Of a stretch of 64,000 bases of DNA, positions 1 through 64,000 are shown piece by piece. The stretch covers positions 124,001-188,000 of the forward strand of contig NZ_FNQT01000004.1 in assembly GCF_900107665.1 (NCBI RefSeq), in the 5' to 3' direction. Numbering within the stretch: position 1 is the first letter of the stretch; each line of letters starts with the position of its first letter. The translations under genes and the position numbers were made by a program. Source of the DNA: Haloplanus vescus (lineage in GTDB: Archaea > Halobacteriota > Halobacteria > Halobacteriales > Haloferacaceae). The notes beneath the pieces are model-generated. The model was not told the DNA's origin and searched no databases. It saw nothing but the letters and a program-made list of their open reading frames with translations.

Positions 1-1
1 C

Positions 2-1192
2 GACCCCGACCGAGCCAACATTTTCGCTCGAAAGGAACTGCTGAAGGTTGGCCACGTCCCTGAAAGCGGCCGTATCGTCGGCCGAGATGGCGAGATCAAG
101 GCCGTTGCTGCTGAACTCAGGCCGATCGTTCGTGGCGATCCGCCCAACAACGTGATTATTTACGGGAAAACGGGTACGGGGAAGTCGCTCGTTGCCCGTC
201 ACGTCACAGAACGAGCCCGCCGAGCCGCGGAGTCGAACGGTGTGTCCGTCGGCACGGTCTACGTCGACTGCGCGCAGCACAACACACAGACACGCGTCGC
301 GAGGACGGTGACTCGTTCACTCAACGAAACGGACGAGACTGACTTCGATATTCCACGCGCAGGGATTGGCAGCGGGGAATACTACGACTATCTCTGGGAG
401 ATTCTGGATACTGCCTACGAGTCAGTCATCATCATTCTCGACGAGGTGGACCGACTCGATGACGATGATATTCTTATGCAGCTCTCGCGGGCTCGCGAAT
501 CGGGGAAAGCGGATTGCCACCTGGGCGTCATCGCAGTCAGCAACAAGATCGAGTATCGCGACCAGCTGAACGAACGCGTCAAGTCCAGTCTTCGCGAGGA
601 GGAGTTCGTCTTCCAACCCTACGACGCGAATCAGCTGCGCGAGATTATGAAGCACCGACGGGACGCGTTCCACGATGGCGTTCTCTCTGATGATGTGATC
701 CCGCTGACGGCGGCACTAGCTGCCCAAGAACACGGTGACGCCAGAAAGGCCATCGAAATTCTTCGTCACGCCGGCGAACTGGCCGAACGAGAAAACGTCG
801 AGACGGTCGTCGAGGAACACGTTCGCGATGCCCAGGAGTGGGCTGAAATCGATCGCTTCGAGGAGCTGCTACGCGGGTCGACGACACAGGTCAAATTCAT
901 CCTCTATTCGCTCGCGCTGCTCACCGAAGAGAATCCGAACGAGGATGGATTCTCTACCAACCGAATTTACGAACGGTATCAAGCGACGACAGAGAAGGCC
1001 GATGCGAAGACTCTCAGCGAGCACCGCGTCTACGAGCTGTTGAAAGAGCAGGCGTTCCTCGGTGTCGTTGAATCTACTCGGACCGGGGGTGGCCGGGGTG
1101 AAGGCAGTTATCTCGAGCACCGGTTGGTTCAGGATACCGGCATCGTGCTGAAATCTGTCCTCCGGGATAGCCGGCTGGAAGACCTGGCCTAG
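2..1192 (+). CDS. orc1: Orc1/Cdc6 replication initiator (5' end outside window)
   Basis: AAA+ origin-recognition protein that binds the origin and loads the replicative helicase. The frame is open from the first bases: the residues before the first possible start (IFARKELL, then GRIVGRDGEI) are the conserved Orc1 N-terminus, so the start lies just left of the window. Visible motifs are Walker A YGKTGTGKS near residue 55, Walker B IIILDEVDRLD near residue 147, sensor 1 IAVSN, sensor 2 GDARKAIEILRHAGE, and a C-terminal winged helix. About 396 residues are present, close to the usual full length. The repeat cluster directly downstream is its likely binding region. Plasmid copies of this family are normally encoded beside their own origin. 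Confidence 0.95.
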   Translation, partial: DPDRANIFARKELLKVGHVPESGRIVGRDGEIKAVAAELRPIVRGDPPNNVIIYGKTGTGKSLVARHVTERARRAAESNGVSVGTVYVDCAQHNTQTRVARTVTRSLNETDETDFDIPRAGIGSGEYYDYLWEILDTAYESVIIILDEVDRLDDDDILMQLSRARESGKADCHLGVIAVSNKIEYRDQLNERVKSSLREEEFVFQPYDANQLREIMKHRRDAFHDGVLSDDVIPLTAALAAQEHGDARKAIEILRHAGELAERENVETVVEEHVRDAQEWAEIDRFEELLRGSTTQVKFILYSLALLTEENPNEDGFSTNRIYERYQATTEKADAKTLSEHRVYELLKEQAFLGVVESTRTGGGRGEGSYLEHRLVQDTGIVLKSVLRDSRLEDLA

Positions 1193-1239
1193 CTCCCGTT
1201 TCGGTCGCTGACCACACCCCTGATCACGAGTGTATCTCT

Positions 1240-1500
1240 CGATACGTCGGAAACGTGGGGTGGGGGATCCGAGGTCGTCTTCTACTCCCAATAATCGACT
1301 TTGGCCGGGTGACGAAACGACGGAAACGTGGGGGGTGTGATCCCCTCGATCGTGGCTGCGTTCCCTCCACCGACCTCCAGTTACGACGGAAACGTGGGGT
1401 GGGTATTTTTTCTCCGAGTGTTACCTGTTTGGACTGACCGGACCCATTCACACTGAGGGGTGTGGGGTGGGTTGAACCCATTCACACTCTGGGGGGTGTC
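1240..1500. other. probable replication origin with ORB-like repeats
   Basis: Three same-direction copies of CGGAAACGTGGGG lie at 1248-1260, 1321-1333 and 1387-1399, each followed by more G or T. Two copies of ACCCATTCACACT lie at 1442-1454 and 1476-1488, each followed by a G-run and GTG. The GGAAAC-plus-G-run form resembles haloarchaeal origin recognition boxes bound by Orc1. The position, immediately downstream of an orc1 gene and in a stretch without convincing ORFs, supports an origin. No DNA unwinding element is obvious, and the functional assignment is inference. Confidence 0.7.
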
Positions 1501-1555
1501 CTCTGCGACGCTACTAATTGCGCTTGACAAACCTCCGGCTACGGTTCACCACCGT

Positions 1556-1879
1556 CTACTCGTCGGGACTGACGGGGCCTTTATACTGGGAACGAACTTT
1601 TTCGCCTTCTCGCCACTGCCAGTAGTAGTAGCGGTTGTCGTTAATCTCCTTGATCGTGATCGTGGCCTTCGCCGGGACGTCGTCCGGCAGATCGTCGGGA
1701 CGTTCTTCAATTTCGCTTTCATCTGAATCCTCTTCGAGACGTGCCTCGCCAGCTTTGTGCTCAGCTAGCTCTTCAGCGTAGCGGGCAACGCGCTGGAGCT
1801 GCTCAGAAGAGGACTCGTTGAGCGTATTGACGAGGTCTGTCGGGAGTTCCGCCGGCGGCGTCGGTGGCTCGTAGGACAT
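1556..1879 (-). CDS. small conserved haloarchaeal protein, DUF6788-like
   Basis: About 107 residues. The N-terminus MSYEPPTPPAELPTDLV is followed by an acidic helical stretch and a C-terminal RYYYWQWREGEKVRSQYKG segment, which I recognise from small plasmid-borne haloarchaeal proteins of the DUF6788 type. Function is unknown. The basic, aromatic C-terminus could bind nucleic acid, which is inference. I placed the start at MSYEPP rather than nine codons upstream because upstream extension runs toward an inverted repeat (1896-1936) in the promoter region. Confidence 0.75.
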   Translation of the reverse strand: MSYEPPTPPAELPTDLVNTLNESSSEQLQRVARYAEELAEHKAGEARLEEDSDESEIEERPDDLPDDVPAKATITIKEINDNRYYYWQWREGEKVRSQYKGPVSPDE

Positions 1880-1895
1880 CAGCGGTCGCCTCGTG

Positions 1896-1936
1896 TTAAC
1901 CAACATAACCCGCTAATCCATAGTTTTGTTGGTTAA
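1896..1936. repeat. dispersed 41-bp inverted repeat, copy 1
   Basis: TTAACCAACA at 1896-1905 and its exact complement TGTTGGTTAA at 1927-1936, with 21 bp between them. It lies between two divergent starts, 17 bp upstream of the leftward start at 1879. It is the only one of the eight copies without a leftward gene ending on its right; a rightward helicase operon occupies that position. Confidence 0.9.
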
Positions 1937-2090
1937 GTTGGTAATATCAGTCAGTCCTCGCTACCTGTAACATTACTCGCAACTTCTTTATGAATGAATT
2001 TATGACGCGAAGATGTACACCCTTAGCAATTATACTACGAGCTACTAAATCGCCACTAACCCACCAAACTTCACGGAACACATACGAGGG

Positions 2091-5000
2091 ATGTTCATCT
2101 TACATGCGGTCACGGACGATTGCGGGAAAATATACCTCTGGGCAGAGGATTCGACACTTCCTCGTTTGCGAACAAAGGAACAGGACTCGAAAGGTGGAGA
2201 GAGGCATCCGTTTGCTGTTGACAAGCAGACTCTCAACGATATTCTGTCATATGCGGGGTATGGAAACGCAAATACGGAGATGATCACTCTCACAGTCTAT
2301 TTGCCGTCAGGTCAAGATAATCCTCAGCCGTCCCCATCAATTCGGGAAGAGAACGCACAAGAGACTACCACATCACTCGCTCCGTGGCTCATCCCAGCAG
2401 TGGAAGTCGATCCAAGAGACGCTCCATTGATCCTCTCATATCTTTCGCAGCCATCTTCAACTGATAAGGAGACGATTAGTCACGGAGAAAACCTTATCAA
2501 ATCGGGACGGACCGTCAAGTACTGGTCTTCTGTTTGCTCGGTAGCAGAGTCGTACGTTGAATCTGGGCGGGTTGTACCACACCTCGCAGAGAAGGACGGG
2601 TCCGTTACCGGTGTTTGGCGTGCGTACCCCTCTAGGGAAGCTGATATTGATCTGATTACGGAGCTGATGGAAGCGATGCCACCGCTCGCACGGACATCCG
2701 TAGGGATTGGATCGAAGCCTATCCTCAACCGAGGATCCCCTAATGATCCAATCGGTCGTTCCTCAAGGGATGTCTTGACGCGCGCACTAGACCAAGTGGT
2801 CAATGCGCTGTCGAAAGAGCGCTTATCCCCGACTGAGACGGACTTAGCCACGGACAAAGTGGAATCAGCCCATCAACAATGGATCCGCACGCTTCAAAGG
2901 ACCGGGGAGCCGATCGATGCTGCTCCCGAGGCGATCGCTGAACTTCGAGACCAACTCGACGAGTGGACACGCCCTCCCGTGACAGGGGATGAGCAAGAAG
3001 TCAGGCTCTGTTTCCAGCTGAAAGAGCCTGAAGTGGAAACTGATATGCTGATTTCGGAGTCGGAGACGGAACCGGTTGTTCCTGACGGTTGGATGCTCGA
3101 ATTGCTCCTGCAATCTGAGGACGACCCGAGCCTCGTCGTTGAGGCGAGCGAACTGTGGAACTCGGATCGCTCCACATCGAAAATACTCGCACGCCATCTC
3201 AACCAGCCCACTGAGATACTGAAAAACGAACTGGAGCGCGCATCCCCGCTATATCCACGACTCAAGGAAGAACTCGACCAATCGAAACCGACTGCGATAG
3301 AGTTATCGAACAGCGATGCCGCCGAATTCCTACAGGAATATGCAGAAGTTCTCCGGCAAGCAGGATTTGGAGTGATTCTTCCAAACTGGTGGGGAGAGCC
3401 GCCGCAACGACTGGGTGCTCGACTGGTCGTCTCTGACGCCGATGACGAGTTTGAGACTACTGGTAGCGGTCTGGGAATTGAACAGCTGTGTGAGTTCGAC
3501 TGGGAGATCGTTCTCGGGGAAAACAGTCTCTCTGAAGACGAGTTGGAAGAACTATCCACACTCAAACAATCGCTCGTACACTTCCAGGGAAAGTGGGTCT
3601 CAGTACAGGACGATGACGCCAAATCGGCAAGAGACCTCCTCCATCGTGAAGAAGAACGTACTCTTGAGGAAGCGCTTCAAGCGGATACTGAGATTAGCGA
3701 CGACGGAGTTAGCCTCCCGGTCGTCGAAAAGAGATTAGAGGGAACGTTCAAGAAGTTGTTTGAGCAGGATTTCGAGATATGGGCCGAGAAAATAGACACC
3801 CCGTCTGGGTTTGACGGGGAGTTGCGCTCGTATCAGAAAACGGGCCTAGGCTGGATTTCGTATCTGGAAGATCACGGCTTTGGTGGCTGTCTGGCGGACG
3901 ATATGGGACTGGGGAAGACGATACAGATACTCGCCCGTCTCGTTCAAGAGCGTTCCGTTGATCCCTTGGTTGGTCCGACACTTGTAGTGTGTCCGTTGTC
4001 TGTGGTATACAACTGGAAAAGTGAGGCGAATAAGTTTACACCAGATCTGACGGTACATATTCACCACGGCCAAGGTCGAATGTCGGGGGGCGACCTTGCC
4101 AGCGCCATACAACACCACGACGTAATCATTACTACCTACGGGACGGCGAGGAGCGATATCGAACTACTGCGAGACATTCAGTTCCATAGGATCGTTCTTG
4201 ATGAGGCACAGAAGATCAAAAACACATCAGCCAGTCGTACACAGGCGATAAGGTCACTGTCGGCTCATCATCGGTTGGCGTTAACTGGAACTCCCGTTGA
4301 GAACCGGTTGAGTGAACTTTGGTCCATTATGGAGTTCTGCAATCCCGGACTACTTGGCACCGAGAGCCAATTCAGAAACGCCTTTTCTCGGCCTATTGAG
4401 GAACAGGGAGATATTGAGAAGATGGAGCAGCTCAGACAACTCATACGTCCATTTGTGCTGCGACGTGAGAAAACTGACAACTCGATAATCGACGATCTTC
4501 CGGAGAAATTGGAAAAAAAGGAGTACTGTGGACTCACTGAGGAACAAGCAACCCTATACAAGGCAGTAGCCGATGAAATCTTTGAGCAAATTGAGCAGTC
4601 CCAGGATATCGAACGAAGGGGGCGAATTCTGAAGCTGATCGGCAATCTCAAATCGATTTGTAATCACCCACGTCAGTATCTTAACGACGATCAGCGTATC
4701 AGTGGTCGATCGGGCAAGCTTGACGTCCTTGATGACCTCGTCCAGAAGATAGGAGCTAATGACGAGAAGGGACTGATATTCACACAATACACCCAGATGG
4801 CGGAGCTGCTGTTAGAACACTTACGAGGTCAAGGCCACCGTGTGTTCTACCTCTATGGGGGGACAGCGAAGGAGGAGCGGGAAGAGATGATTGACGAATT
4901 TGAGAACACTGAGGGATCCTGTTTCTTCTTGTTATCACTGCATGCTGGTGGCACCGGGATCAATCTCACGCCGGCTAACTACGTTATCCACTATGACCGG

Positions 5001-5243
5001 TGGTGGAACCCTGCCGTCGAAAAGCAAGCAACTGACCGAGCGTATCGGATTGGGCAAGACAATAACGTACAGGTACACAAACTGATTTGTCGAGGAACGA
5101 TCGAAGAATCGATCGACCAAATTATTGAGAGCAAGCGTGACCTAGCAGAACAGGTACTGGCCGATAGCGACGAGTGGATAACTGAACTATCGGATGAAGA
5201 ACTTCGCAACCTCGTATCGTTATCAGCAGACTCTCTGGTATGA
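2091..5243 (+). CDS. SNF2-family helicase/translocase
   Basis: A 1050-residue DNA translocase. The N-terminal half (about 1-570) is a family-specific accessory region. The C-terminal half is a SNF2 ATPase: Walker A CLADDMGLGKT near residue 605, DExQ-type box VLDEAQKIKN near 703, LTGTPVENRLSELWS near 735, and the helicase C motifs GLIFTQYTQM and DRAYRIGQ. A TATA-like TTATACT at 2030-2036 precedes the start. The stop overlaps the next start by 4 bp (ATGA), so the two form one operon. SNF2 proteins of this build are often paired with SWIM-finger proteins or found in defence loci; the partner here is different. Lower GC than its neighbours suggests acquisition. Confidence 0.92.
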   Translation: MFILHAVTDDCGKIYLWAEDSTLPRLRTKEQDSKGGERHPFAVDKQTLNDILSYAGYGNANTEMITLTVYLPSGQDNPQPSPSIREENAQETTTSLAPWLIPAVEVDPRDAPLILSYLSQPSSTDKETISHGENLIKSGRTVKYWSSVCSVAESYVESGRVVPHLAEKDGSVTGVWRAYPSREADIDLITELMEAMPPLARTSVGIGSKPILNRGSPNDPIGRSSRDVLTRALDQVVNALSKERLSPTETDLATDKVESAHQQWIRTLQRTGEPIDAAPEAIAELRDQLDEWTRPPVTGDEQEVRLCFQLKEPEVETDMLISESETEPVVPDGWMLELLLQSEDDPSLVVEASELWNSDRSTSKILARHLNQPTEILKNELERASPLYPRLKEELDQSKPTAIELSNSDAAEFLQEYAEVLRQAGFGVILPNWWGEPPQRLGARLVVSDADDEFETTGSGLGIEQLCEFDWEIVLGENSLSEDELEELSTLKQSLVHFQGKWVSVQDDDAKSARDLLHREEERTLEEALQADTEISDDGVSLPVVEKRLEGTFKKLFEQDFEIWAEKIDTPSGFDGELRSYQKTGLGWISYLEDHGFGGCLADDMGLGKTIQILARLVQERSVDPLVGPTLVVCPLSVVYNWKSEANKFTPDLTVHIHHGQGRMSGGDLASAIQHHDVIITTYGTARSDIELLRDIQFHRIVLDEAQKIKNTSASRTQAIRSLSAHHRLALTGTPVENRLSELWSIMEFCNPGLLGTESQFRNAFSRPIEEQGDIEKMEQLRQLIRPFVLRREKTDNSIIDDLPEKLEKKEYCGLTEEQATLYKAVADEIFEQIEQSQDIERRGRILKLIGNLKSICNHPRQYLNDDQRISGRSGKLDVLDDLVQKIGANDEKGLIFTQYTQMAELLLEHLRGQGHRVFYLYGGTAKEEREEMIDEFENTEGSCFFLLSLHAGGTGINLTPANYVIHYDRWWNPAVEKQATDRAYRIGQDNNVQVHKLICRGTIEESIDQIIESKRDLAEQVLADSDEWITELSDEELRNLVSLSADSLV

Positions 5244-6238
5244 CTTGGTCTAATAGACAACTCGTCAACAGTGAGGAGACCAACCAGGACTCACGAAAAC
5301 CGAGTGCGACGTGGTGGAGACATCGATTTTCCGCAACAAATGCATCAGTTGAGGGTGTGAATGATTCGCTCGAAGAATCTCTTGACGAATTCTGGACTGG
5401 GCTACCTGAGGAGTATGAGATCCCTTCCGAAGATGCTGAAGAGGATGAACAGACGAAATTAGCATCACTCGGTGCTCCACCAGAGGGATTCAGTCGGGCT
5501 TTTGAGATGGCTAATCGGCTCCACGAGAAAATTCAAGAGCCACAGAGATATCAGACTCAACAAACTCAATTCACACCAGAAACGTCTATCAGAACCGTAG
5601 TGGACGAGATTCCACGTGCAGGACCGGTTATCGTAACGAATCTGGAAAACGAGGGTTACGAGACACTCGGTGATCTGGAGGGAGTTTCCAATCGCGAATT
5701 AATGAGAGTGAACCGAGTTGGAACGGAAACAGCAGAGCGGTTGATTGAGTTCACCCAGAATCAGATACCGGGAGATCGAGATTGGAATCGAGCGAGCGAC
5801 CGATCAGCTATCTCGAACGATGTTGAGCTCCGCAAGATTTCGGAGCAGATCCCCGGTTTCGGAGATACCAGTCGAAAGAAGATCGAAAAAGAGGGATATG
5901 AGACTGTAGGAGACGTACGTGCTGCAACGGCTAATGAACTAACTGATATTAAACAGATTGGCGAAGGGACTGTTTCGAAACTTTTGGACTACATAGAAAA
6001 TAATTCAGGAGAACCCAGTCCAATAGCAGATAAACAGATACCAGACGATACCTCGATAGAAGATTTCGCGGCAGATGTTCCGAGTGTGGGTCGGGTGTTG
6101 ATCTCTAAATTGACTCAAGAGGGGTATGAGACGGTAGGTGATCTTCGTACTGCGACCATTGAGGACCTAACCAACGTCGAGCATATCGGTGAAAAGAAGG
6201 CAGAATCTCTTTTGGAACACGCTGGTTTGAGGATGTAG
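5240..6238 (+). CDS. triple helix-hairpin-helix partner of the SNF2 helicase
   Basis: 332 residues, translationally coupled to the helicase. The N-terminus (MTWSNRQLVN, then ATWWRHRF) recalls the WW-containing N-terminus of SWIM-finger partners of SNF2 proteins, but no CxC...CxH finger is present. Instead there are three repeats of about 50 residues (about 119-170, 198-250 and 275-330), each with an IPGFGDTS / EGYETVGD / IKQIGEGTVSKLL pattern. These are tandem helix-hairpin-helix units like those that bind DNA in Rad51 N-domains and DNA repair proteins. The likely role is to give the helicase DNA-structure recognition, which is inference. Confidence 0.8.
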   Translation: MTWSNRQLVNSEETNQDSRKPSATWWRHRFSATNASVEGVNDSLEESLDEFWTGLPEEYEIPSEDAEEDEQTKLASLGAPPEGFSRAFEMANRLHEKIQEPQRYQTQQTQFTPETSIRTVVDEIPRAGPVIVTNLENEGYETLGDLEGVSNRELMRVNRVGTETAERLIEFTQNQIPGDRDWNRASDRSAISNDVELRKISEQIPGFGDTSRKKIEKEGYETVGDVRAATANELTDIKQIGEGTVSKLLDYIENNSGEPSPIADKQIPDDTSIEDFAADVPSVGRVLISKLTQEGYETVGDLRTATIEDLTNVEHIGEKKAESLLEHAGLRM

Positions 6239-6583
6239 ACAGTGAGTCCGGGTTTGAGGAATTTACAGTCCCACACGCTTGACCTGCCAACGGAGTCGAA
6301 CCGGTACTTAGTGGCGGAGAACATAGCTTCGATCACCTAGTCCTATCCGTGGTGACTGCCATCCAACCGGTCGTTGCGAATACGTCAAGTTAGCGAATAG
6401 CTGGAGGTGAATGCGATCAGAGATTCAAACGACACTCGCGGTATGGAGGATTCGTAAAGCATCGGCTGCTCACATGTTAACCAACAAAGTGCGTACCGGT
6501 ATAGATTTGTTGGTTAAACAGATATCGCCCCGTCACGGGCTGAAGAGTATGAATAGCAAACTATTCGGGAATAGAACGTTCCA
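6239..6583. other. intergenic gap between converging genes
   Basis: No convincing gene. It holds inverted-repeat copy 2 (6477-6517) between the 3' ends of the helix-hairpin-helix gene and the leftward winged-helix gene. No promoter is expected here, which argues against the repeat being only an operator. Confidence 0.6.
6477..6517. repeat. dispersed 41-bp inverted repeat, copy 2
   Basis: TTAACCAACA at 6477-6486 and TGTTGGTTAA at 6508-6517, with a 21-bp spacer. It lies between two converging genes, 66 bp beyond the 3' end of the leftward winged-helix gene. Confidence 0.9.
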
Positions 6584-6997
6584 TTAGATGTCGTCGGGAC
6601 GAAGCGCGTTCTCGTACTTGACCATCTTCTCGGATTTATCGCCGATGGTGTCGTAGATCTGTTGGAGCGTCTCTTCAGCGGCGAGCAGGTTGTGCTCCTC
6701 CAGGAACTCCTGACCCTCTTCGGTGAGACCGTAGAACTTCCAGGGGTAGCCCTGTCGGCGCTGGTCGTCGTCCAGGGCGACCTCCTTCACGATGCCCTCA
6801 TCGATCAGCTTCTGGATGTGCTTGTAGACAGTGGCGTCACTCACGCTGGGGTTGAGCTCCTCGAGTTCGTACATCGAAGGAAGCTGCTCGGGGTGCTGGA
6901 GGATGTTGTTGATTAGGGCAAACCGCGTCTGCTGAGTGACGAAATGGATGAGTTCCCGTGGTGCCGTGTTCTCACCGTTCCCAAGGCCATCGTCCAT
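6584..6997 (-). CDS. winged-helix transcriptional regulator, PadR/ArsR-like
   Basis: About 137 residues. The N-terminal winged helix contains TRFALINNILQHPEQLPSMY, then SVSDATVYKHIQKLIDEGIV (recognition helix and wing), KFYGLTEEGQEFLEEHN, and a C-terminal helix for dimerisation. Related small regulators are common on haloarchaeal plasmids. An in-frame TTG at 7024 could be an alternative start; I prefer the ATG at 6997 (MDDGLGNGEN). A perfect 9-bp inverted repeat just upstream (7026-7049) is a likely autoregulatory operator. Confidence 0.82.
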   Translation of the reverse strand: MDDGLGNGENTAPRELIHFVTQQTRFALINNILQHPEQLPSMYELEELNPSVSDATVYKHIQKLIDEGIVKEVALDDDQRRQGYPWKFYGLTEEGQEFLEEHNLLAAEETLQQIYDTIGDKSEKMVKYENALRPDDI

Positions 6998-7025
6998 ATT
7001 GGTGTGTTCAATCGAGTACGCCAAA

Positions 7026-7049
7026 GTAGTTTACCCCAGAGTAAACTAC
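7026..7049. promoter_or_regulatory. perfect inverted repeat upstream of winged-helix gene
   Basis: GTAGTTTAC at 7026-7034 and GTAAACTAC at 7041-7049, separated by 6 bp. It sits 29 bp upstream of the preferred start of a winged-helix regulator, the usual place for an autoregulatory operator. Only one copy was noticed in the window. Confidence 0.6.
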
Positions 7050-7082
7050 CACGCAGAAGCGACTGAGAAGCAAGACAGGAGC

Positions 7083-7901
7083 TTACACCTGTGGTGGAAG
7101 CTGACCATCTGGACGTGGGACCTGCCCCTGTTTGATTTCGTGATCGACGCGACGCATATGTTTGCAGCCCCCGTCTGGAGCGCGCTGCTGCCAATCGGAA
7201 CAGGTACAGGATTGCCCGATGATATCGACTTCGTATCGATTTCCGGACGCCGCTTCGACTTCGTAGCGACCACCCTTGGCGAGTAGGGAGACGGTCATCG
7301 CTTCCTCGACAGCGCGCTTTGTGCGGGGCTCGAGATCATCAGCTGAGGTGGAGCCGTCTGATACGAGCATTCGGTCGCGGACGTCTCCCGCCTGTCCGCC
7401 GTCTGGAGCGACAGCGCTTCCAATCTCCTGAATCCGGTTTTCCAAGAGTGCTTCCGCAAGGTTCCCCTCCGGCCAGAGAAAGTGGACTTCTCGTCGCTCT
7501 CGATGATCGTAGGAGCCACAGGTGGCGGCATTCCCTTCCCAGACTCGCCATGCCCTCAGCGCGGCCATCACGGTGAGGATGCCCCGAGGAACCGGTGTTT
7601 GGTCCTCAGGGTAGAACACTCGAAAGCGCGTACAGTCGTCCTGTGGCGGTACTGTGTCCCACCACTCGACGTCGGACCCCCAACTGTCGTACATCGCTTG
7701 ATCTCGGCCGTATCCGACCGTCACGCCATCGACCTGCGGGACCTCCTCGGGGATCGCGTTGGCATCGCCTTCGAGGAGTCGGAGTACAGCGTACCGGAGA
7801 TACTCGTGTGTAGGGGAGTTCGTGGTTTGGGCGATCTGGTCGTACTGCTCTGCGACTCGCTCCGCTTCTGCCAGAACGGCTCTGAGATGTCGCTCTGTCA
7901 T
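7083..7901 (-). CDS. SWIM zinc-finger protein
   Basis: 272 residues. The C-terminal part contains YEVDIIGQSCTCSDWQQ followed by GGCKHM, the CxC...CxH pattern of a SWIM zinc finger (about residues 225-260), a DNA- or protein-binding module. The N-terminal 200 residues are a conserved-looking haloarchaeal domain without a motif I can name. It follows the AbiE pair with inverted-repeat copy 3 and a GC hairpin between them. SWIM proteins often partner SNF2 helicases, so its proximity to the SNF2 gene at 2-5 kb is notable, though the two are not in one operon. Confidence 0.8.
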   Translation of the reverse strand: MTERHLRAVLAEAERVAEQYDQIAQTTNSPTHEYLRYAVLRLLEGDANAIPEEVPQVDGVTVGYGRDQAMYDSWGSDVEWWDTVPPQDDCTRFRVFYPEDQTPVPRGILTVMAALRAWRVWEGNAATCGSYDHRERREVHFLWPEGNLAEALLENRIQEIGSAVAPDGGQAGDVRDRMLVSDGSTSADDLEPRTKRAVEEAMTVSLLAKGGRYEVEAASGNRYEVDIIGQSCTCSDWQQRAPDGGCKHMRRVDHEIKQGQVPRPDGQLPPQV

Positions 7902-7920
7902 AATTCGGTGAGGCTGGAAT

Positions 7921-7944
7921 GCGCCTCCACCCCTCGGCGGGCGC
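7921..7944 (-). repeat. intergenic GGGTG-loop hairpin
   Basis: Stem GCGCC/GGCGC. On the coding strand the loop contains GAGGGGTGG and six T residues precede the hairpin. Member of the intergenic hairpin family; it precedes the SWIM gene by 19 bp. Confidence 0.6.
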
Positions 7945-7952
7945 TCAAAAAA

Positions 7953-7993
7953 TTAACCAACGCACCAGCCAGATATCCCGACTTGTTGGTTAA
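7953..7993. repeat. dispersed 41-bp inverted repeat, copy 3
   Basis: TTAACCAAC at 7953-7961 and GTTGGTTAA at 7985-7993. The tenth arm position is G on the left and T on the right, so the strictly conserved arm is 9 bp. It lies 57 bp beyond the AbiEii stop. Confidence 0.9.
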
Positions 7994-8050
7994 TCGCCAG
8001 AGCTCCGGATGCAGCACCCATCGGTCATCCACACCGACATCGGCCGTTGC

Positions 8051-8854
8051 CTACGGCGATCCCTGTTGGGAGATCACCGTGTCCAACTGCTCCCAGACCA
8101 TTTCGAACGCCGGCGGATCACCGGTCAGGTCCGGCAGCGTGGTCTCCCACTGGTGGCGGATCGTTTCTTGTTGCTCGTCCGGGAGTCCGTCGCTCAGATC
8201 AACGGTGAGCCCATCGTGTTTGCACTTCGCGTCGAAGGCGGGCCCCACGTCGGCAAAGTTGATGGTGACCGAATCGGTTTCGAGCAGCTGATAGAGGTCG
8301 TAGTAGTCACGGGCGGCCCCGCGCTGGTAGATCGCTCGGAGCTTTTCAGCGAAGATCTCCTCGACGCTGTACGCCTGGAGGTCGAACTCGGGCACGTCTT
8401 CGTACGCGTGCGTGTGCTGAACAGGATCGAAAGCGACGTGCTCGTCGACCATCACGTCGATGCTGGTCGTGTTGGGGTGGTTGAGGACGCCGCGGTACTG
8501 AATGCTGATGTCGACGTAGTGGGTCGGGTAGTGGTCCTGCTGAGATTCGTGATGCTCTCGAATCTCGAATTCGATGCCAGAGCGGTCGGCAATCGTATCG
8601 AGGACCGTTCGGAGTTCCTGTTTGGACCCCTGGTACTCCCCTTCGACGCCAAAATCGAGGTCTTCTGAGAATCGCCACGATTGCGGGAAATACAGCTTGG
8701 ACAGCGCGGTCCCGCCTTTGAACAGGAGGTTGTCGCCGTAGCCGCTCGTGAAGATGCCCCAGAGAAGCCACGAATTGACGTAGTTCTTCTCGGCGTACCC
8801 TTGCCGAACGCCCAGTTCGCGAGCGAGAATCCGGAGCCGGTCCTGACTGATCAT
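8051..8854 (-). CDS. abiEii: AbiEii-type nucleotidyltransferase toxin
   Basis: 267 residues, toxin of a type IV AbiE toxin-antitoxin system. Bacterial AbiEii-family enzymes transfer nucleotides to RNA targets (in some cases tRNA). Visible motifs are FKGGTALSKLY followed by RFSEDLDFG (nucleotidyltransferase active-site core, about residues 41-68) and EEIFAEKLRAIYQRGAARDYYDL (about 166-188), both diagnostic for the family. It lies 5 bp after the antitoxin gene in the usual order. Such modules stabilise plasmids and can abort phage infection. Confidence 0.92.
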   Translation of the reverse strand: MISQDRLRILARELGVRQGYAEKNYVNSWLLWGIFTSGYGDNLLFKGGTALSKLYFPQSWRFSEDLDFGVEGEYQGSKQELRTVLDTIADRSGIEFEIREHHESQQDHYPTHYVDISIQYRGVLNHPNTTSIDVMVDEHVAFDPVQHTHAYEDVPEFDLQAYSVEEIFAEKLRAIYQRGAARDYYDLYQLLETDSVTINFADVGPAFDAKCKHDGLTVDLSDGLPDEQQETIRHQWETTLPDLTGDPPAFEMVWEQLDTVISQQGSP

Positions 8855-8859
8855 CGCGA

Positions 8860-9690
8860 TCAGGACTCCGTCGGCTCCAGCGTGGCTGGCTCGACGTTGA
8901 TTCGGAGGCGATACGTACTGTCGGTCGATCCGGTGTCGGGTCGCGTCGGGTCCAGCAACGAGTAGCCACTCGTGAACGACGCGACGAGTTCCTCGCGGGC
9001 GGGGAGGCCGATGCCGAGCTGATCGGCGAGGTAGACGATCCGCTTGGTCGCCGCGCCGTTGTCGAGGCGTTCGAGGTACTCGCCGACGGTGTCCCAGTCG
9101 CAGCCCCGGTCGTCGGCGGTGCGCATCGCGGTTGCAAGTTCTCGAAGGCCACCACAGAACTCGGGGTGGTCCGCACAGTCGACCAGCGTCTTCTCCAGGT
9201 TGCTGACCTGAACGGTCGTGCCTTCGATGGATGTCGGCTCAAAGCCGAAGAACTTCCGCTCGGTGACTGTCGTGACGCGGTACGGGACACCGTGGATCTC
9301 TCGGCTTTGCGCTCGGGTCGGCGTGACGACGTACACCGTCCGGGGAACCTGTTCGGTCAGCCCGTGGTGGCTGAGGGCGCTGTAGTAGCCGATGTACATT
9401 GGCTCGGCGACGTGGGCGGCGATGAGGTACTCGTGGGTGGTGTACACGGCTTCCTCGCCGGCTGTGAGTGGAATGATGAGATACGTGCCCGAGAAGAGCC
9501 GGTCGAGCCAGCCCTTCTCGGTGAGTCGGGAGGCGATCTCGCGGGCGGTATTTGGGGGGACCTCCAGCGTCGTCTCGATGTCGTCGACGGAGATGATTTG
9601 GTGACCCGCGCCAGCGAGTTGTGCAAGGAGTCGACTTTCTCGAGTCGAGAGACCCTGGCGTATATTTTGTGTTTGCTCTATGGTACTCAT
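8860..9690 (-). CDS. abiEi: AbiEi-type antitoxin/repressor
   Basis: 276 residues. The N-terminal winged helix (STRESRLLAQLAGAG, then VPPNTAREIASRLTEKGWLD) is followed by the AbiEi C-terminal domain (YIGYYSALSHHGL, KFFGFEPTSIEGTTVQVSNL, EKTLVDCADHPEF). AbiEi proteins neutralise AbiEii and repress their own promoter. I chose the ATG at 9690 (MSTIEQTQ) because a TATA box GTTTATAC at 9711-9718 is placed for a leaderless transcript from there. Confidence 0.92.
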   Translation of the reverse strand: MSTIEQTQNIRQGLSTRESRLLAQLAGAGHQIISVDDIETTLEVPPNTAREIASRLTEKGWLDRLFSGTYLIIPLTAGEEAVYTTHEYLIAAHVAEPMYIGYYSALSHHGLTEQVPRTVYVVTPTRAQSREIHGVPYRVTTVTERKFFGFEPTSIEGTTVQVSNLEKTLVDCADHPEFCGGLRELATAMRTADDRGCDWDTVGEYLERLDNGAATKRIVYLADQLGIGLPAREELVASFTSGYSLLDPTRPDTGSTDSTYRLRINVEPATLEPTES

Positions 9691-9710
9691 ACCTGCGTTT
9701 CTTACATAGA

Positions 9711-9718
9711 GTATAAAC
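9711..9718 (-). promoter_or_regulatory. TATA box of the abiE operon
   Basis: GTTTATAC on the minus strand, centred 25 bp upstream of the antitoxin ATG, the spacing of a leaderless haloarchaeal promoter. Inverted-repeat copy 4 starts about 50 bp further upstream and does not overlap it. Confidence 0.65.
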
Positions 9719-9769
9719 ACGGGCCTGCTTTAGCCTTGCGACTGCCGCGGACGGCGGAGACAAGCAGAC

Positions 9770-9810
9770 TTAACCAACAGAATCGGGGTGTGGAACCGTG
9801 CGTTGGTTAA
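9770..9810. repeat. dispersed 41-bp inverted repeat, copy 4
   Basis: TTAACCAACA at 9770-9779 and CGTTGGTTAA at 9801-9810, with 21 bp between. It begins only 5 bp beyond the stop codon of the ArdC-like gene, so it is a 3'-flanking element of that gene. Confidence 0.9.
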
Positions 9811-9814
9811 GGAT

Positions 9815-10747
9815 TCAAGCGCCGTCTTCGGCTACGTCGATGAGCTCTTCTGCTGTGGAACTGATCCGGTCGAGACGGTCGCGAACGATCTCGGGATCGT
9901 CCGACTCCCACGCGGCCAAGTAGAACGCCGACCCGCTGGTATCTAACCCACAGTACCGCCCGACGACGTACGCGACCGCCTCGGCTTCGACTTCGCGTTT
10001 CGACCGCTCGGTGTCGTCGTCGACGTCGAAGTGGAGCAGGGCGTGGGCGTACTCGTGGATCAACGTCCGCGCAAGGTCGGCATCGTTCTCCCGATCACGC
10101 ACCTCGACACGCGGTTGCATACCGACGAGACTCAGCTGCTCGCAGATGCCTTTCGCCTCGCCGTGCGTCCACTCCGCTTCCGGAATAATCCGAACCGTCA
10201 CGCCAAGTTCGTCGGCGGCTCCAGTCAGCCGACCGACGAGGTCGCCGGCGTCCCCGGTTGCTTCCGTGTCGAGATCAGGAAGCGGCTCGCCTTCGGTCTG
10301 AGAGACGTCAAACACCGGCGCGGGCTTGAACCCGACCAGGCCCTCGGACCACTCTTCAGGCGACGTCTCGTCGTAGTCACAGTCACTGTCCTCGTGGTAG
10401 CTCGGCGAGTTCTCGCACTCTGGACACTGCTTCGTGATGATCGGCGCCCAGATCCAGATGGCCGACTCCCCCTCCGTGACGTGGCGGTCGAACTCTTCCT
10501 GCCACGTCCGGTAGCCCGTCACCCGGGTCGCCTCGGGACACTGCCGCTTGATGAGGAGCGTGTTCCGGTAGGAGTAGTCGTGGAAACGACTCTGGACGTC
10601 GAGCCACTCCTGGAACTCTTCGCTGGCCTGCGCGTCGTCGACGCCGGCGACGAGGTCGTCGATCCACTGTTCGATGGTGCTGTTCATCTCGTCGGATCGT
10701 GTGTCGGTCTGCTCGAAGGAGACCGACGAGTCACTAGTCGTAGCCAT
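9815..10747 (-). CDS. ArdC-like antirestriction protein with zinc metallopeptidase motif
   Basis: 310 residues. The N-terminal ArdC-type ssDNA-binding domain shows SYRNTLLI and VTGYRTWQEEFDRHV with a downstream WAP (about residues 55-110). A CPECEN-containing insertion interrupts it. The C-terminal half has the metallopeptidase motif LIHEYAHALLHF followed by a second-half glutamate in EVEAEAVAYVVGRYCG, as in ArdC and ImmA/IrrE-like proteins. Bacterial ArdC protects incoming plasmid DNA from host restriction, which fits a conjugative element. Start chosen at ATG 10747, which has GGTGA 5 nt upstream; the frame is open further up but lacks such a signal. Confidence 0.85.
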   Translation of the reverse strand: MATTSDSSVSFEQTDTRSDEMNSTIEQWIDDLVAGVDDAQASEEFQEWLDVQSRFHDYSYRNTLLIKRQCPEATRVTGYRTWQEEFDRHVTEGESAIWIWAPIITKQCPECENSPSYHEDSDCDYDETSPEEWSEGLVGFKPAPVFDVSQTEGEPLPDLDTEATGDAGDLVGRLTGAADELGVTVRIIPEAEWTHGEAKGICEQLSLVGMQPRVEVRDRENDADLARTLIHEYAHALLHFDVDDDTERSKREVEAEAVAYVVGRYCGLDTSGSAFYLAAWESDDPEIVRDRLDRISSTAEELIDVAEDGA

Positions 10748-10792
10748 TGTGTTCACCGAATCAAGGTCACGGCGACTGCGTCTGTTCAGACC

Positions 10793-10813
10793 GCGCCGCA
10801 CCCCTCAGGGGCG
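10793..10813 (-). repeat. intergenic GGGTG-loop hairpin
   Basis: Stem CGCC/GGCG with CTGAGGGGTGC in the coding-strand loop and a preceding T6 run. It lies in the leader of the ArdC-like gene. The T6 run may also end the upstream transcript. Confidence 0.55.
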
Positions 10814-10834
10814 TCCAAAAAACCGCTCTGTCGG

Positions 10835-11182
10835 TTAGCGGAGTTCGTGGCGTTCGTCAGCGAAGCCGACCGTGACGAGGTACTCGAGGAACTCGTCGAA
10901 GCGCTCGACGTCGCTGGGTGTGTCAGTCGCAAGGTGACGCGTCCACTCGATGGCCCACTGGAAGGCGGGATCTGTCCCGCCCTTGCCGTGTAGATACCAC
11001 CACCGGGCCGCTTTGAGAACCACTATGGGATTCGTCGGCGGCTGCTCACCGGCGAGCCCACGGGTGATGGACTCGATTTCGTCGGGGACGTCGGCGGAAT
11101 CGACCTCCGCTGATTGCGTGTTGTCGATATCGACCGGGATCTCGTCGACCGAGACGTTGTCGGGACTCTGTTGTTGACTCAC
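10835..11182 (-). CDS. hypothetical haloarchaeal plasmid protein
   Basis: 115 residues. An acidic N-terminus of about 45 residues precedes a compact domain containing NPIVVLKAARWWYLHGKGGTD and a C-terminal helical part. I do not recognise the family. The start is a GTG at 11182 with GAGGTGA about 6 nt upstream. It lies between the DUF6610-like and ArdC-like genes in the same direction, probably one expression unit. Confidence 0.75.
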   Translation of the reverse strand: MSQQQSPDNVSVDEIPVDIDNTQSAEVDSADVPDEIESITRGLAGEQPPTNPIVVLKAARWWYLHGKGGTDPAFQWAIEWTRHLATDTPSDVERFDEFLEYLVTVGFADERHELR

Positions 11183-11196
11183 TGGAAGTCACCTCT

Positions 11197-11218
11197 GAGG
11201 GCTCTCGAAGGAGCCCTC
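11197..11218 (-). promoter_or_regulatory. 8-bp leader hairpin next to a Shine-Dalgarno site
   Basis: GAGGGCTC at 11197-11204 and GAGCCCTC at 11211-11218 form a perfect stem with a 6-nt loop, immediately upstream of the GAGGTGA of the gene starting at 11182. It has no GGGTG loop, but occupies the same place as the hairpin family elsewhere in the array. Confidence 0.6.
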
Positions 11219-11253
11219 GCCCTCTCTGGGGGCACGAAAAACAGGTCGCGAAG

Positions 11254-12255
11254 TCACGCCGGCGGGAGGTAGACGCTCTGCTCGCCGGCGATCTCCTCCA
11301 GGTTGTTTCGGTGACGGTGGCTGAAGTAGCACTCGTAGCTGCAGTATCCACAGATTGCGCCGGTATCGTATTCGGCCACGTACGGGCCGCGGCGAGTTCG
11401 CCAGACGTTCGTCCCGCACTCGGTACAGACGGCGTCCTCGAGAACGGCAGGACTCGGTCCCTCGTACTCGACGTTGAGCCCCTCGTCTTCCGGTGTCGTT
11501 TCGGGCCAGATCCCGTGGCCCCTCCAAAACTCACGGACGCGAGCGAGGCTGTGGCGCACTGTTTTTCGGACGGTGACGTGGTCGGCGTCGCGACCGCTGT
11601 CGTCCCAGCCGTCGGCCGTCCAGAACTCACCGAACTGTGCGCCACGATGTAGCCCGTTCCAGTCGACGCCGACGATGTCGGCTGGTGGCTCGTCCGTGAG
11701 TGTCGGTCTGGTCAGCTGTCGAATGGCGTTGAGCTGCTTGGGCGGACTCCCGCCGAGGATATGGACGCGTCGTCCTCTCCAATCGGCTGGGTCGGAGAAC
11801 TCGTGGGCCAGGCGGTCGGCGTATCCCCGTGAATATCCGAGGACGAGGGTCTCGGGTATCGCATCGATCACCGCCCGCGACTTCGGAACGACGATGAGCT
11901 CGGCCTCGGGGTAGCTCGCTTGGATCTCGCGAGCGGCAGCGATGTGGGCGTCGACGGCATCTGGTTCGTAGATGTCGCCGATGACACCGACCTGTGGCTC
12001 GTGCTCGAAGAAGCAATCGACGAATCGTTCCAGGTCGGGATTGCGGAAGTCGTTATCGAGCATCCCCACCGGAATCTCGAGGTTCTGGTACTGGTCTGCC
12101 TGATACCCACAGTCTTCTCGAAACCCGGGGAGAAACCCGAGGGCCAACGCATCAGCGACGAATGGGGCTCGATGCAGGAACGCTATCTGGTCTGCCTGTC
12201 TGGCAGCAGCGATGTCGCTAGCCGTGCTGGAGTCTGGACTCAAATCGAGGGACAT
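11254..12255 (-). CDS. DUF6610-like protein, possible TGT/DpdA-like fold
   Basis: 333 residues. The central part reads like an alpha/beta barrel: VGVIGDIYEPDAVDAHI, AELIVVPKSRAVIDAIP, LVLGYSRGYADRL, RRVHILGGSPPKQL, ADIVGVDWNGLHRGA. HILGGSPP followed by VGVDWNG recalls the glycine-rich loop and aspartate of tRNA-guanine transglycosylase-like enzymes, some of which insert 7-deazaguanines into DNA; this is a weak inference. A four-cysteine cluster (CTECGTNVW, CGYCSYECY) ends the protein. Start taken at MSLDLSPD, after a GC hairpin. Occurs in plasmid and virus contexts as DUF6610, from memory. Confidence 0.7.
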   Translation of the reverse strand: MSLDLSPDSSTASDIAAARQADQIAFLHRAPFVADALALGFLPGFREDCGYQADQYQNLEIPVGMLDNDFRNPDLERFVDCFFEHEPQVGVIGDIYEPDAVDAHIAAAREIQASYPEAELIVVPKSRAVIDAIPETLVLGYSRGYADRLAHEFSDPADWRGRRVHILGGSPPKQLNAIRQLTRPTLTDEPPADIVGVDWNGLHRGAQFGEFWTADGWDDSGRDADHVTVRKTVRHSLARVREFWRGHGIWPETTPEDEGLNVEYEGPSPAVLEDAVCTECGTNVWRTRRGPYVAEYDTGAICGYCSYECYFSHRHRNNLEEIAGEQSVYLPPA

Positions 12256-12283
12256 GACTGAACTCGCGAGGCGGCTGCTGGGC

Positions 12284-12305
12284 GCCCCGCACCCATTCAG
12301 GGGGC
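12284..12305 (-). repeat. intergenic GGGTG-loop hairpin
   Basis: Stem GCCCC/GGGGC with loop CTGAATGGGTGC on the coding strand, preceded by a T6 run. It lies 28 bp upstream of the DUF6610-like start. Confidence 0.6.
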
Positions 12306-12329
12306 TGAAAAAACGGGACACTCTCAACG

Positions 12330-12371
12330 TTAACCAACACGAGGTGGTAGCTGACTCCGGTTGTTGGTTAA
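12330..12371. repeat. dispersed inverted repeat, copy 5 (42 bp)
   Basis: TTAACCAACA at 12330-12339 and TGTTGGTTAA at 12362-12371. The spacer is 22 bp, the only copy not exactly 41 bp long. It starts 9 bp beyond the stop of the small gene on its right. Confidence 0.9.
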
Positions 12372-12380
12372 GACCGATCG

Positions 12381-12602
12381 CTACGTCTCATCCTCACGCA
12401 ACTCTTCGGCCTTCCACTGGAGCCGACGCAGAATCTGCGTCCGATTCTGGTTGGCGTTTTCGTAGGCAACACACTCACGGAGTGTCTCCATATCGGGGAT
12501 CGTCGCGATCCCAGCCTTGATCAGTCGGTGGTTCGGTGCTTCGAGGCGCTTCTCGGGTGGGAATTCGTCGTCAGCCCCGCTGTTGTCCGCGGATTTCTCC
12601 AT
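12381..12602 (-). CDS. small hypothetical protein
   Basis: 73 residues, charged, containing LIKAGIATIPDMETLRECV and RTQILRRLQWKAEEL, probably helical. Family not recognised. A GGGTG-loop hairpin ends 6 bp before the ATG and there is no separate Shine-Dalgarno sequence, so the hairpin could control access to the start. It follows the DUF932-like gene in the same direction. Confidence 0.65.
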   Translation of the reverse strand: MEKSADNSGADDEFPPEKRLEAPNHRLIKAGIATIPDMETLRECVAYENANQNRTQILRRLQWKAEELREDET

Positions 12603-12608
12603 CTCTAT

Positions 12609-12630
12609 CGCCCTCCACCCCTGAAGGGCG
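12609..12630 (-). repeat. intergenic GGGTG-loop hairpin abutting a start codon
   Basis: Perfect 6-bp stem CGCCCT/AGGGCG with TCAGGGGTGG in the coding-strand loop. It ends only 6 bp upstream of the ATG at 12602. Confidence 0.65.
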
Positions 12631-12668
12631 AGAAAGACAGAGCAGCCGACTACCCCATCATCGCAGCG

Positions 12669-13829
12669 TCAGGCCATCGCGTCCTGGAACCGCTCACGAA
12701 GCGCGTCCTCACGTTCCTCGAACTGGTCGACCTTCTCCTGTAGATCGTCGCTGACGCGCTCGATGCTCGCGAGTGCCCGCTCGCCGGCGAGCGACGCCTG
12801 CGACCCGTCGTCGCTGTCGGCCTCCAGCTGCTCCTCGTAGGCTCGCTCGACCCGCCCGATGGTGCCCTCCGGGTTGAACAGGATGTCGTTGGCCGTGCGG
12901 ACGTAGCCGTCCAGTGACGCACCCTCCTTGCCCTGGAAGAAGTGAGTGAGCGCGTACGTGGCGCCGGAATGGAGCGTCCACATATCGATCTCGACGGGAG
13001 AGGCCGCGTTGGCCTCCGCATCACTCGCGGCACGCTCGGCCAGGTAGTCCGGGAAGCCCAGCAGGCTGTAGAACTCCGTGACGGTGAACGGCAGGTCTGA
13101 GAAGTCGAGGTCGATGTCCTGTGCGTCACGGATGAACTCGAAGAGGTCGTCGGCGACGAGTTCGACCTGTGCGAGGAGTTCCTCCCACCAGCTCCGGAAG
13201 TTCCGCACGTCGCCGACGTGTTTGATGACCTCCTTGTCGGTGAGCGAGCGCATCGTGTTGGAACAATAGCCGTCCTGAGCGAACCCCTCCACGTAGACGG
13301 CGTGCTCGCCGAAGAAGTCGTAGCCCGACGTGACGCCCATCGTGATCGGGTCCGACCGGCCGGGGAGGCGCACCTCGAGGCCGTCGAACATGATGTCCAT
13401 ATGGACCTCGCCGCCGCCCCGGTAGCGACGAATCTCGCCGAACATCACGTCACCCAGCGGCGTTCCGTCGATAGTCTCCTCCCGAAGGACCTCCTCTAGA
13501 GGGCCGTAGACGTCGACCGGGTTGATGATCGAGTACGAGTCGGTCGGAATATGGAACAAGGAATCCGTTTCGGCGTCCTCCTCACGGGCCTGCTCTCGAG
13601 CGCGACTCGGCTCGACGAGCGCGTTGAACCGCTCCGTCTCGACCCACTCGTCGGTGTACGGATTCTTGTAGGCCACGGTCGACTCGACGGCCTGCGGGAG
13701 GTCGCGGATCGCCTCAGCGAAGCTCACGGTGTGTTTGCCGCCGTGACGCTGACGATACCACTCGGGTAGTTCGGTGTCGGTACGTCCATCGACGCCAGCG
13801 AAGATGGTTCTCGACTCTGGGTCTTTCAT
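12669..13829 (-). CDS. DUF932-like plasmid/phage protein
   Basis: 386 residues. FNALVEPSRAREQ, SLFHIPTDSYSIINPVDVYG and the later GYCSNTMRS with YALTHFFQGKEG resemble the DUF932 family of plasmid and phage proteins, whose biochemical role is unclear. The C-terminal 70 residues are predicted coiled coil. I chose ATG 13829 (MKDPESR), which has GAGGTGA 7 nt upstream, rather than the longer frame. The leader also contains a 6-bp GC hairpin (13881-13906). Confidence 0.8.
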   Translation of the reverse strand: MKDPESRTIFAGVDGRTDTELPEWYRQRHGGKHTVSFAEAIRDLPQAVESTVAYKNPYTDEWVETERFNALVEPSRAREQAREEDAETDSLFHIPTDSYSIINPVDVYGPLEEVLREETIDGTPLGDVMFGEIRRYRGGGEVHMDIMFDGLEVRLPGRSDPITMGVTSGYDFFGEHAVYVEGFAQDGYCSNTMRSLTDKEVIKHVGDVRNFRSWWEELLAQVELVADDLFEFIRDAQDIDLDFSDLPFTVTEFYSLLGFPDYLAERAASDAEANAASPVEIDMWTLHSGATYALTHFFQGKEGASLDGYVRTANDILFNPEGTIGRVERAYEEQLEADSDDGSQASLAGERALASIERVSDDLQEKVDQFEEREDALRERFQDAMA

Positions 13830-13880
13830 CGTAGTCACCTCGACGCAGGAACGCTCATCGACGGCTGCCTGCATCGTCTC

Positions 13881-13906
13881 GCGCCCTGCGCCCCTCTGCC
13901 GGGCGC
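13881..13906 (-). repeat. intergenic GC hairpin of the GGGTG family (variant)
   Basis: Perfect 6-bp stem GCGCCC/GGGCGC with GGCAGAGGGGCGCA in the loop and TTGTTGTTG before it on the coding strand. The loop has GGGGCG instead of GGGGTG. Confidence 0.6.
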
Positions 13907-13921
13907 AACAACAACACCACG

Positions 13922-13962
13922 TTAACCAACATTGACCCAGGCAACAGCCGACTGTTGGTTAA
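13922..13962. repeat. dispersed 41-bp inverted repeat, copy 6
   Basis: TTAACCAACA at 13922-13931 and TGTTGGTTAA at 13953-13962, with a 21-bp spacer. An extra half-site TAACCAAC follows directly at 13963-13970. It lies 109 bp beyond the stop of the methyltransferase-like gene. Confidence 0.9.
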
Positions 13963-14071
13963 TAACCAACCGGCGGCGACACATCTTACTGTCGTTACTC
14001 AGTACTTGAGCGACGAAGTCGTACCTGCTACGGGTTCGGAATCCACGGATGTCTCTCCCAGGGGAGATGGC

Positions 14072-15526
14072 TCAATCCGATTCTACTATATCCCGCAAAA
14101 GCTTATGTCGGGCACGTAAATCTCCTGCTGTCCAATCGCTCTCCGTGTCGTTACTCATTGAGTGAACAAGCGGGTTATAGTGAGCAACAGCATCTCGAAG
14201 GTCTTTCACATCCCATATTGTTGCCCCATATGATTCTAGATCTACCGGTAGCTGCTGCATCTCATCGGCCTCAGACAGGATGTCAAGTAGTTTCCCTACG
14301 GTACCCCCGGCTAGCTTGTCAGGTGCGAGATCGCCGACATAGGTCGTGCGGATGTGAATGTCGGTCTCAGTTTCCCAGTCCGGGATGTGTTCACGGATGA
14401 TCTTTCGTAGTCGAATTTCAAACTGAGCGAGAAGCACGTACAGATACTGGTAGACGGGAATCTTGTTCAGGTCGAATCGGGTCACGATTCCCTCCGGATC
14501 ATTTGGCTGGCCGACGAAACAGAACCGTTCTCCGTCTCTTCCTAGTCGTTCAATTACCGTCCCGACTTCTTCTCCGGGAGCGACGCAATCTGAGTCCGTT
14601 AGCGGCAGTACGTGTTCGGTGACGGGCTCTTCACCTCGTATCTCCATCTCTGCTCTGGAGACGTAGCCACGAAGTCCCTCTAGTTGCTCCGGATCATCGA
14701 AGACGAATGCAGCGTCGTAGTCCTCATAGTAGAGATCTAAGTAGACGAAGGCAGCGTCATCCTCAGCACTATATACATCCAACTCCGGGAAACATGTCGC
14801 TGTATGGCGAGCAGGCTCGCTGATTGTCGGTGAGGTTGCACTCGCCATGAGTTGGGACTCAACTTCTGATGGGTCTGGTCGGATTGATGATACCGCTGGG
14901 TCGAACTCCTCTGACTCCGGACTATTGACTTTGAGGAGCATGTGGGGAATATCGGCCTCAAAATGGTCGCGATCAACCGATTCAACATCTGCAACTTTCG
15001 GAGCCAAGTAACTGCGGAAGGGGCCCTTTGTCTCTTCTGTTTTGAATCCTCTCGTAGTCAAGAATACACCGTTTCCGTCCTCTGTTAGGACGTGTAGCGA
15101 CCGTTCGAGAAACAGCAGGCCGGTATGGATACGGGCTGTATCCGGAGATATCTGAGCAAAGGAGGTAGCATACTCGCGCTGCTTTTCCTCACTCAGATCA
15201 ATCCACTGGACGGTTGGCGGATAGCTAAGCACGAACTCAAACGAGTCAAGGCGTGCGTCCGCACTCAGATAGTCTCCGTTCCGAACCTCTACTTGGTCAG
15301 TGTAGTTCTCTCGAACCGTCTCGACATACTCGTCCTCTGTATCGATCGCAACCCCAGATGGTGGGTCATGCACCGAGTCCTCGAAATATCGTTCCACAGC
15401 AGAAATTAATTCACCTTTCCCACATCCCGGATACAGGATTCGCTTCCCGTACGTGGAGCTGATATCCTCGAAGAGGAGTTCAGCCATCCGATCAGCAACC
15501 GTCTCAGGAACACGAAATGGAGGCAT
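14072..15526 (-). CDS. methyltransferase-like/CBS/HEPN-like fusion protein
   Basis: 484 residues in three parts. Residues 1-220 are a Rossmann methyltransferase-like domain: ILYPGCGKGELISAV (SAM-binding motif I) and FVLSYPPT where N6-adenine methylases have (N/D)PPY, so catalysis is doubtful. Residues about 290-370 (HVLPLTDSDCVAP, RFCFVGQPNDPEGIVTRFDL) resemble a CBS pair. The C-terminal part (LLAQFEIRLRKIIREHIPDW, DLRDAVAHYNPL) has an RDAVAH segment matching the Rx4H motif of HEPN ribonucleases. Start at ATG 15526 with GGGAG nearby; an in-frame TTG lies 7 codons upstream. Probable defence cargo with lower GC than its flanks. Confidence 0.75.
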   Translation of the reverse strand: MPPFRVPETVADRMAELLFEDISSTYGKRILYPGCGKGELISAVERYFEDSVHDPPSGVAIDTEDEYVETVRENYTDQVEVRNGDYLSADARLDSFEFVLSYPPTVQWIDLSEEKQREYATSFAQISPDTARIHTGLLFLERSLHVLTEDGNGVFLTTRGFKTEETKGPFRSYLAPKVADVESVDRDHFEADIPHMLLKVNSPESEEFDPAVSSIRPDPSEVESQLMASATSPTISEPARHTATCFPELDVYSAEDDAAFVYLDLYYEDYDAAFVFDDPEQLEGLRGYVSRAEMEIRGEEPVTEHVLPLTDSDCVAPGEEVGTVIERLGRDGERFCFVGQPNDPEGIVTRFDLNKIPVYQYLYVLLAQFEIRLRKIIREHIPDWETETDIHIRTTYVGDLAPDKLAGGTVGKLLDILSEADEMQQLPVDLESYGATIWDVKDLRDAVAHYNPLVHSMSNDTESDWTAGDLRARHKLLRDIVESD

Positions 15527-16022
15527 AATCTCCCGTTTCGCATCCAACCTAATGACGTTATGCCGGGAGAGAGTGGTTCACTCATCTGAGTCGGTGGTCT
15601 CTGATTGGACTGTTTCGTGAACATTCTCCAGTTCCTCTCGGCGAGCCGACGCTCTGGTGGACGCTGATGTCGTGCTTTTTACAGAGCATTCGTTTGACTG
15701 TGAAGGTCATCTCGTCAAAATCGGCCGTCGTGATGCCGATGTCCTCCGGTGATAGGGTCTCATCAGCCGTTGATGTCTCGAAAACAGGTATCGGCCGCGA
15801 TGTCGCTAGTGGGGAGCCGTCACTCGTCGCCTTCGAACCCCTCACGCGCGCGCGAATTCGCGCACGCTATTCGCGCGTAATTGGCGTCCTCAAGCGCTCT
15901 AACACCAGATTTATGGATTATGGGTGTATCTGTCCTGATAGAATGTCATCAGATCACTCTCGACTCAGGCTTGCCACCATGTTTAGTCGATTTCAGAGCC
16001 AGCCAGAGGAGGGTCGTTGAAT
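15527..16022. other. divergent intergenic region with possible gene remnant
   Basis: Lies between the leftward fusion gene and a rightward unknown gene. A leftward frame at 15582-15845 encodes a plausible protein-like segment (ETLSPEDIGITTADFDEMTF) but has no convincing start or ending and may be a remnant. A perfect 14-bp palindrome GCGCGAATTCGCGC lies at 15850-15863, with a related ATTCGCGCG immediately beyond it. Confidence 0.4.
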
Positions 16023-16808
16023 ATGCCGACGATCAACGCATACAAACACGATCTTGGTTACTACATCCGCGCTTGGACAACCGACCTCGGAAACATCAAT
16101 TACAAGCTTCGCTCCCGGGGTAACACGATCATCGAACGCTTCGGATTGGAAGATGGTGACGAGATTTCGTGGGATACAATCCACGCTTTGAAATCGATTG
16201 GAGAAATCTACACCGAGGGATCCGGAACGCTCGGTCGCGATGACTTCGCCCCTCTTGATGGTGATACGAAAACTCTGTCAGAAGAGGAAGCGAAAAGACT
16301 GCTCGATTCAATTTTGGACGAGAAGAATCCGTCCGAGCAACGGATCAAGGAGCTCTGTGACATCTTAGACATAGAGCGTCCCGAGTCGAACATTGAGCGA
16401 CTGGAGCAGGAGTTAGCATCCCGAATCGCCGGCATCACCAGTCGCGAGAGTTTCCAAACGGAGGTGACATTGAATGGTCCCGCCGATCAGGCAAGCATCT
16501 CTGTCAATATAGAGCCCTCGGAAGAATCCACAGAGCCACCTCTGGATTCCAAGATCAATCTTCTGCTGTTGGGCGATACGTCCCTCGATGATCCCGGGAT
16601 TGCTCGACATGATATCTATCTCTGCGAGGAACATGGTCTCGAAGGATGGTCGTTTGCTTATTCGGGTTCGTGGGAGACCCATGCGGAGATGGCACGTCAG
16701 AAGGCAGAACTCATGCCAATCGTGATTCAGTGGTTCGACGATCTGAATATTGACTACGGCATTCCGAAGGAGAGTTTCGGCGGCGCTCAACGAGATCTCC
16801 TTGGATAG
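16023..16808 (+). CDS. hypothetical protein
   Basis: 261 residues, start at the ATG with GGAGGGT upstream (in-frame TTG two codons before). A helical N-terminal half with charged segments leads to a beta-rich C-terminal domain (DIYLCEEHGLEGWSFAYSGSW, MPIVIQWFDDLNIDYGIP). I do not recognise the family. It is divergent from the methyltransferase-like/HEPN-like gene and shares its moderate GC, so both may have arrived together. Confidence 0.65.
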   Translation: MPTINAYKHDLGYYIRAWTTDLGNINYKLRSRGNTIIERFGLEDGDEISWDTIHALKSIGEIYTEGSGTLGRDDFAPLDGDTKTLSEEEAKRLLDSILDEKNPSEQRIKELCDILDIERPESNIERLEQELASRIAGITSRESFQTEVTLNGPADQASISVNIEPSEESTEPPLDSKINLLLLGDTSLDDPGIARHDIYLCEEHGLEGWSFAYSGSWETHAEMARQKAELMPIVIQWFDDLNIDYGIPKESFGGAQRDLLG

Positions 16809-16851
16809 CATCCGCCCACACAGCCTTCGTCGCGGTATGCTCGGCTAGCGG

Positions 16852-17298
16852 TTATTGGAACTCACCTTCCCGGTGTCCCAGGCCTCGTGGTCGTTCCGGG
16901 GGCTGGCGGGGAAAGGAATCCGACGGCCGACGGGCGGTGTCTGGACCGCGTCCGGCTTCTTGATTGCTCGCACTCGCGGTCCCGGTTGGTCGGGACCCGA
17001 CGTACATCGGCTTTCGTGCTTGGCTCCGCTCCGTGACGACCTCGCGATGGAGCATCGTACAGAGCCCCATAACGCTCTCGGCGAGGTCGAACGCCGCTGC
17101 TCGCGACCGGAGGTCGTGCTGGCTGAAGAGGATCGTCCCATCGGCCCGATCGACCCGGACCAGCCAGTCCGAGGATTGCTGGACGTGGCAGAGGACGGAT
17201 TTCGAGAACTCGTAGGCGAACACGAAATGGTCGTCGTCTGTTCGGCGATGCAACCACCAGTGGTCAGGGGCGCTCTCGCTGTTGCTCTCAGAACTCAT
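16852..17298 (-). CDS. hypothetical haloarchaeal protein
   Basis: 148 residues. The first 95 form a beta-rich domain (HWWLHRRTDDDHFVFAYEFS, WLVRVDRADGTILFSQHDL); the rest is basic, proline-rich and probably disordered. Family not recognised. A perfect 8-bp hairpin (17322-17342) lies in its leader, the strongest member of the intergenic hairpin family. Confidence 0.65.
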   Translation of the reverse strand: MSSESNSESAPDHWWLHRRTDDDHFVFAYEFSKSVLCHVQQSSDWLVRVDRADGTILFSQHDLRSRAAAFDLAESVMGLCTMLHREVVTERSQARKPMYVGSRPTGTASASNQEAGRGPDTARRPSDSFPRQPPERPRGLGHREGEFQ

Positions 17299-17321
17299 CG
17301 GTTACCCGGGACGGATGTGTC

Positions 17322-17342
17322 GTCCCGCACCCCTTGCGGGAC
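17322..17342 (-). repeat. intergenic hairpin, perfect 8-bp stem
   Basis: GTCCCGCA at 17322-17329 and TGCGGGAC at 17335-17342. The coding-strand loop is AGGGG and runs into TGCGG; four TTG/TTC repeats precede it. It lies 23 bp upstream of the leftward start at 17298. Confidence 0.75.
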
Positions 17343-17432
17343 GAACAACAACAACGCTCATGTCGTCGCGACTTCGTCGCCACCGTCGGCAACGTATATA
17401 GTCATAGCAAGATACTGTCCAATTACATTCGG

Positions 17433-18797
17433 ATGGCTGTACTGGACGACCTCTCGGGATTCGAGTTCGAGGACTTGATGGAGGACGTCTTCCGGAACCT
17501 CGGCTACGAGAACGTCCGTCAGGCCGAGCGGACGGCCGACGAGGGGCGCGACGTCATCATGGAGGAGGTCGTCGATGGGACGCGACGGGCGATCATCGTC
17601 GAGTGTAAGCACACTGGGACGGTCGGCCGGCCGGTTGTCCAGAAGCTCCACTCGGCGATCGCGACGTTCGACTTCGACGGCCCCAAACGCGGAATGGTCG
17701 TCACGACTGGCCGGTTCACGAATCCTGCTCAGGAGTACGCCGACCGCCTCCAGCAGAACGACGACCCTCATCCAATCGAGTTACTCGATGGCGAGGACCT
17801 CCGGGAGATCGCCGACGAAATCGGTCTCGATCTCTACAACGGGCGCATCGAGATCCTCTGTGACGAGACGCTCCGACCGTACGACCCGGCGGCGGATGTC
17901 GACGCACCTGTCCAGGAGGCGTTCCGCGACATTGAGAACATCGAGGCCGCGGATCTGCCGGTGCCGCACTCGCAAGTGACGTTCCGACCGGTGGTTGCGA
18001 TCACCGCCGACACGAACGCTGTCTTCGAGACCTCAGTCGGTGTCATCCACCGGATCAACGACCGTACACAGTTCGTTGTCCACGCTGAGCGCGGCCATCC
18101 GAAGGTGGCCGACGACGAAGTCGCGACGCTGGTCACCGAGAATTTCCACGCGACGGTTCCCCTCGATACCGGGCAGCTTACCGAGGTATTCGACGATGTC
18201 GACGAACGACGGTTCGGCCAGACCCAAACGGAGTACAAGGAGTGGGCTGTTGACCGCATCCAGGATTACCACACGACGACGGTGACCTACACCGGCGACA
18301 ATAACGTCACGTACAACAAGACGTGTGAGCCCAATCTCTCGGACATCTCAGTGCAATCGATTGAGCCGGTGTATCTACCTGAGGTTCGGCAGACGACAGA
18401 GATACTGGAGTACTCGTATCCGTACGAATACTATGCTGCTGGCCCCTCACGGGTCACTCTGGAGGACGGGATTCATCGCTGCGTCCACTGCAAAACGAGC
18501 GGCGTCGACGAGACGTACACCTACTGTCCGAACTGCGGGGCGATCGCCTGCGACACCCACATCAAGACCGAACGGCTCGAAGGGGAGCCGGTCTGTACCG
18601 GCTGTGCGGTGACCGAACGGTTCGCGCTGAAGAGGAAGTACTTCTACGACGAGGAGAATCTCGACGCGTTCCGAAAGGAGTACGCCGAGATGCCGATCCA
18701 CGAGAAGGCGATGGAGAACAAGCTGCTGGCTGGCGGGAGCGTGGTTGCGACGCTGCTGCTCGTCGTCGGACTCCTCGTGATCGGCGGCATCATCTAA
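17433..18797 (+). CDS. Mrr-like restriction endonuclease with zinc ribbon and membrane anchor
   Basis: 454 residues. The N-terminal Mrr-type PD-(D/E)XK nuclease shows FEFEDLMEDVFRNLGYENV, EGRDVIM (catalytic Asp) and IIVECKH (ExK), residues about 5-60. A central beta-rich domain follows. CVHC, CPNC, CDTH and CTGC (about 350-400) make a zinc-binding module, and the last 25 residues (LLAGGSVVATLLLVVGLLVI) are a membrane helix. Start at MAVLDDLSG; TATA-like GTATATA at 17394-17400 predicts a very short leader. Family members cleave foreign or methylated DNA. A membrane-tethered version could act on entering DNA, which is inference. Confidence 0.82.
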   Translation: MAVLDDLSGFEFEDLMEDVFRNLGYENVRQAERTADEGRDVIMEEVVDGTRRAIIVECKHTGTVGRPVVQKLHSAIATFDFDGPKRGMVVTTGRFTNPAQEYADRLQQNDDPHPIELLDGEDLREIADEIGLDLYNGRIEILCDETLRPYDPAADVDAPVQEAFRDIENIEAADLPVPHSQVTFRPVVAITADTNAVFETSVGVIHRINDRTQFVVHAERGHPKVADDEVATLVTENFHATVPLDTGQLTEVFDDVDERRFGQTQTEYKEWAVDRIQDYHTTTVTYTGDNNVTYNKTCEPNLSDISVQSIEPVYLPEVRQTTEILEYSYPYEYYAAGPSRVTLEDGIHRCVHCKTSGVDETYTYCPNCGAIACDTHIKTERLEGEPVCTGCAVTERFALKRKYFYDEENLDAFRKEYAEMPIHEKAMENKLLAGGSVVATLLLVVGLLVIGGII

Positions 18798-18833
18798 CCA
18801 GTCGCAATTTTCCGCCAGGCTGCGGGGTTAGGG

Positions 18834-19784
18834 TTACGAGACTCCGTACTGCTCTTTTAGTGCCATATATTCGTCCTTCTTTGGGAGGATGACTGGCAGA
18901 TCATCTGTCCTGTCGAAGTCGCCCCGAAGTGGCCGATACAACGCTTTCATAATGGATTCCAGGTCGTACCACCTTGCGGTCTCGACGAGTGTCTCCTGAT
19001 CGATGTTCTCCGCCTCGATCAGTAGCATCGAATAGCTGACGCGCCGGGATCCGCTATCCAGAAGGAGCGTATGGCATACGACTTCAGCAGCCGTTAGCTC
19101 CTCGTCCGGAGCATACCAGAACGGAGGCTCGCCGGCGAGGAAAAACTGTAGACCATACGCTGCAAACCGGCCCAGTCCGGTCATCTCCCAGTCCGGAGCT
19201 GCTTGGAGTGCGTCCGTATCCTCGTCGGTCTGTAGGCGAACGAGTGCTCGCTTCGGATCGCACCACGCGATCGTGGCACTGGGAGCGATTTCCCGGACTC
19301 GGGCTCGATGTTCGTGTTCTACAGTAGCCCGGACGAACGCCAACAGCGGCGAGACCTCGTCCCGGAGGGCGTACTTCGAATCGGATTGGGAGAGTAACGC
19401 TCGGTGCTTGAGCGGCGATAACGCGCTATGGACACCTTGTCGGGTGATTCCGAGTCGGTCTGCGATATCAGCGATGTGTCGTGGTCTATCGAGATACCAA
19501 CACACGCGGAGTGTGGCTGGGGAGAGCAGTTCCGTCCAGTCCACGTGGCTGAACTCCGACAGCAGCGTTCGATACGCTTCGGTAACTGGATGTTCCGCGA
19601 TGCGGACACGACGCTGATTGCTGGACCCACGCGTTTCTGTGAGTAATCCCGCTGCGAGCAATTCGTCGAGTACGTCGTACAGATGGTCTCGTGAATATCC
19701 GGTTTCAGCCGCCAGTTCCTCCGGTGTTGCTTTACGGCCGGTACTCAGCGTGTCAAGCACGGCGAGTCCGGCCTTCGAAATCAT
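18834..19784 (-). CDS. double winged-helix transcriptional regulator
   Basis: 316 residues. Two MarR-like helix-turn-helix units are visible: TPEELAAETGYSRDHLYDVL (about 20-40) and IADIADRLGITRQGVHSALS (about 105-125). The C-terminal domain (SATIAWCDPKRALVRL, ETARWYDLESIMKALYRPLR) is like those fused to HTH units in haloarchaeal regulators and may bind a ligand. The TATA box TTTATATAG at 19807-19815 is centred 27 bp before the ATG, so the transcript should be leaderless. Confidence 0.8.
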   Translation of the reverse strand: MISKAGLAVLDTLSTGRKATPEELAAETGYSRDHLYDVLDELLAAGLLTETRGSSNQRRVRIAEHPVTEAYRTLLSEFSHVDWTELLSPATLRVCWYLDRPRHIADIADRLGITRQGVHSALSPLKHRALLSQSDSKYALRDEVSPLLAFVRATVEHEHRARVREIAPSATIAWCDPKRALVRLQTDEDTDALQAAPDWEMTGLGRFAAYGLQFFLAGEPPFWYAPDEELTAAEVVCHTLLLDSGSRRVSYSMLLIEAENIDQETLVETARWYDLESIMKALYRPLRGDFDRTDDLPVILPKKDEYMALKEQYGVS

Positions 19785-19828
19785 CTGGGTCTTTCTAAAC
19801 CCTAACTATATAAATACGATTTGGGATT

Positions 19829-20413
19829 TTACTTGACGACTGCTTCGTCCCGGACCAGTTCTGCGAGCGCGTCCTCGAGCGACCCGTGGAATTGCCAGCT
19901 CGCCTGCTCGAAGGCCTCGTCAGTCGGGCCGTCCCAGCGGGGGAACGCGGAGTGACCGCTCACTTTGACGGTCCACTCGGTCGGATCGTCGAACGGGTTC
20001 TCCGTCGGGAGTTCGACGACGTAGAGGTACTCCTCGTCGCCATGGATGCCGTCGGCCGGATTCTCGACGCCGTGGCCCAGCAGGAACAGCGGCTGGTCGA
20101 GATGCTCCATATTGGACGGCTCAAGGAGATCCGCTGGCTGAGCCGCGTCGATCGTTCGCTCTGGGTCGCCATCCAGGTAGAGGTCGACCGTCGAGAGCTT
20201 GTCGAGGAACACGAAGGTCGCCGCCGTGTAGCCCGGGCCACGCTCTGCGCGGGTCGCATCGAGAAGCTCTTTCAGTTGTGCGAGATCCCGGAGGACGCTC
20301 CCGGGGTACCCGTCCGAATGCCGGTACACCTGCGCGACGCGGTCGGCGCTGCCATCTGTCTCACCGGTCTGTTCGACTCGTTGGACGAATCGGAGTTGGC
20401 TCCGTGTCGACAT
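19829..20413 (-). CDS. conserved haloarchaeal plasmid protein
   Basis: 194 residues, start at MSTRSQLRFV. Segments such as YRHSDGYPGSVLRDLAQLKE, YTAATFVFLDKLS and YLYVVELPTENPFDDP look like a compact beta-rich domain seen in halovirus and plasmid hypothetical proteins. Function unknown. The leader contains two GC hairpins that share one arm, so only one can form at a time (20422-20441 or 20434-20456). Confidence 0.72.
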   Translation of the reverse strand: MSTRSQLRFVQRVEQTGETDGSADRVAQVYRHSDGYPGSVLRDLAQLKELLDATRAERGPGYTAATFVFLDKLSTVDLYLDGDPERTIDAAQPADLLEPSNMEHLDQPLFLLGHGVENPADGIHGDEEYLYVVELPTENPFDDPTEWTVKVSGHSAFPRWDGPTDEAFEQASWQFHGSLEDALAELVRDEAVVK

Positions 20414-20421
20414 CGGTACTC

Positions 20422-20456
20422 GCCGGCGCGTGTGCGCCGGCACCCATCGCCGGCGC
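20422..20456 (-). promoter_or_regulatory. two mutually exclusive leader hairpins
   Basis: GCGCCGGC at 20434-20441 can pair either with GCCGGCGC at 20422-20429 (4-nt loop) or with GCCGGCGC at 20449-20456 (7-nt loop, GGGT on the coding strand). Both stems are perfect over 8 bp. The outer form belongs to the GGGTG-loop family. It lies 9 bp upstream of the leftward start at 20413, so alternative folding could affect translation. Confidence 0.6.
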
Positions 20457-20495
20457 TGAAACAACACCACACAGTCGTAGCGGGATTGCAATCCG

Positions 20496-20891
20496 CTAAG
20501 CGAGATGTGACACCTCGTCTGGTTCCTCCACGTCGTCGAATTCACCACGCTCGACCGGCTCCCAATCCTCCCCAGGTGCTGGACTCCACCAGTCGATCTC
20601 ATAGGCACCCGGTGCACCGAGGATTTTTGCCCGTGCCGAGCCGTCAGGCAGGTCGCGACGGAGCTTCTCGTCGACGTGAAGGTTCCACGTCGAGTCGGTG
20701 TCGAAGCACGCGAGCACAGCCTCCTCGTAGCCACGGTTTTCTCGGGACTCTCGGAGGACGACCTGCGTGTTACAGTTCTTGCAGAACACTCCCTCGAAGG
20801 GAATGTGGGTGAACACGTCCTGCCCGCAGACGGGGCACCAGAGGAACTCAAACAGTGCCTCGCTGTGTCGGTCGAGTACTTCGAGACTCAT
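20496..20891 (-). CDS. zinc-ribbon protein
   Basis: 131 residues. LWCPVCGQDVFTHI and GVFCKNCNTQVVL supply a CxxC-x16-CxxC zinc ribbon near the N-terminus; the rest is an acidic beta-rich domain. Such ribbons bind nucleic acid or proteins; the precise role is unknown. Start at MSLEVLDRHS. A perfect 8-bp stem-loop with a 3-nt loop lies at 20901-20919 just upstream. Confidence 0.75.
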   Translation of the reverse strand: MSLEVLDRHSEALFEFLWCPVCGQDVFTHIPFEGVFCKNCNTQVVLRESRENRGYEEAVLACFDTDSTWNLHVDEKLRRDLPDGSARAKILGAPGAYEIDWWSPAPGEDWEPVERGEFDDVEEPDEVSHLA

Positions 20892-20900
20892 TGTTGGACC

Positions 20901-20919
20901 GACCCGGTTCGACCGGGTC
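20901..20919 (-). promoter_or_regulatory. 8-bp leader stem-loop
   Basis: GACCCGGT at 20901-20908 and ACCGGGTC at 20912-20919 with a TCG loop, 9 bp upstream of the zinc-ribbon start. A T5 run lies further upstream on the coding strand, as in the hairpin family, but the loop sequence differs. Confidence 0.6.
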
Positions 20920-20963
20920 ACTCTCTCCGCCCCGGCCGAAAAACACCCTGCGTGTGTACGTTC

Positions 20964-21329
20964 TCAGCGTTCAGGGCCGTAGACGATGCGCGAGGGGGCT
21001 TCGTACCCACAGTCCGGACAGTCGTACCAGCGCTGTACCTTCGCTCCATCAGCTGTCTTCTCACCGACGAGGACGTCGTCGTTTGGACACTCCGGACAGT
21101 TCAGTTCGGGCGCTGGCTGCTCCCGAAGCGCATTCCGGAACGTTGTCGCCTCCTTCGTCTCGAAGCCTCGCGACCAGATCGGGTAGCCGTCGACGAGGAT
21201 CGCCCCGCGCCACTTGTACCGGTATGAATCCGGCGCCCGGTGTAGAACGGCTCGCGCTCCAGTCTCGGTGTTTCGATACGCGAGTGTTGGTGTACGACTC
21301 TCCCGGGACCAGTTGGTGATCCGTGGCAT
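20964..21329 (-). CDS. zinc-ribbon protein (DUF7568-like)
   Basis: 121 residues. A beta-rich N-terminus (YRYKWRGAILVDGYPIWSRG) is followed by LNCPECPNDD and YDCPDCGYE, a C-terminal zinc ribbon. Similar small proteins recur in haloarchaeal plasmids. It lies 6 bp downstream of the next gene, so the two are probably cotranscribed. Confidence 0.72.
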   Translation of the reverse strand: MPRITNWSRESRTPTLAYRNTETGARAVLHRAPDSYRYKWRGAILVDGYPIWSRGFETKEATTFRNALREQPAPELNCPECPNDDVLVGEKTADGAKVQRWYDCPDCGYEAPSRIVYGPER

Positions 21330-21335
21330 TGTCAG

Positions 21336-21836
21336 TCAGAAGTGGACGTCTGCGGGGACAATCCAGAGTGTCTGGCTGTCTTCCTCTTCCTCGAGGACAC
21401 GATCGAGCTGATCGCGATGGCGAATCCCCATCGCGTGCTGGTCGTACATCGGGATTGATGGCCCCTCGTAGGCCCCGACCTGATGGAACGCGTGTCGGGC
21501 GAGGTCCTCGTCGCGCATGATCGCCTCGTCGCTGAGCTCGTCGAGCGCCTCCTTCACGCGGTCGAGATTCCGCTGGAACTCTTCCTTGGTGGCGTTCCAG
21601 GCTCGATCGAGCAGTTCACCGCCCTCCTCTGAATTGATGGGTGCTGCCGTCGGTAGGTCTCCCCAGCGAGCCTTCCCGGCGACCGTCGTATCCTCTTCAT
21701 CGAAGGTGCAGTAGTAGTCGAACACGGCGCAGCCGTGGGGGTTCGCCCCGACGAGACGGTCGAAGACTGCTTTCCCTTCGACAAGGGCGTCGTGCTGTGT
21801 CGGTGCCTCGACCAACGCGTAGATGACCATATGCAT
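21336..21836 (-). CDS. conserved haloarchaeal plasmid protein
   Basis: 166 residues. MVIYALVEAPTQHDALVEGK suggests a beta-alpha-beta start; FDYYCTFDEED, RWGDLPTAAPINSEEGGEL and the C-terminal LWIVPADVHF are its landmarks. The final strand resembles the LWIVPA strand of the gene at 25476-26345, hinting at a shared domain. Start at ATG 21836 with AAGGTGA 8 nt upstream. Function unknown. Confidence 0.72.
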   Translation of the reverse strand: MHMVIYALVEAPTQHDALVEGKAVFDRLVGANPHGCAVFDYYCTFDEEDTTVAGKARWGDLPTAAPINSEEGGELLDRAWNATKEEFQRNLDRVKEALDELSDEAIMRDEDLARHAFHQVGAYEGPSIPMYDQHAMGIRHRDQLDRVLEEEEDSQTLWIVPADVHF

Positions 21837-21894
21837 CTTTGTTCACCTTGGAGCGCCGACTCACCGGGACCTGCTCCGCTTTGTCTGCTCGGTG

Positions 21895-21915
21895 CGCCGG
21901 CACCCTTCGCCGGCG
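21895..21915 (-). repeat. intergenic GGGTG-loop hairpin
   Basis: Stem CGCCGGC/GCCGGCG, 7 bp, with GAAGGGT in the coding-strand loop. Nearly the same stem as the copy at 20434-20456, with loops differing at two positions. Confidence 0.7.
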
Positions 21916-21919
21916 TTCG

Positions 21920-21938
21920 AAAAAACTCGCTTCGCGAG
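21920..21938 (-). terminator. hairpin plus T6, terminator of the gene starting at 22368
   Basis: On the coding strand CTCGC-GAA-GCGAG is followed directly by TTTTTT, 8 bp after the stop codon at 21946. The T run alone fits archaeal termination. Confidence 0.65.
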
Positions 21939-21945
21939 ATCGCGT

Positions 21946-22368
21946 TCAGGAGTCGCGTGTCCGCTCGACGGTGATCGTTAGGTCGCCCGACTCGTAGTCG
22001 GCCTCGAAGTCGACGCTGAACGCATCCGATTGGTAGGCGGCGTGGTAGGCACGGTGCAGTTCGAGCGACCCGGTCGCCTTGAAGTGGAAGAACGCAGCTG
22101 AGGTGTAGGGTTTGCTCTGGGTTTCGACCTGCGTCTCGACAGAGGCCGGGAGTGCGATTTGCGGCGTGTCCGTGTCGATGCTCGCAGCGAACGCCTTCGC
22201 TTCCTCGACGGTGGCCTGCGAATGTGCGGGCGTCTCACCGGTTAGCACGTTCACGGGCGTCTCCGTGTCGTCGGTGAACAGGACATCGTGAAAGGTGCGC
22301 GTCCCGAGGACTGCGTCGGGACCGAACTCACAATCGTGGAATGGATTGTCGTCTGGTTTCTCGGGCAT
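21946..22368 (-). CDS. hypothetical haloarchaeal plasmid protein
   Basis: 140 residues. PFHDCEFGPDAVLGTRTFHD, then a central acidic helix region and the beta-rich end FSVDFEADYESGDLTITVER. No known motif. It has its own apparent terminator (21920-21938) and a GGGGC/GCCCC hairpin preceded by T5 in the leader (22388-22409). Confidence 0.7.
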   Translation of the reverse strand: MPEKPDDNPFHDCEFGPDAVLGTRTFHDVLFTDDTETPVNVLTGETPAHSQATVEEAKAFAASIDTDTPQIALPASVETQVETQSKPYTSAAFFHFKATGSLELHRAYHAAYQSDAFSVDFEADYESGDLTITVERTRDS

Positions 22369-22387
22369 CCAATCACGAGCCCACGGT

Positions 22388-22409
22388 GGGGCTCAGTCCT
22401 TTCTGCCCC
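22388..22409 (-). promoter_or_regulatory. leader hairpin
   Basis: GGGGC at 22388-22392 and GCCCC at 22405-22409, preceded by a T5 run on the coding strand. It sits where the GGGTG-loop hairpins sit in front of neighbouring genes, but the G-run is in the stem. Confidence 0.45.
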
Positions 22410-22442
22410 AGAAAAACACCATCTGCTTCGACGCAAATCGGC

Positions 22443-23105
22443 CTATGAGCGGCTAAGTGTCGCGTCCTGAGACGGTGTTTCACCGCTCGGGATGCGCAAC
22501 TCCTGCCGCTTCCCGACCCACTCGCCGAGTTTCTGCTTGAGGTACTGGCGAGCAGTCGACTGGGTGAACACACCCTTGTCGACCATATCGCCGACGACGT
22601 CCTTCAGCGCCCGGAACTGCCCCTTCAGATGGCCGTCGCCGACCGGATCGCCGTCGTGCCACCGAACGGTCGCGAGCGCCCCGTTCCCGACCGTCTCACC
22701 GTGGTCGATTGTCTCCGAATCGTACTGCAGGCCGAACCACAGCGTCCGGTAGGCGGTCACCTCGAAGGTCGGTGACACCACGTAGAACGCCTCGTGATGG
22801 AGGTAGTCGAGATGGTCAGCGATGATCTCCTCGAGGGTGAGGTCGGTGGCGTGGGGCTTCGGCTCGACGACCGTCGATGGCCGGTCTTCGCCGGTGAGGT
22901 AGCCGTCGACGGCATCTGCCTCGAGGCCATCGGCCAGTTCAGCCAGCAGCTGTTTCGCCCACTTTGAGTCGGTGTTGTCGCCACCGAACGGCGACTCAGC
23001 CGAGATTCGGTGCTTGAGCTTCAGGTTCGCAGCACCCCAATGAGAGTAGTGGAGCGTGTACTGTCCGTCTGTCCGTTCGTACGCAACAAGTGCGCGGTGA
23101 CCCAT
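22443..23105 (-). CDS. DUF6735-like protein
   Basis: 220 residues. It begins MGHRALVAYERTDGQYTLHY followed by SHWGAANLKLKHRI, the hallmark I associate with the haloarchaeal DUF6735 family. The middle has HDGDPVGDGHLKGQFRALKD and the C-terminus is basic (KQKLGEWVGKRQELRI). Function unknown. I chose the ATG at 23105 because GAGGTGA sits 8 nt upstream; the in-frame GTG at 23117 overlaps that site. Confidence 0.78.
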   Translation of the reverse strand: MGHRALVAYERTDGQYTLHYSHWGAANLKLKHRISAESPFGGDNTDSKWAKQLLAELADGLEADAVDGYLTGEDRPSTVVEPKPHATDLTLEEIIADHLDYLHHEAFYVVSPTFEVTAYRTLWFGLQYDSETIDHGETVGNGALATVRWHDGDPVGDGHLKGQFRALKDVVGDMVDKGVFTQSTARQYLKQKLGEWVGKRQELRIPSGETPSQDATLSRS

Positions 23106-23143
23106 TTGAACACTCACCTCGCAGGGCGACCCACGACTGGATC

Positions 23144-23166
23144 GTCCCGCACCCCTCCCGGGGGAT
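23144..23166 (-). repeat. intergenic GGGTG-loop hairpin
   Basis: TCCC/GGGA outer stem enclosing CGGGAGGGGTGC on the coding strand; alternative inner pairing of the C and G runs is possible. It lies in the leader of the DUF6735-like gene. Confidence 0.5.
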
Positions 23167-23174
23167 GAACAACG

Positions 23175-23555
23175 CTACTCGTCGATCGGTTCGGGGGAAC
23201 TGAGGTCCGCGTAGAGAACTTCGCCGTCGCGAACGACGTACCGCTTCGCCAGCACTGGGAAGCGGCACTTCGTAAACCCCGCTGTCTGGATGTCGAGTTC
23301 CTCGTCAGCTTCGAGGTGGTCGGCGAGTTCTCGCAAGAATTCGTGGGTCACGATGCCGCCTTCGTAGTCCGGGAGGCCGTTCTCGCGCGTCTCGTACACT
23401 TCGAAATCGTCGAATCCCCAGATGGTGAGTTCGCCTTCGTCGGTGACCTCCCAGCTGAGCGTTCCGAAGCAGTAGCTCTCACAGAGTTCGCGAACTGCCT
23501 GTGGATCCGATACGATTGCGCCGGTTGACGTCGTCGCAGCTTGTAGTGTCGCCAT
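23175..23555 (-). CDS. conserved haloarchaeal plasmid protein
   Basis: 126 residues, start at MATLQAATTS. A compact alpha/beta domain: LCESYCFGTLSWEVTDEGEL, YEGGIVTHEFLRELADHLEA, and the C-terminal strands KCRFPVLAKRYVVRDGEVLY. No known motif. The leader contains a GGGTG-loop hairpin and no Shine-Dalgarno sequence. Confidence 0.72.
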   Translation of the reverse strand: MATLQAATTSTGAIVSDPQAVRELCESYCFGTLSWEVTDEGELTIWGFDDFEVYETRENGLPDYEGGIVTHEFLRELADHLEADEELDIQTAGFTKCRFPVLAKRYVVRDGEVLYADLSSPEPIDE

Positions 23556-23572
23556 CTCTGGGCTCGCGGGAA

Positions 23573-23594
23573 GCCCCGCACCCCTCTTGGGGGG
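23573..23594 (-). repeat. intergenic GGGTG-loop hairpin
   Basis: CCCC/GGGG stem with AAGAGGGGTGC inside on the coding strand, preceded by GTTTGTC. It lies 18 bp upstream of the start at 23555. Confidence 0.55.
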
Positions 23595-23641
23595 TGACAA
23601 ACCGACACTGGAAGTGCCCCTGGCGTCGACGGCGATGACGA

Positions 23642-23830
23642 TCAGTCGTCTGTTGGGGCGTCTGGTCCGCTCCCGTCCTCTGGTTGCGTGAGTAGGCTCA
23701 CTTCTTCCAGGAGGTCTCTTGCAGTCTCGACTCGCTCTCGATCCGCGTCGTCCAACCGCTCGACGTCGAGGCGGCTGAGATTGCTGAGTACACGATGCAT
23801 CCGGTAGCCCTGTTCGACTTGCTGATTCAT
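23642..23830 (-). CDS. small helical protein
   Basis: 62 residues from MNQQVEQGYRMHRVL, mostly helical with LDVERLDDADRERVETARDL, and an acidic tail. I chose the ATG at 23830 because GGTGAG lies about 9 nt upstream. Family not recognised; possibly a small DNA-binding or antitoxin-like protein, which the sequence does not prove. Confidence 0.6.
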   Translation of the reverse strand: MNQQVEQGYRMHRVLSNLSRLDVERLDDADRERVETARDLLEEVSLLTQPEDGSGPDAPTDD

Positions 23831-24167
23831 CGGTAGCGCCTCACCACTCGCCGGCGCGGATAGACACTCCACGTGACTGTCATCGGCGCATCAGCGTCGC
23901 CACTAGTGCTCATCGCGACGCGTTGCCGCTAGGAGGTCACTCTCACACCCGTCGTCCAGCCTACTGTCCGGGATGTGGGATGCCTCGCCGGTCGGCCGTA
24001 GTTCCTCAAAGTCAGAATATCGGTCGTACATCGGTTGGCTCACAACTTCTGTCGGTATCGCATTTCAACGTCCGGACGCCTTCGCTCGCATCGTTCTCTT
24101 GATTATGCGAGACTGTACAAACATATATGGGAGCAGGGCGCGAACACTGTCCCAAGAGGTGCCAACC
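23831..24167. other. divergent promoter region
   Basis: No gene seen. It separates the leftward array from a rightward pair. A TATA-like CATATATG lies at 24122-24129, followed by GAGGTG about 6 nt before the ATG at 24168. Confidence 0.5.
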
Positions 24168-24719
24168 ATGACCGAATCCTCGCGAGATGGGGTCCAATCG
24201 TGGACTGAGTCGATGAGCGCCCGCGACCGCATTCGGGCGGTCGCCGAGTCACTTCGGGAACCCCGCTCAGTTAACTGGATCAGCGAGCAGGCCGACGCTG
24301 CCTGGAGCACGACCAACGAGGAACTTCAGGATCTCGTCGACCAGGGCCAGTTGCGTCGCGTTGAGGCTGGCGAGACCACGCGCTACCAGCCAGACTACAC
24401 GCGACTGCTCTTCGAGGAGATCCGCACGCTCATCGAGGAAAACACCCGCGAGGAGCTGCGGAGCGAATTGGCTGCGATAACCGAGGAGATCGAGGAGTGG
24501 CAGGCAACCTACGACGTCGAGACGTGGGAGGAACTTGAACAGTCGCTCGCCGACGGCGATCTCGCAAGTGCCGAGCTCCGCGAGCGCCGCGATGTCATCG
24601 CGTTCTGGCGTGAGAACGAGGAGGATCGTCGCCTCATCAAGCACGCACTGGAACTCTACTCCGACGTCGAAGCCGCCCGCGAGCAGCTGACCGACGTGGC
24701 TGACCGCGCCACGAGCTAA
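24168..24719 (+). CDS. winged-helix regulator, DUF7342-like
   Basis: 183 residues, start at MTESSRDGVQ with GAGGTG upstream. A winged helix spans ARDRIRAVAESLREPRSVNW, WISEQADAAWSTTNEELQDL and GQLRRVEAGETTRYQPD (about 20-80), followed by an acidic coiled-coil half. This layout matches haloarchaeal DUF7342-type regulators. It is the first gene of a rightward pair with 17 bp to the next gene, an arrangement reminiscent of an antitoxin-toxin module, unproven. Confidence 0.75.
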   Translation: MTESSRDGVQSWTESMSARDRIRAVAESLREPRSVNWISEQADAAWSTTNEELQDLVDQGQLRRVEAGETTRYQPDYTRLLFEEIRTLIEENTREELRSELAAITEEIEEWQATYDVETWEELEQSLADGDLASAELRERRDVIAFWRENEEDRRLIKHALELYSDVEAAREQLTDVADRATS

Positions 24720-24736
24720 TCCTCCTCTCTCACAGA

Positions 24737-25225
24737 ATGATCTTTCTTGCCGGTCGCGACCGCTATACACAGCGGACCCTCCTCCGCGACGTTCACGACC
24801 GATTGACGAACCAGCCAGGGTGTGAAGAGGTCCGCTATCGCCCGTCTCGACGCCGACCCCGGTACGTCATCGCGGATGTCGATCCGACGACGTTCCTGAG
24901 TAACTCGTACGACGCGGCGACAGCACGACTGGAGATTCGTTTCTGGTACCCCGCTGGCGTCGACCACGAATACTACCGCATCAACTGGATCGAACCGGAC
25001 CGAAATCTGATGCTCGGCTTCCACCAGGACGCCGACCATCCGGACCTTGGGCCCTGTCACATCCAACTCAATCACGAAGACACGTCTGTCAACCGGCATA
25101 GCGCGACGTTTCTCGATGCGCATCCACTCGCCGTCCTCGATGACCGACTCCAGCAGTTCCCGCCCGCGCTAGCTGCGATTCACTGGAAGAATGGAGCACC
25201 CTCGCTCCCTACCTGGCCCGTCTAG
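24737..25225 (+). CDS. hypothetical partner of the winged-helix gene
   Basis: 162 residues. A beta-rich domain with ATARLEIRFWYPAGVDHEYY, RINWIEPDRNLMLGFHQDAD and GPCHIQLNHEDTSV. Conserved Trp/His/Asp residues suggest a small enzyme or toxin fold. It is probably cotranscribed with the preceding regulator, and pairs of this form are common on haloarchaeal plasmids. No function can be assigned. Confidence 0.72.
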   Translation: MIFLAGRDRYTQRTLLRDVHDRLTNQPGCEEVRYRPSRRRPRYVIADVDPTTFLSNSYDAATARLEIRFWYPAGVDHEYYRINWIEPDRNLMLGFHQDADHPDLGPCHIQLNHEDTSVNRHSATFLDAHPLAVLDDRLQQFPPALAAIHWKNGAPSLPTWPV

Positions 25226-25414
25226 ACAGCGAGTTCATCGAACCTCTGGTGATGCGTCCAGGCCATGGTCGGCGTGACGTTTCCGGACTTGGCGATGTCA
25301 CGGTGCGTTACCTACTCCCCCTGTTCCCGCCCCGCTTTGTAGAGACAGGCCGCTGCGAACCTGTCGAATGAACGCCCGCCGTGACTGACCTCGGACTTGC
25401 GGGTACTCACCGTG

Positions 25415-25455
25415 TTAACCAACAGAAGCCATCTCTATCGGAGACTGTTGGTTAA
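25415..25455. repeat. dispersed 41-bp inverted repeat, copy 7
   Basis: TTAACCAACA at 25415-25424 and TGTTGGTTAA at 25446-25455, with a 21-bp spacer. It lies between two converging genes, 20 bp beyond the stop of the leftward gene at 25476. Confidence 0.9.
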
Positions 25456-25475
25456 CCGGTGAGATTCCTACTGCC

Positions 25476-26345
25476 CTATTCGGGAGCAGGCCCGTAGCGA
25501 CCTGTGCCACACACTTGGCACTCCCAGATTGGTTGGCCCGTCCAGGTCTCGTCAGGGAGCGACTCGCGTGTCCTGAACCGATGTTCTGTTTCTTTCGTAC
25601 AGTGATGGCACTCGAGGGCTGTTACGGTCGGGATTTCGGCTCCGGTACTGGTGGATTCCGTTTCGCGGGGTACTCTTTCCACAGCGATTGCTGGGACGAT
25701 CCACAGCTGATCGCTGTCGTCGAGCGTGTGCTCGAGGGACGACTCATCGCGAATTCCCTGGCCACGCTCGTCATAGACGCGTGGAATCTCCGTCTGAGAA
25801 CGATCGCTCCTCTCGTCCCACGCTGTCCGCTCACGGGCCGCTGTTAGTAACGCGTCGCCAGCCGCTGAGGTCACCTCAGTAGCAGCGGGGAGCGTAGGCC
25901 AGCGCTCGGTTAGCTGGGGTGCGGGCTCGTCGTCGAGATCGTAGATGAGCGTACAGTCGTCGATCGGCTCGTCGTGACCTGACGTGAGGAGTTTCGCTGC
26001 AGCTGCTCCCTTTGCCACGGCGCCGTAGAACGTCGACGACTTGACGAGGAACTGGATCACACCACGGAGTGTTTGCTCGGAACTCGCAGCACCCGACGCT
26101 GACGCGGCGTCGAGTTCGTGTTCGAGACAGAACCGGCATTTTCGTTGCGACGCCGGGATCGATGCGCCACAGGAGATACAGGCTCGGTCCGTGTCGGTAG
26201 TTCCATCCGGATACCCACCCGAATGCGAGGCCTCACGCTGGCGGGTGGGCTGGCTGTCTGCTGGCTGATCCAGCGCTGGGTCCGGCACCAGAGCGCCCTC
26301 CCCGACAGGTTGGAACGCCTCTCGGTCTGAGTTATGGTCAGTCAT
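25476..26345 (-). CDS. double zinc-ribbon protein
   Basis: 289 residues. After a disordered N-terminus come CISCGASIPASQRKCRFC (about 56-73), a helical segment (GVIQFLVKSSTFYGAVAKGA), a middle domain with LWIVPAIAVERVP, and a C-terminal ribbon CHHC...CQVCGTG. Two zinc modules suggest a nucleic-acid or multiprotein adaptor. Family not recognised. It lies downstream of the TFB gene in the same direction. Confidence 0.72.
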   Translation of the reverse strand: MTDHNSDREAFQPVGEGALVPDPALDQPADSQPTRQREASHSGGYPDGTTDTDRACISCGASIPASQRKCRFCLEHELDAASASGAASSEQTLRGVIQFLVKSSTFYGAVAKGAAAAKLLTSGHDEPIDDCTLIYDLDDEPAPQLTERWPTLPAATEVTSAAGDALLTAARERTAWDERSDRSQTEIPRVYDERGQGIRDESSLEHTLDDSDQLWIVPAIAVERVPRETESTSTGAEIPTVTALECHHCTKETEHRFRTRESLPDETWTGQPIWECQVCGTGRYGPAPE

Positions 26346-26447
26346 CGATTCGCTCCGCGTTTCCCCCGGTTTGGTATTTAAACTCAGGGGTGAGGAAATG
26401 CGGGGACGGATTCGGCGCCGACGAAATAAATCCGGGCCGAGACGGAG

Positions 26448-26552
26448 TCAGTCACGGAGCTCAGCGACCGCTCGACCGACCTCGCGAACGTGCTCACTCC
26501 GCTCGATATCAAGTTCTGTCGACAGATACTCGACAGTCTCTTCCAGATCCAT
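26448..26552 (-). other. possible 34-codon ORF or remnant
   Basis: MDLEETVEYLSTELDIERSE and a following helix, preceded by AGGGGGT close to the ATG. The frame continues upstream without a better start. It could be a very small gene or a remnant of a second TFB-like coding sequence. It falls between the TFB stop and the double zinc-ribbon gene. Confidence 0.3.
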
Positions 26553-26605
26553 ACCCCCTGGTAGACTCTCTGCCGGTATGTAGGTACTCCTCCACCGGAT
26601 GCGTC

Positions 26606-27526
26606 TCACATCGCTTGGAGTTCGTCTCGCCGGCTTCGGAGCGTCACGACTGACACCTCTGCTGCCGACGCGACGGTGGATTGGGTAATCAACGCGCCCT
26701 GCTCTTGGGCAGCCAGATAGACGCAAGCGGCCGCGACGCCCGATGGCTGACAGCCGTTCGTGAGGGCTGTTCCCTCGGCGCGTTCTGCGAGTTCGTTCGC
26801 GTGTCGGCGAATGTCGTGGTCTAACTCCAGCGCCGAGATCAGCCGCGGAACGAACGACGTCGGGCGCATTGGTGGTGCTGGGAGCTCTAATTCGCGATTC
26901 AGTGTTCGGTAGGCGTTGGTGACACGAGTGGACTCGACTCTGGCGGCGTCGACGACATCCTCGAGGAGGAGCGGGTGTTGGTTACATCGGCAGGTACCGT
27001 AGATGCTCGCTGCACCGATGGCTTCGATGGATCTGCCACGAAGCAGATCCTCGCTCTGAGCGCTCCGGAAGAGCTGACAGGCTTGGTCACGAATCGACTC
27101 GGAGAGTTCGAGCGTACTCGCCAGCCGGCGTACCTCGCCCAACCCGTGTGCGAGATTCCGTTCCGCTTTGGACCGCCACCGGCCACGGGTCTGCTCACGT
27201 CGCATCCGGGCCAGCCGCCGGCGTTTCTGCCCAGAGAGTACGTTCCCGTGTGCATCGGTTCCGTGGCCGATCTCGGTCGAGAGGCCTCGATCGTGACGGG
27301 CCGCAGTCAGGGGTGCGCCTGTTCGCTCGCATTTGTCCTCATCGTACGATCGCCACTCTGGCCCGTGATCGATACGTTGTTCATCGATAACGAGCCCACA
27401 GTCCTCGCAGACCGTTTCCTTGACGTTGGTAGTGACGTGTCCGTCGCACTCGGGACATCGGTTTGCGCTCGACTCCGTTTGGACGTCTTCGTCGAAACCA
27501 GTTTCATAGATGTCTCTCGTTGCCAT
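26606..27526 (-). CDS. tfb: transcription initiation factor B (TFB)
   Basis: 306 residues. The N-terminal zinc ribbon CPECDG...CEDCGLVI is followed by the B-finger/linker (DHGPEWRSYDEDKCERTGAP) and two cyclin folds (RSIEAIGAASIYGTCRCNQH; GCQPSGVAAACVYLAAQEQG, ending VVTLRSRRDELQ). TFB bridges TBP and RNA polymerase and contacts the BRE. Haloarchaea use several TFBs to select promoters, so a plasmid-encoded copy could favour element genes. Start at MATRDIYETG with GGTGAG upstream. Confidence 0.92.
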   Translation of the reverse strand: MATRDIYETGFDEDVQTESSANRCPECDGHVTTNVKETVCEDCGLVIDEQRIDHGPEWRSYDEDKCERTGAPLTAARHDRGLSTEIGHGTDAHGNVLSGQKRRRLARMRREQTRGRWRSKAERNLAHGLGEVRRLASTLELSESIRDQACQLFRSAQSEDLLRGRSIEAIGAASIYGTCRCNQHPLLLEDVVDAARVESTRVTNAYRTLNRELELPAPPMRPTSFVPRLISALELDHDIRRHANELAERAEGTALTNGCQPSGVAAACVYLAAQEQGALITQSTVASAAEVSVVTLRSRRDELQAM

Positions 27527-27722
27527 CGTTCTCACCAAGGTCAGGAACTCGCCAGTACAGCGAGCCCTCACCTATTAAGCGGCGAAGAGAAACCACTCAT
27601 ATCCCGATATTCACAATAGGTGAGTGGTTCTAAACTGTGCGAAGTTAATGAGAATGAATATGTTATGTAGGGTGATGGTCCGGGATAAATATTGAAAAGG
27701 GTGCTTTGAGAACCCTTGTGTA
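27527..27722. other. left edge of AT-richer insert and promoter
   Basis: Composition changes abruptly from GC-rich to AT-rich here. A TATA-like ATAAATATT at 27685-27693 lies about 34 bp before the ATG at 27723, giving an almost leaderless transcript. Confidence 0.5.
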
Positions 27723-30700
27723 ATGACAGAGGACAGTGTTTTTCTTGCAGATTCTATATCTCGGCCGGAGGAGGAAATCATAGTCCAATATATCCAAGAG
27801 AGGGAGAGTCCGATTCATATCTTTGGTGAGCCAGGCGTTGGGAAAACAACAATTCTTGAACGGGTAATAACCGATGGTATAGCCGATCTTGATGTAAATA
27901 AGCGAAATATACGGGCAAACCATAGTCTCAATGATCTATTTCGTGAGGTCTGCCACGCACTCTTTGCGGCTCTCCCTGAAGACAAGAAAGAGGAGGGACG
28001 ACAGTTTGCCGGACTCAGTGTCAGTTCACCAGTTGGTGGAGCCGGTGTCTCATTCGAAAGCGTGGAAGCCGAAGCATCACGAGCACAGTTTGGGTATCGG
28101 GATTCCCTACTGGGCCTCAGCGAATTATTCCCCGAGGATCAGCGTCTGCTCATCTGCATTGACGACGTACATGAACTGAGTGATGACGAACGTGCGATTC
28201 GAGATGCGATTCAAGAAGCTGATGATACCCTTCCATCAGAGGTGGTTCTCATCACGGCCGGTCGACTTGTATGGGATGACCTTGAGACAGCTGTATCGCT
28301 CTCGATGTTTGCCGAAGAACAGACCGTAACCTTTCTTCAAGATGTTTTCCCAGAGATTTCTGCCGAACGGGCACGTACGATTCATGACCAGTTAGGCGGC
28401 CACCCATTGTACATCGGGTTGTTGGCCGAGTCGGACGTTGACCAAGAGCTTCCCGACATCCCAGAACGAGAAGTACAACAAGAGATCGAACAACGGTATT
28501 TTGGCTTCTTAGAGCCTGATGAACGCCGCCTTCTCTTGGCAACAGCACCGTTAGATGAGCTCAATGAGGAACTCTGCACACAGGTTGTTTCAGAGGAATA
28601 TGGATTTGACCGCATCACCGTCGGAGACATCCTTGATTCCCTAAGTACCCGTACCGTCGTACAGACAATCGGTCGGAATGCTGACGGCCTCCAAACGTTC
28701 AAAATCCATGATGTCTTCCGCGAATTCTTGCAAGAGCGCTCCGACCACATTGAGATCGCCCGCAGAGGCGCATGTATCTATTACGCTGAGAAATTAATCC
28801 AACTTGTCGATGAGGATCGGACTTTCGAGACCGAAATCGATTACGTCACATCGTGGTCAACCCATCTCTCAGACCACGTTATCAATGAAGAATCACATCT
28901 CATCGCGCAACTTATCGAAGAGACCGTAGCTGATGATGGCCTCCGATTCTATCCCCTGTCATTGCTTATTAGGGAGTTCAAAAAACGAGATGCAACTGCA
29001 CTCCCGGACGAGATCGTTGAGTCGGTTCTCGACAGCGTTGATGCAAGCTGTTCAATGGCGAATGATTTCTACGATACCGACTTGGATCACTCCTGGGCCG
29101 AGTTACTGTTTCAGGACGGAGCATTCACCAACCCAGATAGTAATCTCATTAGTTATCTAGGACGGACCACAGAGACACAACCAACGTTTATTCGACGCGT
29201 GGCTGAAGAAATCGACACCGAAGATAACCGAACACTCCGATTCCTTATCTCCATTGGCCGCGACCTCCCCATCAATGATGCCGCTCTAATCGGGCAACAA
29301 GCAGCGATCTGGATCCAAGACGACGAAGCATACGGATACCTTGCCAGCCACACACTGCGACTAGCCTCATATCTGGCTGAAAACGGCGAATACGATGTTC
29401 CACTTGAAATACTCGAAGCCGTCCTGGAACCCCGAGATGGGGACCAGTTAGACATTGACCAGGGGATGGTACGCTACAATCTCACAACAATGCTTGACGA
29501 GAACTTTGACGCCTTAATCAGCGAGCGAGGTGAAAAACTGATTAGGGTGTTCGCCTCGAAACTCACCGCGGCTCTCGATCAATACGCTGACAGAGCAAGA
29601 CTGGTTGCGGCACGTACCTCTTTCGCTGATTTACAGTATGTCGAGGACAATAGAGGTAGCCTCGAAGAGATTCTTCTGGAATATTTTATACGGGCGGTTA
29701 CTGACTGGGTGGCTGAGAATACATCAGGAAACGAGCAAAACGAATTGGTTGAGCAACTTCTGTCTCGACCTACCCTTCTTCGACGTGTTGGCTTCTATGT
29801 CCTCAGCGAGCACCCGGACTCCTTTGAGGAAACCATTCAAAATGAACTGACGACGTCGGAGAATTATCGCGAGCACCAATCACAGTACGAATTTTATCTG
29901 GTCCTCAGTTCAGGTTTCGAATACTTGGATGACGCTGCTCAAGCCCAAGTGTGTGAGATTATTGAAGATGGGCCATATACCGATTCAGTAGAGGATCAAG
30001 CGGCACGGATGGCTGAACGAGGTGAAGAATCAGCAAGCTACTTCGAACAACGGATTCGCGAGACATGGCGGCGAGACAGGTTGTATATGATCCGCGAGCA
30101 TTTGAAGGGAGAGTATTCTGATCAGCTTGATGAATTGGTAGAAAAATATGGTGAGCCGGATCAACTACCGTCGCGAACCCCTCAGCCAACGGTGAGTGGA
30201 GGGATGGTTCGCGAACGAGGCCCCGTCGAAACCGAGGAACTCCGTGAACAGTCTGCCGAGGAAGTATTGACGACCGCGGTTGAATGGGAACCGCCAGAAT
30301 CTGACCTTTGGGATACCCTGGAAGACGATCAACTCGAGGAACAGAATTATCTAGGGTTCTCTCGCCAGCTTCGAGAGCTGATTATGGAGGATCCGCAGCG
30401 GTATGCGCGTGAAATCTCGGTGTTGGAAGACGCGAACCCACGATATGCTGAAGCCGCATTTCGGGCCTTCAGCGAGCTCGTTGACGATGGAGAAACCTTT
30501 CCCTGGGAGTCTATCATTGAACTCGGCCAAGTGATTACCGCATCGCCGACCTCATGGAGTGGTCAGGTTCGAACAAACTTGGCCAAGCTGATAAACAAAG
30601 GGATTGCAGCGGATGCAATTGAATTCCCAGCCGGTACTGAGTCAGCCGTTGAATCGATTCTACGAACCTTACTAACTGACTCGGACCCAGATGCCGATAG

Positions 30701-31760
30701 AGACCAGCCTTCGGAGGGGATGGCTGGATATGGTGACCCAGTTCAAGTAGCGATCAACAGTGTTCGACCAATGGCTGTGAACGCATACATCACTTACCTT
30801 AGTTGGCAGGATGGCCACACCGAGGACGCCCTTTCCCAGGATATCTTCGACCCAATCCGCGACCGCATCCGTGAGGATCCCTCACTTGCGGTTCGATCCG
30901 TGATTGGGCGACGATTTGGACGTCTATATTCTCTTGATCCAGATTTGATTGAAGAGCATCTTACAGATATTTTCCCACGCGACACTGACCTGGATGGTCG
31001 ACAACGGTTTATTGCCGCGTGGAACTCCTACACAGCAAGTAATCGATACTGGGATGATGACTCTTTCCGCCCATACTACCGACACGCACTCAACCTCCTA
31101 GATACAGACGAGGATCAGGCGTATCAAATCGCAATACGCTCGACAACCGCACACGTCGTTTCCATCTATCTGTTCGAAGATGAAGACATCGCCGATGAGG
31201 ACAGTCTCATGCGACAGTTCTACGACGTAGTAGATCGCGATGGAGCAAAGGAATTAGCATCAACAATGTCTTCGTCAATGGGAAATGACAATGTTGAAGA
31301 ACAGTGGAAGAAGATTCGAGAACTTTGGTCATGGCGGTTAGATACTCTTGATCCCGACGATGAGGCGAATGGTGCAGAAGTCTATCAGTTCCTTGATTGC
31401 GTAAGGAATTCGACTAAAACGACACTAGAAGAGGAGAATATACTCATTGGCCGATCTCTTCCCTTCGTCGCCCACCAAAATCACCATTGGCGACGTATTG
31501 AAGAGTGGCTCGCTGAACAGTCTACATCCTATCCAGTGGTTGCAATTAATCTCTATGACGAATTAGTAGAAGCTGTCCCCTGCGAAGACTGGTCAGCTAT
31601 AGCACGCAATAGCGAAGAAGAGAACCGGTCTCAATTGTACGAAAGTGCTGAAGCAGCAGGAAGTGATCCACTTCAAACAGCATTAGATATAGCGGATCAG
31701 TTCGCAGCAGAAAACAACCAAATGGATAGAGAGTTTTTGGAACAACACCTAACTCCGTAG
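27723..31760 (+). CDS. STAND-family NTPase, probable defence sensor
   Basis: 1345 residues. A P-loop NTPase near the N-terminus has Walker A FGEPGVGKTT (about 35-44), Walker B LLICIDDVHE (about 142-151), LGGHPLYIGLLAE and a winged-helix-like LQTFKIHDVFREFLQ segment, the order found in STAND (NACHT/AP-ATPase) proteins. The remaining 900 or so residues are helical repeats suitable for ligand sensing. No N-terminal effector domain is present, so an effector may be separate; the convergent nuclease gene is a candidate. Lower GC than the backbone indicates transfer. Confidence 0.83.
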   Translation: MTEDSVFLADSISRPEEEIIVQYIQERESPIHIFGEPGVGKTTILERVITDGIADLDVNKRNIRANHSLNDLFREVCHALFAALPEDKKEEGRQFAGLSVSSPVGGAGVSFESVEAEASRAQFGYRDSLLGLSELFPEDQRLLICIDDVHELSDDERAIRDAIQEADDTLPSEVVLITAGRLVWDDLETAVSLSMFAEEQTVTFLQDVFPEISAERARTIHDQLGGHPLYIGLLAESDVDQELPDIPEREVQQEIEQRYFGFLEPDERRLLLATAPLDELNEELCTQVVSEEYGFDRITVGDILDSLSTRTVVQTIGRNADGLQTFKIHDVFREFLQERSDHIEIARRGACIYYAEKLIQLVDEDRTFETEIDYVTSWSTHLSDHVINEESHLIAQLIEETVADDGLRFYPLSLLIREFKKRDATALPDEIVESVLDSVDASCSMANDFYDTDLDHSWAELLFQDGAFTNPDSNLISYLGRTTETQPTFIRRVAEEIDTEDNRTLRFLISIGRDLPINDAALIGQQAAIWIQDDEAYGYLASHTLRLASYLAENGEYDVPLEILEAVLEPRDGDQLDIDQGMVRYNLTTMLDENFDALISERGEKLIRVFASKLTAALDQYADRARLVAARTSFADLQYVEDNRGSLEEILLEYFIRAVTDWVAENTSGNEQNELVEQLLSRPTLLRRVGFYVLSEHPDSFEETIQNELTTSENYREHQSQYEFYLVLSSGFEYLDDAAQAQVCEIIEDGPYTDSVEDQAARMAERGEESASYFEQRIRETWRRDRLYMIREHLKGEYSDQLDELVEKYGEPDQLPSRTPQPTVSGGMVRERGPVETEELREQSAEEVLTTAVEWEPPESDLWDTLEDDQLEEQNYLGFSRQLRELIMEDPQRYAREISVLEDANPRYAEAAFRAFSELVDDGETFPWESIIELGQVITASPTSWSGQVRTNLAKLINKGIAADAIEFPAGTESAVESILRTLLTDSDPDADRDQPSEGMAGYGDPVQVAINSVRPMAVNAYITYLSWQDGHTEDALSQDIFDPIRDRIREDPSLAVRSVIGRRFGRLYSLDPDLIEEHLTDIFPRDTDLDGRQRFIAAWNSYTASNRYWDDDSFRPYYRHALNLLDTDEDQAYQIAIRSTTAHVVSIYLFEDEDIADEDSLMRQFYDVVDRDGAKELASTMSSSMGNDNVEEQWKKIRELWSWRLDTLDPDDEANGAEVYQFLDCVRNSTKTTLEEENILIGRSLPFVAHQNHHWRRIEEWLAEQSTSYPVVAINLYDELVEAVPCEDWSAIARNSEEENRSQLYESAEAAGSDPLQTALDIADQFAAENNQMDREFLEQHLTP

Positions 31761-32057
31761 TTACAGTCTGACTCAACTTGGGCGAAAAGGATCCTGATCG
31801 GGTTTAGTAGGGATTTGCGGATACTCTCTACCCCTGCCGTGAGGAGATCACCGGTTCTGTGGTCGACAAGCTAGTGACGTTCAATATCCTTGTACTGTCG
31901 AATTGATTCCACAGTGGTTTGTTTGACCAAGGGGGGCCCCAATCTGGTCTCCGAAGTGATGAAAATAGTACCGAGTTTGCCGGTTTTCTTGTTCCGTAAT
32001 TACCTCGCTTGTCAAACGATACCCAACTGGCAACGTGACCTAAAGCACAGAGTAAGA
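31761..32057. other. gap between converging cargo genes
   Basis: 297 bp without a supported gene. A 64-codon rightward frame at 31890-32084 runs into the opposite gene and has no start signal. No repeat was noticed. Confidence 0.4.
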
Positions 32058-34586
32058 CTATACGGGGAGGATATCTTTCTCTAAAAATTCTCGAAGCTCA
32101 GTAATATCTAAGCCACTAACGGAAGCCTCATTTCTAAAGTTCTCAAAGAAAACCTTGGCATCTTCTCTGGTCAAGTGGACATAGTATTCTCTATCAATAT
32201 TCTGATGGTATAATTTCCCGTCGTTGAGGGTCAAATAGAGCTGTTCATAGAAGTCATGGATGTTGTCCTTGATTAGTTCCATATTTTCGTTGTAGCCGAT
32301 GTAGAGTCCAAGCAGGAAATCAGAGTGCATTAACACGGGGATACCATTCCATTTCCTCATTCCATTGAGCTTCTTCGCACCAACTGAACCGAAGTTCCCC
32401 GGCCTTGCGTTCGTGATGACGATAAAATTCTGGAACTTTGAGTCCGAACTCTTGACTTCATCACTCTTGTAGATTTTAAGCGCATACGTCCGAAGCATTT
32501 CAGCTTCTTTTGAAGACATATTGATCTCATCCTTCGTAGTGAATTTCCCGTCGTAGGCGAACGAACGAAAGTATTCGTTGTCATTTCGATAGAAGAATAG
32601 TTCTCCGAAGCCATCTGGTTGGTTCCCCCGTCTCTTTTCTCCCCACTGCTCCGTGCTTACTATAGCCTGTTTGATAATGTGGAAAGCGTCCTGCTCAAAC
32701 TCACCACCACTGTAATCTTCAGGCTCGGTTACTAACTTCCCGAGCTGTTTGAACGCATCATGGGCGTTATCAGAAATCCTCTTTTCAGTCGTTCTTGCAA
32801 CACTGTGGAGACGCTTAGAAATATAGTTATCCGGTAGTTCGTCATCTATGTCTTTTTCGATAAGGTCACCCAGATCAATAACTTCGGACGTGATTTCTTC
32901 GATCAAATTCTCGTCTATTACTGTACCCGGATTAAGAACAAGAACTGGATGGATACTCTTTCGGAGGTACTTCGCACTTCCCGGTGTCAGGTTACCCCCT
33001 TCTACGTTTAGGAGGACACGGATGATCTCGCCCTTATCTCCAATCTGGTAGAATTCGAATTCGCGCCCGTAGATACCTTCTCTCTTCTGTCCGTAGTAGG
33101 TGAGACCCTCGTCTTTGACTAATTTCTCGAAATACCGACGGGTACCGGATTTACTCAGCTCAAGCTCGAATGAGTTGTAGAAGACTTCAAGATTCCCTCC
33201 GCATTTTTGGCACATATCATAGTCTCTGAGATAGATATTCCCACAGCCTTCACATTGTTTATGTTCCACGTCATCCTTGTCCAGAACACCCAAATCATCG
33301 GTGAGCGTCTTAACCAGATCGTCATCTCGGATGTATCGGGCTTCATAAGCGGAGACACCTTTGAGCATCTGCGAAATCAAACGCTCTCGGGTTTTCGCCA
33401 CAAGGTGAAGGGGGATTTTCTCGTTCAGTGGAATACCGAAATCCTCGTGAAAAGTCTCAGAGACTTGGTCTTGACGAGTCTCTGATCGTGTCTTGATATC
33501 AGCGTTGAGTCTTAAGAAATTATTCTCAATATTCTCTTCAATCTTCACGCGGGCGTTGGTTCCGAGATGGCTAAACCAGAATTTCCGTATATTTTGGAGA
33601 TTGATATCTGCAATCTCATCTGAGAACTTGGCGAGAACTGGTCGGATATCGCGTTCCTCCGATTGCTTGGAGAGAGCAATTGGAATGGATGGTTGGGTAT
33701 TTGTTTGCCGGAGCTGAGCCGAGAGAATTGAGTTGTCATCATCTTCAATATCGGTCTTTGTGAATTCATCGGCAAACCGTGACGCCGTTAACTCGTCATC
33801 ATCCTCGATCCAGTCTGCCTCAACTGTCAATATTGAAAATACTTCTTCAATCTTGGTTTTGAGCGTCTCTCTAATCGCAGAACTTGAAGTATCAATTCTA
33901 ATCGTATCCTCGTTATGATTCACCTCAAGAAATACTGTTTTCACGTCCCGTCTCCGTTGTGATCCGCTCGCCATATCGCGGGCTTCTGTGTCAGAAGCCT
34001 GTCGATCGATACTAAAGATGGTAGAGTCCTCAAACTCCATTCTATTCCGGCTGTTATATCTGAAGTTCCTGGCACGAGTTTTTCGAGAAAGAGTCATTTG
34101 GATACCTCTGCTATTTTCCTCAAATCGGGATCTGTAATCGTCAGGGAGTTGATTTTGAACTCGATATTTGATTTTATCAGAACTGTCGAGCCACTCATTG
34201 TACAGGAATATATGATATACGAGATTCTCATCACCATCGAGTAGCTGTTCCAAGACATACTCGATTTCCTCTCCTTGACGAACAGAGTGTTCTCTCTTTG
34301 ACGCGAGGTCTCGAATAGATAGTCGTTTGTCGTCAAGGAATTTGTATAGAGAGAATACAAAAACTGTTTCTTCGGACTGCCTGAGAAGTTTCTCGAAAAT
34401 ACTCCCCTCCGATGCGTCAATACCCGCAAATTCCAATGTTAGGTCAAGAAAATCTGACGTTGTACTATCCAATATATCACTGAATTGACCTCGATATGTG
34501 CCACTCCAATTATCTTGATAGACAGAATATTCGAGAGGGACGAGTTCGGTAGTTTGCGAGATAATGTCGCCAACATTACCAGACAT
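32058..34586 (-). CDS. large PD-(D/E)XK-like nuclease with internal zinc ribbon
   Basis: 842 residues. A long N-terminal region of unknown fold is followed by a zinc ribbon CEGCGNIYLRDYDMCQKCGG (about 445-464), then a region (about 630-760) with QPDGFGELFFYR, SFAYDGKFTT and QNFIVITNARPGNF. A PDG...YDGK arrangement fits the Asp/(D/E)xK core of restriction-like nucleases, with the catalytic lysine in DGK. No methylase is nearby. TTAATATT at 34612-34619 lies about 29 bp before the ATG, a leaderless-type promoter. Convergent with the STAND NTPase and of similar base composition. Confidence 0.72.
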   Translation of the reverse strand: MSGNVGDIISQTTELVPLEYSVYQDNWSGTYRGQFSDILDSTTSDFLDLTLEFAGIDASEGSIFEKLLRQSEETVFVFSLYKFLDDKRLSIRDLASKREHSVRQGEEIEYVLEQLLDGDENLVYHIFLYNEWLDSSDKIKYRVQNQLPDDYRSRFEENSRGIQMTLSRKTRARNFRYNSRNRMEFEDSTIFSIDRQASDTEARDMASGSQRRRDVKTVFLEVNHNEDTIRIDTSSSAIRETLKTKIEEVFSILTVEADWIEDDDELTASRFADEFTKTDIEDDDNSILSAQLRQTNTQPSIPIALSKQSEERDIRPVLAKFSDEIADINLQNIRKFWFSHLGTNARVKIEENIENNFLRLNADIKTRSETRQDQVSETFHEDFGIPLNEKIPLHLVAKTRERLISQMLKGVSAYEARYIRDDDLVKTLTDDLGVLDKDDVEHKQCEGCGNIYLRDYDMCQKCGGNLEVFYNSFELELSKSGTRRYFEKLVKDEGLTYYGQKREGIYGREFEFYQIGDKGEIIRVLLNVEGGNLTPGSAKYLRKSIHPVLVLNPGTVIDENLIEEITSEVIDLGDLIEKDIDDELPDNYISKRLHSVARTTEKRISDNAHDAFKQLGKLVTEPEDYSGGEFEQDAFHIIKQAIVSTEQWGEKRRGNQPDGFGELFFYRNDNEYFRSFAYDGKFTTKDEINMSSKEAEMLRTYALKIYKSDEVKSSDSKFQNFIVITNARPGNFGSVGAKKLNGMRKWNGIPVLMHSDFLLGLYIGYNENMELIKDNIHDFYEQLYLTLNDGKLYHQNIDREYYVHLTREDAKVFFENFRNEASVSGLDITELREFLEKDILPV

Positions 34587-34873
34587 ACAACCATCGTACC
34601 GTCAGAGTTACTTAATATTGACCCCCCACTCGAACAGTCCACCTCAGGTTCCAAGGGGCGGTTAATCACTTAATGTCTCCTGGATACTTCGGGGGTTTGT
34701 GCGGCTGCACCTCGCAAGGCCAGACAACTCACTCTGGTCTTACACCGACCCCTAAGATTCACGGATAAGAGCTAAATCCGTATCCGGGGTTGTGGCTGCG
34801 CGCGCAGCGACCGGAGGGAGCGAGCACGGAGCGGTGGGCGGGGCGGCGGGGCTTGGGTCGGTCCGGCACTCAC
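34587..34873. other. right edge of AT-rich insert, mixed composition
   Basis: No supported gene. AT-rich up to about 34680, then strongly GC-rich from about 34790 (GAGCGAGCACGGAGCGG and similar). The switch probably marks the right boundary of the insert. No flanking direct repeat was recognised by eye. Confidence 0.45.
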
Positions 34874-34898
34874 CAGAAAAAGAAGGGGCGTCGGCCCC
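34874..34898 (-). terminator. hairpin plus T-rich tract after the OB-fold gene
   Basis: Coding-strand GGGGC-CGAC-GCCCC is followed by TTCTTTTTCT. The hairpin begins at the last base of the stop codon. It resembles an intrinsic terminator, and the T tract fits archaeal termination. Confidence 0.65.
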
Positions 34899-35758
34899 TA
34901 CTCTTCCCACCAGCGGTCGTCGCGCTCTGGGAAGACGATCATACTGTCGTAGGTGACTGCGAGGGAACAGCGCCCTTGGTACCAGTTCTTCTTGAGCGCG
35001 CGCATCCGCACCCGTTCACCTTCTCGGACGAATTTTGGCTCTGAAGCCGTCCAGGATGTGAACTTGATTTTCCCGGTGTCGTCTGCGATGAGACCGACTT
35101 GTGCTATGGCTGAATCGCTCGGAGGCCAGAGTTTCACGATCTCGCCTTCGATGCTCACCTCGTCGGTCTGCACGTCCGGGACGTCCTCGATCGGGCAGAT
35201 GGCGCCGGGGGCCGCCTTGAGCGCGTCCATCGTGTCGAACACTGCTTCGGTGATGTCCTGCCCCTTGGCGACCCGCTTTGCGAGCGCCCGCGAGACAGCG
35301 GCCCGACTGTGACCGGTGCGAAGCCGCTGTGCCATCCGGTCTGCTTCCTGGTTCACCTTCGCCAGCTCCATCCGGGAGAGGCGTTCACGCGGATCCGTCC
35401 GCTCAGGGGTGCGTTCCTCCCGCTTGCGCTGCCGCCGTTCGGTGACGACCTCGCGGGTCCGCTTCGCCCGCCCATCTTGGGTGCCGAGTTCTGCCTGGGC
35501 GCTGATGTGGTCCAGTTCGGCCTCCCGGGCGCGAATCTTCTCTTCCTGCGCGAGGGGCAGGTGCGAGAAGTCCTGGACGATGCCGTCTGGGTGGTTGGAA
35601 TCCACCTTTGCCTGCGTTTCCTGCTGGACCGTCGCCCGGAACTTCGGCTGGTCGTCGACGACCTCGAAGCCGTCCTCGTCGACGCCGGCGTCTTCAGTTC
35701 GTTCGAATGCCTGTTCATCCACCGTAACGACCTTGCGACTCGAGTTGTTACTTGACAT
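34898..35758 (-). CDS. RPA-like OB-fold ssDNA-binding protein
   Basis: 286 residues, start at MSSNNSSRKVVTVDEQAFER. After an acidic N-terminus and a charged coiled-coil region (RAKRTREVVTERRQRKREER) comes an OB-fold of the RPA type (VSIEGEIVKLWPPSDSAIAQ, VGLIADDTGKIKFTSW, GERVRMRALKKNWYQGRCSL). Such proteins coat ssDNA in replication, repair and transfer, and are a standard component of haloarchaeal plasmids. The Shine-Dalgarno core lies in the loop of a 7-bp hairpin touching the ATG, suggesting translational control. Confidence 0.85.
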   Translation of the reverse strand: MSSNNSSRKVVTVDEQAFERTEDAGVDEDGFEVVDDQPKFRATVQQETQAKVDSNHPDGIVQDFSHLPLAQEEKIRAREAELDHISAQAELGTQDGRAKRTREVVTERRQRKREERTPERTDPRERLSRMELAKVNQEADRMAQRLRTGHSRAAVSRALAKRVAKGQDITEAVFDTMDALKAAPGAICPIEDVPDVQTDEVSIEGEIVKLWPPSDSAIAQVGLIADDTGKIKFTSWTASEPKFVREGERVRMRALKKNWYQGRCSLAVTYDSMIVFPERDDRWWEE

Positions 35759-35777
35759 TGGTATCCTCCAGATACCA
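35759..35777 (-). promoter_or_regulatory. start-proximal hairpin with Shine-Dalgarno core in the loop
   Basis: Coding strand TGGTATC-TGGAG-GATACCA: a perfect 7-bp stem with a 5-nt loop, ending at the base just before the ATG at 35758. The loop carries GGAG. A protein or an RNA bound here would control initiation. Confidence 0.7.
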
Positions 35778-36308
35778 CTGAAGGCGCTCGCGCGCCGCCA
35801 CCGCGATGCCCCAAACATCGCGGTTTTCCGACGATGTCGACGTCCGATAGCACCGACTGCGCGCTCTCGCTCGCGCCTTCGCGAGCGCCCTGCCGGGCGC
35901 GAGCGAGAGCGCGCCCAAGTGCGGCGACCCCAACCAGCACCGCGCGCCGACCCGCCCGGAGCGAGCGGCCAGCGGAGAAAGCGTGGGGGGTGAGCAGCGA
36001 CGCCGCGCAACCCCCCGCGCTTTCCCGCTGGCGTCGAGGGCACATTCACTTTAGCCCGGCAGCCCGCCCGCTACTGCAGGCAGGCAGCCCGGAATGGTCG
36101 GTCGCGAGCGACGCGGAGGGCGGCAGCGGCGAGCGGGGCGGGCCGGTACGCACACACCTGTCCAGCCGGCCGCGACACTCGGCGACCCAGCTACCGTCCT
36201 GGCGGACTCAGAAAGGGCGAGGCCGTCTCGGTCGTCCCCCGACCCCGCAAGCACCGCAGGGACGAGGAGCGCAGCGGTGGTCGCGGGATGCCGAGCGGCC
36301 GAGGGCTT
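35778..36308. other. GC-rich noncoding region upstream of the OB-fold gene
   Basis: About 530 bp of extreme GC content with no convincing gene; the long frames across it are arginine-rich artefacts. It contains an 8-bp hairpin CCGCGATG/CATCGCGG at 35801-35823 and a 19-bp perfect inverted repeat at 35859-35914. The remainder (36050-36300) is G-rich with several GAGCG and AGCGG repeats. Possible roles are a long structured leader, an origin of transfer or a single-strand origin; none is proven. Confidence 0.55.
35859..35914. repeat. 19-bp perfect inverted repeat
   Basis: Left arm 35859-35877 and right arm 35896-35914 are exact complements over 19 bp (GCGCGCTCTCGCTCGCGCC and its complement) around an 18-bp loop. 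It is the longest perfect stem I found. As single-stranded DNA or RNA it would be extremely stable. Confidence 0.85.
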
Positions 36309-36345
36309 TCAGGGAACGTCGCCGTCGACGAATTCGATCGCGCTA

Positions 36346-36603
36346 CTAATCCGGTGCCCCGGCTGGCTCGTCGAGAAGGACATCGACGCCGTCGTGGGTA
36401 ACAGCGAGCTGAATCCCTTCCACAGTGAACCGGACCTCGACGTCGCCGGTTGAAGATGCGAGAAGCTGTTCGAGTGCCCCGACGTCAACGGCGTCGTGGA
36501 GCTGATACGAATCACTCGCCAACCCGTGGGCTTCCAGTGTCTCGACGATTTCAACGAGTAGATCAGGGGATGTATCTGAGTCTCGGGGGGTGGAGGGAGC
36601 CAT
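36346..36603 (-). CDS. HalOD1-like small domain protein
   Basis: 85 residues. SYQLHDAVDVGALEQLLASS followed by VEVRFTVEGIQLAV and DGVDVLLDE matches the haloarchaeal output domain (HalOD1), found alone or at the end of signalling proteins. Mechanism unknown; probably regulatory. Confidence 0.68.
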   Translation of the reverse strand: MAPSTPRDSDTSPDLLVEIVETLEAHGLASDSYQLHDAVDVGALEQLLASSTGDVEVRFTVEGIQLAVTHDGVDVLLDEPAGAPD

Positions 36604-36687
36604 TGTGGCCTCGGCGGGTACATAGGACGAATAGGAGTTAAAAATGGGGACTCGACGGACCGTCGCTACGGGCTTTCAACCGGTCCC

Positions 36688-37017
36688 TCAGCCGTCGTCC
36701 TGGGCGTTTAGCTCCTCGAGGAACCAGCTGGCGTCGGTCCCGATCCGAACGCCGTCGACGTTGCGCATCTCGAGGCCGTTCGTGGCGGTCCGAAACGGCT
36801 CCTCGTCGACGAGGATGCGGTGGATGACTGTCCGGACCGACTCCGTTCCGTACCTGTCGACGAGAGCCGCGACCGCCGTATCGAAATGCGCATCCTCGTG
36901 CTCGGCTCGCGGGTTCTGCGCCCGGTGGATCACGAGGTCGACCACATCGTCGACCGATGCGTGCTCGGGATTCCCGGTTTGCTCACGAACGTTATAGAGG
37001 GGCTCAGCATCAGACAT
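36688..37017 (-). CDS. hypothetical haloarchaeal protein
   Basis: 109 residues. PEHASVDDVVDLVIHRAQNP, DTAVAALVDRYGTESVRTVI and MRNVDGVRIGTDASWFLEEL suggest a helical protein with a C-terminal hairpin. Family not recognised. It lies 6 bp after the zinc-ribbon gene at 37024, so the two are probably cotranscribed. Confidence 0.7.
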   Translation of the reverse strand: MSDAEPLYNVREQTGNPEHASVDDVVDLVIHRAQNPRAEHEDAHFDTAVAALVDRYGTESVRTVIHRILVDEEPFRTATNGLEMRNVDGVRIGTDASWFLEELNAQDDG

Positions 37018-37023
37018 TATGGA

Positions 37024-37380
37024 TCACTCCGTCTCGTCGTCCGTATCGGTCCTCGCCGGGTCGATTTCTCGTTGCCGGCAGATCGCAGCCAGCGTCTCCT
37101 CAAGCGTGTCCACACTCCCGGTCGCCGCGAGCTCGTCGGTAATCTCGTCGATGAGTGCGGCTCGCTTGACGGCAGTCTCGTCGCCGGCGGTCGTGTCGAT
37201 TGATGCGACGCGAAGCGCCCGCGTTTCGTGCCAGCCACAGTTCCAACAGTCTCGGGTCACCTCGATCTGCTCGTCCTCTTCCGCTGCGAGGACGGCGTCG
37301 GACACCGACGTCGAAAGCGGCCGGTCCGGTCCGACCTCAAGGGTGACTGGGGACCCGCACGCGGGGCAGTCCATAGTCAT
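37024..37380 (-). CDS. zinc-ribbon protein
   Basis: 118 residues, start at MTMDCPACGS. CPACGSPVTLEVG and CWNCGWHETRALRV form a zinc ribbon with a long acidic linker; the C-terminal half is helical (KRAALIDEITDELAATGSVD). Role unknown; in a run of four small same-direction genes. Confidence 0.72.
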   Translation of the reverse strand: MTMDCPACGSPVTLEVGPDRPLSTSVSDAVLAAEEDEQIEVTRDCWNCGWHETRALRVASIDTTAGDETAVKRAALIDEITDELAATGSVDTLEETLAAICRQREIDPARTDTDDETE

Positions 37381-37529
37381 CCCGAGGAGCGCCCTTCTGT
37401 TGAAGATAGCGGAGCGACGGGACAGCGACACAACCAACGCTGCAGGGGCGTGGGGTGGGACAGCTACGGACAACTGTGACCCTCCCGGAGTGGTCGCCGT
37501 TCCACTCACCTTGACGACCGCTCGGCGGA

Positions 37530-37859
37530 TCAGTCAGAGACGATGTGCGTGTCGAGGTCGCGCGTCCAGTACGTTGCCGGCCCACCGGGACTACACCGTG
37601 CACAGACCTGTATCGGGCCTTCGAGATGGCCGAGTTCGATCCGAAACCGGGTGAGCGCTGCGAGCGCGTCGACGACAAGGCCACAGCTGTCACAGGCGTA
37701 GTGATCACGCTCGTCGGGATTTGCCGTCTCCTGAATCGCACAGTCGACGCAAATCGGGTGACTGACCTGCTCCTCTTTCCCCCACGTGTAGGCGATCCCG
37801 GTCTCTGTCCCGGGTGGCGCCTCGCAGAAGGCACAGCCGGCCAGCGTCTGCTGCATCAT
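37530..37859 (-). CDS. multi-cysteine zinc-binding protein
   Basis: 109 residues with four CxxC or CxxxC pairs (CAFC, CVDC, CDSC, CARC), enough for two zinc sites. Its ATG overlaps the stop of the upstream gene as ATGA, so translation is coupled. Function unknown. Confidence 0.75.
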   Translation of the reverse strand: MMQQTLAGCAFCEAPPGTETGIAYTWGKEEQVSHPICVDCAIQETANPDERDHYACDSCGLVVDALAALTRFRIELGHLEGPIQVCARCSPGGPATYWTRDLDTHIVSD

Positions 37860-38146
37860 TCGTCCGCCTCGCCGGCGTCGTGGGCGGCCATCCAGCCCGT
37901 GTGGAAGACGGCGAGCTGCTGCATCGATTCGAACGCTGTGTCGCTGGGCTCGTGAACGAGGAGCCGCTGGTCGACGACCGGTGTGACCGTCCCGGCATCG
38001 AGTAGCTCTCGAATCAGCTGGCGGGCCGTCTCGTCGTCGAGATCCGCCGTCGACGGTGACCGGGCATCCCGATCCTGAGCGAGCAATTCTGCTTCGAACC
38101 ATTCGTGATCGTCTGCCGTATCGTCGTATCTATCCGGACCAGACAT
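37856..38146 (-). CDS. hypothetical haloarchaeal protein
   Basis: 96 residues from MSGPDRYDDTADDHEWFEAE. DDETARQLIRELLDAGTVTP followed by VVDQRLLVHEPSDTAFESMQ. Predicted helical with a short beta part. A GGGTG-loop hairpin lies in the leader, tying it to the array left of 27 kb despite the intervening insert. Confidence 0.7.
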   Translation of the reverse strand: MSGPDRYDDTADDHEWFEAELLAQDRDARSPSTADLDDETARQLIRELLDAGTVTPVVDQRLLVHEPSDTAFESMQQLAVFHTGWMAAHDAGEADE

Positions 38147-38171
38147 ACGAATCAGGGGCAGCGCACGAACC

Positions 38172-38192
38172 GCCCCGCACCCATTCTGGGGC
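38172..38192 (-). repeat. intergenic GGGTG-loop hairpin
   Basis: Stem GCCCC/GGGGC with AGAATGGGTGC in the loop on the coding strand, preceded by TTTATTGT. The same stem and nearly the same loop as the copy at 12284-12305. Confidence 0.6.
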
Positions 38193-38194
38193 AC

Positions 38195-38675
38195 AATAAA
38201 CAGTCACCACTGGCGCTTAGTCTCAGCCACGACGGCGATGTGGTCCTCTCTCCTCCACGCCTCCCGCCATCGTCCGGGTGGCAATCCCGCTCACGTGGCC
38301 TGCGGCCTGGCACCTCGGCCCTGTTGGCCGCGAACATAACTTTGGGCCGCCACCCCCACCATATATCGGTTGATTTTCCTGCTGTCTGGTGGCGGAATTC
38401 GGCCCTAAATCGCAAGACAGCGATACCTGACACCAAATTTCGTTGGCTGTCCGGGAACTCTCTGATTAGTGAGTCTGGTGTCTAGTGCTGCTATCTTGCG
38501 ATTTATGCACTCCACACGAGTCCATTCATATCTGGTGTCTAGGAAAGACTAGGGGTGGTGTCAGGCTGTCTATTCGGGCGGTATAGGTGAATAGATTCTG
38601 TTGAAACGCTACACAAGTGATAGAAATAGCGAACTACGATCGCCGCTCCCGCAGAACTCTCGGAGTTCGCCGTTC
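38195..38675. other. intergenic boundary with interlaced inverted repeats
   Basis: No supported gene. Contains AAATCGCAAGA (38407-38417) with its complement at 38494-38504, CTGACACCA (38427-38435) with its complement at 38556-38564, and a direct repeat TCTGGTGTCTAG at 38474-38485 and 38531-38542. It lies between the plasmid-type genes and the giant ATPase gene, so it may be a recombination boundary or a regulatory site. Confidence 0.6.
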
Positions 38676-41600
38676 CTATCCCTCAGTATAGAAGCTGATG
38701 TAGAACGACCCACCACGAAGCTTTTCTAGAATCTCCCGCTCCTCTCGCTCGATACCGACGAACTCGTCGACGTTGTCTATATCTAAGAGATTTACAGTGC
38801 GGTCATTGTCACTTCGCCAGTCGGTTGAGAAACCGACGAGTCGGATTATGTAACGGAATGCGCGCACTTGGTCCGTGTTTGCGTCGTCTGGGGACAACGG
38901 TCCGGGACGGAGCGCCATACGTAGCTCGTTCCCGGTTAATTTGATTCGGCCGCTTCGCATCCGTTCCGCTGCGACGGCTTTCGACTCGACCCGATACATC
39001 CACTCCGGTGTCCAAGACACGACGGACTCGGTTTCTGGCATTGCCGCGAAGGGATCTATCAAGTCAAACCCTGGCCCTCGTTCCGCAGACGTATCGAACA
39101 GGGCGTGGAACGCCATCCTTGTATCGCTCGTCTCAGCCAGGTTCTTTGTCCGGAGCACATCGGCAGGGCTGGTGGCCTCCACTGCGCCGCTACTGGTCCA
39201 CGATGTTGCAATCTCGTCGACTGACTTCAGTCTCCACCTGTCGTGTCCACGCCACGTTTCCAAGCGATCTAAAATCGACGAACGGACGCTGACTGGTGCG
39301 GCTTGGAATCGCTGCCACGCACGATTCAAGCAAATTAATTCTCCCTCTCGGCCTCTTGCATCGATTCCGACGTTGGGTTGTCCGTACTCACCCCCCGAGG
39401 AATCGCCGATGGTTGGGGAACCTCCTCCGGAAGCGGAGCCGTCGGCTGAGATCTGTGATGCGAGCGAATCGAGCGACTCATCTCGCCCCTGAAGCCACTC
39501 ATTCGTGAGATCTTCCCTCGTTCGGCCCTCATCGGTTGCGTAGTCACTCGTTGTGCCGTAGAACTTCGCGAGCGCGGTTTCAAAGGCTTTGTCACCGCCA
39601 TTGGGAGTCGTCGCCGCTTCGATGAGTGACTCCATCCGCTCTTCGATGGTCTGGTCGGTATAGATTACATCCGACTGTTTCAGGTCTTCCCACTCTGTGC
39701 GACCCCATTTCCTGACGGCGCCTCTGAGATGTTCCAGCGGTTCTGGCGTTGACTTGAGGTAGGGCAACGCGCCGAGCCGGACCTCGCAAATGTCGGATGG
39801 AAGCGTTTCTGCGTGCGGAACGAATTGCGCGACGCGTCTATTTGGCTTTGGAGCCGGTGTAGCCTCTCGCGCATCTTTGGCTGCGCGTTCGAGGGTCGCC
39901 TCGCCCTCATCTTCGTACCTACCGACTGCATTCCAGAACCGACGAAATCGTTGTATAGTCGTGCTGTATGACTCCACCGGAGCGGTACCCTTTGCCGACG
40001 GCCACGTTTCGAGAGTTTGCCACCGATACCCGGCCTTGACGAGTGCGTCGATGTCGATACTGTTAACGGACTGATCGAGTTGGTAGGTGATCCGGTGTCG
40101 CACCGCCTCATCGTCGGTGGCTGCGGCACGTATACATTCGATAGCGACCTCATTGTCGAATCCACACTTCTCAGTCAGCGTGTTGAGCCACGACTGGAGC
40201 AACGTGCTCTTAGTAACCGCGGCTGGGTCATCTTCGAGTCTGTGTAACTCATTCAGCGTTACGCGCGCGTTGACAGTGAGTTCATCCCCTTCAGTTAGGG
40301 ATACGGTGGGTGCAATCGTCGAAACGAGGCCCTGAAGAGTGTGGTGGATAACTTCAAGACGCTGTGTACGGAGCTCGTTGATCTCCGCTCGAACTTCCTC
40401 CAATGCCGAGCGATACTCTGTCTCCAGTGCCGACTCTCCTTTGAACAAGACGTTCTCGAAGGTATCTGCGAGGTCGAACTGTTCGAGTACTTGGACGATA
40501 CCATCTGCTGTGAGGTACGGCGGTATCGCGTCACCATCGACACGCTTCACTGCGTCTTCGAAAAGGGCGATATGTAGTCCTCCATCCTTGGCTCCGTCAG
40601 CCGGTTCCCATTGTGCCGAATTACGCTGCGTATCGTCATCGTCGTCACGTGCGACGATCGCGATTCGGTTCTCGACGACAGCAGACAATTGATCGTGCTT
40701 TTCTTCGAGGTCTGGAGCTGTTGCCTGTTCGAGATATGCTGCCAACAGGTACTGTTGACGCTGCCGAAGCGTCTCCCGAAGGGTGTCGAGGCGATCCGTC
40801 CCCGATTCGACCTCACCACCACTGACTGGTCGAGGAGACGGTGGTTCGCTCTCTATGATTATCCCGAATGTTACTGTCGTCGCCTCTTCGTCGGCAGAGC
40901 TTTCGGTCCCAAGAAGGCGGGCAACTTCTGTCGAGTCGGAAGGCCGTTCGACGAACGGCCGTGCGTCCCGAACCAACCGATCACGTGAAAACGAGGAGAG
41001 TGGTTGTGTGAAAATAACCGGCTGCTGTGCTATTGACGGCGCCCCCGGTGCGGGCGCTTCCGCACCAATCTTAAGCGCTTTCGAGTTGCGGCCTTCTGTA
41101 ATTCGAACCGTCGTTCCGAGGCGCCAAATATCGCGCCGAATCCAGCGCCGAATCTCTGGTCGTTCGTCGAGTCGATCTGCGAGTGTCTGTCCGGAAGCGA
41201 GCCGGCGCATCAGGGCGTCGATGGGCACAGAAAGCGCCCGTGCGGACCAGCTCGCCGATATATCGAAGGGGTTCTGACCTGGTGTCTTCTCCACTGCGAA
41301 CTGCCCAATGAACCAGTTGAGTCGCTGAGCTGCCATCGGTGGGGTCAAATTATCGATTTCTCGAATACCGAGGATCCTGAGAGCTGACGAAATATCCACT
41401 GCCTCTGACCCCGATGTGGGAGCTAACCTCTGTTCGAGTTTGGAACTGTCGACTCGCGGCAAATACTGAGCAGCCCCTCTGACTTGTTCTGCATCGTCGA
41501 AGATCAATTTCTCTGCCGAAGCTGTCGTCCCATCCTCGACTGTAAGCCGGTCATTCCCGCCCTCATCTTCGAATTGGCTGTCGACAGGCCAGAGCTCTGC

Positions 41601-44600
41601 TTGAGCTAATTGCACGGTTCCGAGGCTGGGGATAGCAGCCCCGTCTGGGCTTTCGCTGAACGAGTGCCAGTTGCTACAGAGCCACGCGCTGTTAGCGACT
41701 GTTTCGGCAAGGTCTGGCCATAGGAGCAAGATTGCGTCCCGATACTTCTCGCGAGCTCGACCATCAGATATCTGAGGTAGATCGGGGAAGTACCACCAGA
41801 CCGGCATAAGTGCCTCTTGCGAATCGTTTGCAGCCCATGTTTCCTCGTCGCATTCCAGCCAGTTGTTTCCACAGCCCGTTGAGTGGGTGGCGGTGAATGC
41901 AGGATGATTGTCTGACCGCCACATGACGTCGGTATAGGTATCTAAAACCTCGTCTGGCACGTCGAATCCGTCGTCTTCGTTGAGGGGTTCTCCGCGAGCG
42001 AGATTCTGGGCATCGGCAACGCTAATTGTACCTGCCTCACGATCGTCGTCTCCTCTGGTCGGCAACACCCATCGCCAATCGATTCGAGGGCCGATCTGTA
42101 CGCCCAGATGAATCAGGAAGTCCAGACGCAAGACCCGCTGGAGCCCCTCGCTACTTGACCAACTTCCAAACACCCGTTGCCAATAGTCGCTTTCTGGTTC
42201 CGCGAGTGTCGGTGTCTCGGACGGTGTTACGCTGGACGCCTTCTCGATGACCGCTGCCCATCGCCGAAACGTAGTTGCTCGGGACTCTTCGTGTGACCCT
42301 GCGTCGAAGAATCGATCTGAACTCGAATCGATTCCTTCTAGAATATCTGCAGCTGCTTCGAACTCGCTTACCCATTCGGTCCCGAATACGATTTGTTCGG
42401 CAGGAAGCGTTTCGTCCTGCCCGTCCTGGTGTCCGATTGGCAATTCAACCTGCTGGGTGTAGCGCCGCTCAAGATAGTCATCGTAGTCGGAAGGCAATTT
42501 GTTCGTCTTGGCACCAGTTAATGTGGCCTCTACCTCGTCGAATCGACGATTCCGATTGGGGATTGGATGAAGCCACTTCGCTATCTGTCCACGTGTTACC
42601 GTCTCGTAGAGTGTCGAGAGATAACCGATAACGCTAGAATCGGAAGTTCTCTCCCCCGAATATCCTCCAGCCTCTGCAGCAACCCGTCGGTAGAATTCTG
42701 CAGGGCTATCCAGATTTCTGGTCCCCCAGTCCCGGTTGAAACTCTCGAGTGGCCCGATCCATTCCGTTCGGAACGGGACCACGAACACGGGGAGTGTCGT
42801 CGGTGGGGATGGAAGTTCTGAGATAATTGACTCAGACGTCTGACTACTCCCGGTTCGGCGAAAGACAATACGCTCGCTCCGTTGTGCTCCGTGTCCCTGC
42901 CGCGTGTCTCCGCGAGAGCGAGCACGAACGAGATGTGTGACACCATTAGAGGCATCAGTGTCGTTAGCCTGGTGTGCTTCGGCGGGTATGAGGGGGACTC
43001 TTTTTTCCCCGAGCCGACCCGCTGCTCGCTTCACGTCTGAATCGTCGTCTAAGTCGAGTTCATCACCTTCAGAGGCTGATGTGAGGATCGAACAGATCGT
43101 CTCGAAGTACGCCTCCGCGTGTTCAACCCGTTCAACTGGTACCGCCCACCTACCAGAGGAAACAGCGCTTCCACTGAGCCCCCAGTACTCACACAGAATA
43201 TCGATGCAGCCTCGGGCATTACCGGTGTCATCGTCGAAAAGACGCTCCAGAACCTCGGTCAGGCCCAGCCTCCTCGCACACTGGCGAAATGTATGCTCGG
43301 TGTCGCCCTGTAATGTAGAGACACGTTGACTCCAGGTGTCTCCCGACTCAATGACTGTCTCGGCTGGTAACGGTGCTTCGGGCGCGTCTCGACGAAGGGT
43401 CTCGAACCCTCGAATGCGCTCGGGATCAAGCAGGGTATCCCGAGGGCATTGTGCGTCCGTGTCATCGGTCGGAACAATCGGAGAATCCTGAAGCAACGTG
43501 ACCGCCTCCTGTACGCTCTCGGTTAGAGGCGTCCCGGAACCCGAACTGGGTTCCCCGCGTAACGGCATCGTCATCCAAGGCATCCACTGCCTGAATCCAT
43601 CCCTGCTTGCTCCTCTCTCGTCGCCCCTCGCCAAGTCTGTCCCGGCGTCAGCAATTAAGTCTGGAAGCCGGTCAAGGATCTGTAGATTTTGTTGGTCGTC
43701 AGCGAGCGACTGCCTATCGAACTCGACCCGGAATGGTGCGTGGACGACGAACGGGAACGGGGTCGTAGCCTTCTCTATCGGGTAGTGGAGGTAGAGTGGC
43801 TTTGGCGATGGGTTCCAGTCATCCGTCGATTCGGGGGGCCGTTCGAACAGTAGGTGGATCTCGTCCCGTTCGTCTTGGTCGTCATTCGGAACAATCTCGT
43901 CATATGTTCGAGTGTAGCGTCTATACTGACGAGTCTGCGAGGTACCGTCGGCGGTCTGGACCGTATAATCGACTGACCTGCGAGTCGTATTGGAGTGTTC
44001 GTCTATTGAGCGTTGATCAGCCTGGTCTATGCAAACCTGATGCCGATCTATAATCTGAAGCTGTCCTGTCTCGTCGTGCGTCACCTGAATCAGGTCGAGC
44101 TCTTCGATCTCTTCAAGGAGAATCAGCGTTTCAGGTGAGATATCAGTGCACTCTTCCCAGAATTCGCGCCGACGTCGTTCGCAGAATGCAGCGCGATCCA
44201 CGGGTTCTGACGAACGCCGGTTTGTGAATGTTGCCGCTCCTTCTTTGTCAGATGTCGTGAGGACCGACTCAATATGATCCAATAGATCACGCCACTGGTC
44301 ATCCAAGTACTCGAGTTCGACTACCGTTGAGAAATCACCCCGATACTCGTCTAGCCAGTCAGCTAACTGAGGATCCACTCGCTTGGAGAGGTTCGCGCTC
44401 GATACATTATCCCGAATGAGATGTGTCTGGAGTGGCGTTGAGTCCGCTTGAGTATCGTTCTGTAGGAACGGATAACGGAACAGGGAGATCCGGGGAATGT
44501 CTGTGAGAATATCTACAGGGGTCGGCGGCGGTTGTCTCGGCTCATTGAGGAGTTGATCCACCAGTTCGTCTATATCGATACTATCCGGGACGACACTTTG

Positions 44601-45194
44601 ATCGGAGAATGAAAAGCGGCCTGTGTCTAAGAAATCCGACTGGGTCTCGGTGACTCCGAGACGGTCGACGAAAGAATCGGTATCGAGTAATCTTTCATAC
44701 ATCGAGAGAACCATTTGCGCACTCTTCGCCCGAGAGAACGTAGCCGAGAAATCCTCACCGTCCACGCTTGAGTGAATGCTGAATGCTTCACTCAGCTGTA
44801 AAATCGATTTTAGTCCGACTCCCTTCTCCCCGATCGAATCCCGTTCCTTTGCTTTGGCAGAACGTCCCAGAGATGTGACTGCCTCGAACACGTCATCGTC
44901 GTCTAAATGAAATGGCTCACCGGAGTTGGCAATTAGTAGTGATTCTGGCCCCACAATAACTGCGACTCGTCCATTGGTCTCTTCCTCACTCTCGACAATC
45001 GCGTCTCGAGCATTTTGAATTAGCTCCAGAATAGTGCGGTTGTCGTGTGCGGCAGACACGACTTGGTTCCCGTACCCAAGATCGCCTTCTCGATTCCAGG
45101 CGGTTCGGTTATTGAGCCCACTCAGAAGTTCGATGTATTCCTCGTGGCAGAGCTGAGATATACGACTGGTGACACCTGCCTGCGTGTCCATCAT
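38676..45194 (-). CDS. giant sacsin-like GHKL ATPase, probable defence protein
   Basis: 2172 residues. The N-terminus is a Hsp90/histidine-kinase-type ATP-binding domain as in sacsin: ILELIQNARDAIVE (N box, near residue 60), SLLIANSGEPF (G1-like) and GEKGVGLKSILQLSEAF (G2, near 125). The other roughly 2000 residues show no motif I can name; several segments are rich in Trp and charged residues. Proteins of this form occur sporadically in haloarchaea near restriction and defence genes. A TATA-like sequence lies at 45229-45235. Base composition is less GC-rich than the flanks. Confidence 0.82.
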   Translation of the reverse strand: MMDTQAGVTSRISQLCHEEYIELLSGLNNRTAWNREGDLGYGNQVVSAAHDNRTILELIQNARDAIVESEEETNGRVAVIVGPESLLIANSGEPFHLDDDDVFEAVTSLGRSAKAKERDSIGEKGVGLKSILQLSEAFSIHSSVDGEDFSATFSRAKSAQMVLSMYERLLDTDSFVDRLGVTETQSDFLDTGRFSFSDQSVVPDSIDIDELVDQLLNEPRQPPPTPVDILTDIPRISLFRYPFLQNDTQADSTPLQTHLIRDNVSSANLSKRVDPQLADWLDEYRGDFSTVVELEYLDDQWRDLLDHIESVLTTSDKEGAATFTNRRSSEPVDRAAFCERRRREFWEECTDISPETLILLEEIEELDLIQVTHDETGQLQIIDRHQVCIDQADQRSIDEHSNTTRRSVDYTVQTADGTSQTRQYRRYTRTYDEIVPNDDQDERDEIHLLFERPPESTDDWNPSPKPLYLHYPIEKATTPFPFVVHAPFRVEFDRQSLADDQQNLQILDRLPDLIADAGTDLARGDERGASRDGFRQWMPWMTMPLRGEPSSGSGTPLTESVQEAVTLLQDSPIVPTDDTDAQCPRDTLLDPERIRGFETLRRDAPEAPLPAETVIESGDTWSQRVSTLQGDTEHTFRQCARRLGLTEVLERLFDDDTGNARGCIDILCEYWGLSGSAVSSGRWAVPVERVEHAEAYFETICSILTSASEGDELDLDDDSDVKRAAGRLGEKRVPLIPAEAHQANDTDASNGVTHLVRARSRGDTRQGHGAQRSERIVFRRTGSSQTSESIISELPSPPTTLPVFVVPFRTEWIGPLESFNRDWGTRNLDSPAEFYRRVAAEAGGYSGERTSDSSVIGYLSTLYETVTRGQIAKWLHPIPNRNRRFDEVEATLTGAKTNKLPSDYDDYLERRYTQQVELPIGHQDGQDETLPAEQIVFGTEWVSEFEAAADILEGIDSSSDRFFDAGSHEESRATTFRRWAAVIEKASSVTPSETPTLAEPESDYWQRVFGSWSSSEGLQRVLRLDFLIHLGVQIGPRIDWRWVLPTRGDDDREAGTISVADAQNLARGEPLNEDDGFDVPDEVLDTYTDVMWRSDNHPAFTATHSTGCGNNWLECDEETWAANDSQEALMPVWWYFPDLPQISDGRAREKYRDAILLLWPDLAETVANSAWLCSNWHSFSESPDGAAIPSLGTVQLAQAELWPVDSQFEDEGGNDRLTVEDGTTASAEKLIFDDAEQVRGAAQYLPRVDSSKLEQRLAPTSGSEAVDISSALRILGIREIDNLTPPMAAQRLNWFIGQFAVEKTPGQNPFDISASWSARALSVPIDALMRRLASGQTLADRLDERPEIRRWIRRDIWRLGTTVRITEGRNSKALKIGAEAPAPGAPSIAQQPVIFTQPLSSFSRDRLVRDARPFVERPSDSTEVARLLGTESSADEEATTVTFGIIIESEPPSPRPVSGGEVESGTDRLDTLRETLRQRQQYLLAAYLEQATAPDLEEKHDQLSAVVENRIAIVARDDDDDTQRNSAQWEPADGAKDGGLHIALFEDAVKRVDGDAIPPYLTADGIVQVLEQFDLADTFENVLFKGESALETEYRSALEEVRAEINELRTQRLEVIHHTLQGLVSTIAPTVSLTEGDELTVNARVTLNELHRLEDDPAAVTKSTLLQSWLNTLTEKCGFDNEVAIECIRAAATDDEAVRHRITYQLDQSVNSIDIDALVKAGYRWQTLETWPSAKGTAPVESYSTTIQRFRRFWNAVGRYEDEGEATLERAAKDAREATPAPKPNRRVAQFVPHAETLPSDICEVRLGALPYLKSTPEPLEHLRGAVRKWGRTEWEDLKQSDVIYTDQTIEERMESLIEAATTPNGGDKAFETALAKFYGTTSDYATDEGRTREDLTNEWLQGRDESLDSLASQISADGSASGGGSPTIGDSSGGEYGQPNVGIDARGREGELICLNRAWQRFQAAPVSVRSSILDRLETWRGHDRWRLKSVDEIATSWTSSGAVEATSPADVLRTKNLAETSDTRMAFHALFDTSAERGPGFDLIDPFAAMPETESVVSWTPEWMYRVESKAVAAERMRSGRIKLTGNELRMALRPGPLSPDDANTDQVRAFRYIIRLVGFSTDWRSDNDRTVNLLDIDNVDEFVGIEREEREILEKLRGGSFYISFYTEG

Positions 45195-45474
45195 GAAGTA
45201 GGTTGTACATGATGCCGGTAGCTATTCTGATAAATGTACTCTTCGAGAGGCGTGTGCTCAAGGTACAGTTCTACGGTAGATGCCCTCCATCACTCGGGAA
45301 TTCGCTTAGGAAGTAATGATCCGACTAGTCCGACTATTGTAAACTAGTGAAACTAGCCTCCTAGCCTACTAGCGAAATAACGGCCTAGACGGCCTGAAAC
45401 GCCAATTCTACAGAAACTCTTTATGCCTGAACCCGATAGTGAGCGCTACGGTGTGAGAGGCCTGTTCGAATACT
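45195..45474. other. divergent intergenic region with CTAG cluster
   Basis: Separates the giant ATPase start from a rightward small gene. Six CTAG tetranucleotides fall between 45325 and 45388 (at 45325, 45344, 45353, 45361, 45369 and 45385), inside repeated AAACTAGTGAAACTAG and CCTAGCCTACTAG patterns. Confidence 0.6.
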
Positions 45475-45972
45475 ATGACCGACTACAAGAGAGCGAAAAT
45501 CCAGTTCCTCGAATGGCTGCAAGGACAAGGAGAGCACCGGGGATACAGCCCCGAGGTCAACTACGATGCGAAAGTTATCTTGGAACGTCCACGTCTACTA
45601 GCCCGGTCCCGAGCCTCTGTTGAGCAACGAAGATACCTGAATTTCAAAGTCAACGACGAGATTGAATACAAGAACGACGAGTTCGAGAAGGTGTACTCTA
45701 TCATCTTGGATCTGCACGACGGCAGTAACTGGGATGCAGAGCTGGATACGTTCTATCCGTTGCCTCTGAGATTAATCAACAATCTCGCTAACAAGGATAT
45801 CAACGAGGACCATCCGGTTACGATTGACTTGTCTCACCCTGGTGTGGAGCGTCAGAAGAACCGATTACAGACCCTGTTCCCGATCGAGGAAGAGGAAGAT
45901 CAGGAACCACCGGCGGAGCGAATCACCGACAACCGGACCAAGGAGCTCAATGACATCGCGAAGAATCTGTAA
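45475..45972 (+). CDS. small unknown gene beside the giant ATPase
   Basis: 165 residues. MTDYKRAKIQFLEWLQGQGE suggests a helical start; RRYLNFKVNDEIEYKNDEFE and FYPLPLRLINNLANKDINED are further landmarks, with an acidic C-terminus. Not recognised. Divergent from the ATPase gene across a CTAG-rich spacer, so it could be its regulator or partner. Confidence 0.6.
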   Translation: MTDYKRAKIQFLEWLQGQGEHRGYSPEVNYDAKVILERPRLLARSRASVEQRRYLNFKVNDEIEYKNDEFEKVYSIILDLHDGSNWDAELDTFYPLPLRLINNLANKDINEDHPVTIDLSHPGVERQKNRLQTLFPIEEEEDQEPPAERITDNRTKELNDIAKNL

Positions 45973-46095
45973 CACTATTTCTCCTGATTTGGAGGTCATT
46001 CACGTACGCTTTCGTGTGACCGATGCGCGCGCTGTATACACACGGCCTAAACAGACTATCAGCAACTGAGAATTTCACCGGGGATTGTGGTAAAT

Positions 46096-48108
46096 CTATT
46101 CACCGAACGAAAGAACCCGCCTTGCCTTGTCAAGAGGCGACTGTTCCTCCCGGCCTTCTTGACTCGGCTCCTGACCGAACCCGCGCTCTTTGAGTACGGC
46201 CTCCAGACGGTCGCGTTCGAAGCGGACGGTCGTGAGTTCCGTTCGGAGTTGGTCGACCTCCGTCTCTAATTCCTCGATTCGCTCTGATTTCCCCTCCAGT
46301 TTAGCTTCGAGACGTTCAACCTTCGCTGCCAACAGCCGGTTCTTTTCGCGAAGATGAGCTTGATCTAGGTCACCAGATCGCTCGTCGCTCGCAGAGGCAG
46401 TACTGGCTGGCTCCGATTCATCGCCAGCCGCGTTCTCATCAGGGGTAACTCGCTCTCGACCGTGTTTCAGCCCTGCTGTTTCGATGGCTTCCAGCGTCTC
46501 GTTGTATGTTTCGTAGCCGGGGAATCCCTCGTAGGTTCCATTCTCTCCCTCACGATCGACGAACGCGTCCTCGGGACAAACCTCGAGCGCGACAGCTGCT
46601 TTCCGAACGGCCCAGAAGGGCATCTGGTCGTAGGACCCGCCGTCGACACGGTCTGATCCAGCCTCCGGGATCCACACCGGGATGTCATAGCCGACGCTCC
46701 GGAGTTCGTCGACGGCAGCCCAGTAGTCTTCGCCATCCAGGTTCGCATCGGCGTCGGCAACGATCCCCGTCGCGAGCGCCATCAGTTTCGCCGGCCCACC
46801 CCCACCGTTCACCTTTGAATCGCCGAAGGTGTTGGCCTGCTCGTCGACGAAACAGGACTGACCACTCTCACTGTGGCGCCAGCACGGATCGAACTGCGGC
46901 CGCGGCTGGTTTGGATCCGTATCGTAGGCATCGCTCGCGTAGTGACGGGCAATCTCGGTGATATCGATGTTCTCGACAGCCTCGTAGACGTCCTCTTTGA
47001 ACGGCGAAATGGGCCGGCCTTCGAGGGTACCGTCGAGTTCTGCCAACCGCTCCTCACGTCGCTGGAGCGCCGCCTCACGTTGTCGCTGACGTTCACGTTC
47101 CCGCTCACGCTCCGCTTCGACCCACGCCTTCAGCGTTGCCCGCCACCCGTCGTGGTCCTCGTACAGATCCGGCCAGAGTGTCGCGACCAGCGAGTCGACA
47201 CAATCCGTGTGCTCGACTCGCGTGAGATCATCAGCCCAGCTGACCGCCTGCTCGATAAGGGTGTCATCGACGGTCTCGAACGGACGGAGCTCGTAGCGGA
47301 CGTCGTCGGTCGCGATGGGCGTGACGACGGCATCGTGATCGGCGTGGATCGAGAGTGGCGGCTTGTACTGGCGGTTCTTGTTGTTCACCCAGTCGGGCTG
47401 GATGACGTCGCCGGCGCCGTCGACGCGTTCGTTCACGCGGGCCTCTGCCTCCTGGAGCCATACGTTCGAGCGGTCGAGGAACTCGTCGTACACTCGTTCG
47501 AGCGCATCCGGATCCTCGCTGAAGTGGTCCGCAATCGGGAGCGTGGCCTCCGGTGCCCCGAAGACGTACGCGCCCCCAACGGAGTCCAACGCATACACCG
47601 CGTCCCGCGTGCCGTAGAGCGTCGCATACTCGTCGACGTAGGCGTCGAGCGTTCGCTCGACGAGCGCCTGTGTCTCGGCATTGAGGTCGCCTCGCTGGGG
47701 CTTGATGTCGTCGGCGAGGTCGATATCGCCCCAGGCGGGAACCGCCCGGAGGTCGGCATACCCGGGGGTCGGGGGCTCATCCTGCCAGACAGTCGTCTCC
47801 TCGGACTCGTCGTAGCGACAGGGTTCCCACTGCTGGAAGGCGGACGGTGTCTTGTAGGTGGTGACGGCGTAGAGCGTCCGTTCGAGGCGGTCGTGGATCT
47901 CGTCGTAGTCACGATCGAGGCGGGCAACCCGCCCGCGCTGCGGATACCCGGCCTTGATCGCCTCGACGTCGTCGTGGTCGCGTTTGATGTACCATCCGAC
48001 GAAGTCGTTCAGCCCGATGGTCGGGTAGTCCTTGACGGTCGCCAGTGCCTCGTAGACGGGGTTGGCACGACGGTAGTACTCGCGGATAGCTGATTCGGAG
48101 AGCGTCAT
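46096..48108 (-). CDS. primase-like protein of the transfer operon
   Basis: 670 residues. VPAWGDIDLADDIKP has the hDhD form of the catalytic motif of archaeo-eukaryotic primases, followed by YALDSVGGAYVFGAPEATLP, a possible second motif. A later segment (DPCWRHSESGQSCFVDEQA, then NTFGDSKVNGGGGPAKLMAL) resembles the zinc-containing C-terminal part of plasmid primases. The C-terminus is a long coiled coil. AGGAG lies 8 nt before the ATG. It is the last gene of the leftward transfer cluster, where a primase could convert transferred ssDNA to duplex; the role is inference. Confidence 0.62.
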   Translation of the reverse strand: MTLSESAIREYYRRANPVYEALATVKDYPTIGLNDFVGWYIKRDHDDVEAIKAGYPQRGRVARLDRDYDEIHDRLERTLYAVTTYKTPSAFQQWEPCRYDESEETTVWQDEPPTPGYADLRAVPAWGDIDLADDIKPQRGDLNAETQALVERTLDAYVDEYATLYGTRDAVYALDSVGGAYVFGAPEATLPIADHFSEDPDALERVYDEFLDRSNVWLQEAEARVNERVDGAGDVIQPDWVNNKNRQYKPPLSIHADHDAVVTPIATDDVRYELRPFETVDDTLIEQAVSWADDLTRVEHTDCVDSLVATLWPDLYEDHDGWRATLKAWVEAERERERERQRQREAALQRREERLAELDGTLEGRPISPFKEDVYEAVENIDITEIARHYASDAYDTDPNQPRPQFDPCWRHSESGQSCFVDEQANTFGDSKVNGGGGPAKLMALATGIVADADANLDGEDYWAAVDELRSVGYDIPVWIPEAGSDRVDGGSYDQMPFWAVRKAAVALEVCPEDAFVDREGENGTYEGFPGYETYNETLEAIETAGLKHGRERVTPDENAAGDESEPASTASASDERSGDLDQAHLREKNRLLAAKVERLEAKLEGKSERIEELETEVDQLRTELTTVRFERDRLEAVLKERGFGQEPSQEGREEQSPLDKARRVLSFGE

Positions 48109-48147
48109 CTCGTGTGCTCCTGCACCTCCTGACCGGGCGCGAAACGA

Positions 48148-51100
48148 CTACGCACTGGCATCGCTTGGTCCCTCCTGGTCGCCGGCGTCGGACAACTCGA
48201 TTCCGACGTAACACCGCCGCGTCTGGCCGTCCAACCACTTCTTGTCACGCTCGAACTGAGCGTGGTCGCGAAGCGTCTGTGTGAATCGGTTTTTCGGCTT
48301 CACCTCGTATCCCCCGGCCGCCGCATACTGCTCGTAGGCATCGTAGACCTCAGCAACCGCGACAACCCCGTCGTCGGATTCAGTGAGCCGGTCCTGGACG
48401 AATGCCTGAATGCCGTACGGGTCCACCTCGTTGTCTTCTTGCGCGTCGGAATCGATCGAGTCATCCGGGGGTTCCCCTGCTGGATGGAGCGTCCTGTCCT
48501 GGATCGCGTCCACGAGTGCCGGAACGGCGGTGGCCGTCTCCGTGTCTGGCGTGTAGATGTCGAGCGTCTGGTCGCTCTCGGTGGTCGCAATCGCATACGT
48601 GCGCTCCGTGTAGTCAGGGATCGGGAGGTCGGTACTGGGCACGAACGGGCGCTTGACAGGCACCCACTCCGCTTCGAATGCCTCGCGAGACTCGTAGGAC
48701 TCGGGGAGCTCTCCCGGCCTGAAGACGGTGTATGTCTCGCTATCGGCGTCGTAGCTGTACGTCGCAGGGAACTGGTCTTTCGACACGGCGTCGAAGGAGT
48801 CTATCCGTGCGTGCTGGTCCCCGGCACTATCCTCGAGGACGAACGCCCCATCCCGCTTGAACCAGCGGGTGTGGCGACTGCCGCCAGTGGCCGGTCGGAC
48901 GGCTGTCACCCCATCCGCGGCTCGCGCACCGCCGTTGAATGTGACGTTGTGGTTCATCGTATACAGCCGCGTCTCACCGGATGAAAGCTGATTTCGCGGC
49001 TCGCTGAGGATTTTCGCGAGCCGGTCGGCGACCTCGCCGGCTGGTTGATCGTTATGGTCTGCGACGACGAACAGCGGGATTCGCTCCTGTTCCTGAGCTT
49101 TCCGGAGGTTCGAGAGAACCTTCGCCGGGCGGACGTGCGTGGTGGTTTCGACTTCGACTTGGAGTTCCCAGTCGAGATCCGAATGCGTCGCGATGGCGTC
49201 GGGGCGGGACTCCCCGTTCTGATCGAGGACCTCCACAGAGAAGCCCGCCGCTGCGAGCGACTGCTCGACCGCTTCGAGGACTGTGTCGTGGTGCTCGCCC
49301 CCGCCGGTCGGTGACGTCGACGTGTCGGGCGTGGCTGCCTGCTCACCCTCGTCTGTGAGCCGACACTGCACCGACGATGCCCCGTCCGGGAGATCGACCT
49401 CGATGAGCGAGGACGCCTCCCGCACTTCTGGTAGTGTCTCGTAGCCCTGCGCCTCGATGGTGCCTTCCTCGATGCGCGAGAGCAGTTCCTCGTCGACGTC
49501 CTCGACGGACACCCAGCCGTTCGTCTCGCGGACCTCGTTCGACAGCTGGACGGCGCGGATCGCACGGGCCATCGCGACTTCCAACGGTAGGTCATCCGCG
49601 TTCTCCAGAGCGACGTCAGTCGCAGCGTCACGGCTCTCCACGGTCGTCCCGCCAGCCACCCCGTAATCCTCTCGGGTATGCTCGTGAACGGCCTCTAGGG
49701 CATCCTGGAATCGCTCTTCCTGCGCACCAGTCAGAGGCTGCTCGCTATCGGGATGACCGGGCGGAATCGGGAGGGGTTCGATACTGAATGGGTCGGGACC
49801 GGTTTCGCCGAACTCCGGACTCGGGAGCTGTGCGATCCACTCGCCACGCGGGAGGGAACTAATCCGATTCTTGAACTCGACGGGATCCATCGCCTCATGT
49901 GAGAGTGCCTCGGCGATGTCGGCGTCGACGGCGATCTTCCCGACGAGGGGACTGCCGATATTGTTCAGGACGTTCAGGTAGACCTCGCGGTTGCCGGCCT
50001 CCTTCATCTGCTCGGGGAACTGCGTCACGAGTTCGATGGACAGCCGGAACTCCCGCCCCTTTTCGAGCAGTGTCGTCAGCGTATCTGAGACGACGACCGA
50101 CGACGCCTCGTCGATGAGCAGGTTCGCCACGTAGTCGTCCGGCTTGCGGGCCAGCTCGTCGCCGTCGCGACGCTTGACAGCGTCATAGAGTTGCGTCAGA
50201 ATGACTCCGGTCATCACGCGGGCGGCTTCGTCGCGGAGATCGCCGAGGTCGAAGATGACTACCTTGTCCTCGTCGAGGAGGTCGCGGAAGTCGAACTGCG
50301 ACTGGGTATTGTTGAAGATCCGTCGGAGGTGGGCGTCCTGCGTGATGTAATCCATTCGGTTGCTGATGCCGCTCACGACGTTCGAGAACGTCGCCGGGTT
50401 CGAGCGCAGGTGTCGCTCCAGCTTCTCCGCGACTTGCGGGTCGCTGGCTCGCGGTGCATCTTCCGGTGTCGAATCTGGTGGCCCGGCGGCGTGAAACTGG
50501 GTCACCGCCTGCTCGAACTGGTCGTGGGTGAAGTAGTTCGTATCCTGCCGGAAGTGCCCGTTTTCGAGGCCGTACTCCTCGTCGTACATCGCCTTGATGA
50601 GGTACTTGATGAGCGTCGGCGAGGCGATGGCGTCCTCGTACCGCTCCGGCCCCATCACGAGTTTGATGAGCTCTTCGTAGTGGTCGGCCTTGTCCTGGAT
50701 CGCGTCGACGCGACGAACCCCATCTTCCAGCGCCGGCGTGATGTCGAAGAACGCGAACCCAGGTAGGATGTCGGGCACCGAGAAGTGGAGGACGTTCTCT
50801 TCGAGGTCCTCGGTGCCGAACCGCTTCCCGTGAGCCCGCATATAGTTCTCTGGGAGGTTCCCGCCCTTGGAGTCGATCAGGAACACGGGGCCCGTGGTCT
50901 GGTCGTACAGGGAGAGCGCGTCGTTGATCAGCGCGACCGATTTGCCGGCGCCGCTCTTCGCGAACCGGCCGACGTGGAACGGGAGGAGATGCGGGGGAAT
51001 CCGCATCGGCTCCGGCGTGGGCGTGCCGTCCTCCCCGAGACCGCGGCCGATCGCCATCCCGGAGTCCGTGAATGCATCCATGTGGTCCTGCGCCGGGAGT

Positions 51101-52512
51101 GGCAGGGGCGTCCGGCTCTCGGGTTCGGCGTCGGACCCCCGCCCGCCCTCGGTCGTAAGGCCAGTCGCCGGCGGAACGACCACGAAGTTCGCCAACTCAG
51201 CCGGCCCAAGGACGAGATCGGGGCGGGTTTTCCGCCAGTCGCTCTTTGTAGCCAACGTAGCGTTGAGTACCCGGTCGGCGTGCTTCTTGGCCCGCCGCCC
51301 CTTTCGAAGCCCACGGCGGATGCGCTTCGGTCGGAGCCGATAGTGCGGCCCGTTCAGGTGATCGAACACCGACCCGATATCGTCGAGACGATGGTCAACC
51401 CGCTCTCGTTGTCGGTCGGAAGCCACGAGCGAAAGTGCCCGCATATTCACCGTGAACGTGTGCTGTGGCTCCTTCTCGTCGATAGCCTCGACTCGCTCCC
51501 GCCCACCGATGTCGAGATACCGACGCTGTCGCCCGGTGTTCGACGGACTCTGTGGTTCGTTCTCCGTGTTTCCGAGGAGTTCTCCGAAGAACCAGTCGAC
51601 GACCCGGTCTTCGCCTTCACGGAGCTTCCGCTGGCGCTCTCGTGCCTCGTGCGTCCAGTTCGATTTCCGCTGAAAGAGTACTTGGAAGGCGATCGGGTGT
51701 TCGGCCCGGGTCAGCTGATCGATGAGTGACGCGAGCGGGGCCCGAGCGTGATCGTCATCGTCGTCTTCCGTATTCGTGAATTGGGGGAGTGTCGTCATCC
51801 AGTCTTCCCGCCGGGTAGCCTGCCCGTGCCAACTGATTCCCAGTGGGGTCGTCTCATCGACGGTCGGTTGCGTATGGGCCGGCTGGTGATCGGCATCGAG
51901 TTCGGAGTCGGACGGACCAGCCGCTGTGGACTCGTCACTTGAATCGGCCTCGAACAGATCCACGTCTTCGTCCTGCGACGTAGAGCTCTCCGACAGCACA
52001 CTTCCGCCATCACCGACCGGTTCCTGCCCCGTCGAACCGAAGAGAGTCACGGGCTCTGAATCCGAATTTGGGTCTCCGGGGGATTCCTCAGGTGTCCTGG
52101 GATTCATTCCGTGGCTATCGTCTCTCCCGGTACTGTGGTCCTGAGATGGGTCTGCTGTCGATGGGAGTAGCTTCGTTTCCAAGTCAAGGGTGACCCGCTC
52201 GAACGTGACGGTCGGAGGATACAGCGTCCGGAGGCGTTCCTCGAAGGCATCTAATCGGCGGTCGGCCCCGTAATAGAACTCGACCGGCTCGTCTGCCCCC
52301 TCACTCACTGCGAGGAACTCGAACACCGGTGGCGGATCGCTGAAGGGACCGATACTTGCGAGAAATCCGTCTTTGCCAGCGTCAAGGCCGTGGAGGCCGG
52401 CCAGCTGGCGGACTACGGTCTCCGGCGCGAGATCGCTCCGGGAGGGAGTGATCCGGATGTACTCGTCGCCGTTAGCCACTGCCGGGCGTTCTGACGGGGT
52501 CAGCTCAGTCAT
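48148..52512 (-). CDS. VirD4/TraG-like coupling ATPase
   Basis: 1454 residues. Walker A HVGRFAKSGAGKSVAL (near residue 520), VFLIDSKGGNLPENYM, VVIFDLGDLRDEAARV and Walker B NLLIDEASSV (near 800) place it with HerA/VirD4-type DNA-pumping ATPases. Large N- and C-terminal extensions of unknown fold surround the motor; the region after about 1100 contains LEAVEQSLAAAGFSVEVLDQ with LDWELQVEVETT, which could be a nuclease-like fold. The start at 52512 overlaps the VirB4 stop by 8 bp, so translation is coupled. It should feed DNA to the secretion channel. Confidence 0.85.
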   Translation of the reverse strand: MTELTPSERPAVANGDEYIRITPSRSDLAPETVVRQLAGLHGLDAGKDGFLASIGPFSDPPPVFEFLAVSEGADEPVEFYYGADRRLDAFEERLRTLYPPTVTFERVTLDLETKLLPSTADPSQDHSTGRDDSHGMNPRTPEESPGDPNSDSEPVTLFGSTGQEPVGDGGSVLSESSTSQDEDVDLFEADSSDESTAAGPSDSELDADHQPAHTQPTVDETTPLGISWHGQATRREDWMTTLPQFTNTEDDDDDHARAPLASLIDQLTRAEHPIAFQVLFQRKSNWTHEARERQRKLREGEDRVVDWFFGELLGNTENEPQSPSNTGRQRRYLDIGGRERVEAIDEKEPQHTFTVNMRALSLVASDRQRERVDHRLDDIGSVFDHLNGPHYRLRPKRIRRGLRKGRRAKKHADRVLNATLATKSDWRKTRPDLVLGPAELANFVVVPPATGLTTEGGRGSDAEPESRTPLPLPAQDHMDAFTDSGMAIGRGLGEDGTPTPEPMRIPPHLLPFHVGRFAKSGAGKSVALINDALSLYDQTTGPVFLIDSKGGNLPENYMRAHGKRFGTEDLEENVLHFSVPDILPGFAFFDITPALEDGVRRVDAIQDKADHYEELIKLVMGPERYEDAIASPTLIKYLIKAMYDEEYGLENGHFRQDTNYFTHDQFEQAVTQFHAAGPPDSTPEDAPRASDPQVAEKLERHLRSNPATFSNVVSGISNRMDYITQDAHLRRIFNNTQSQFDFRDLLDEDKVVIFDLGDLRDEAARVMTGVILTQLYDAVKRRDGDELARKPDDYVANLLIDEASSVVVSDTLTTLLEKGREFRLSIELVTQFPEQMKEAGNREVYLNVLNNIGSPLVGKIAVDADIAEALSHEAMDPVEFKNRISSLPRGEWIAQLPSPEFGETGPDPFSIEPLPIPPGHPDSEQPLTGAQEERFQDALEAVHEHTREDYGVAGGTTVESRDAATDVALENADDLPLEVAMARAIRAVQLSNEVRETNGWVSVEDVDEELLSRIEEGTIEAQGYETLPEVREASSLIEVDLPDGASSVQCRLTDEGEQAATPDTSTSPTGGGEHHDTVLEAVEQSLAAAGFSVEVLDQNGESRPDAIATHSDLDWELQVEVETTTHVRPAKVLSNLRKAQEQERIPLFVVADHNDQPAGEVADRLAKILSEPRNQLSSGETRLYTMNHNVTFNGGARAADGVTAVRPATGGSRHTRWFKRDGAFVLEDSAGDQHARIDSFDAVSKDQFPATYSYDADSETYTVFRPGELPESYESREAFEAEWVPVKRPFVPSTDLPIPDYTERTYAIATTESDQTLDIYTPDTETATAVPALVDAIQDRTLHPAGEPPDDSIDSDAQEDNEVDPYGIQAFVQDRLTESDDGVVAVAEVYDAYEQYAAAGGYEVKPKNRFTQTLRDHAQFERDKKWLDGQTRRCYVGIELSDAGDQEGPSDASA

Positions 52513-54574
52513 CCTCCTGAGAGGTAGTGCTAGTTGGTTCACCGCCGTCGGCACGCGTGCCGGCGGGTCGGCTATCTGGATTCGTCACGCTCGTCGTCGA
52601 TTCGGGCTCGAGCTCGGCCACGTCCGCAGCGCCGCCGTCGATGACGTGGGCCTCGTAGTCGCTCGCCCGAATTCGGAGTGGGAACCAGCCCTCCTGGTCG
52701 ATGCCGACCAGCGCTTCCGAGTAGCCGTCCTCGTCCTCTCCGGCCTTCGCGGAGGTAACCCAGTTCACCTGCCGTTCGCTGAGGTCGAACCACTTGGCGA
52801 TCTTCTCTTTCTCCTCGTTGACGCGGTGGAGGACGGTCAGCGAACAGAGGTTCGCGATGGTGCGTGCCTCCGGCGTCAGCGCGAATTCACCCCCCGTTTG
52901 CGTGATAAATTCGAGGCTCAGATCGAAGTGGCGGCTGTGTCGGACGGCCGTCTCCAGGAAGTCCAGCGAGACAGCGTCGTTCATCAGGTAGTGCGCCTCG
53001 TCGATACAGAAGACGACGCGCTTGTCGGTCTGCTTGACCCGCTCGTAGACACTGTTGAACAGCACCTGCATCATCAGGCTGGTCTCCGCCCGGCCACGGG
53101 TGCCCTCCTCCTGGTGGAGATCGAGGTAGATGACCTTCGAATCGAGGTCGAACTCTGAGGGGCGGGCCAGATTCTCGAGTTCGCCGCCTTCGCGGAACGA
53201 CGGCCGGAGATCCTTCAGCAGCGACTGGGCATCGGACTGGACGGCTTCCTGCTCCCCATCCGTGACGTAGCCGTACTCCTCGGGATCTTCGACCATCTCT
53301 TCGAGGACCGTGATGATGTCGTGGATGGTGGGCGAGTCCCGGGTGTGTGTCTCTGGATCGCGTGTGATCCCGCGCTTCTCGTAGGCTTCCTGGACGGCCC
53401 GCCGGAGCGTCTGGTTGCGCTCGCCGAGGGGATGGTCTGCGACGTGCTCGAAGAACGTCGCGAAGAAGGTCATCACCCAGTTGATCTGCTCGCCCCACGG
53501 GTCGATGTCGTCGACCTCCTGCAGGACGTGGTCGGGCGTCGGTTTGATTTCCAGCGGGTTCAGCCCCCGCCGGCCACCGACCGTGATCCGCTCGCCATCG
53601 AGCGCCTCGTTGACGCCGGCGAACCCCCGCATCGGGTCGAGCATAATGACGACCGTATCCTCGTCGAACATCGCCCGCCGCACGAGCCGGAGCTTCGTCG
53701 CGAAGGATTTGCCTGCGCCGAGCCGGCCGATAACCATCATACAGTAGCCGGTTTGCCGTTTGAATCGGTCGAGGATGAGTGGACTCGAATTCAGCGCGTA
53801 CGTCCCGTATTCGATACCGGGTTCCGCAAACGCACCGGAAACGAAGGGGAACATCGCGCCGACTGCCCCGCCGAGCATCGGCGTCTTGCTGTCGAGCGTC
53901 TCGTTGAACTGATCCAGGGCGATCGGGCTCGCTGAGGTAAACGTCTTCAGCTGTGACCACCGGGGCGTCACCGGCGTCAGATTCGCAGGCGCTTGTCGGG
54001 CTGTCGTCGACACCGACTCGGCGTCGATGTTCTCGCGATCGTTGCCCCTGACCGTGAGATACATCGAGACGTCGAACGCCTGCATCGTCGTGTTCCGAAG
54101 GACGTCGTACATCTCCTGGTGGTCCTCGAGGTCTTTCTCGACGCCCCGGGCGCTCGCACGATGCTTCTCGGTCAGGTACTCGTAGTCGGCTTCGAGGTCC
54201 TCGATCTTGTTCTCCAGCGAATCCAACGTCTCTCGCGTATCACGAGGATCGATGTGGATGCTGACATCTGTCTGTTGGGTCTCGGCGGCCGCGTACAGTT
54301 TTTCGAGGAAGCCATCCATCGGAGCATCGGGATACTCACCGACCCACAGACTCTGCGCCCACTGGGTGTCAGTCCGGAGGGCGCTGGGCGTTCGCTCGAT
54401 ACTCGACGGCGAGACGACGGTCTGATGGATCTCGGGGATGCCGTCGACTGCCTCACCGTCGGCCTCGTAGTCCACGGTAAACTGTGATTCAGCATCTTCC
54501 CCCTCTTCGTCGGGGGCCTCGTCGTCGGTTTCCGAACTATCCGAGCTGGTGAACGGAAGCAGGTTTCCAATCAT
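52505..54574 (-). CDS. virB4: VirB4-like conjugation ATPase
   Basis: 689 residues. Walker A VIGRLGAGKSFATKL (near 285), VIMLDPMRGFAGVNEALDGE, Walker B RVVFCIDEAHYL (near 523) and FITQTGGEFALTP are typical of VirB4, the conserved motor of type IV secretion systems. The N-terminal 250 residues include a coiled coil (LDSLENKIEDLEADYEYLTE). It overlaps genes on both sides. The most reliable marker that this operon is a conjugation apparatus. Confidence 0.93.
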   Translation of the reverse strand: MIGNLLPFTSSDSSETDDEAPDEEGEDAESQFTVDYEADGEAVDGIPEIHQTVVSPSSIERTPSALRTDTQWAQSLWVGEYPDAPMDGFLEKLYAAAETQQTDVSIHIDPRDTRETLDSLENKIEDLEADYEYLTEKHRASARGVEKDLEDHQEMYDVLRNTTMQAFDVSMYLTVRGNDRENIDAESVSTTARQAPANLTPVTPRWSQLKTFTSASPIALDQFNETLDSKTPMLGGAVGAMFPFVSGAFAEPGIEYGTYALNSSPLILDRFKRQTGYCMMVIGRLGAGKSFATKLRLVRRAMFDEDTVVIMLDPMRGFAGVNEALDGERITVGGRRGLNPLEIKPTPDHVLQEVDDIDPWGEQINWVMTFFATFFEHVADHPLGERNQTLRRAVQEAYEKRGITRDPETHTRDSPTIHDIITVLEEMVEDPEEYGYVTDGEQEAVQSDAQSLLKDLRPSFREGGELENLARPSEFDLDSKVIYLDLHQEEGTRGRAETSLMMQVLFNSVYERVKQTDKRVVFCIDEAHYLMNDAVSLDFLETAVRHSRHFDLSLEFITQTGGEFALTPEARTIANLCSLTVLHRVNEEKEKIAKWFDLSERQVNWVTSAKAGEDEDGYSEALVGIDQEGWFPLRIRASDYEAHVIDGGAADVAELEPESTTSVTNPDSRPAGTRADGGEPTSTTSQEDD

Positions 54575-55584
54575 GACTTGTTGATGACGGGGGACGTTCG
54601 AAGCACCTGTTCGGGGTCGCCGTACTCGATTTCCGTGCCGGTCCAGTATTCCGCGATGAGGCGGGTGAGTTCGGCCGCATCAACGGGGCGCGTGTCACAC
54701 CCCTCGATGCCGCGGAGGCCGCGCTCGACCCGCCGGCGCCGCTCGTCCAGTTCCTCGAGCATCGCGGCTCGCTCTTCCTCCTCCGGCGGCGCCGTGACAA
54801 TCTGGATGAGGATGCCCAGTACGGGGATCCCAGCGAGCTTTTCGAGGAGGCTGGCCCGTTCGTATCGGACCTCCTCAGGTCGTACCGGAATCAGGACGTA
54901 GTGGTCGCGAATGGTCATCTGACGCTGCGCCAGCTCCCGGTCGTACCAGTCGACGTAGTGCTCGATGAGCGCCTGGAGTTTCTCGTTCGATTTGACGTCC
55001 GGGTCGCTCAACCGGTCTTCGTACCGCCCGACGTACTCGTCGGCGGGGAACGCCTGCGTCGTCGAGTAAATCTGGATCGGGAACTCGACGGTCGTATTGA
55101 CGAAGTCCTGGAAGGCCTCCGCCTTCTGGGCCCACTCCTCGTCGGTCGCGAGCGCCATCGTCGGTGGCGACACCTGAACGGCTCCGACAAGGGCCCGATC
55201 CGTCCGCTCGATGGCGTTGTGTCGCGGGTAGACGCGCTCGACGTGAGTGTACTCCTTCGCCTCCTCGTGGGCGATCTCCGTCTCGCTGCGGTGGAAGTTC
55301 ACGAACAGACCGAGCCAGTCGAGACTGTTGGTGTAGCCGGGCGTGAGGTAGACGAACAGCCCACCGAAGGCGATCGCAATCGCTGCGAGGGGGATCGTGA
55401 GGGCGGACACCGGAATGCCACGAACGGTGAGTGACGGTGGGATAACGACCTGCGTCACCAGGACTACCAGTACACCGGGAAGACCGGCGACGGCGAGGTC
55501 CGTCAGCGAGTACTTCCCGAGGAACTGGGTGTCGGTACCGAGCGACTTCGGAATTCGTTTCGCGGGGTCAGTTGCGGAGCTCAT
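54571..55584 (-). CDS. VirB3/PrgI-like membrane protein
   Basis: 337 residues. Two closely spaced membrane segments near the N-terminus (LAVAGLPGVLVVLVTQVVI and IPLAAIAIAFGGLFVYL, about 30-80) precede a soluble domain of 250 residues. This is the layout of PrgI/VirB3 proteins that anchor VirB4, but with a longer cytoplasmic part. It overlaps virB4 by 4 bp (ATGA). Archaeal type IV systems often carry such a protein directly before VirB4. Confidence 0.75.
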   Translation of the reverse strand: MSSATDPAKRIPKSLGTDTQFLGKYSLTDLAVAGLPGVLVVLVTQVVIPPSLTVRGIPVSALTIPLAAIAIAFGGLFVYLTPGYTNSLDWLGLFVNFHRSETEIAHEEAKEYTHVERVYPRHNAIERTDRALVGAVQVSPPTMALATDEEWAQKAEAFQDFVNTTVEFPIQIYSTTQAFPADEYVGRYEDRLSDPDVKSNEKLQALIEHYVDWYDRELAQRQMTIRDHYVLIPVRPEEVRYERASLLEKLAGIPVLGILIQIVTAPPEEEERAAMLEELDERRRRVERGLRGIEGCDTRPVDAAELTRLIAEYWTGTEIEYGDPEQVLRTSPVINKS

Positions 55585-55590
55585 GGGTTG

Positions 55591-56964
55591 TTAGTGGATA
55601 TAGCGTGGCGGGTCATCTGCTGAATCTGGATTCCGGTTCCGAGTCTGGGGGTCCCGGAACGCATCGTCTCGATCGAATTCCTCGCCTCCGTCGTTCCCAC
55701 TACTATCCTCGCTGGTGGTGGAGCCGGCCGTAGAATCATCATTTCCGCCGCCGAGGTTTCCGCCTCCGCTGTTTCCTCCCCCTCCACCGCTGCCGTCGGT
55801 GATCGCTTCACGGAGGCGAGAGCCAGTCGTATTGAGTCGTTGGCCGGTAGAGTGGGCTCTCGAATCACCAGAGTTCAAGACGTATTGGCCACCGCTCTTG
55901 ACTGCGGGCTCATCGCGCACTCCTCGAACGAAGTTTCTCCCACCCTGTTTGGCCGATTGGACTTGTTCACGTCCTCTAGACAACCGACTACGGGCCTTCT
56001 CAGCAGACATATGTCTGGCCGCCCTGTCGGCGATGAAGAACAACGCCCCGGCCTGCCAGAACAGAACAAATGGAGAGGCAACGGCGAGAAGCGGGATAAC
56101 GAGTGCCGTCAACCAAGCCCCGAACTCACCAGCTGAAGGGCCGAAACTCGTTCCCAAGATGTCCCCGAGACGGAACAGGAGAGCAACTGGGACCGTCATA
56201 AACAGGAAAGGGACGTAGAACCCGGCCAACTTCTTCATGAATTTCGAGACTAGGGCGAACGGCCCGACGCCAGGGATCCAGAATACAATGAGGAGTGGCA
56301 TCAGGAACACGAATAGGTAGAGCGCCAGCTGTCTCGCGAGATAAATCAGACCGATCAACACGAATAAGAGCAAATTCGTTGAGAGAGCAACAACTGTGCC
56401 GAGCACGCCCATTCCAGTGAACGACAGCGTCTGGAATAGCGAGATCTCTGACACCGAGGGGACGAGGAACCCAGCTAATGCATCCATAAATCGCAACGAG
56501 AGCGCTGAGATCCACCACCACGATAAGATACCGAGCAATCCAGCGAAGGCGCGTTTCTTGAGCTTCGAGCGATGGTATCCGTTGAACAAGTGGCTCGTCG
56601 ATTCAAGGAAAATGACGATCCCAAGCGAGAGACCGTACAGCGATAGCGAAAGCGGGATGATCATCTCCCAGTAGTAGTCGTAAATTCCAGGCCACGCTGC
56701 GTTCGTCGGCTGATTGAACACCGAATCTGGATGGGGAGTACCCACCACTGTCCGCAAGACTGCATCACCGTGATTTTCGATGACGGTCTCTATGGGGCTG
56801 AAAAGTATCTCAAGGAGTTCTTGGATAGCGTTGATGATAATGTCTCCAAGGGCACCGCCATCGCTGCCCCCGTCACTTTGAGCTAAAACCGGAGCAGTGC
56901 CCGTACTCAGTAGCCCGAAGAAGACGACGATAGAGCGAATTAGGAATCGAACGGGACTACGCAT
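55591..56964 (-). CDS. VirB6/TrbL-like polytopic membrane protein
   Basis: 457 residues from MRSPVRFLIRSIVV. It has a signal-like N-terminus, at least six hydrophobic segments (for example LLLFVLIGLIYLARQLALYL and LYLFVFLMPLLIVFWI) and a glycine-, serine- and asparagine-rich hydrophilic tail. This topology fits VirB6/TrbL, the inner-membrane channel of type IV secretion. The start overlaps the upstream lipoprotein stop by 8 bp and has GGTGGAG before it. Confidence 0.8.
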   Translation of the reverse strand: MRSPVRFLIRSIVVFFGLLSTGTAPVLAQSDGGSDGGALGDIIINAIQELLEILFSPIETVIENHGDAVLRTVVGTPHPDSVFNQPTNAAWPGIYDYYWEMIIPLSLSLYGLSLGIVIFLESTSHLFNGYHRSKLKKRAFAGLLGILSWWWISALSLRFMDALAGFLVPSVSEISLFQTLSFTGMGVLGTVVALSTNLLLFVLIGLIYLARQLALYLFVFLMPLLIVFWIPGVGPFALVSKFMKKLAGFYVPFLFMTVPVALLFRLGDILGTSFGPSAGEFGAWLTALVIPLLAVASPFVLFWQAGALFFIADRAARHMSAEKARSRLSRGREQVQSAKQGGRNFVRGVRDEPAVKSGGQYVLNSGDSRAHSTGQRLNTTGSRLREAITDGSGGGGGNSGGGNLGGGNDDSTAGSTTSEDSSGNDGGEEFDRDDAFRDPQTRNRNPDSADDPPRYIH

Positions 56965-57859
56965 TTTCTCCACCCCCGTCCAGTAGTTCAATCTGGACAT
57001 CTTTACACGGGTGTTGGATCGCGCCTTGGTCGTCGATATGGTATCCACCGGACAGCTCTGCCCGAATCGGTTGCTCAATATCTCCGTGTGGGGTCTGAAC
57101 AACGACGGTTAATTCTGCAGTATCACTCTCACATGAGACATCGTCGTTGTCATCGATGACGAGAACACCCCGTTGTTTCAGGAATTCCCGTTCAGTACCG
57201 GGGCTGAGGAATTCTTCGCTCGCCTCCGGACGCTCGAACGTTGTATCGGCAACGCCGTCTCCTTCGATGACCTCAGGTGCGTTCCGATACGGCGCATTCC
57301 GGAAGCCAATATTATACACCCAGGAGGGACCAGTACCGATGTTCTCGACCGTCACAAAGAGCCGACCACTACTGTAGCCATCATCTTCATCGAACTCCGG
57401 TTCGACATCGGCTATCTGGATATCGGGCCGGATCTCCAGCGACATCGACTCAGATGTCTCGCCCGAAACGGCGACTAACTCGTACTCGCCGACAGAGTAC
57501 GTCCCACCAGTTTTGAAGACGATCTGTATTTCGACTCTTGTAGCTCCCTGTGTAACGGTTGACTGTTCGAACGTAGTACCATCTGGACCAATCAGATTGA
57601 GTTGGTCGACGTCGTGATCATCAGCCAGCGTCACCACGAGGTTGGGTCCCGCGAAGCTGATTTCCTCAAATACCGAATCTGTAGACGGCGACGTTGAGGA
57701 CGAACCTGTTGGGGATTCAGTCTGGTTGCCGGGACCATCGGTTCCGGAACACCCTGCTACTCCTGCAAGCAGGGCTGTTCCAGACGAAGCCAAAAGACGG
57801 CGTCGACTAATCCACCGTTCCGAATTCCGGTCATGGGATTCTGAATGTTCTCTGATCAT
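56957..57859 (-). CDS. Tat-exported lipoprotein of the transfer operon
   Basis: 300 residues from MIREHSESHD. Twin-arginine signal ISRRRLLASSGTALLAGVAG followed by Cys is a classic haloarchaeal Tat lipobox. Beta-sandwich domains follow (DIQIADVEPEFDEDDGYSSG, RLFVTVENIGTGPSWVYNIG). GGAGGTC lies 8 nt upstream; the ATG overlaps the preceding stop (TAATG). Probably a cell-surface part of the secretion apparatus, by position. Confidence 0.82.
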   Translation of the reverse strand: MIREHSESHDRNSERWISRRRLLASSGTALLAGVAGCSGTDGPGNQTESPTGSSSTSPSTDSVFEEISFAGPNLVVTLADDHDVDQLNLIGPDGTTFEQSTVTQGATRVEIQIVFKTGGTYSVGEYELVAVSGETSESMSLEIRPDIQIADVEPEFDEDDGYSSGRLFVTVENIGTGPSWVYNIGFRNAPYRNAPEVIEGDGVADTTFERPEASEEFLSPGTEREFLKQRGVLVIDDNDDVSCESDTAELTVVVQTPHGDIEQPIRAELSGGYHIDDQGAIQHPCKDVQIELLDGGGENA

Positions 57860-59550
57860 TATAGTGACCTCCACGGGGGCCAGATACGCCACCCTGTAAT
57901 CCGATCGATGAAGAACACTGCAAGGAGGAACAGCGAGACGGGAACGCCGATCCGGAACAGCGTCGACACCAGCTGGAGCACTGAGCCTTGCAGCAGGACG
58001 GTATCCGAGTCGCCGGTATAGCCGGGAGGATTGAGCCACCAGTGGCCGGGTTCGTATCGGGCCGACACACCGCCAGGGGAACGTTCAATCGTCATCGTAA
58101 CGGTTCCGTTCCCGGTCGTGTTCACCCGCTGCCCGTTGACGACAACGTAGCCGTCCCGTTCGGCGGTGTTGATTGGTGCGTCGGTATTCGCGTTCAGGAG
58201 CGTAACCCGGACGGTGACGGTGTCTTCGGTCTGGTTCACCACCCCAAGGGTGAGGTTGCTCTCGTAGATCTGGATTCGAGCGAACTCATCGGCGGGCCGC
58301 TCTGCCTCGACACCTTTGACGAGTCCCCACGCACGGACGGTTTCAGGCTGCTCGTCGGTCGTGGCCCGCGTCGCGATGCCGTAGCTGGCCGTGTACGGCT
58401 CCGTGAGAACGTCCAAGTGGACGTTCGATGGGAGCGTCGGAGGCGACGTCGACGTGCCGTACACATCCAGTATTGTCACGTTCCGGCGGGGCGACGGCGT
58501 CGGCCCCGTCTCGATGGGGTACGCGTTCACCTGGAGTGGATGGAGCGGTGAGTGGGCGGTCCGCTGTCCGTCGTCCGAGCTGTAGACCAGCGTATCCCAG
58601 TCCTTGTCTCGGGCTGAGTAGAACCGCCAGACACCTCGGACGTCACCGTTGGGCAACTGGTAGCCGAGCCACGGCTGGTTCTTGTAAACGACGAGGCCGA
58701 GATCACCGTTCGGATACTCCGCGATGAACCCTGATACCGCGAGGTCGTACTTCGTGACCTCGATGGAATCGGTCACCGTGACGGTCTCGGTCGGGTATGA
58801 AACGGAACTCTCCCAGTTGGTACAATCGCCTTCGTCGTTGTGGGCGGTACAAACTTCGACCTCCTTCCGAAGCCGGACCGAGATGTTCGCCTGGAGCGTG
58901 AGCTGATGGTCTTCGCCGGCGTATCCATCCAAGGAGTACGACAGTGCCGGCGTGTGGGAACCACCAGCTGTCGTCTCTTCGTCGCCGTCGACGAGGAGTC
59001 TCGTCTCCTCAACCTGGTGGCTCTCCAGACTCCAGTAGACGCGTCGATCGCCGGAGGTGTCGTCAGGCGGCACTGCCACCCGGTAATCGACGGTCCCGCG
59101 GAGCGTCCCGTCTGGAGCGACGTAAAGCGGCTGTCTGGACGACGAGAGGCGCGCTCGGGTGGACGGCTGAACGGCGAACACCTCAGTATAGGCTTCCTTG
59201 ATGAACTGGTCGCTGGTGAGGTCCGCATCTGGTGGATGGATCGACACGGAGCTGTTGGTCGCCGGGAACTCTTGGTGGTCGCCCCGGTTCCATCGCTCGA
59301 CTGCCCGCGGGGGCGAATCGAACGGGACATCGGTCCCCTCGCCAAGCTGCTCGACTGCCGATCCGTTACTCAGATTCGCACCGTCGGTCGCACCGTCTTG
59401 ATCCCCCGACCACAGTTTGTGAAAGGTCTCCTCCGGGACGCCGTGGTCAGTACTATTCGGGGGATGGGCGCCCACCGGAACGGCGGCTGTCGATGCGACG
59501 AGGACGGCGGACATGACGAGTGCGAATCCTGTTGCGTAGTTAGAACCCAC
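57859..59550 (-). CDS. large secreted surface protein with C-terminal anchor
   Basis: 563 residues. A Sec signal peptide (LVMSAVLVASTAAVPVGAHP) is followed by a long extracellular beta-rich region with several N-glycosylation sequons (NSS, NIS, NLT, NTT) and a C-terminal membrane helix (GVPVSLFLLAVFFIDRITGW). It lies between the pilin-like and lipoprotein genes and overlaps the pilin gene by 11 bp, so it may be an adhesin or outer channel component for mating contact, which is inference. Confidence 0.8.
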   Translation of the reverse strand: MGSNYATGFALVMSAVLVASTAAVPVGAHPPNSTDHGVPEETFHKLWSGDQDGATDGANLSNGSAVEQLGEGTDVPFDSPPRAVERWNRGDHQEFPATNSSVSIHPPDADLTSDQFIKEAYTEVFAVQPSTRARLSSSRQPLYVAPDGTLRGTVDYRVAVPPDDTSGDRRVYWSLESHQVEETRLLVDGDEETTAGGSHTPALSYSLDGYAGEDHQLTLQANISVRLRKEVEVCTAHNDEGDCTNWESSVSYPTETVTVTDSIEVTKYDLAVSGFIAEYPNGDLGLVVYKNQPWLGYQLPNGDVRGVWRFYSARDKDWDTLVYSSDDGQRTAHSPLHPLQVNAYPIETGPTPSPRRNVTILDVYGTSTSPPTLPSNVHLDVLTEPYTASYGIATRATTDEQPETVRAWGLVKGVEAERPADEFARIQIYESNLTLGVVNQTEDTVTVRVTLLNANTDAPINTAERDGYVVVNGQRVNTTGNGTVTMTIERSPGGVSARYEPGHWWLNPPGYTGDSDTVLLQGSVLQLVSTLFRIGVPVSLFLLAVFFIDRITGWRIWPPWRSL

Positions 59551-59962
59551 AACTCGTGCCGCCGACCACGATGTTGTTCAGGATGAACTGGACGATCTCC
59601 GTCCCGAGGGGGGCGACGATCACGCCCCAGAGCAGGCCCTGATTCCGGACAGATTTCATCTCCTTCTTCCAGTCCGAGCGACGGGTGAACGGGATCGCCA
59701 CCGTCGCGCCGAGCGCGAGGACGCCGCCGATGAGCGGCCCACCGAACTGGATGATGGTGAAGATGTTCTGGATGGTGTCGGCCATATTCGAGTCGCAGAA
59801 TGCGCTCCCCGGATCCGACTGTGCGGCCGCCGTCCCCACGAACAGGATCAGCGGGAGGAGCGCAAGCAGAATCGGGCCGATGGACCTGTGGATGATCCGA
59901 ATGACGGACGTCGATTCCTCAGTACTGGCCGGCGTCTCGCCGGAGGGGACCTTAGCACACAT
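59540..59962 (-). CDS. VirB2-like pilin subunit
   Basis: 140 residues. A cleavable signal (IGPILLALLPLILFVGTAAA, then Q) is followed by a short hydrophilic loop with a Cys, a first membrane segment (FGGPLIGGVLALGATVAIPF), a basic loop (TRRSDWKKEMKSVRNQ) and a second (LLWGVIVAPLGTEIVQFIL). Size, signal and two-helix hairpin match VirB2/TrbC pilins. It is the first gene of the leftward transfer operon, so its upstream region should hold the operon promoter. Confidence 0.78.
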   Translation of the reverse strand: MCAKVPSGETPASTEESTSVIRIIHRSIGPILLALLPLILFVGTAAAQSDPGSAFCDSNMADTIQNIFTIIQFGGPLIGGVLALGATVAIPFTRRSDWKKEMKSVRNQGLLWGVIVAPLGTEIVQFILNNIVVGGTSCGF

Positions 59963-60002
59963 CGTTTGTGGAAACGGATAGCACGACCAAAAGAGGTCAG
60001 AA

Positions 60003-60058
60003 AATTTGGATGAATTTGGAGATCTTCAAAGTTCTCCAAGTTCTCTAGAGAAGTTCTC
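60003..60058. promoter_or_regulatory. repeat-rich control region between transfer operon and regulator
   Basis: Three direct copies of AAGTTCTC at 60029-60036, 60038-60045 and 60051-60058, and two of AATTTGGA at 60003-60010 and 60013-60020. They lie between the divergent starts at 59962 and 60102, a likely operator array for the small regulator at 60102. Confidence 0.65.
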
Positions 60059-60101
60059 ATTCTACCGGGATATATGCGACCGCATAGCTTGGGTGGAACT
60101 A

Positions 60102-60305
60102 ATGTCAGACGCGGACACAGCAACCAGCGCCAGCAACTCCGGCTCGGATGTTAGCGACGATGTGGCCCGAATCAATATGCGAATCCCGCAGGACAAATAC
60201 GAGTGGTTGCAGGAAGAACTCGATTCATTCACGAGTGATACAGCCCGATTCCAGTACCTCATCCAGTTCTATTCCGACCACAAAGAAGACGACACCGACT
60301 GCTGA
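60102..60305 (+). CDS. small ribbon-helix-helix-like regulator
   Basis: 67 residues from MSDADTATSAS. A disordered N-terminus precedes VARINMRIPQDKYEWLQEEL and a second helix, consistent with a beta-strand/helix/helix (CopG/Arc-like) DNA-binding fold. GGTGG lies upstream, and a TATA-like GATATATG lies near 60069. Divergent from the transfer operon with direct repeats between, so it probably controls transfer genes, as small RHH proteins do in bacterial plasmids. Confidence 0.72.
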   Translation: MSDADTATSASNSGSDVSDDVARINMRIPQDKYEWLQEELDSFTSDTARFQYLIQFYSDHKEDDTDC

Positions 60306-60326
60306 TTTACGACCCACAGGGGCGAC

Positions 60327-60611
60327 TTAGACCTGCAGCGGAGCAACGATGAGAAGCGGGCACCCCTCGCCCTCGAAATAGTACTGCTTTACCGTCGTCG
60401 CGTCCTCGAACTCGTCCGCATTCTCGGGAAGGGTGATCGTGCGGGCGCTGCTGTGTTCGTGGATCGAGTAAATGCCGAGTTCGGAGAGGTCCTCGCACTC
60501 GGCGGGATCCAGTTCTCTACTGACCGCCTCCAACCACGCTTCAATTGACACGGAGGACCGCTCGTCCGTATCAGGTTCACGGGGGGTACTGCGGGGACTG
60601 GCTTGTGCCAT
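60327..60611 (-). CDS. small hypothetical protein
   Basis: 94 residues from MAQASPRSTP. SIEAWLEAVSRELDPAECED, IYSIHEHSSARTITLPENAD and VKQYYFEGEGCPLLIVAPLQ suggest a small beta-rich domain, loosely HalOD1-like in size. Converges with the RHH-like gene. Function unknown. Confidence 0.62.
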   Translation of the reverse strand: MAQASPRSTPREPDTDERSSVSIEAWLEAVSRELDPAECEDLSELGIYSIHEHSSARTITLPENADEFEDATTVKQYYFEGEGCPLLIVAPLQV

Positions 60612-60734
60612 GATACATTTACACATACTTGCGTCTTATCTACTAAATACTGACGGCCAACGAATTTCTTAAAATCTGACTATGTAACTAATGAAGTGTT
60701 TGTCTGACGCAGACCGAATACACGTTAAGAAACG

Positions 60735-61109
60735 CTATTCTGAGGCGTTGAGACACGCTTGGATATCAGAACCACTCGGAAAAGTCAAAATCACGAGGGG
60801 AACGACGACAAGCGACCACCCGACTGGATCCAGCTGTGGAACTGGATTCGACGAGAGATAGGCTACGATGCCAAATACGACAATGGGGGTATAGACGAGG
60901 GTCGGTGCGATCGAACCGAGTCGGATAGCGACCGTCGGAGCAGACGGGGCGTAAACGGCGTCGACGTATGGGCCACGTCGATTGACACCGAACGAGACTG
61001 ATTCCGCATAGAGCCTGTGGACGGCGTAGTGTGCGGACTCGTGGAGGATCCACGCGACACCACACGCGAGTAGGTAGACGCCGAATATCAGAACCGTCTC
61101 ATGGAACAT
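60735..61109 (-). CDS. small membrane protein with HExxH motif
   Basis: 124 residues with three or four membrane helices. The first helix ends in WILHESAHYAVHRLY, containing HESAH, an HExxH zinc-binding motif within the membrane as in site-2 (M50) protease relatives. The protein is much shorter than known S2P enzymes and I see no second NPDG-type motif, so activity is uncertain. It follows xseB in the same direction after inverted-repeat copy 8. Confidence 0.68.
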   Translation of the reverse strand: MFHETVLIFGVYLLACGVAWILHESAHYAVHRLYAESVSFGVNRRGPYVDAVYAPSAPTVAIRLGSIAPTLVYTPIVVFGIVAYLSSNPVPQLDPVGWSLVVVPLVILTFPSGSDIQACLNASE

Positions 61110-61183
61110 TGGAATTCTCGCCGAACGGTTCGAGATGGGAGGACATCGCAGTTAAGCCTGAAGGGTAGCCGTGGTCAGCGACC

Positions 61184-61224
61184 TTAACCAACAAGCTCGT
61201 GATCAACGGAAGTCTGTTGGTTAA
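61184..61224. repeat. dispersed 41-bp inverted repeat, copy 8
   Basis: TTAACCAACA at 61184-61193 and TGTTGGTTAA at 61215-61224, with a 21-bp spacer. It lies 32 bp beyond the xseB stop and 74 bp before the start at 61109, nearly 36 kb from copy 7. Confidence 0.9.
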
Positions 61225-61256
61225 TGTAGAGAGACAGTCGATACTGTCCCCATTCT

Positions 61257-61439
61257 TCATTCGATCTCGATGACCTCGCCTTGGCCTTCGTGGAGTCGCT
61301 CGCGGATTTCAGTCAGCAACTCCTGCCCTTCCTCGTACAGCTCACTCCCTTCATCAAGTGACACCTCATCCGCGTCGAGTTGGTCGATAATCTCTTCGAT
61401 GCGGTTCATCCGACTCCTGATGTCCGAGTCTTTCGCCAT
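61257..61439 (-). CDS. xseB: exodeoxyribonuclease VII small subunit
   Basis: 60 residues, two antiparallel helices: IRSRMNRIEEIIDQLDADEV and LDEGSELYEEGQELLTEIRE. SLDEGSELYEEG is the XseB signature (usually sLeeal.lyE.G). It binds the C-terminal region of XseA to form ExoVII, which degrades ssDNA. It starts 3 bp after the xseA stop. Confidence 0.92.
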   Translation of the reverse strand: MAKDSDIRSRMNRIEEIIDQLDADEVSLDEGSELYEEGQELLTEIRERLHEGQGEVIEIE

Positions 61440-61442
61440 CGC

Positions 61443-62495
61443 TTAGATCACCCCCAGCCAGAGTGCGGTAATGAGCAGCAACAGCACCAGCAGCACGAAA
61501 ATTGCGGCCTTGTAGTAAACTGGCGACAGACCCTCAGGCGCGGTCGCCTCTTCGACTGCCTCGGCCAGTTCCTGTTCGTGTTCGTGCTCCCGTTCAAAGG
61601 TCTCGTACGCGGCCTCAAGCTGTTGCTCAAGCGGGTCAATGTCGCTAGCCAGGAAGTCACTCCGAGACTTCGCGATGTACTCGCCGGCCGCTGTCGGTGT
61701 GATCGCGGCCATATCCGCTACCCGATCCGCGATTAGCCGGTCGTCAGTATGGCCAATTGCCGTGACAATCGGGGTGTTCGCGGTGAAGATCGCTTCCGCG
61801 ACCCGCTCGGTGTTGAACGCTTGGAGGTTCGAATCGCTCCCACCGCCCCGCCCGACAATAATCGAATCGACGTCCTCGGAGCGGTCCAGATGGTGAATCC
61901 CGTTCGCGATAGATGTCGGGGCCTCTGACCCTTGGACGGTCGCATCCTTCACCAGGATGTCGACGGTAGGGTCTTGCTCGTGGATCGCGCTCTGGATGTC
62001 GTACCGAGCATCCCCTCGGAGTGAGGTCACAACACCGACCCGTTCCGGGAACGCCGGCGGGCGCTGTTTCTGCTCGTCGCCGAACCAGCCACGCTCTTCG
62101 AGTTCGCTTCGCAGTCGCTCGACGGCAGCCGCCTGGTCACCGTCGCCGACGACGATCACTTCCCACGGCTTGAGATCGATTTTCCCACCTTCGACCCAGT
62201 AGTCGATATCTCCCTCGAGGATGACTTCGGTCCCGTCGTCGAGGTCGGCGTCCATCTCCCGGTAACGGTTCGCCCAGATCATACAGGGGAGCTCGGCATC
62301 GCCGTCGGTGAGCGTGAAGTAAAGCGCCGTACTGTTCTGGTGGAGGTCGGTGACCTCGCCAATACAGCGGACGCCGTTGAGGGCAGGCGTGTCCTGGACG
62401 ACCGACGCAATCCGATCGTTCAGCTGGGACACGCTAAGGACCTCTCTCGCATCGGGTTCGACCGCCTGCCGTTCGGTATCCGGTGCGTCCGCCAT
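61443..62495 (-). CDS. xseA: exodeoxyribonuclease VII large subunit with membrane-like C-terminus
   Basis: 350 residues. The N-terminal OB-fold (VSQLNDRIASVVQDTPALNG, VRCIGEVTDLHQNSTALYFT) is followed by the catalytic domain with RVGVVTSLRGDARYDIQSAI, IIVGRGGGSDSNLQAFN and VTAIGHTDDRLIADRVADMA, which contain the conserved Asp/Arg/His residues. It is shorter than bacterial XseA (about 450). Unusually, the end (KAAIFVLLVLLLLITALWLG) is a hydrophobic helix where the XseB-binding coiled coil would normally end, suggesting membrane attachment. Confidence 0.93.
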   Translation of the reverse strand: MADAPDTERQAVEPDAREVLSVSQLNDRIASVVQDTPALNGVRCIGEVTDLHQNSTALYFTLTDGDAELPCMIWANRYREMDADLDDGTEVILEGDIDYWVEGGKIDLKPWEVIVVGDGDQAAAVERLRSELEERGWFGDEQKQRPPAFPERVGVVTSLRGDARYDIQSAIHEQDPTVDILVKDATVQGSEAPTSIANGIHHLDRSEDVDSIIVGRGGGSDSNLQAFNTERVAEAIFTANTPIVTAIGHTDDRLIADRVADMAAITPTAAGEYIAKSRSDFLASDIDPLEQQLEAAYETFEREHEHEQELAEAVEEATAPEGLSPVYYKAAIFVLLVLLLLITALWLGVI

Positions 62496-62570
62496 CTCCG
62501 TTGCCTAACTTCTGAACAGGAACCTCAAAAAGCTACGTTCGAGTGACAGGGTTGGCTGCGTTACGCAGGC

Positions 62571-62738
62571 CTACAGGTCGCGGGGCTGGACCGTCTTCCG
62601 GTCATTGGCCTCGGCACGCTCTGCGGCGTCGTCGAGCAGTTCGGCGACCTCTTCGTTGAGGGCGTCGTAGAAATCTGCCGAGACGTTGTGGTCCGAAAGT
62701 GCGTCCTTCACGGCTGCTTTGACGATAAGGTCAGACAT
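62571..62738 (-). CDS. very small histone-fold-like protein
   Basis: 55 residues: MSDLIVKAAVKDALSDHNVS, ADFYDALNEEVAELLDDAAE, then RAEANDRKTVQPRDL. The central helix and the terminal TVQPRDL strand resemble an archaeal histone fold, as in small DUF1931-type haloarchaeal proteins (compare the TVQPRD end of histones). Too short for long-ORF screens but with good codon structure and a clear ATG. It may bind DNA as a dimer. It lies upstream of xseA in the same direction. Confidence 0.75.
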   Translation of the reverse strand: MSDLIVKAAVKDALSDHNVSADFYDALNEEVAELLDDAAERAEANDRKTVQPRDL

Positions 62739-62872
62739 TCCATCGCGGATTTCTCCCGTCCGCTATATATAGGTTCGAAGTTCTCACGTAGTCTTCCTGA
62801 CCAGTCACACCGAATTCGCCTCTGAGTATCAGAGAGAACATATGCCACCCCTCAAAAATAGGGAACAGGCAG

Positions 62873-63169
62873 ATGCACGATCTAACTGGGTTCCAGCGGG
62901 ATATCTTGTACGTAACCACCGGGCTCGAGGAACCACATGGGCTCGCAATCAAGGACGAACTCGACGACTATTACGAGCAGGTGATCAACCACGGCCGCCT
63001 CTATCCGAATCTCGACGATCTCGTCAACAAAGGACTGCTGGAGAAGGGTGAACTCGACAAGCGGACGAACGTGTACACGGTCACGCAGCGCGGATTGCGG
63101 GAAATCGAGGCGCGACGTGAGTGGGAAAGTCAGTATTTAGAAGACGTGAACGCACCCACTACGTCGTAG
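62873..63169 (+). CDS. PadR-family regulator
   Basis: 98 residues. A winged helix with HDLTGFQRDILYVTTGLEEP, IKDELDDYYEQVINHGRLYP (recognition helix region) and NVYTVTQRGLREIEARREWE is typical of short haloarchaeal PadR regulators. A candidate for binding one of the inverted repeats in the window, though none lies at its own promoter. Confidence 0.85.
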   Translation: MHDLTGFQRDILYVTTGLEEPHGLAIKDELDDYYEQVINHGRLYPNLDDLVNKGLLEKGELDKRTNVYTVTQRGLREIEARREWESQYLEDVNAPTTS

Positions 63170-63221
63170 AATCATTATAAAGCGGGACTGCTTTACCCAC
63201 TTCCCACGAATCCACAGTAAG

Positions 63222-64000
63222 ATGGCTCGGCTCGTCTTCTATCACCACCCACAGGCCGAGAATTTCTCCCTCAAATTTAGCTCGGCATCGGTGGCAGAGA
63301 TCCTGTCTCAGCGAGAGCAATCCGACGAGTCGACAAAGCTCATCGGGTACCCCTTTGAAACACCGGTCTATGTGCTCTACGAAGGCGATTCAGAGATCGA
63401 ATCAGCGCAAGATATCGACTTTGATCAGGAATGGCTGAGCGACCGTATTCGTGACCTCCCCCGTGCTGGGCAGGTTGTCGCATTCCGATTAGTAGAGTTG
63501 CTCGAAGCCGCGGTCGATGTTCGAGATGAGGATGAGTTCCGGCTCTACAAGGAGTTCGAACCACAAAAGATCCAGCAGGCACTCGATCACGTCTCCTGGG
63601 AAGCACCGCTTCCGACCGTCGCTGGAGAGGTGATGTCGAATTTGATCCTCCGACATTCCCTCCCGAATGCGAATCATCGAACTGGCATCGCGATGCTGCA
63701 GTTCTGTATTGAGAGTGTGGACCCGGATTTTGAGATGCCACGAACGCACGTCGACGACGATTCCTGGCGAGAGTGGGTCGATCCCTATATCGTCGATTCC
63801 AAACGGCTCATTACTGTCCGCCGGAACAACCTCCGTTTCAAGCAACTCGAAGACTTGGACGTCGACGTCGTCGAACGGAAAGACGGGATCCAAATCCGAT
63901 TAGCCGAGTTCGAGCTGGATATGCACTGGAGAGAAGCCCTCACAGAGTATGCTGGGCAGCACGAATCTCACTGTACGGACTTCGCGCAGGCAGTTCTCGA
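63222..64000 (+). CDS. Fic/Doc-like protein (3' end outside window)
   Basis: 259 codons are present and the frame runs off the edge. Start MARLVFYHHPQAENFSLKF after a TATA-like TTATAAA near 63176. The segment LRHSLPNANHRTGIAML resembles the Fic/Doc motif HxFxxGNxRT, with His, Asn and Arg at equivalent places but the Phe and Gly replaced (HSLPNANHRT). Fic enzymes AMPylate or phosphorylate proteins and serve as toxins such as Doc; activity of this variant is uncertain. It follows the PadR gene. Confidence 0.65.
   Translation, partial: MARLVFYHHPQAENFSLKFSSASVAEILSQREQSDESTKLIGYPFETPVYVLYEGDSEIESAQDIDFDQEWLSDRIRDLPRAGQVVAFRLVELLEAAVDVRDEDEFRLYKEFEPQKIQQALDHVSWEAPLPTVAGEVMSNLILRHSLPNANHRTGIAMLQFCIESVDPDFEMPRTHVDDDSWREWVDPYIVDSKRLITVRRNNLRFKQLEDLDVDVVERKDGIQIRLAEFELDMHWREALTEYAGQHESHCTDFAQAVL

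Follow-up and report, generated by a model that had tools for sequence, protein, structure and literature searches.

A putative pseudo-methylase fused to a DS-11-like CBS-HEPN module on a haloarchaeal plasmid, a candidate single-protein defence effector

What does a protein do in which a DNA methylase-like domain is joined to a CBS pair and a HEPN-like domain? The question was raised by a gene in a 64,000-nucleotide stretch of Haloplanus vescus DNA (contig NZ_FNQT01000004.1, positions 124,001 to 188,000; referred to as the window), which had been annotated merely as hypothetical. From the letters of the DNA, a SAM-binding motif, a degenerate methylase motif (SYPPT for NPPY), a CBS-like middle and a HEPN-like C-terminus with RDAVAH had been proposed; a degenerate DNA methylase sensing for a HEPN RNase, it was suggested, would be an abortive-infection protein of a new type. 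The gene, its parts and its neighbours are listed in Table 1. Starting from an upstream TTG at 15547, the product would comprise 491 aa; the alignment of homologues was best from the ATG.

Table 1. Position of the fusion gene, its parts and its neighbours in the window.
Feature	Position	Strand	Remarks
Downstream gene, 401 aa	12669..13874	minus	Plasmid backbone; also in Halobaculum XH14 without the fusion
Pseudo-methylase-CBS-HEPN gene (putative)	14072..15526	minus	484 aa; ATG at 15526, stop at 14072
HEPN-like domain	14075..14458	minus	Residues 357-484; based on HEPN family matches in aligned members and invariant E, R and R-x4-H
R-x4-H motif, R444-DAVA-H449	14180..14197	minus	RDAVAH, residues 444-449
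CBS pair (Bateman module)	14462..14821	minus	Residues 236-355; based on CBS Pfam matches in homologues and alignment with the CBS region of DS-11
Y270, equivalent of DS-11 Y157	14717..14719	minus	Based on alignment with DS-11
TaqI/BseCI-type (Eco57I family) adenine DNA methyltransferase-like domain	14882..15526	minus	Residues 1-215, without target-recognition domain
Motif IV position, Y102-P-P-T105	15212..15223	minus	In place of N-P-P-Y; both catalytic residues, Asn and Tyr, gone; SYPPT is residues 101-105
Motif I (SAM-binding loop), YPGCGKGE	15410..15433	minus	Residues 32-39; kept in the window protein
Small ORF, 87 aa	15582..15845	minus	Immediately upstream; accompanies the fusion at two near-identical loci, weakly conserved in L003
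Divergent neighbour, 263 aa	16017..16808	plus	Accompanies the fusion in close relatives; possible partner
Mrr-type restriction endonuclease with zinc-ribbon	17334..18797	plus	Mrr_cat, 6.5e-27

Scanned on its own against Pfam, the window protein gave a weak, sub-threshold match to Methyltransf_25 and no CBS or HEPN match, and the case was therefore built on relatives. In one protein, a single R-x4-H or an unusual motif IV could arise by chance; the observation is confirmed by the conservation of these features across relatives. AlphaFold models had a pLDDT of 30 for the whole protein and 32 for the CBS-HEPN half, using shallow alignments of near-identical sequences only.

Full-length relatives were found in six further independent lineages (31-38% identity) by searching 391 class-level genomes. 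In addition, near-identical copies were present in Halarchaeum acidiphilum, Halorubrum distributum (split over contig ends) and Natrinema thermotolerans, the latter plasmid-borne and 99.6% identical. Because of this near-identity across genera, recent horizontal movement of the fusion is indicated. Outside haloarchaea, a profile search of 393 phylum-level genomes yielded no full-length fusion; the non-haloarchaeal coverage of the searches consisted of this phylum sample and of plasmid, phage and viral collections. No relative was found on viral contigs using either the fusion profile or a CBS-HEPN profile, and no match to a DS-11-like haloarchaeal protein was found in phages.

Most of the remaining matches were either stand-alone methylases, aligned with residues 6-190, or stand-alone CBS-HEPN proteins, aligned with residues about 240-481. 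In trees constructed for each half, the fusions lay on one side of a branch, with a support of 97/92 for the methylase half and of 90/75, which is not firm, for the CBS-HEPN half. One old fusion event is the simplest reading of this arrangement, and the architecture appears old and kept, given the six independent full-length haloarchaeal relatives besides the window protein. Long N-terminal extensions on the stand-alone CBS-HEPN ORFs in L050-L052 were judged to be spurious frames. A similar conserved reading frame lies at L100 1893-2291 and may be antisense to a gene next to it that has escaped recognition.

Mean identity between the fusion lineages was 30% for the methylase half, 36% for CBS and 39% for HEPN. 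The greater divergence of the methylase half would fit either a role as sensor or relaxed constraint. Comparing the window copy with L003, dN/dS was 0.21 overall and 0.20 in the methylase part; all parts of the fusion are under purifying selection and, given these values, the methylase part is not simply decaying.

The origin of the N-terminal half was determined using a profile of this half and its stand-alone relatives, which matched M.BseCI (9e-16) and M.TaqI (3e-12); in the relative L038, the Pfam Eco57I methylase scored above cut-off. The first 200 residues are homologous (about 28-37% identity) to haloarchaeal stand-alone N6-adenine methylases of the TaqI/BseCI/Eco57I type, which are about 455 aa long with TaqI_C. 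These enzymes keep NPPY and a TaqI-like specificity domain, whereas the fusion lacks both. The catalytic aromatic of motif IV is lost in all seven independent fusion lineages, where the letters vary freely (YPPT, NPPS, SPTH, DPPK, NPPT, HPPQ and DPPV), compared with NPPY in 21 of the 21 stand-alone relatives. Likewise, YPPT of the window protein departs from (N/D/S)PP(Y/F/W), the motif IV of active gamma-class N6-adenine methylases. A target-recognition domain is absent, and the CBS-HEPN part follows directly at the position taken by TaqI_C in stand-alone relatives (two were scanned with Pfam, one scoring above cut-off and one just under). Based on the loss of the motif IV aromatic in all seven lineages and the replacement of the target-recognition domain by CBS-HEPN, the N-terminal domain appears to be a pseudo-methylase, which bears out the degenerate methylase of the sequence-only reading.

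The middle of the protein had been read as CBS-like, and CBS Pfam models indeed scored above cut-off in L038, L039 and L040. Similarly, HEPN_RiboL-PSP was matched by four of the 10 aligned HEPN segments (best E 5.8e-4; not by the window segment alone), with weak matches to Abi_2 and Swt1-HEPN among these segments. E370, R374, R444 and H449 do not vary among the aligned fusions, the stand-alone haloarchaeal CBS-HEPN proteins and E. coli DS-11. The C-terminus is thus HEPN-like both by profile and by motif, the RDAVAH picked out beforehand occupying the invariant R-x4-H position. A PDB sequence search using the HEPN segment returned chance coiled-coil matches only.

DS-11 is a validated one-protein anti-phage system of E. 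coli, described in the DefensePredictor work (PMC13092281), in which Y157 contacts adenine and is essential for defence (Y157A) and the HEPN residues are likewise required (PMC13092281). The NCBIfam model NF053863 (DS11_antiphage) matched five of the six distant fusions across CBS and HEPN (E 8e-5 to 5e-9). Bit scores were 16.0 for the window protein and 22-36, or no match, for its relatives, far below the curated equivalog cut-off of 260 bits; E. coli WP_000257686.1 (365 aa, strain KE47) scored 404.9 bits. Conversely, E. coli DS-11 scored 42.9 bits against a profile built from the fusions. When the CBS-HEPN region was compared with DS-11 profile to profile, the result was 97% (E 1e-10, 195 columns); using HEPN without CBS, the match to DS-11 was weak (E 0.0017, 15% probability), and the HEPN part matched the stand-alone haloarchaeal CBS-HEPN proteins at 99% (E 1.8e-18). 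The C-terminal half aligned end to end with DS-11, with CBS and HEPN colinear, and is homologous to it.

In this alignment, Y270 corresponds to residue 157 of the KE47 protein, the tyrosine of HDYSQLPV; the numbering of the KE47 protein is presumably that of PMC13092281. The position is Tyr in all fusions but one, with Phe in L036. Fusion and DS-11 are thus alike in being encoded by a single gene, in the order CBS pair then HEPN, and in the conserved CBS tyrosine and HEPN Arg/His. They differ at the N-terminus, which in DS-11 is a short unrelated region (about 125 aa in E. coli KE47) and in the fusion a methylase-like domain. The closest relatives of the C-terminal half are the stand-alone haloarchaeal CBS-HEPN proteins, which are about 260 aa long, annotated as CBS domain-containing protein and in several cases plasmid-borne among mobile genes. 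They lack the methylase domain and form a separate clade, sister to the fusions. A DS-11-like match with five stop codons at L061 (G013:C2:238348-239223) is apparently a pseudogene.

Most members of the gene family adjoin defence genes. In Haladaptatus sp. QDMS2, the fusion has a BREX-5 operon with an AddAB-like pair on one side and the DISARM genes drmA-drmB-drmC on the other. It is located beside drmA-drmB-drmC in G156, with DrmMII further on, beside drmA at a contig end in G239, beside an AddAB-like pair in G074, and between a BrxH-like helicase and a DUF262/HEC-06-like gene in G049. In total, drmA was a neighbour at three loci (with drmB and drmC at two), BREX-5 at one of these and an AddAB-like nuclease at two. 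The fusion L035 (G276) is situated among mostly metabolic genes and not defence genes. In the methylase tree, the three fusions linked to DISARM form one group (96/87), and this link may therefore be one ancestral association. CBS-HEPN proteins are also encoded in G350 and G374, about 9-14 kb away from DrmA.

Two further genes were noted at these loci. A 1144-aa protein adjoining DrmA (L074 22101-25535), without Pfam or PADLOC match, was rejected as a specific partner, since it accompanies DrmA in fusion-less DISARM genomes as well (G101, G037 and G216). An HhH-GPD/nicking-endonuclease-like gene of 214 aa adjoins the fusion in two DISARM loci (L037 9441-10085 and L039 7928-8572; 53% identical).

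The window itself is part of a 201-kb contig (C4), in which all places compared recur identically 104,006 bases further on. The replicon is therefore probably a circular plasmid of ~104 kb, of which the assembly covers about 1.93 turns, or else a dimer. A gene duplication, considered in view of the two copies in the genome, was rejected as the contig represents these turns of one 104,006-bp circle, with no real duplication signal. The plasmid is rich in defence genes. In the genome of the window, drmA was absent at E 1e-100, and the locus thus does not carry the DISARM core drmABC. On a related plasmid segment (L049 4364-10261), a stand-alone CBS-HEPN gene occupies the slot of the fusion beside the same Mrr, and a Halobaculum XH14 plasmid sharing backbone genes encodes a DS-11-like CBS-HEPN protein (L081 6959-7726; 119.8 bits to NF053863). 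Elsewhere in the window are encoded a 1345-aa protein matching the defence-associated PADLOC model Dsr1 over residues 550-1213 (27723-31760, plus strand; 4.7e-28), a 2172-aa protein matching the PADLOC model TmtA (38676-45194, minus strand; 1.9e-171) and, as further defence-like cargo of the plasmid, a 1050-aa SNF2-type helicase like ZorD/DpdE (2091-5243, plus strand).

The reading we favour, and hold to be reasonably probable, is that the protein is a DS-11-like nucleotide-gated HEPN RNase carrying a pseudo-methylase as infection sensor or partner-binding platform, and acts as a single-protein defence effector. From DS-11 and from HEPN and CBS biology we infer a dimeric HEPN RNase, held or released by a CBS pair that would bind an adenine nucleotide or an adenine derivative. 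The position of the pseudo-methylase, its divergence and its replacement of the DS-11 N-terminus suggest that this part, which lacks a target-recognition domain, would sense infection or bind a partner. The viral cue that it engages could be DNA, a methylase or helicase of virus or host or, in members retaining motif I, SAM/SAH. Following engagement, the ligand state of the CBS pair would change and HEPN would cleave RNA of the cell or the virus, so that growth and the production of virus would cease. Such RNases usually bring about abortive infection, and abortive infection or growth arrest would be expected here as well. Only tentatively do we extend this to an archaeal immune receptor of a new class that, with a nucleotide-gated HEPN RNase in place of the target-recognition domain, would sense viral DNA, methylation or methylase activity through its pseudo-methylase and serve as a suicide back-up of DISARM/BREX-type modification systems.

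Two narrower forms of the favoured reading were considered, both rather unlikely. According to the first, the N-terminal domain binds SAM/SAH and HEPN fires on a change of the SAM pool, for instance when a virus brings a SAM hydrolase/lyase or methylates heavily; the CBS pair, too, could bind this adenosyl ligand. The motif I GxG and the acidic residues of motifs II and III, intact in the window protein, L037 and L038 and largely so in L040, are consistent with such binding, and the motif YPGCGKGE named by the sequence-only reading was recovered here. MJ0100, a CBS protein binding adenosyl ligands, was among weak PDB profile matches. However, L035, L036 and L039 have an eroded motif I, so SAM binding is not family-wide and may survive in some members only. 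In the second form, given much the same low probability, the dead methylase imitates a true methylase (host, viral or DISARM/BREX) or forms a dimer with it, and HEPN fires when that methylase is attacked or a viral one appears. Descent from a real DNA methylase family argues for such a decoy or guard, as do DISARM/BREX methylase genes nearby in two loci and the inactive DAM domain of DndH, proposed as dominant negative (PMC10853773). Yet only two fusion genomes (G049 and G276) were seen to encode a stand-alone methylase from this family, and none was found in the genome of the window.

A toxin-antitoxin pair, with HEPN as toxin and the 263-aa, 87-aa or 401-aa neighbour as antitoxin, is improbable: although the 263-aa gene accompanies the fusion in close relatives, none of the three neighbours has been kept next to the six distant fusions, and the 401-aa gene is also found where the fusion is absent. 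Least credible is an active methyltransferase on RNA or protein with HEPN as an RNA-binding helper and no role as defence effector since, although several members retain the fold and motif I, seven lineages carry seven different motif IV tetrapeptides and the HEPN Arg/His are invariant.

Returning to the favoured reading of a nucleotide-gated HEPN RNase with a pseudo-methylase, its novelty is narrower than had been proposed from the sequence, since the CBS-HEPN effector is already known through DS-11 (PMC13092281). What looks new is the pseudo-methylase front end; its combination with CBS-HEPN was not found in the literature searched. Passages of Anantharaman et al. (2013; PMC3710099) note HEPN-CBS fusions, with CBS proposed as a nucleotide sensor for the HEPN RNase, a feature that the fusion shares and to which it adds a degenerate methylase. 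HEPN domains associated with R-M systems are described there as fused to nucleases, helicases and ATPases and not to methylases, and HEPN-M/DUF86 as occasionally fused to methylase domains; a degenerate methylase fused to CBS-HEPN does not appear in the passages searched. DndH resembles the fusion in carrying a dead DNA adenine methylase domain within a defence protein, paired in DndH with an REase and a HerA/FtsK ATPase and in the fusion with HEPN (PMC10853773).

Through the fusion, CBS-HEPN defence, a principle validated only recently, would be extended to archaea, where it carries another N-terminal domain. The fusion is also a natural example of an enzyme of DNA modification apparently turned pseudo-enzyme inside an effector protein. 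Its sensing and effector steps are directly testable through the conserved Y270, R444, H449 and motif I. More broadly, the CBS-HEPN proteins, some of which adjoin DISARM, point to a putative widespread layer of haloarchaeal immunity.
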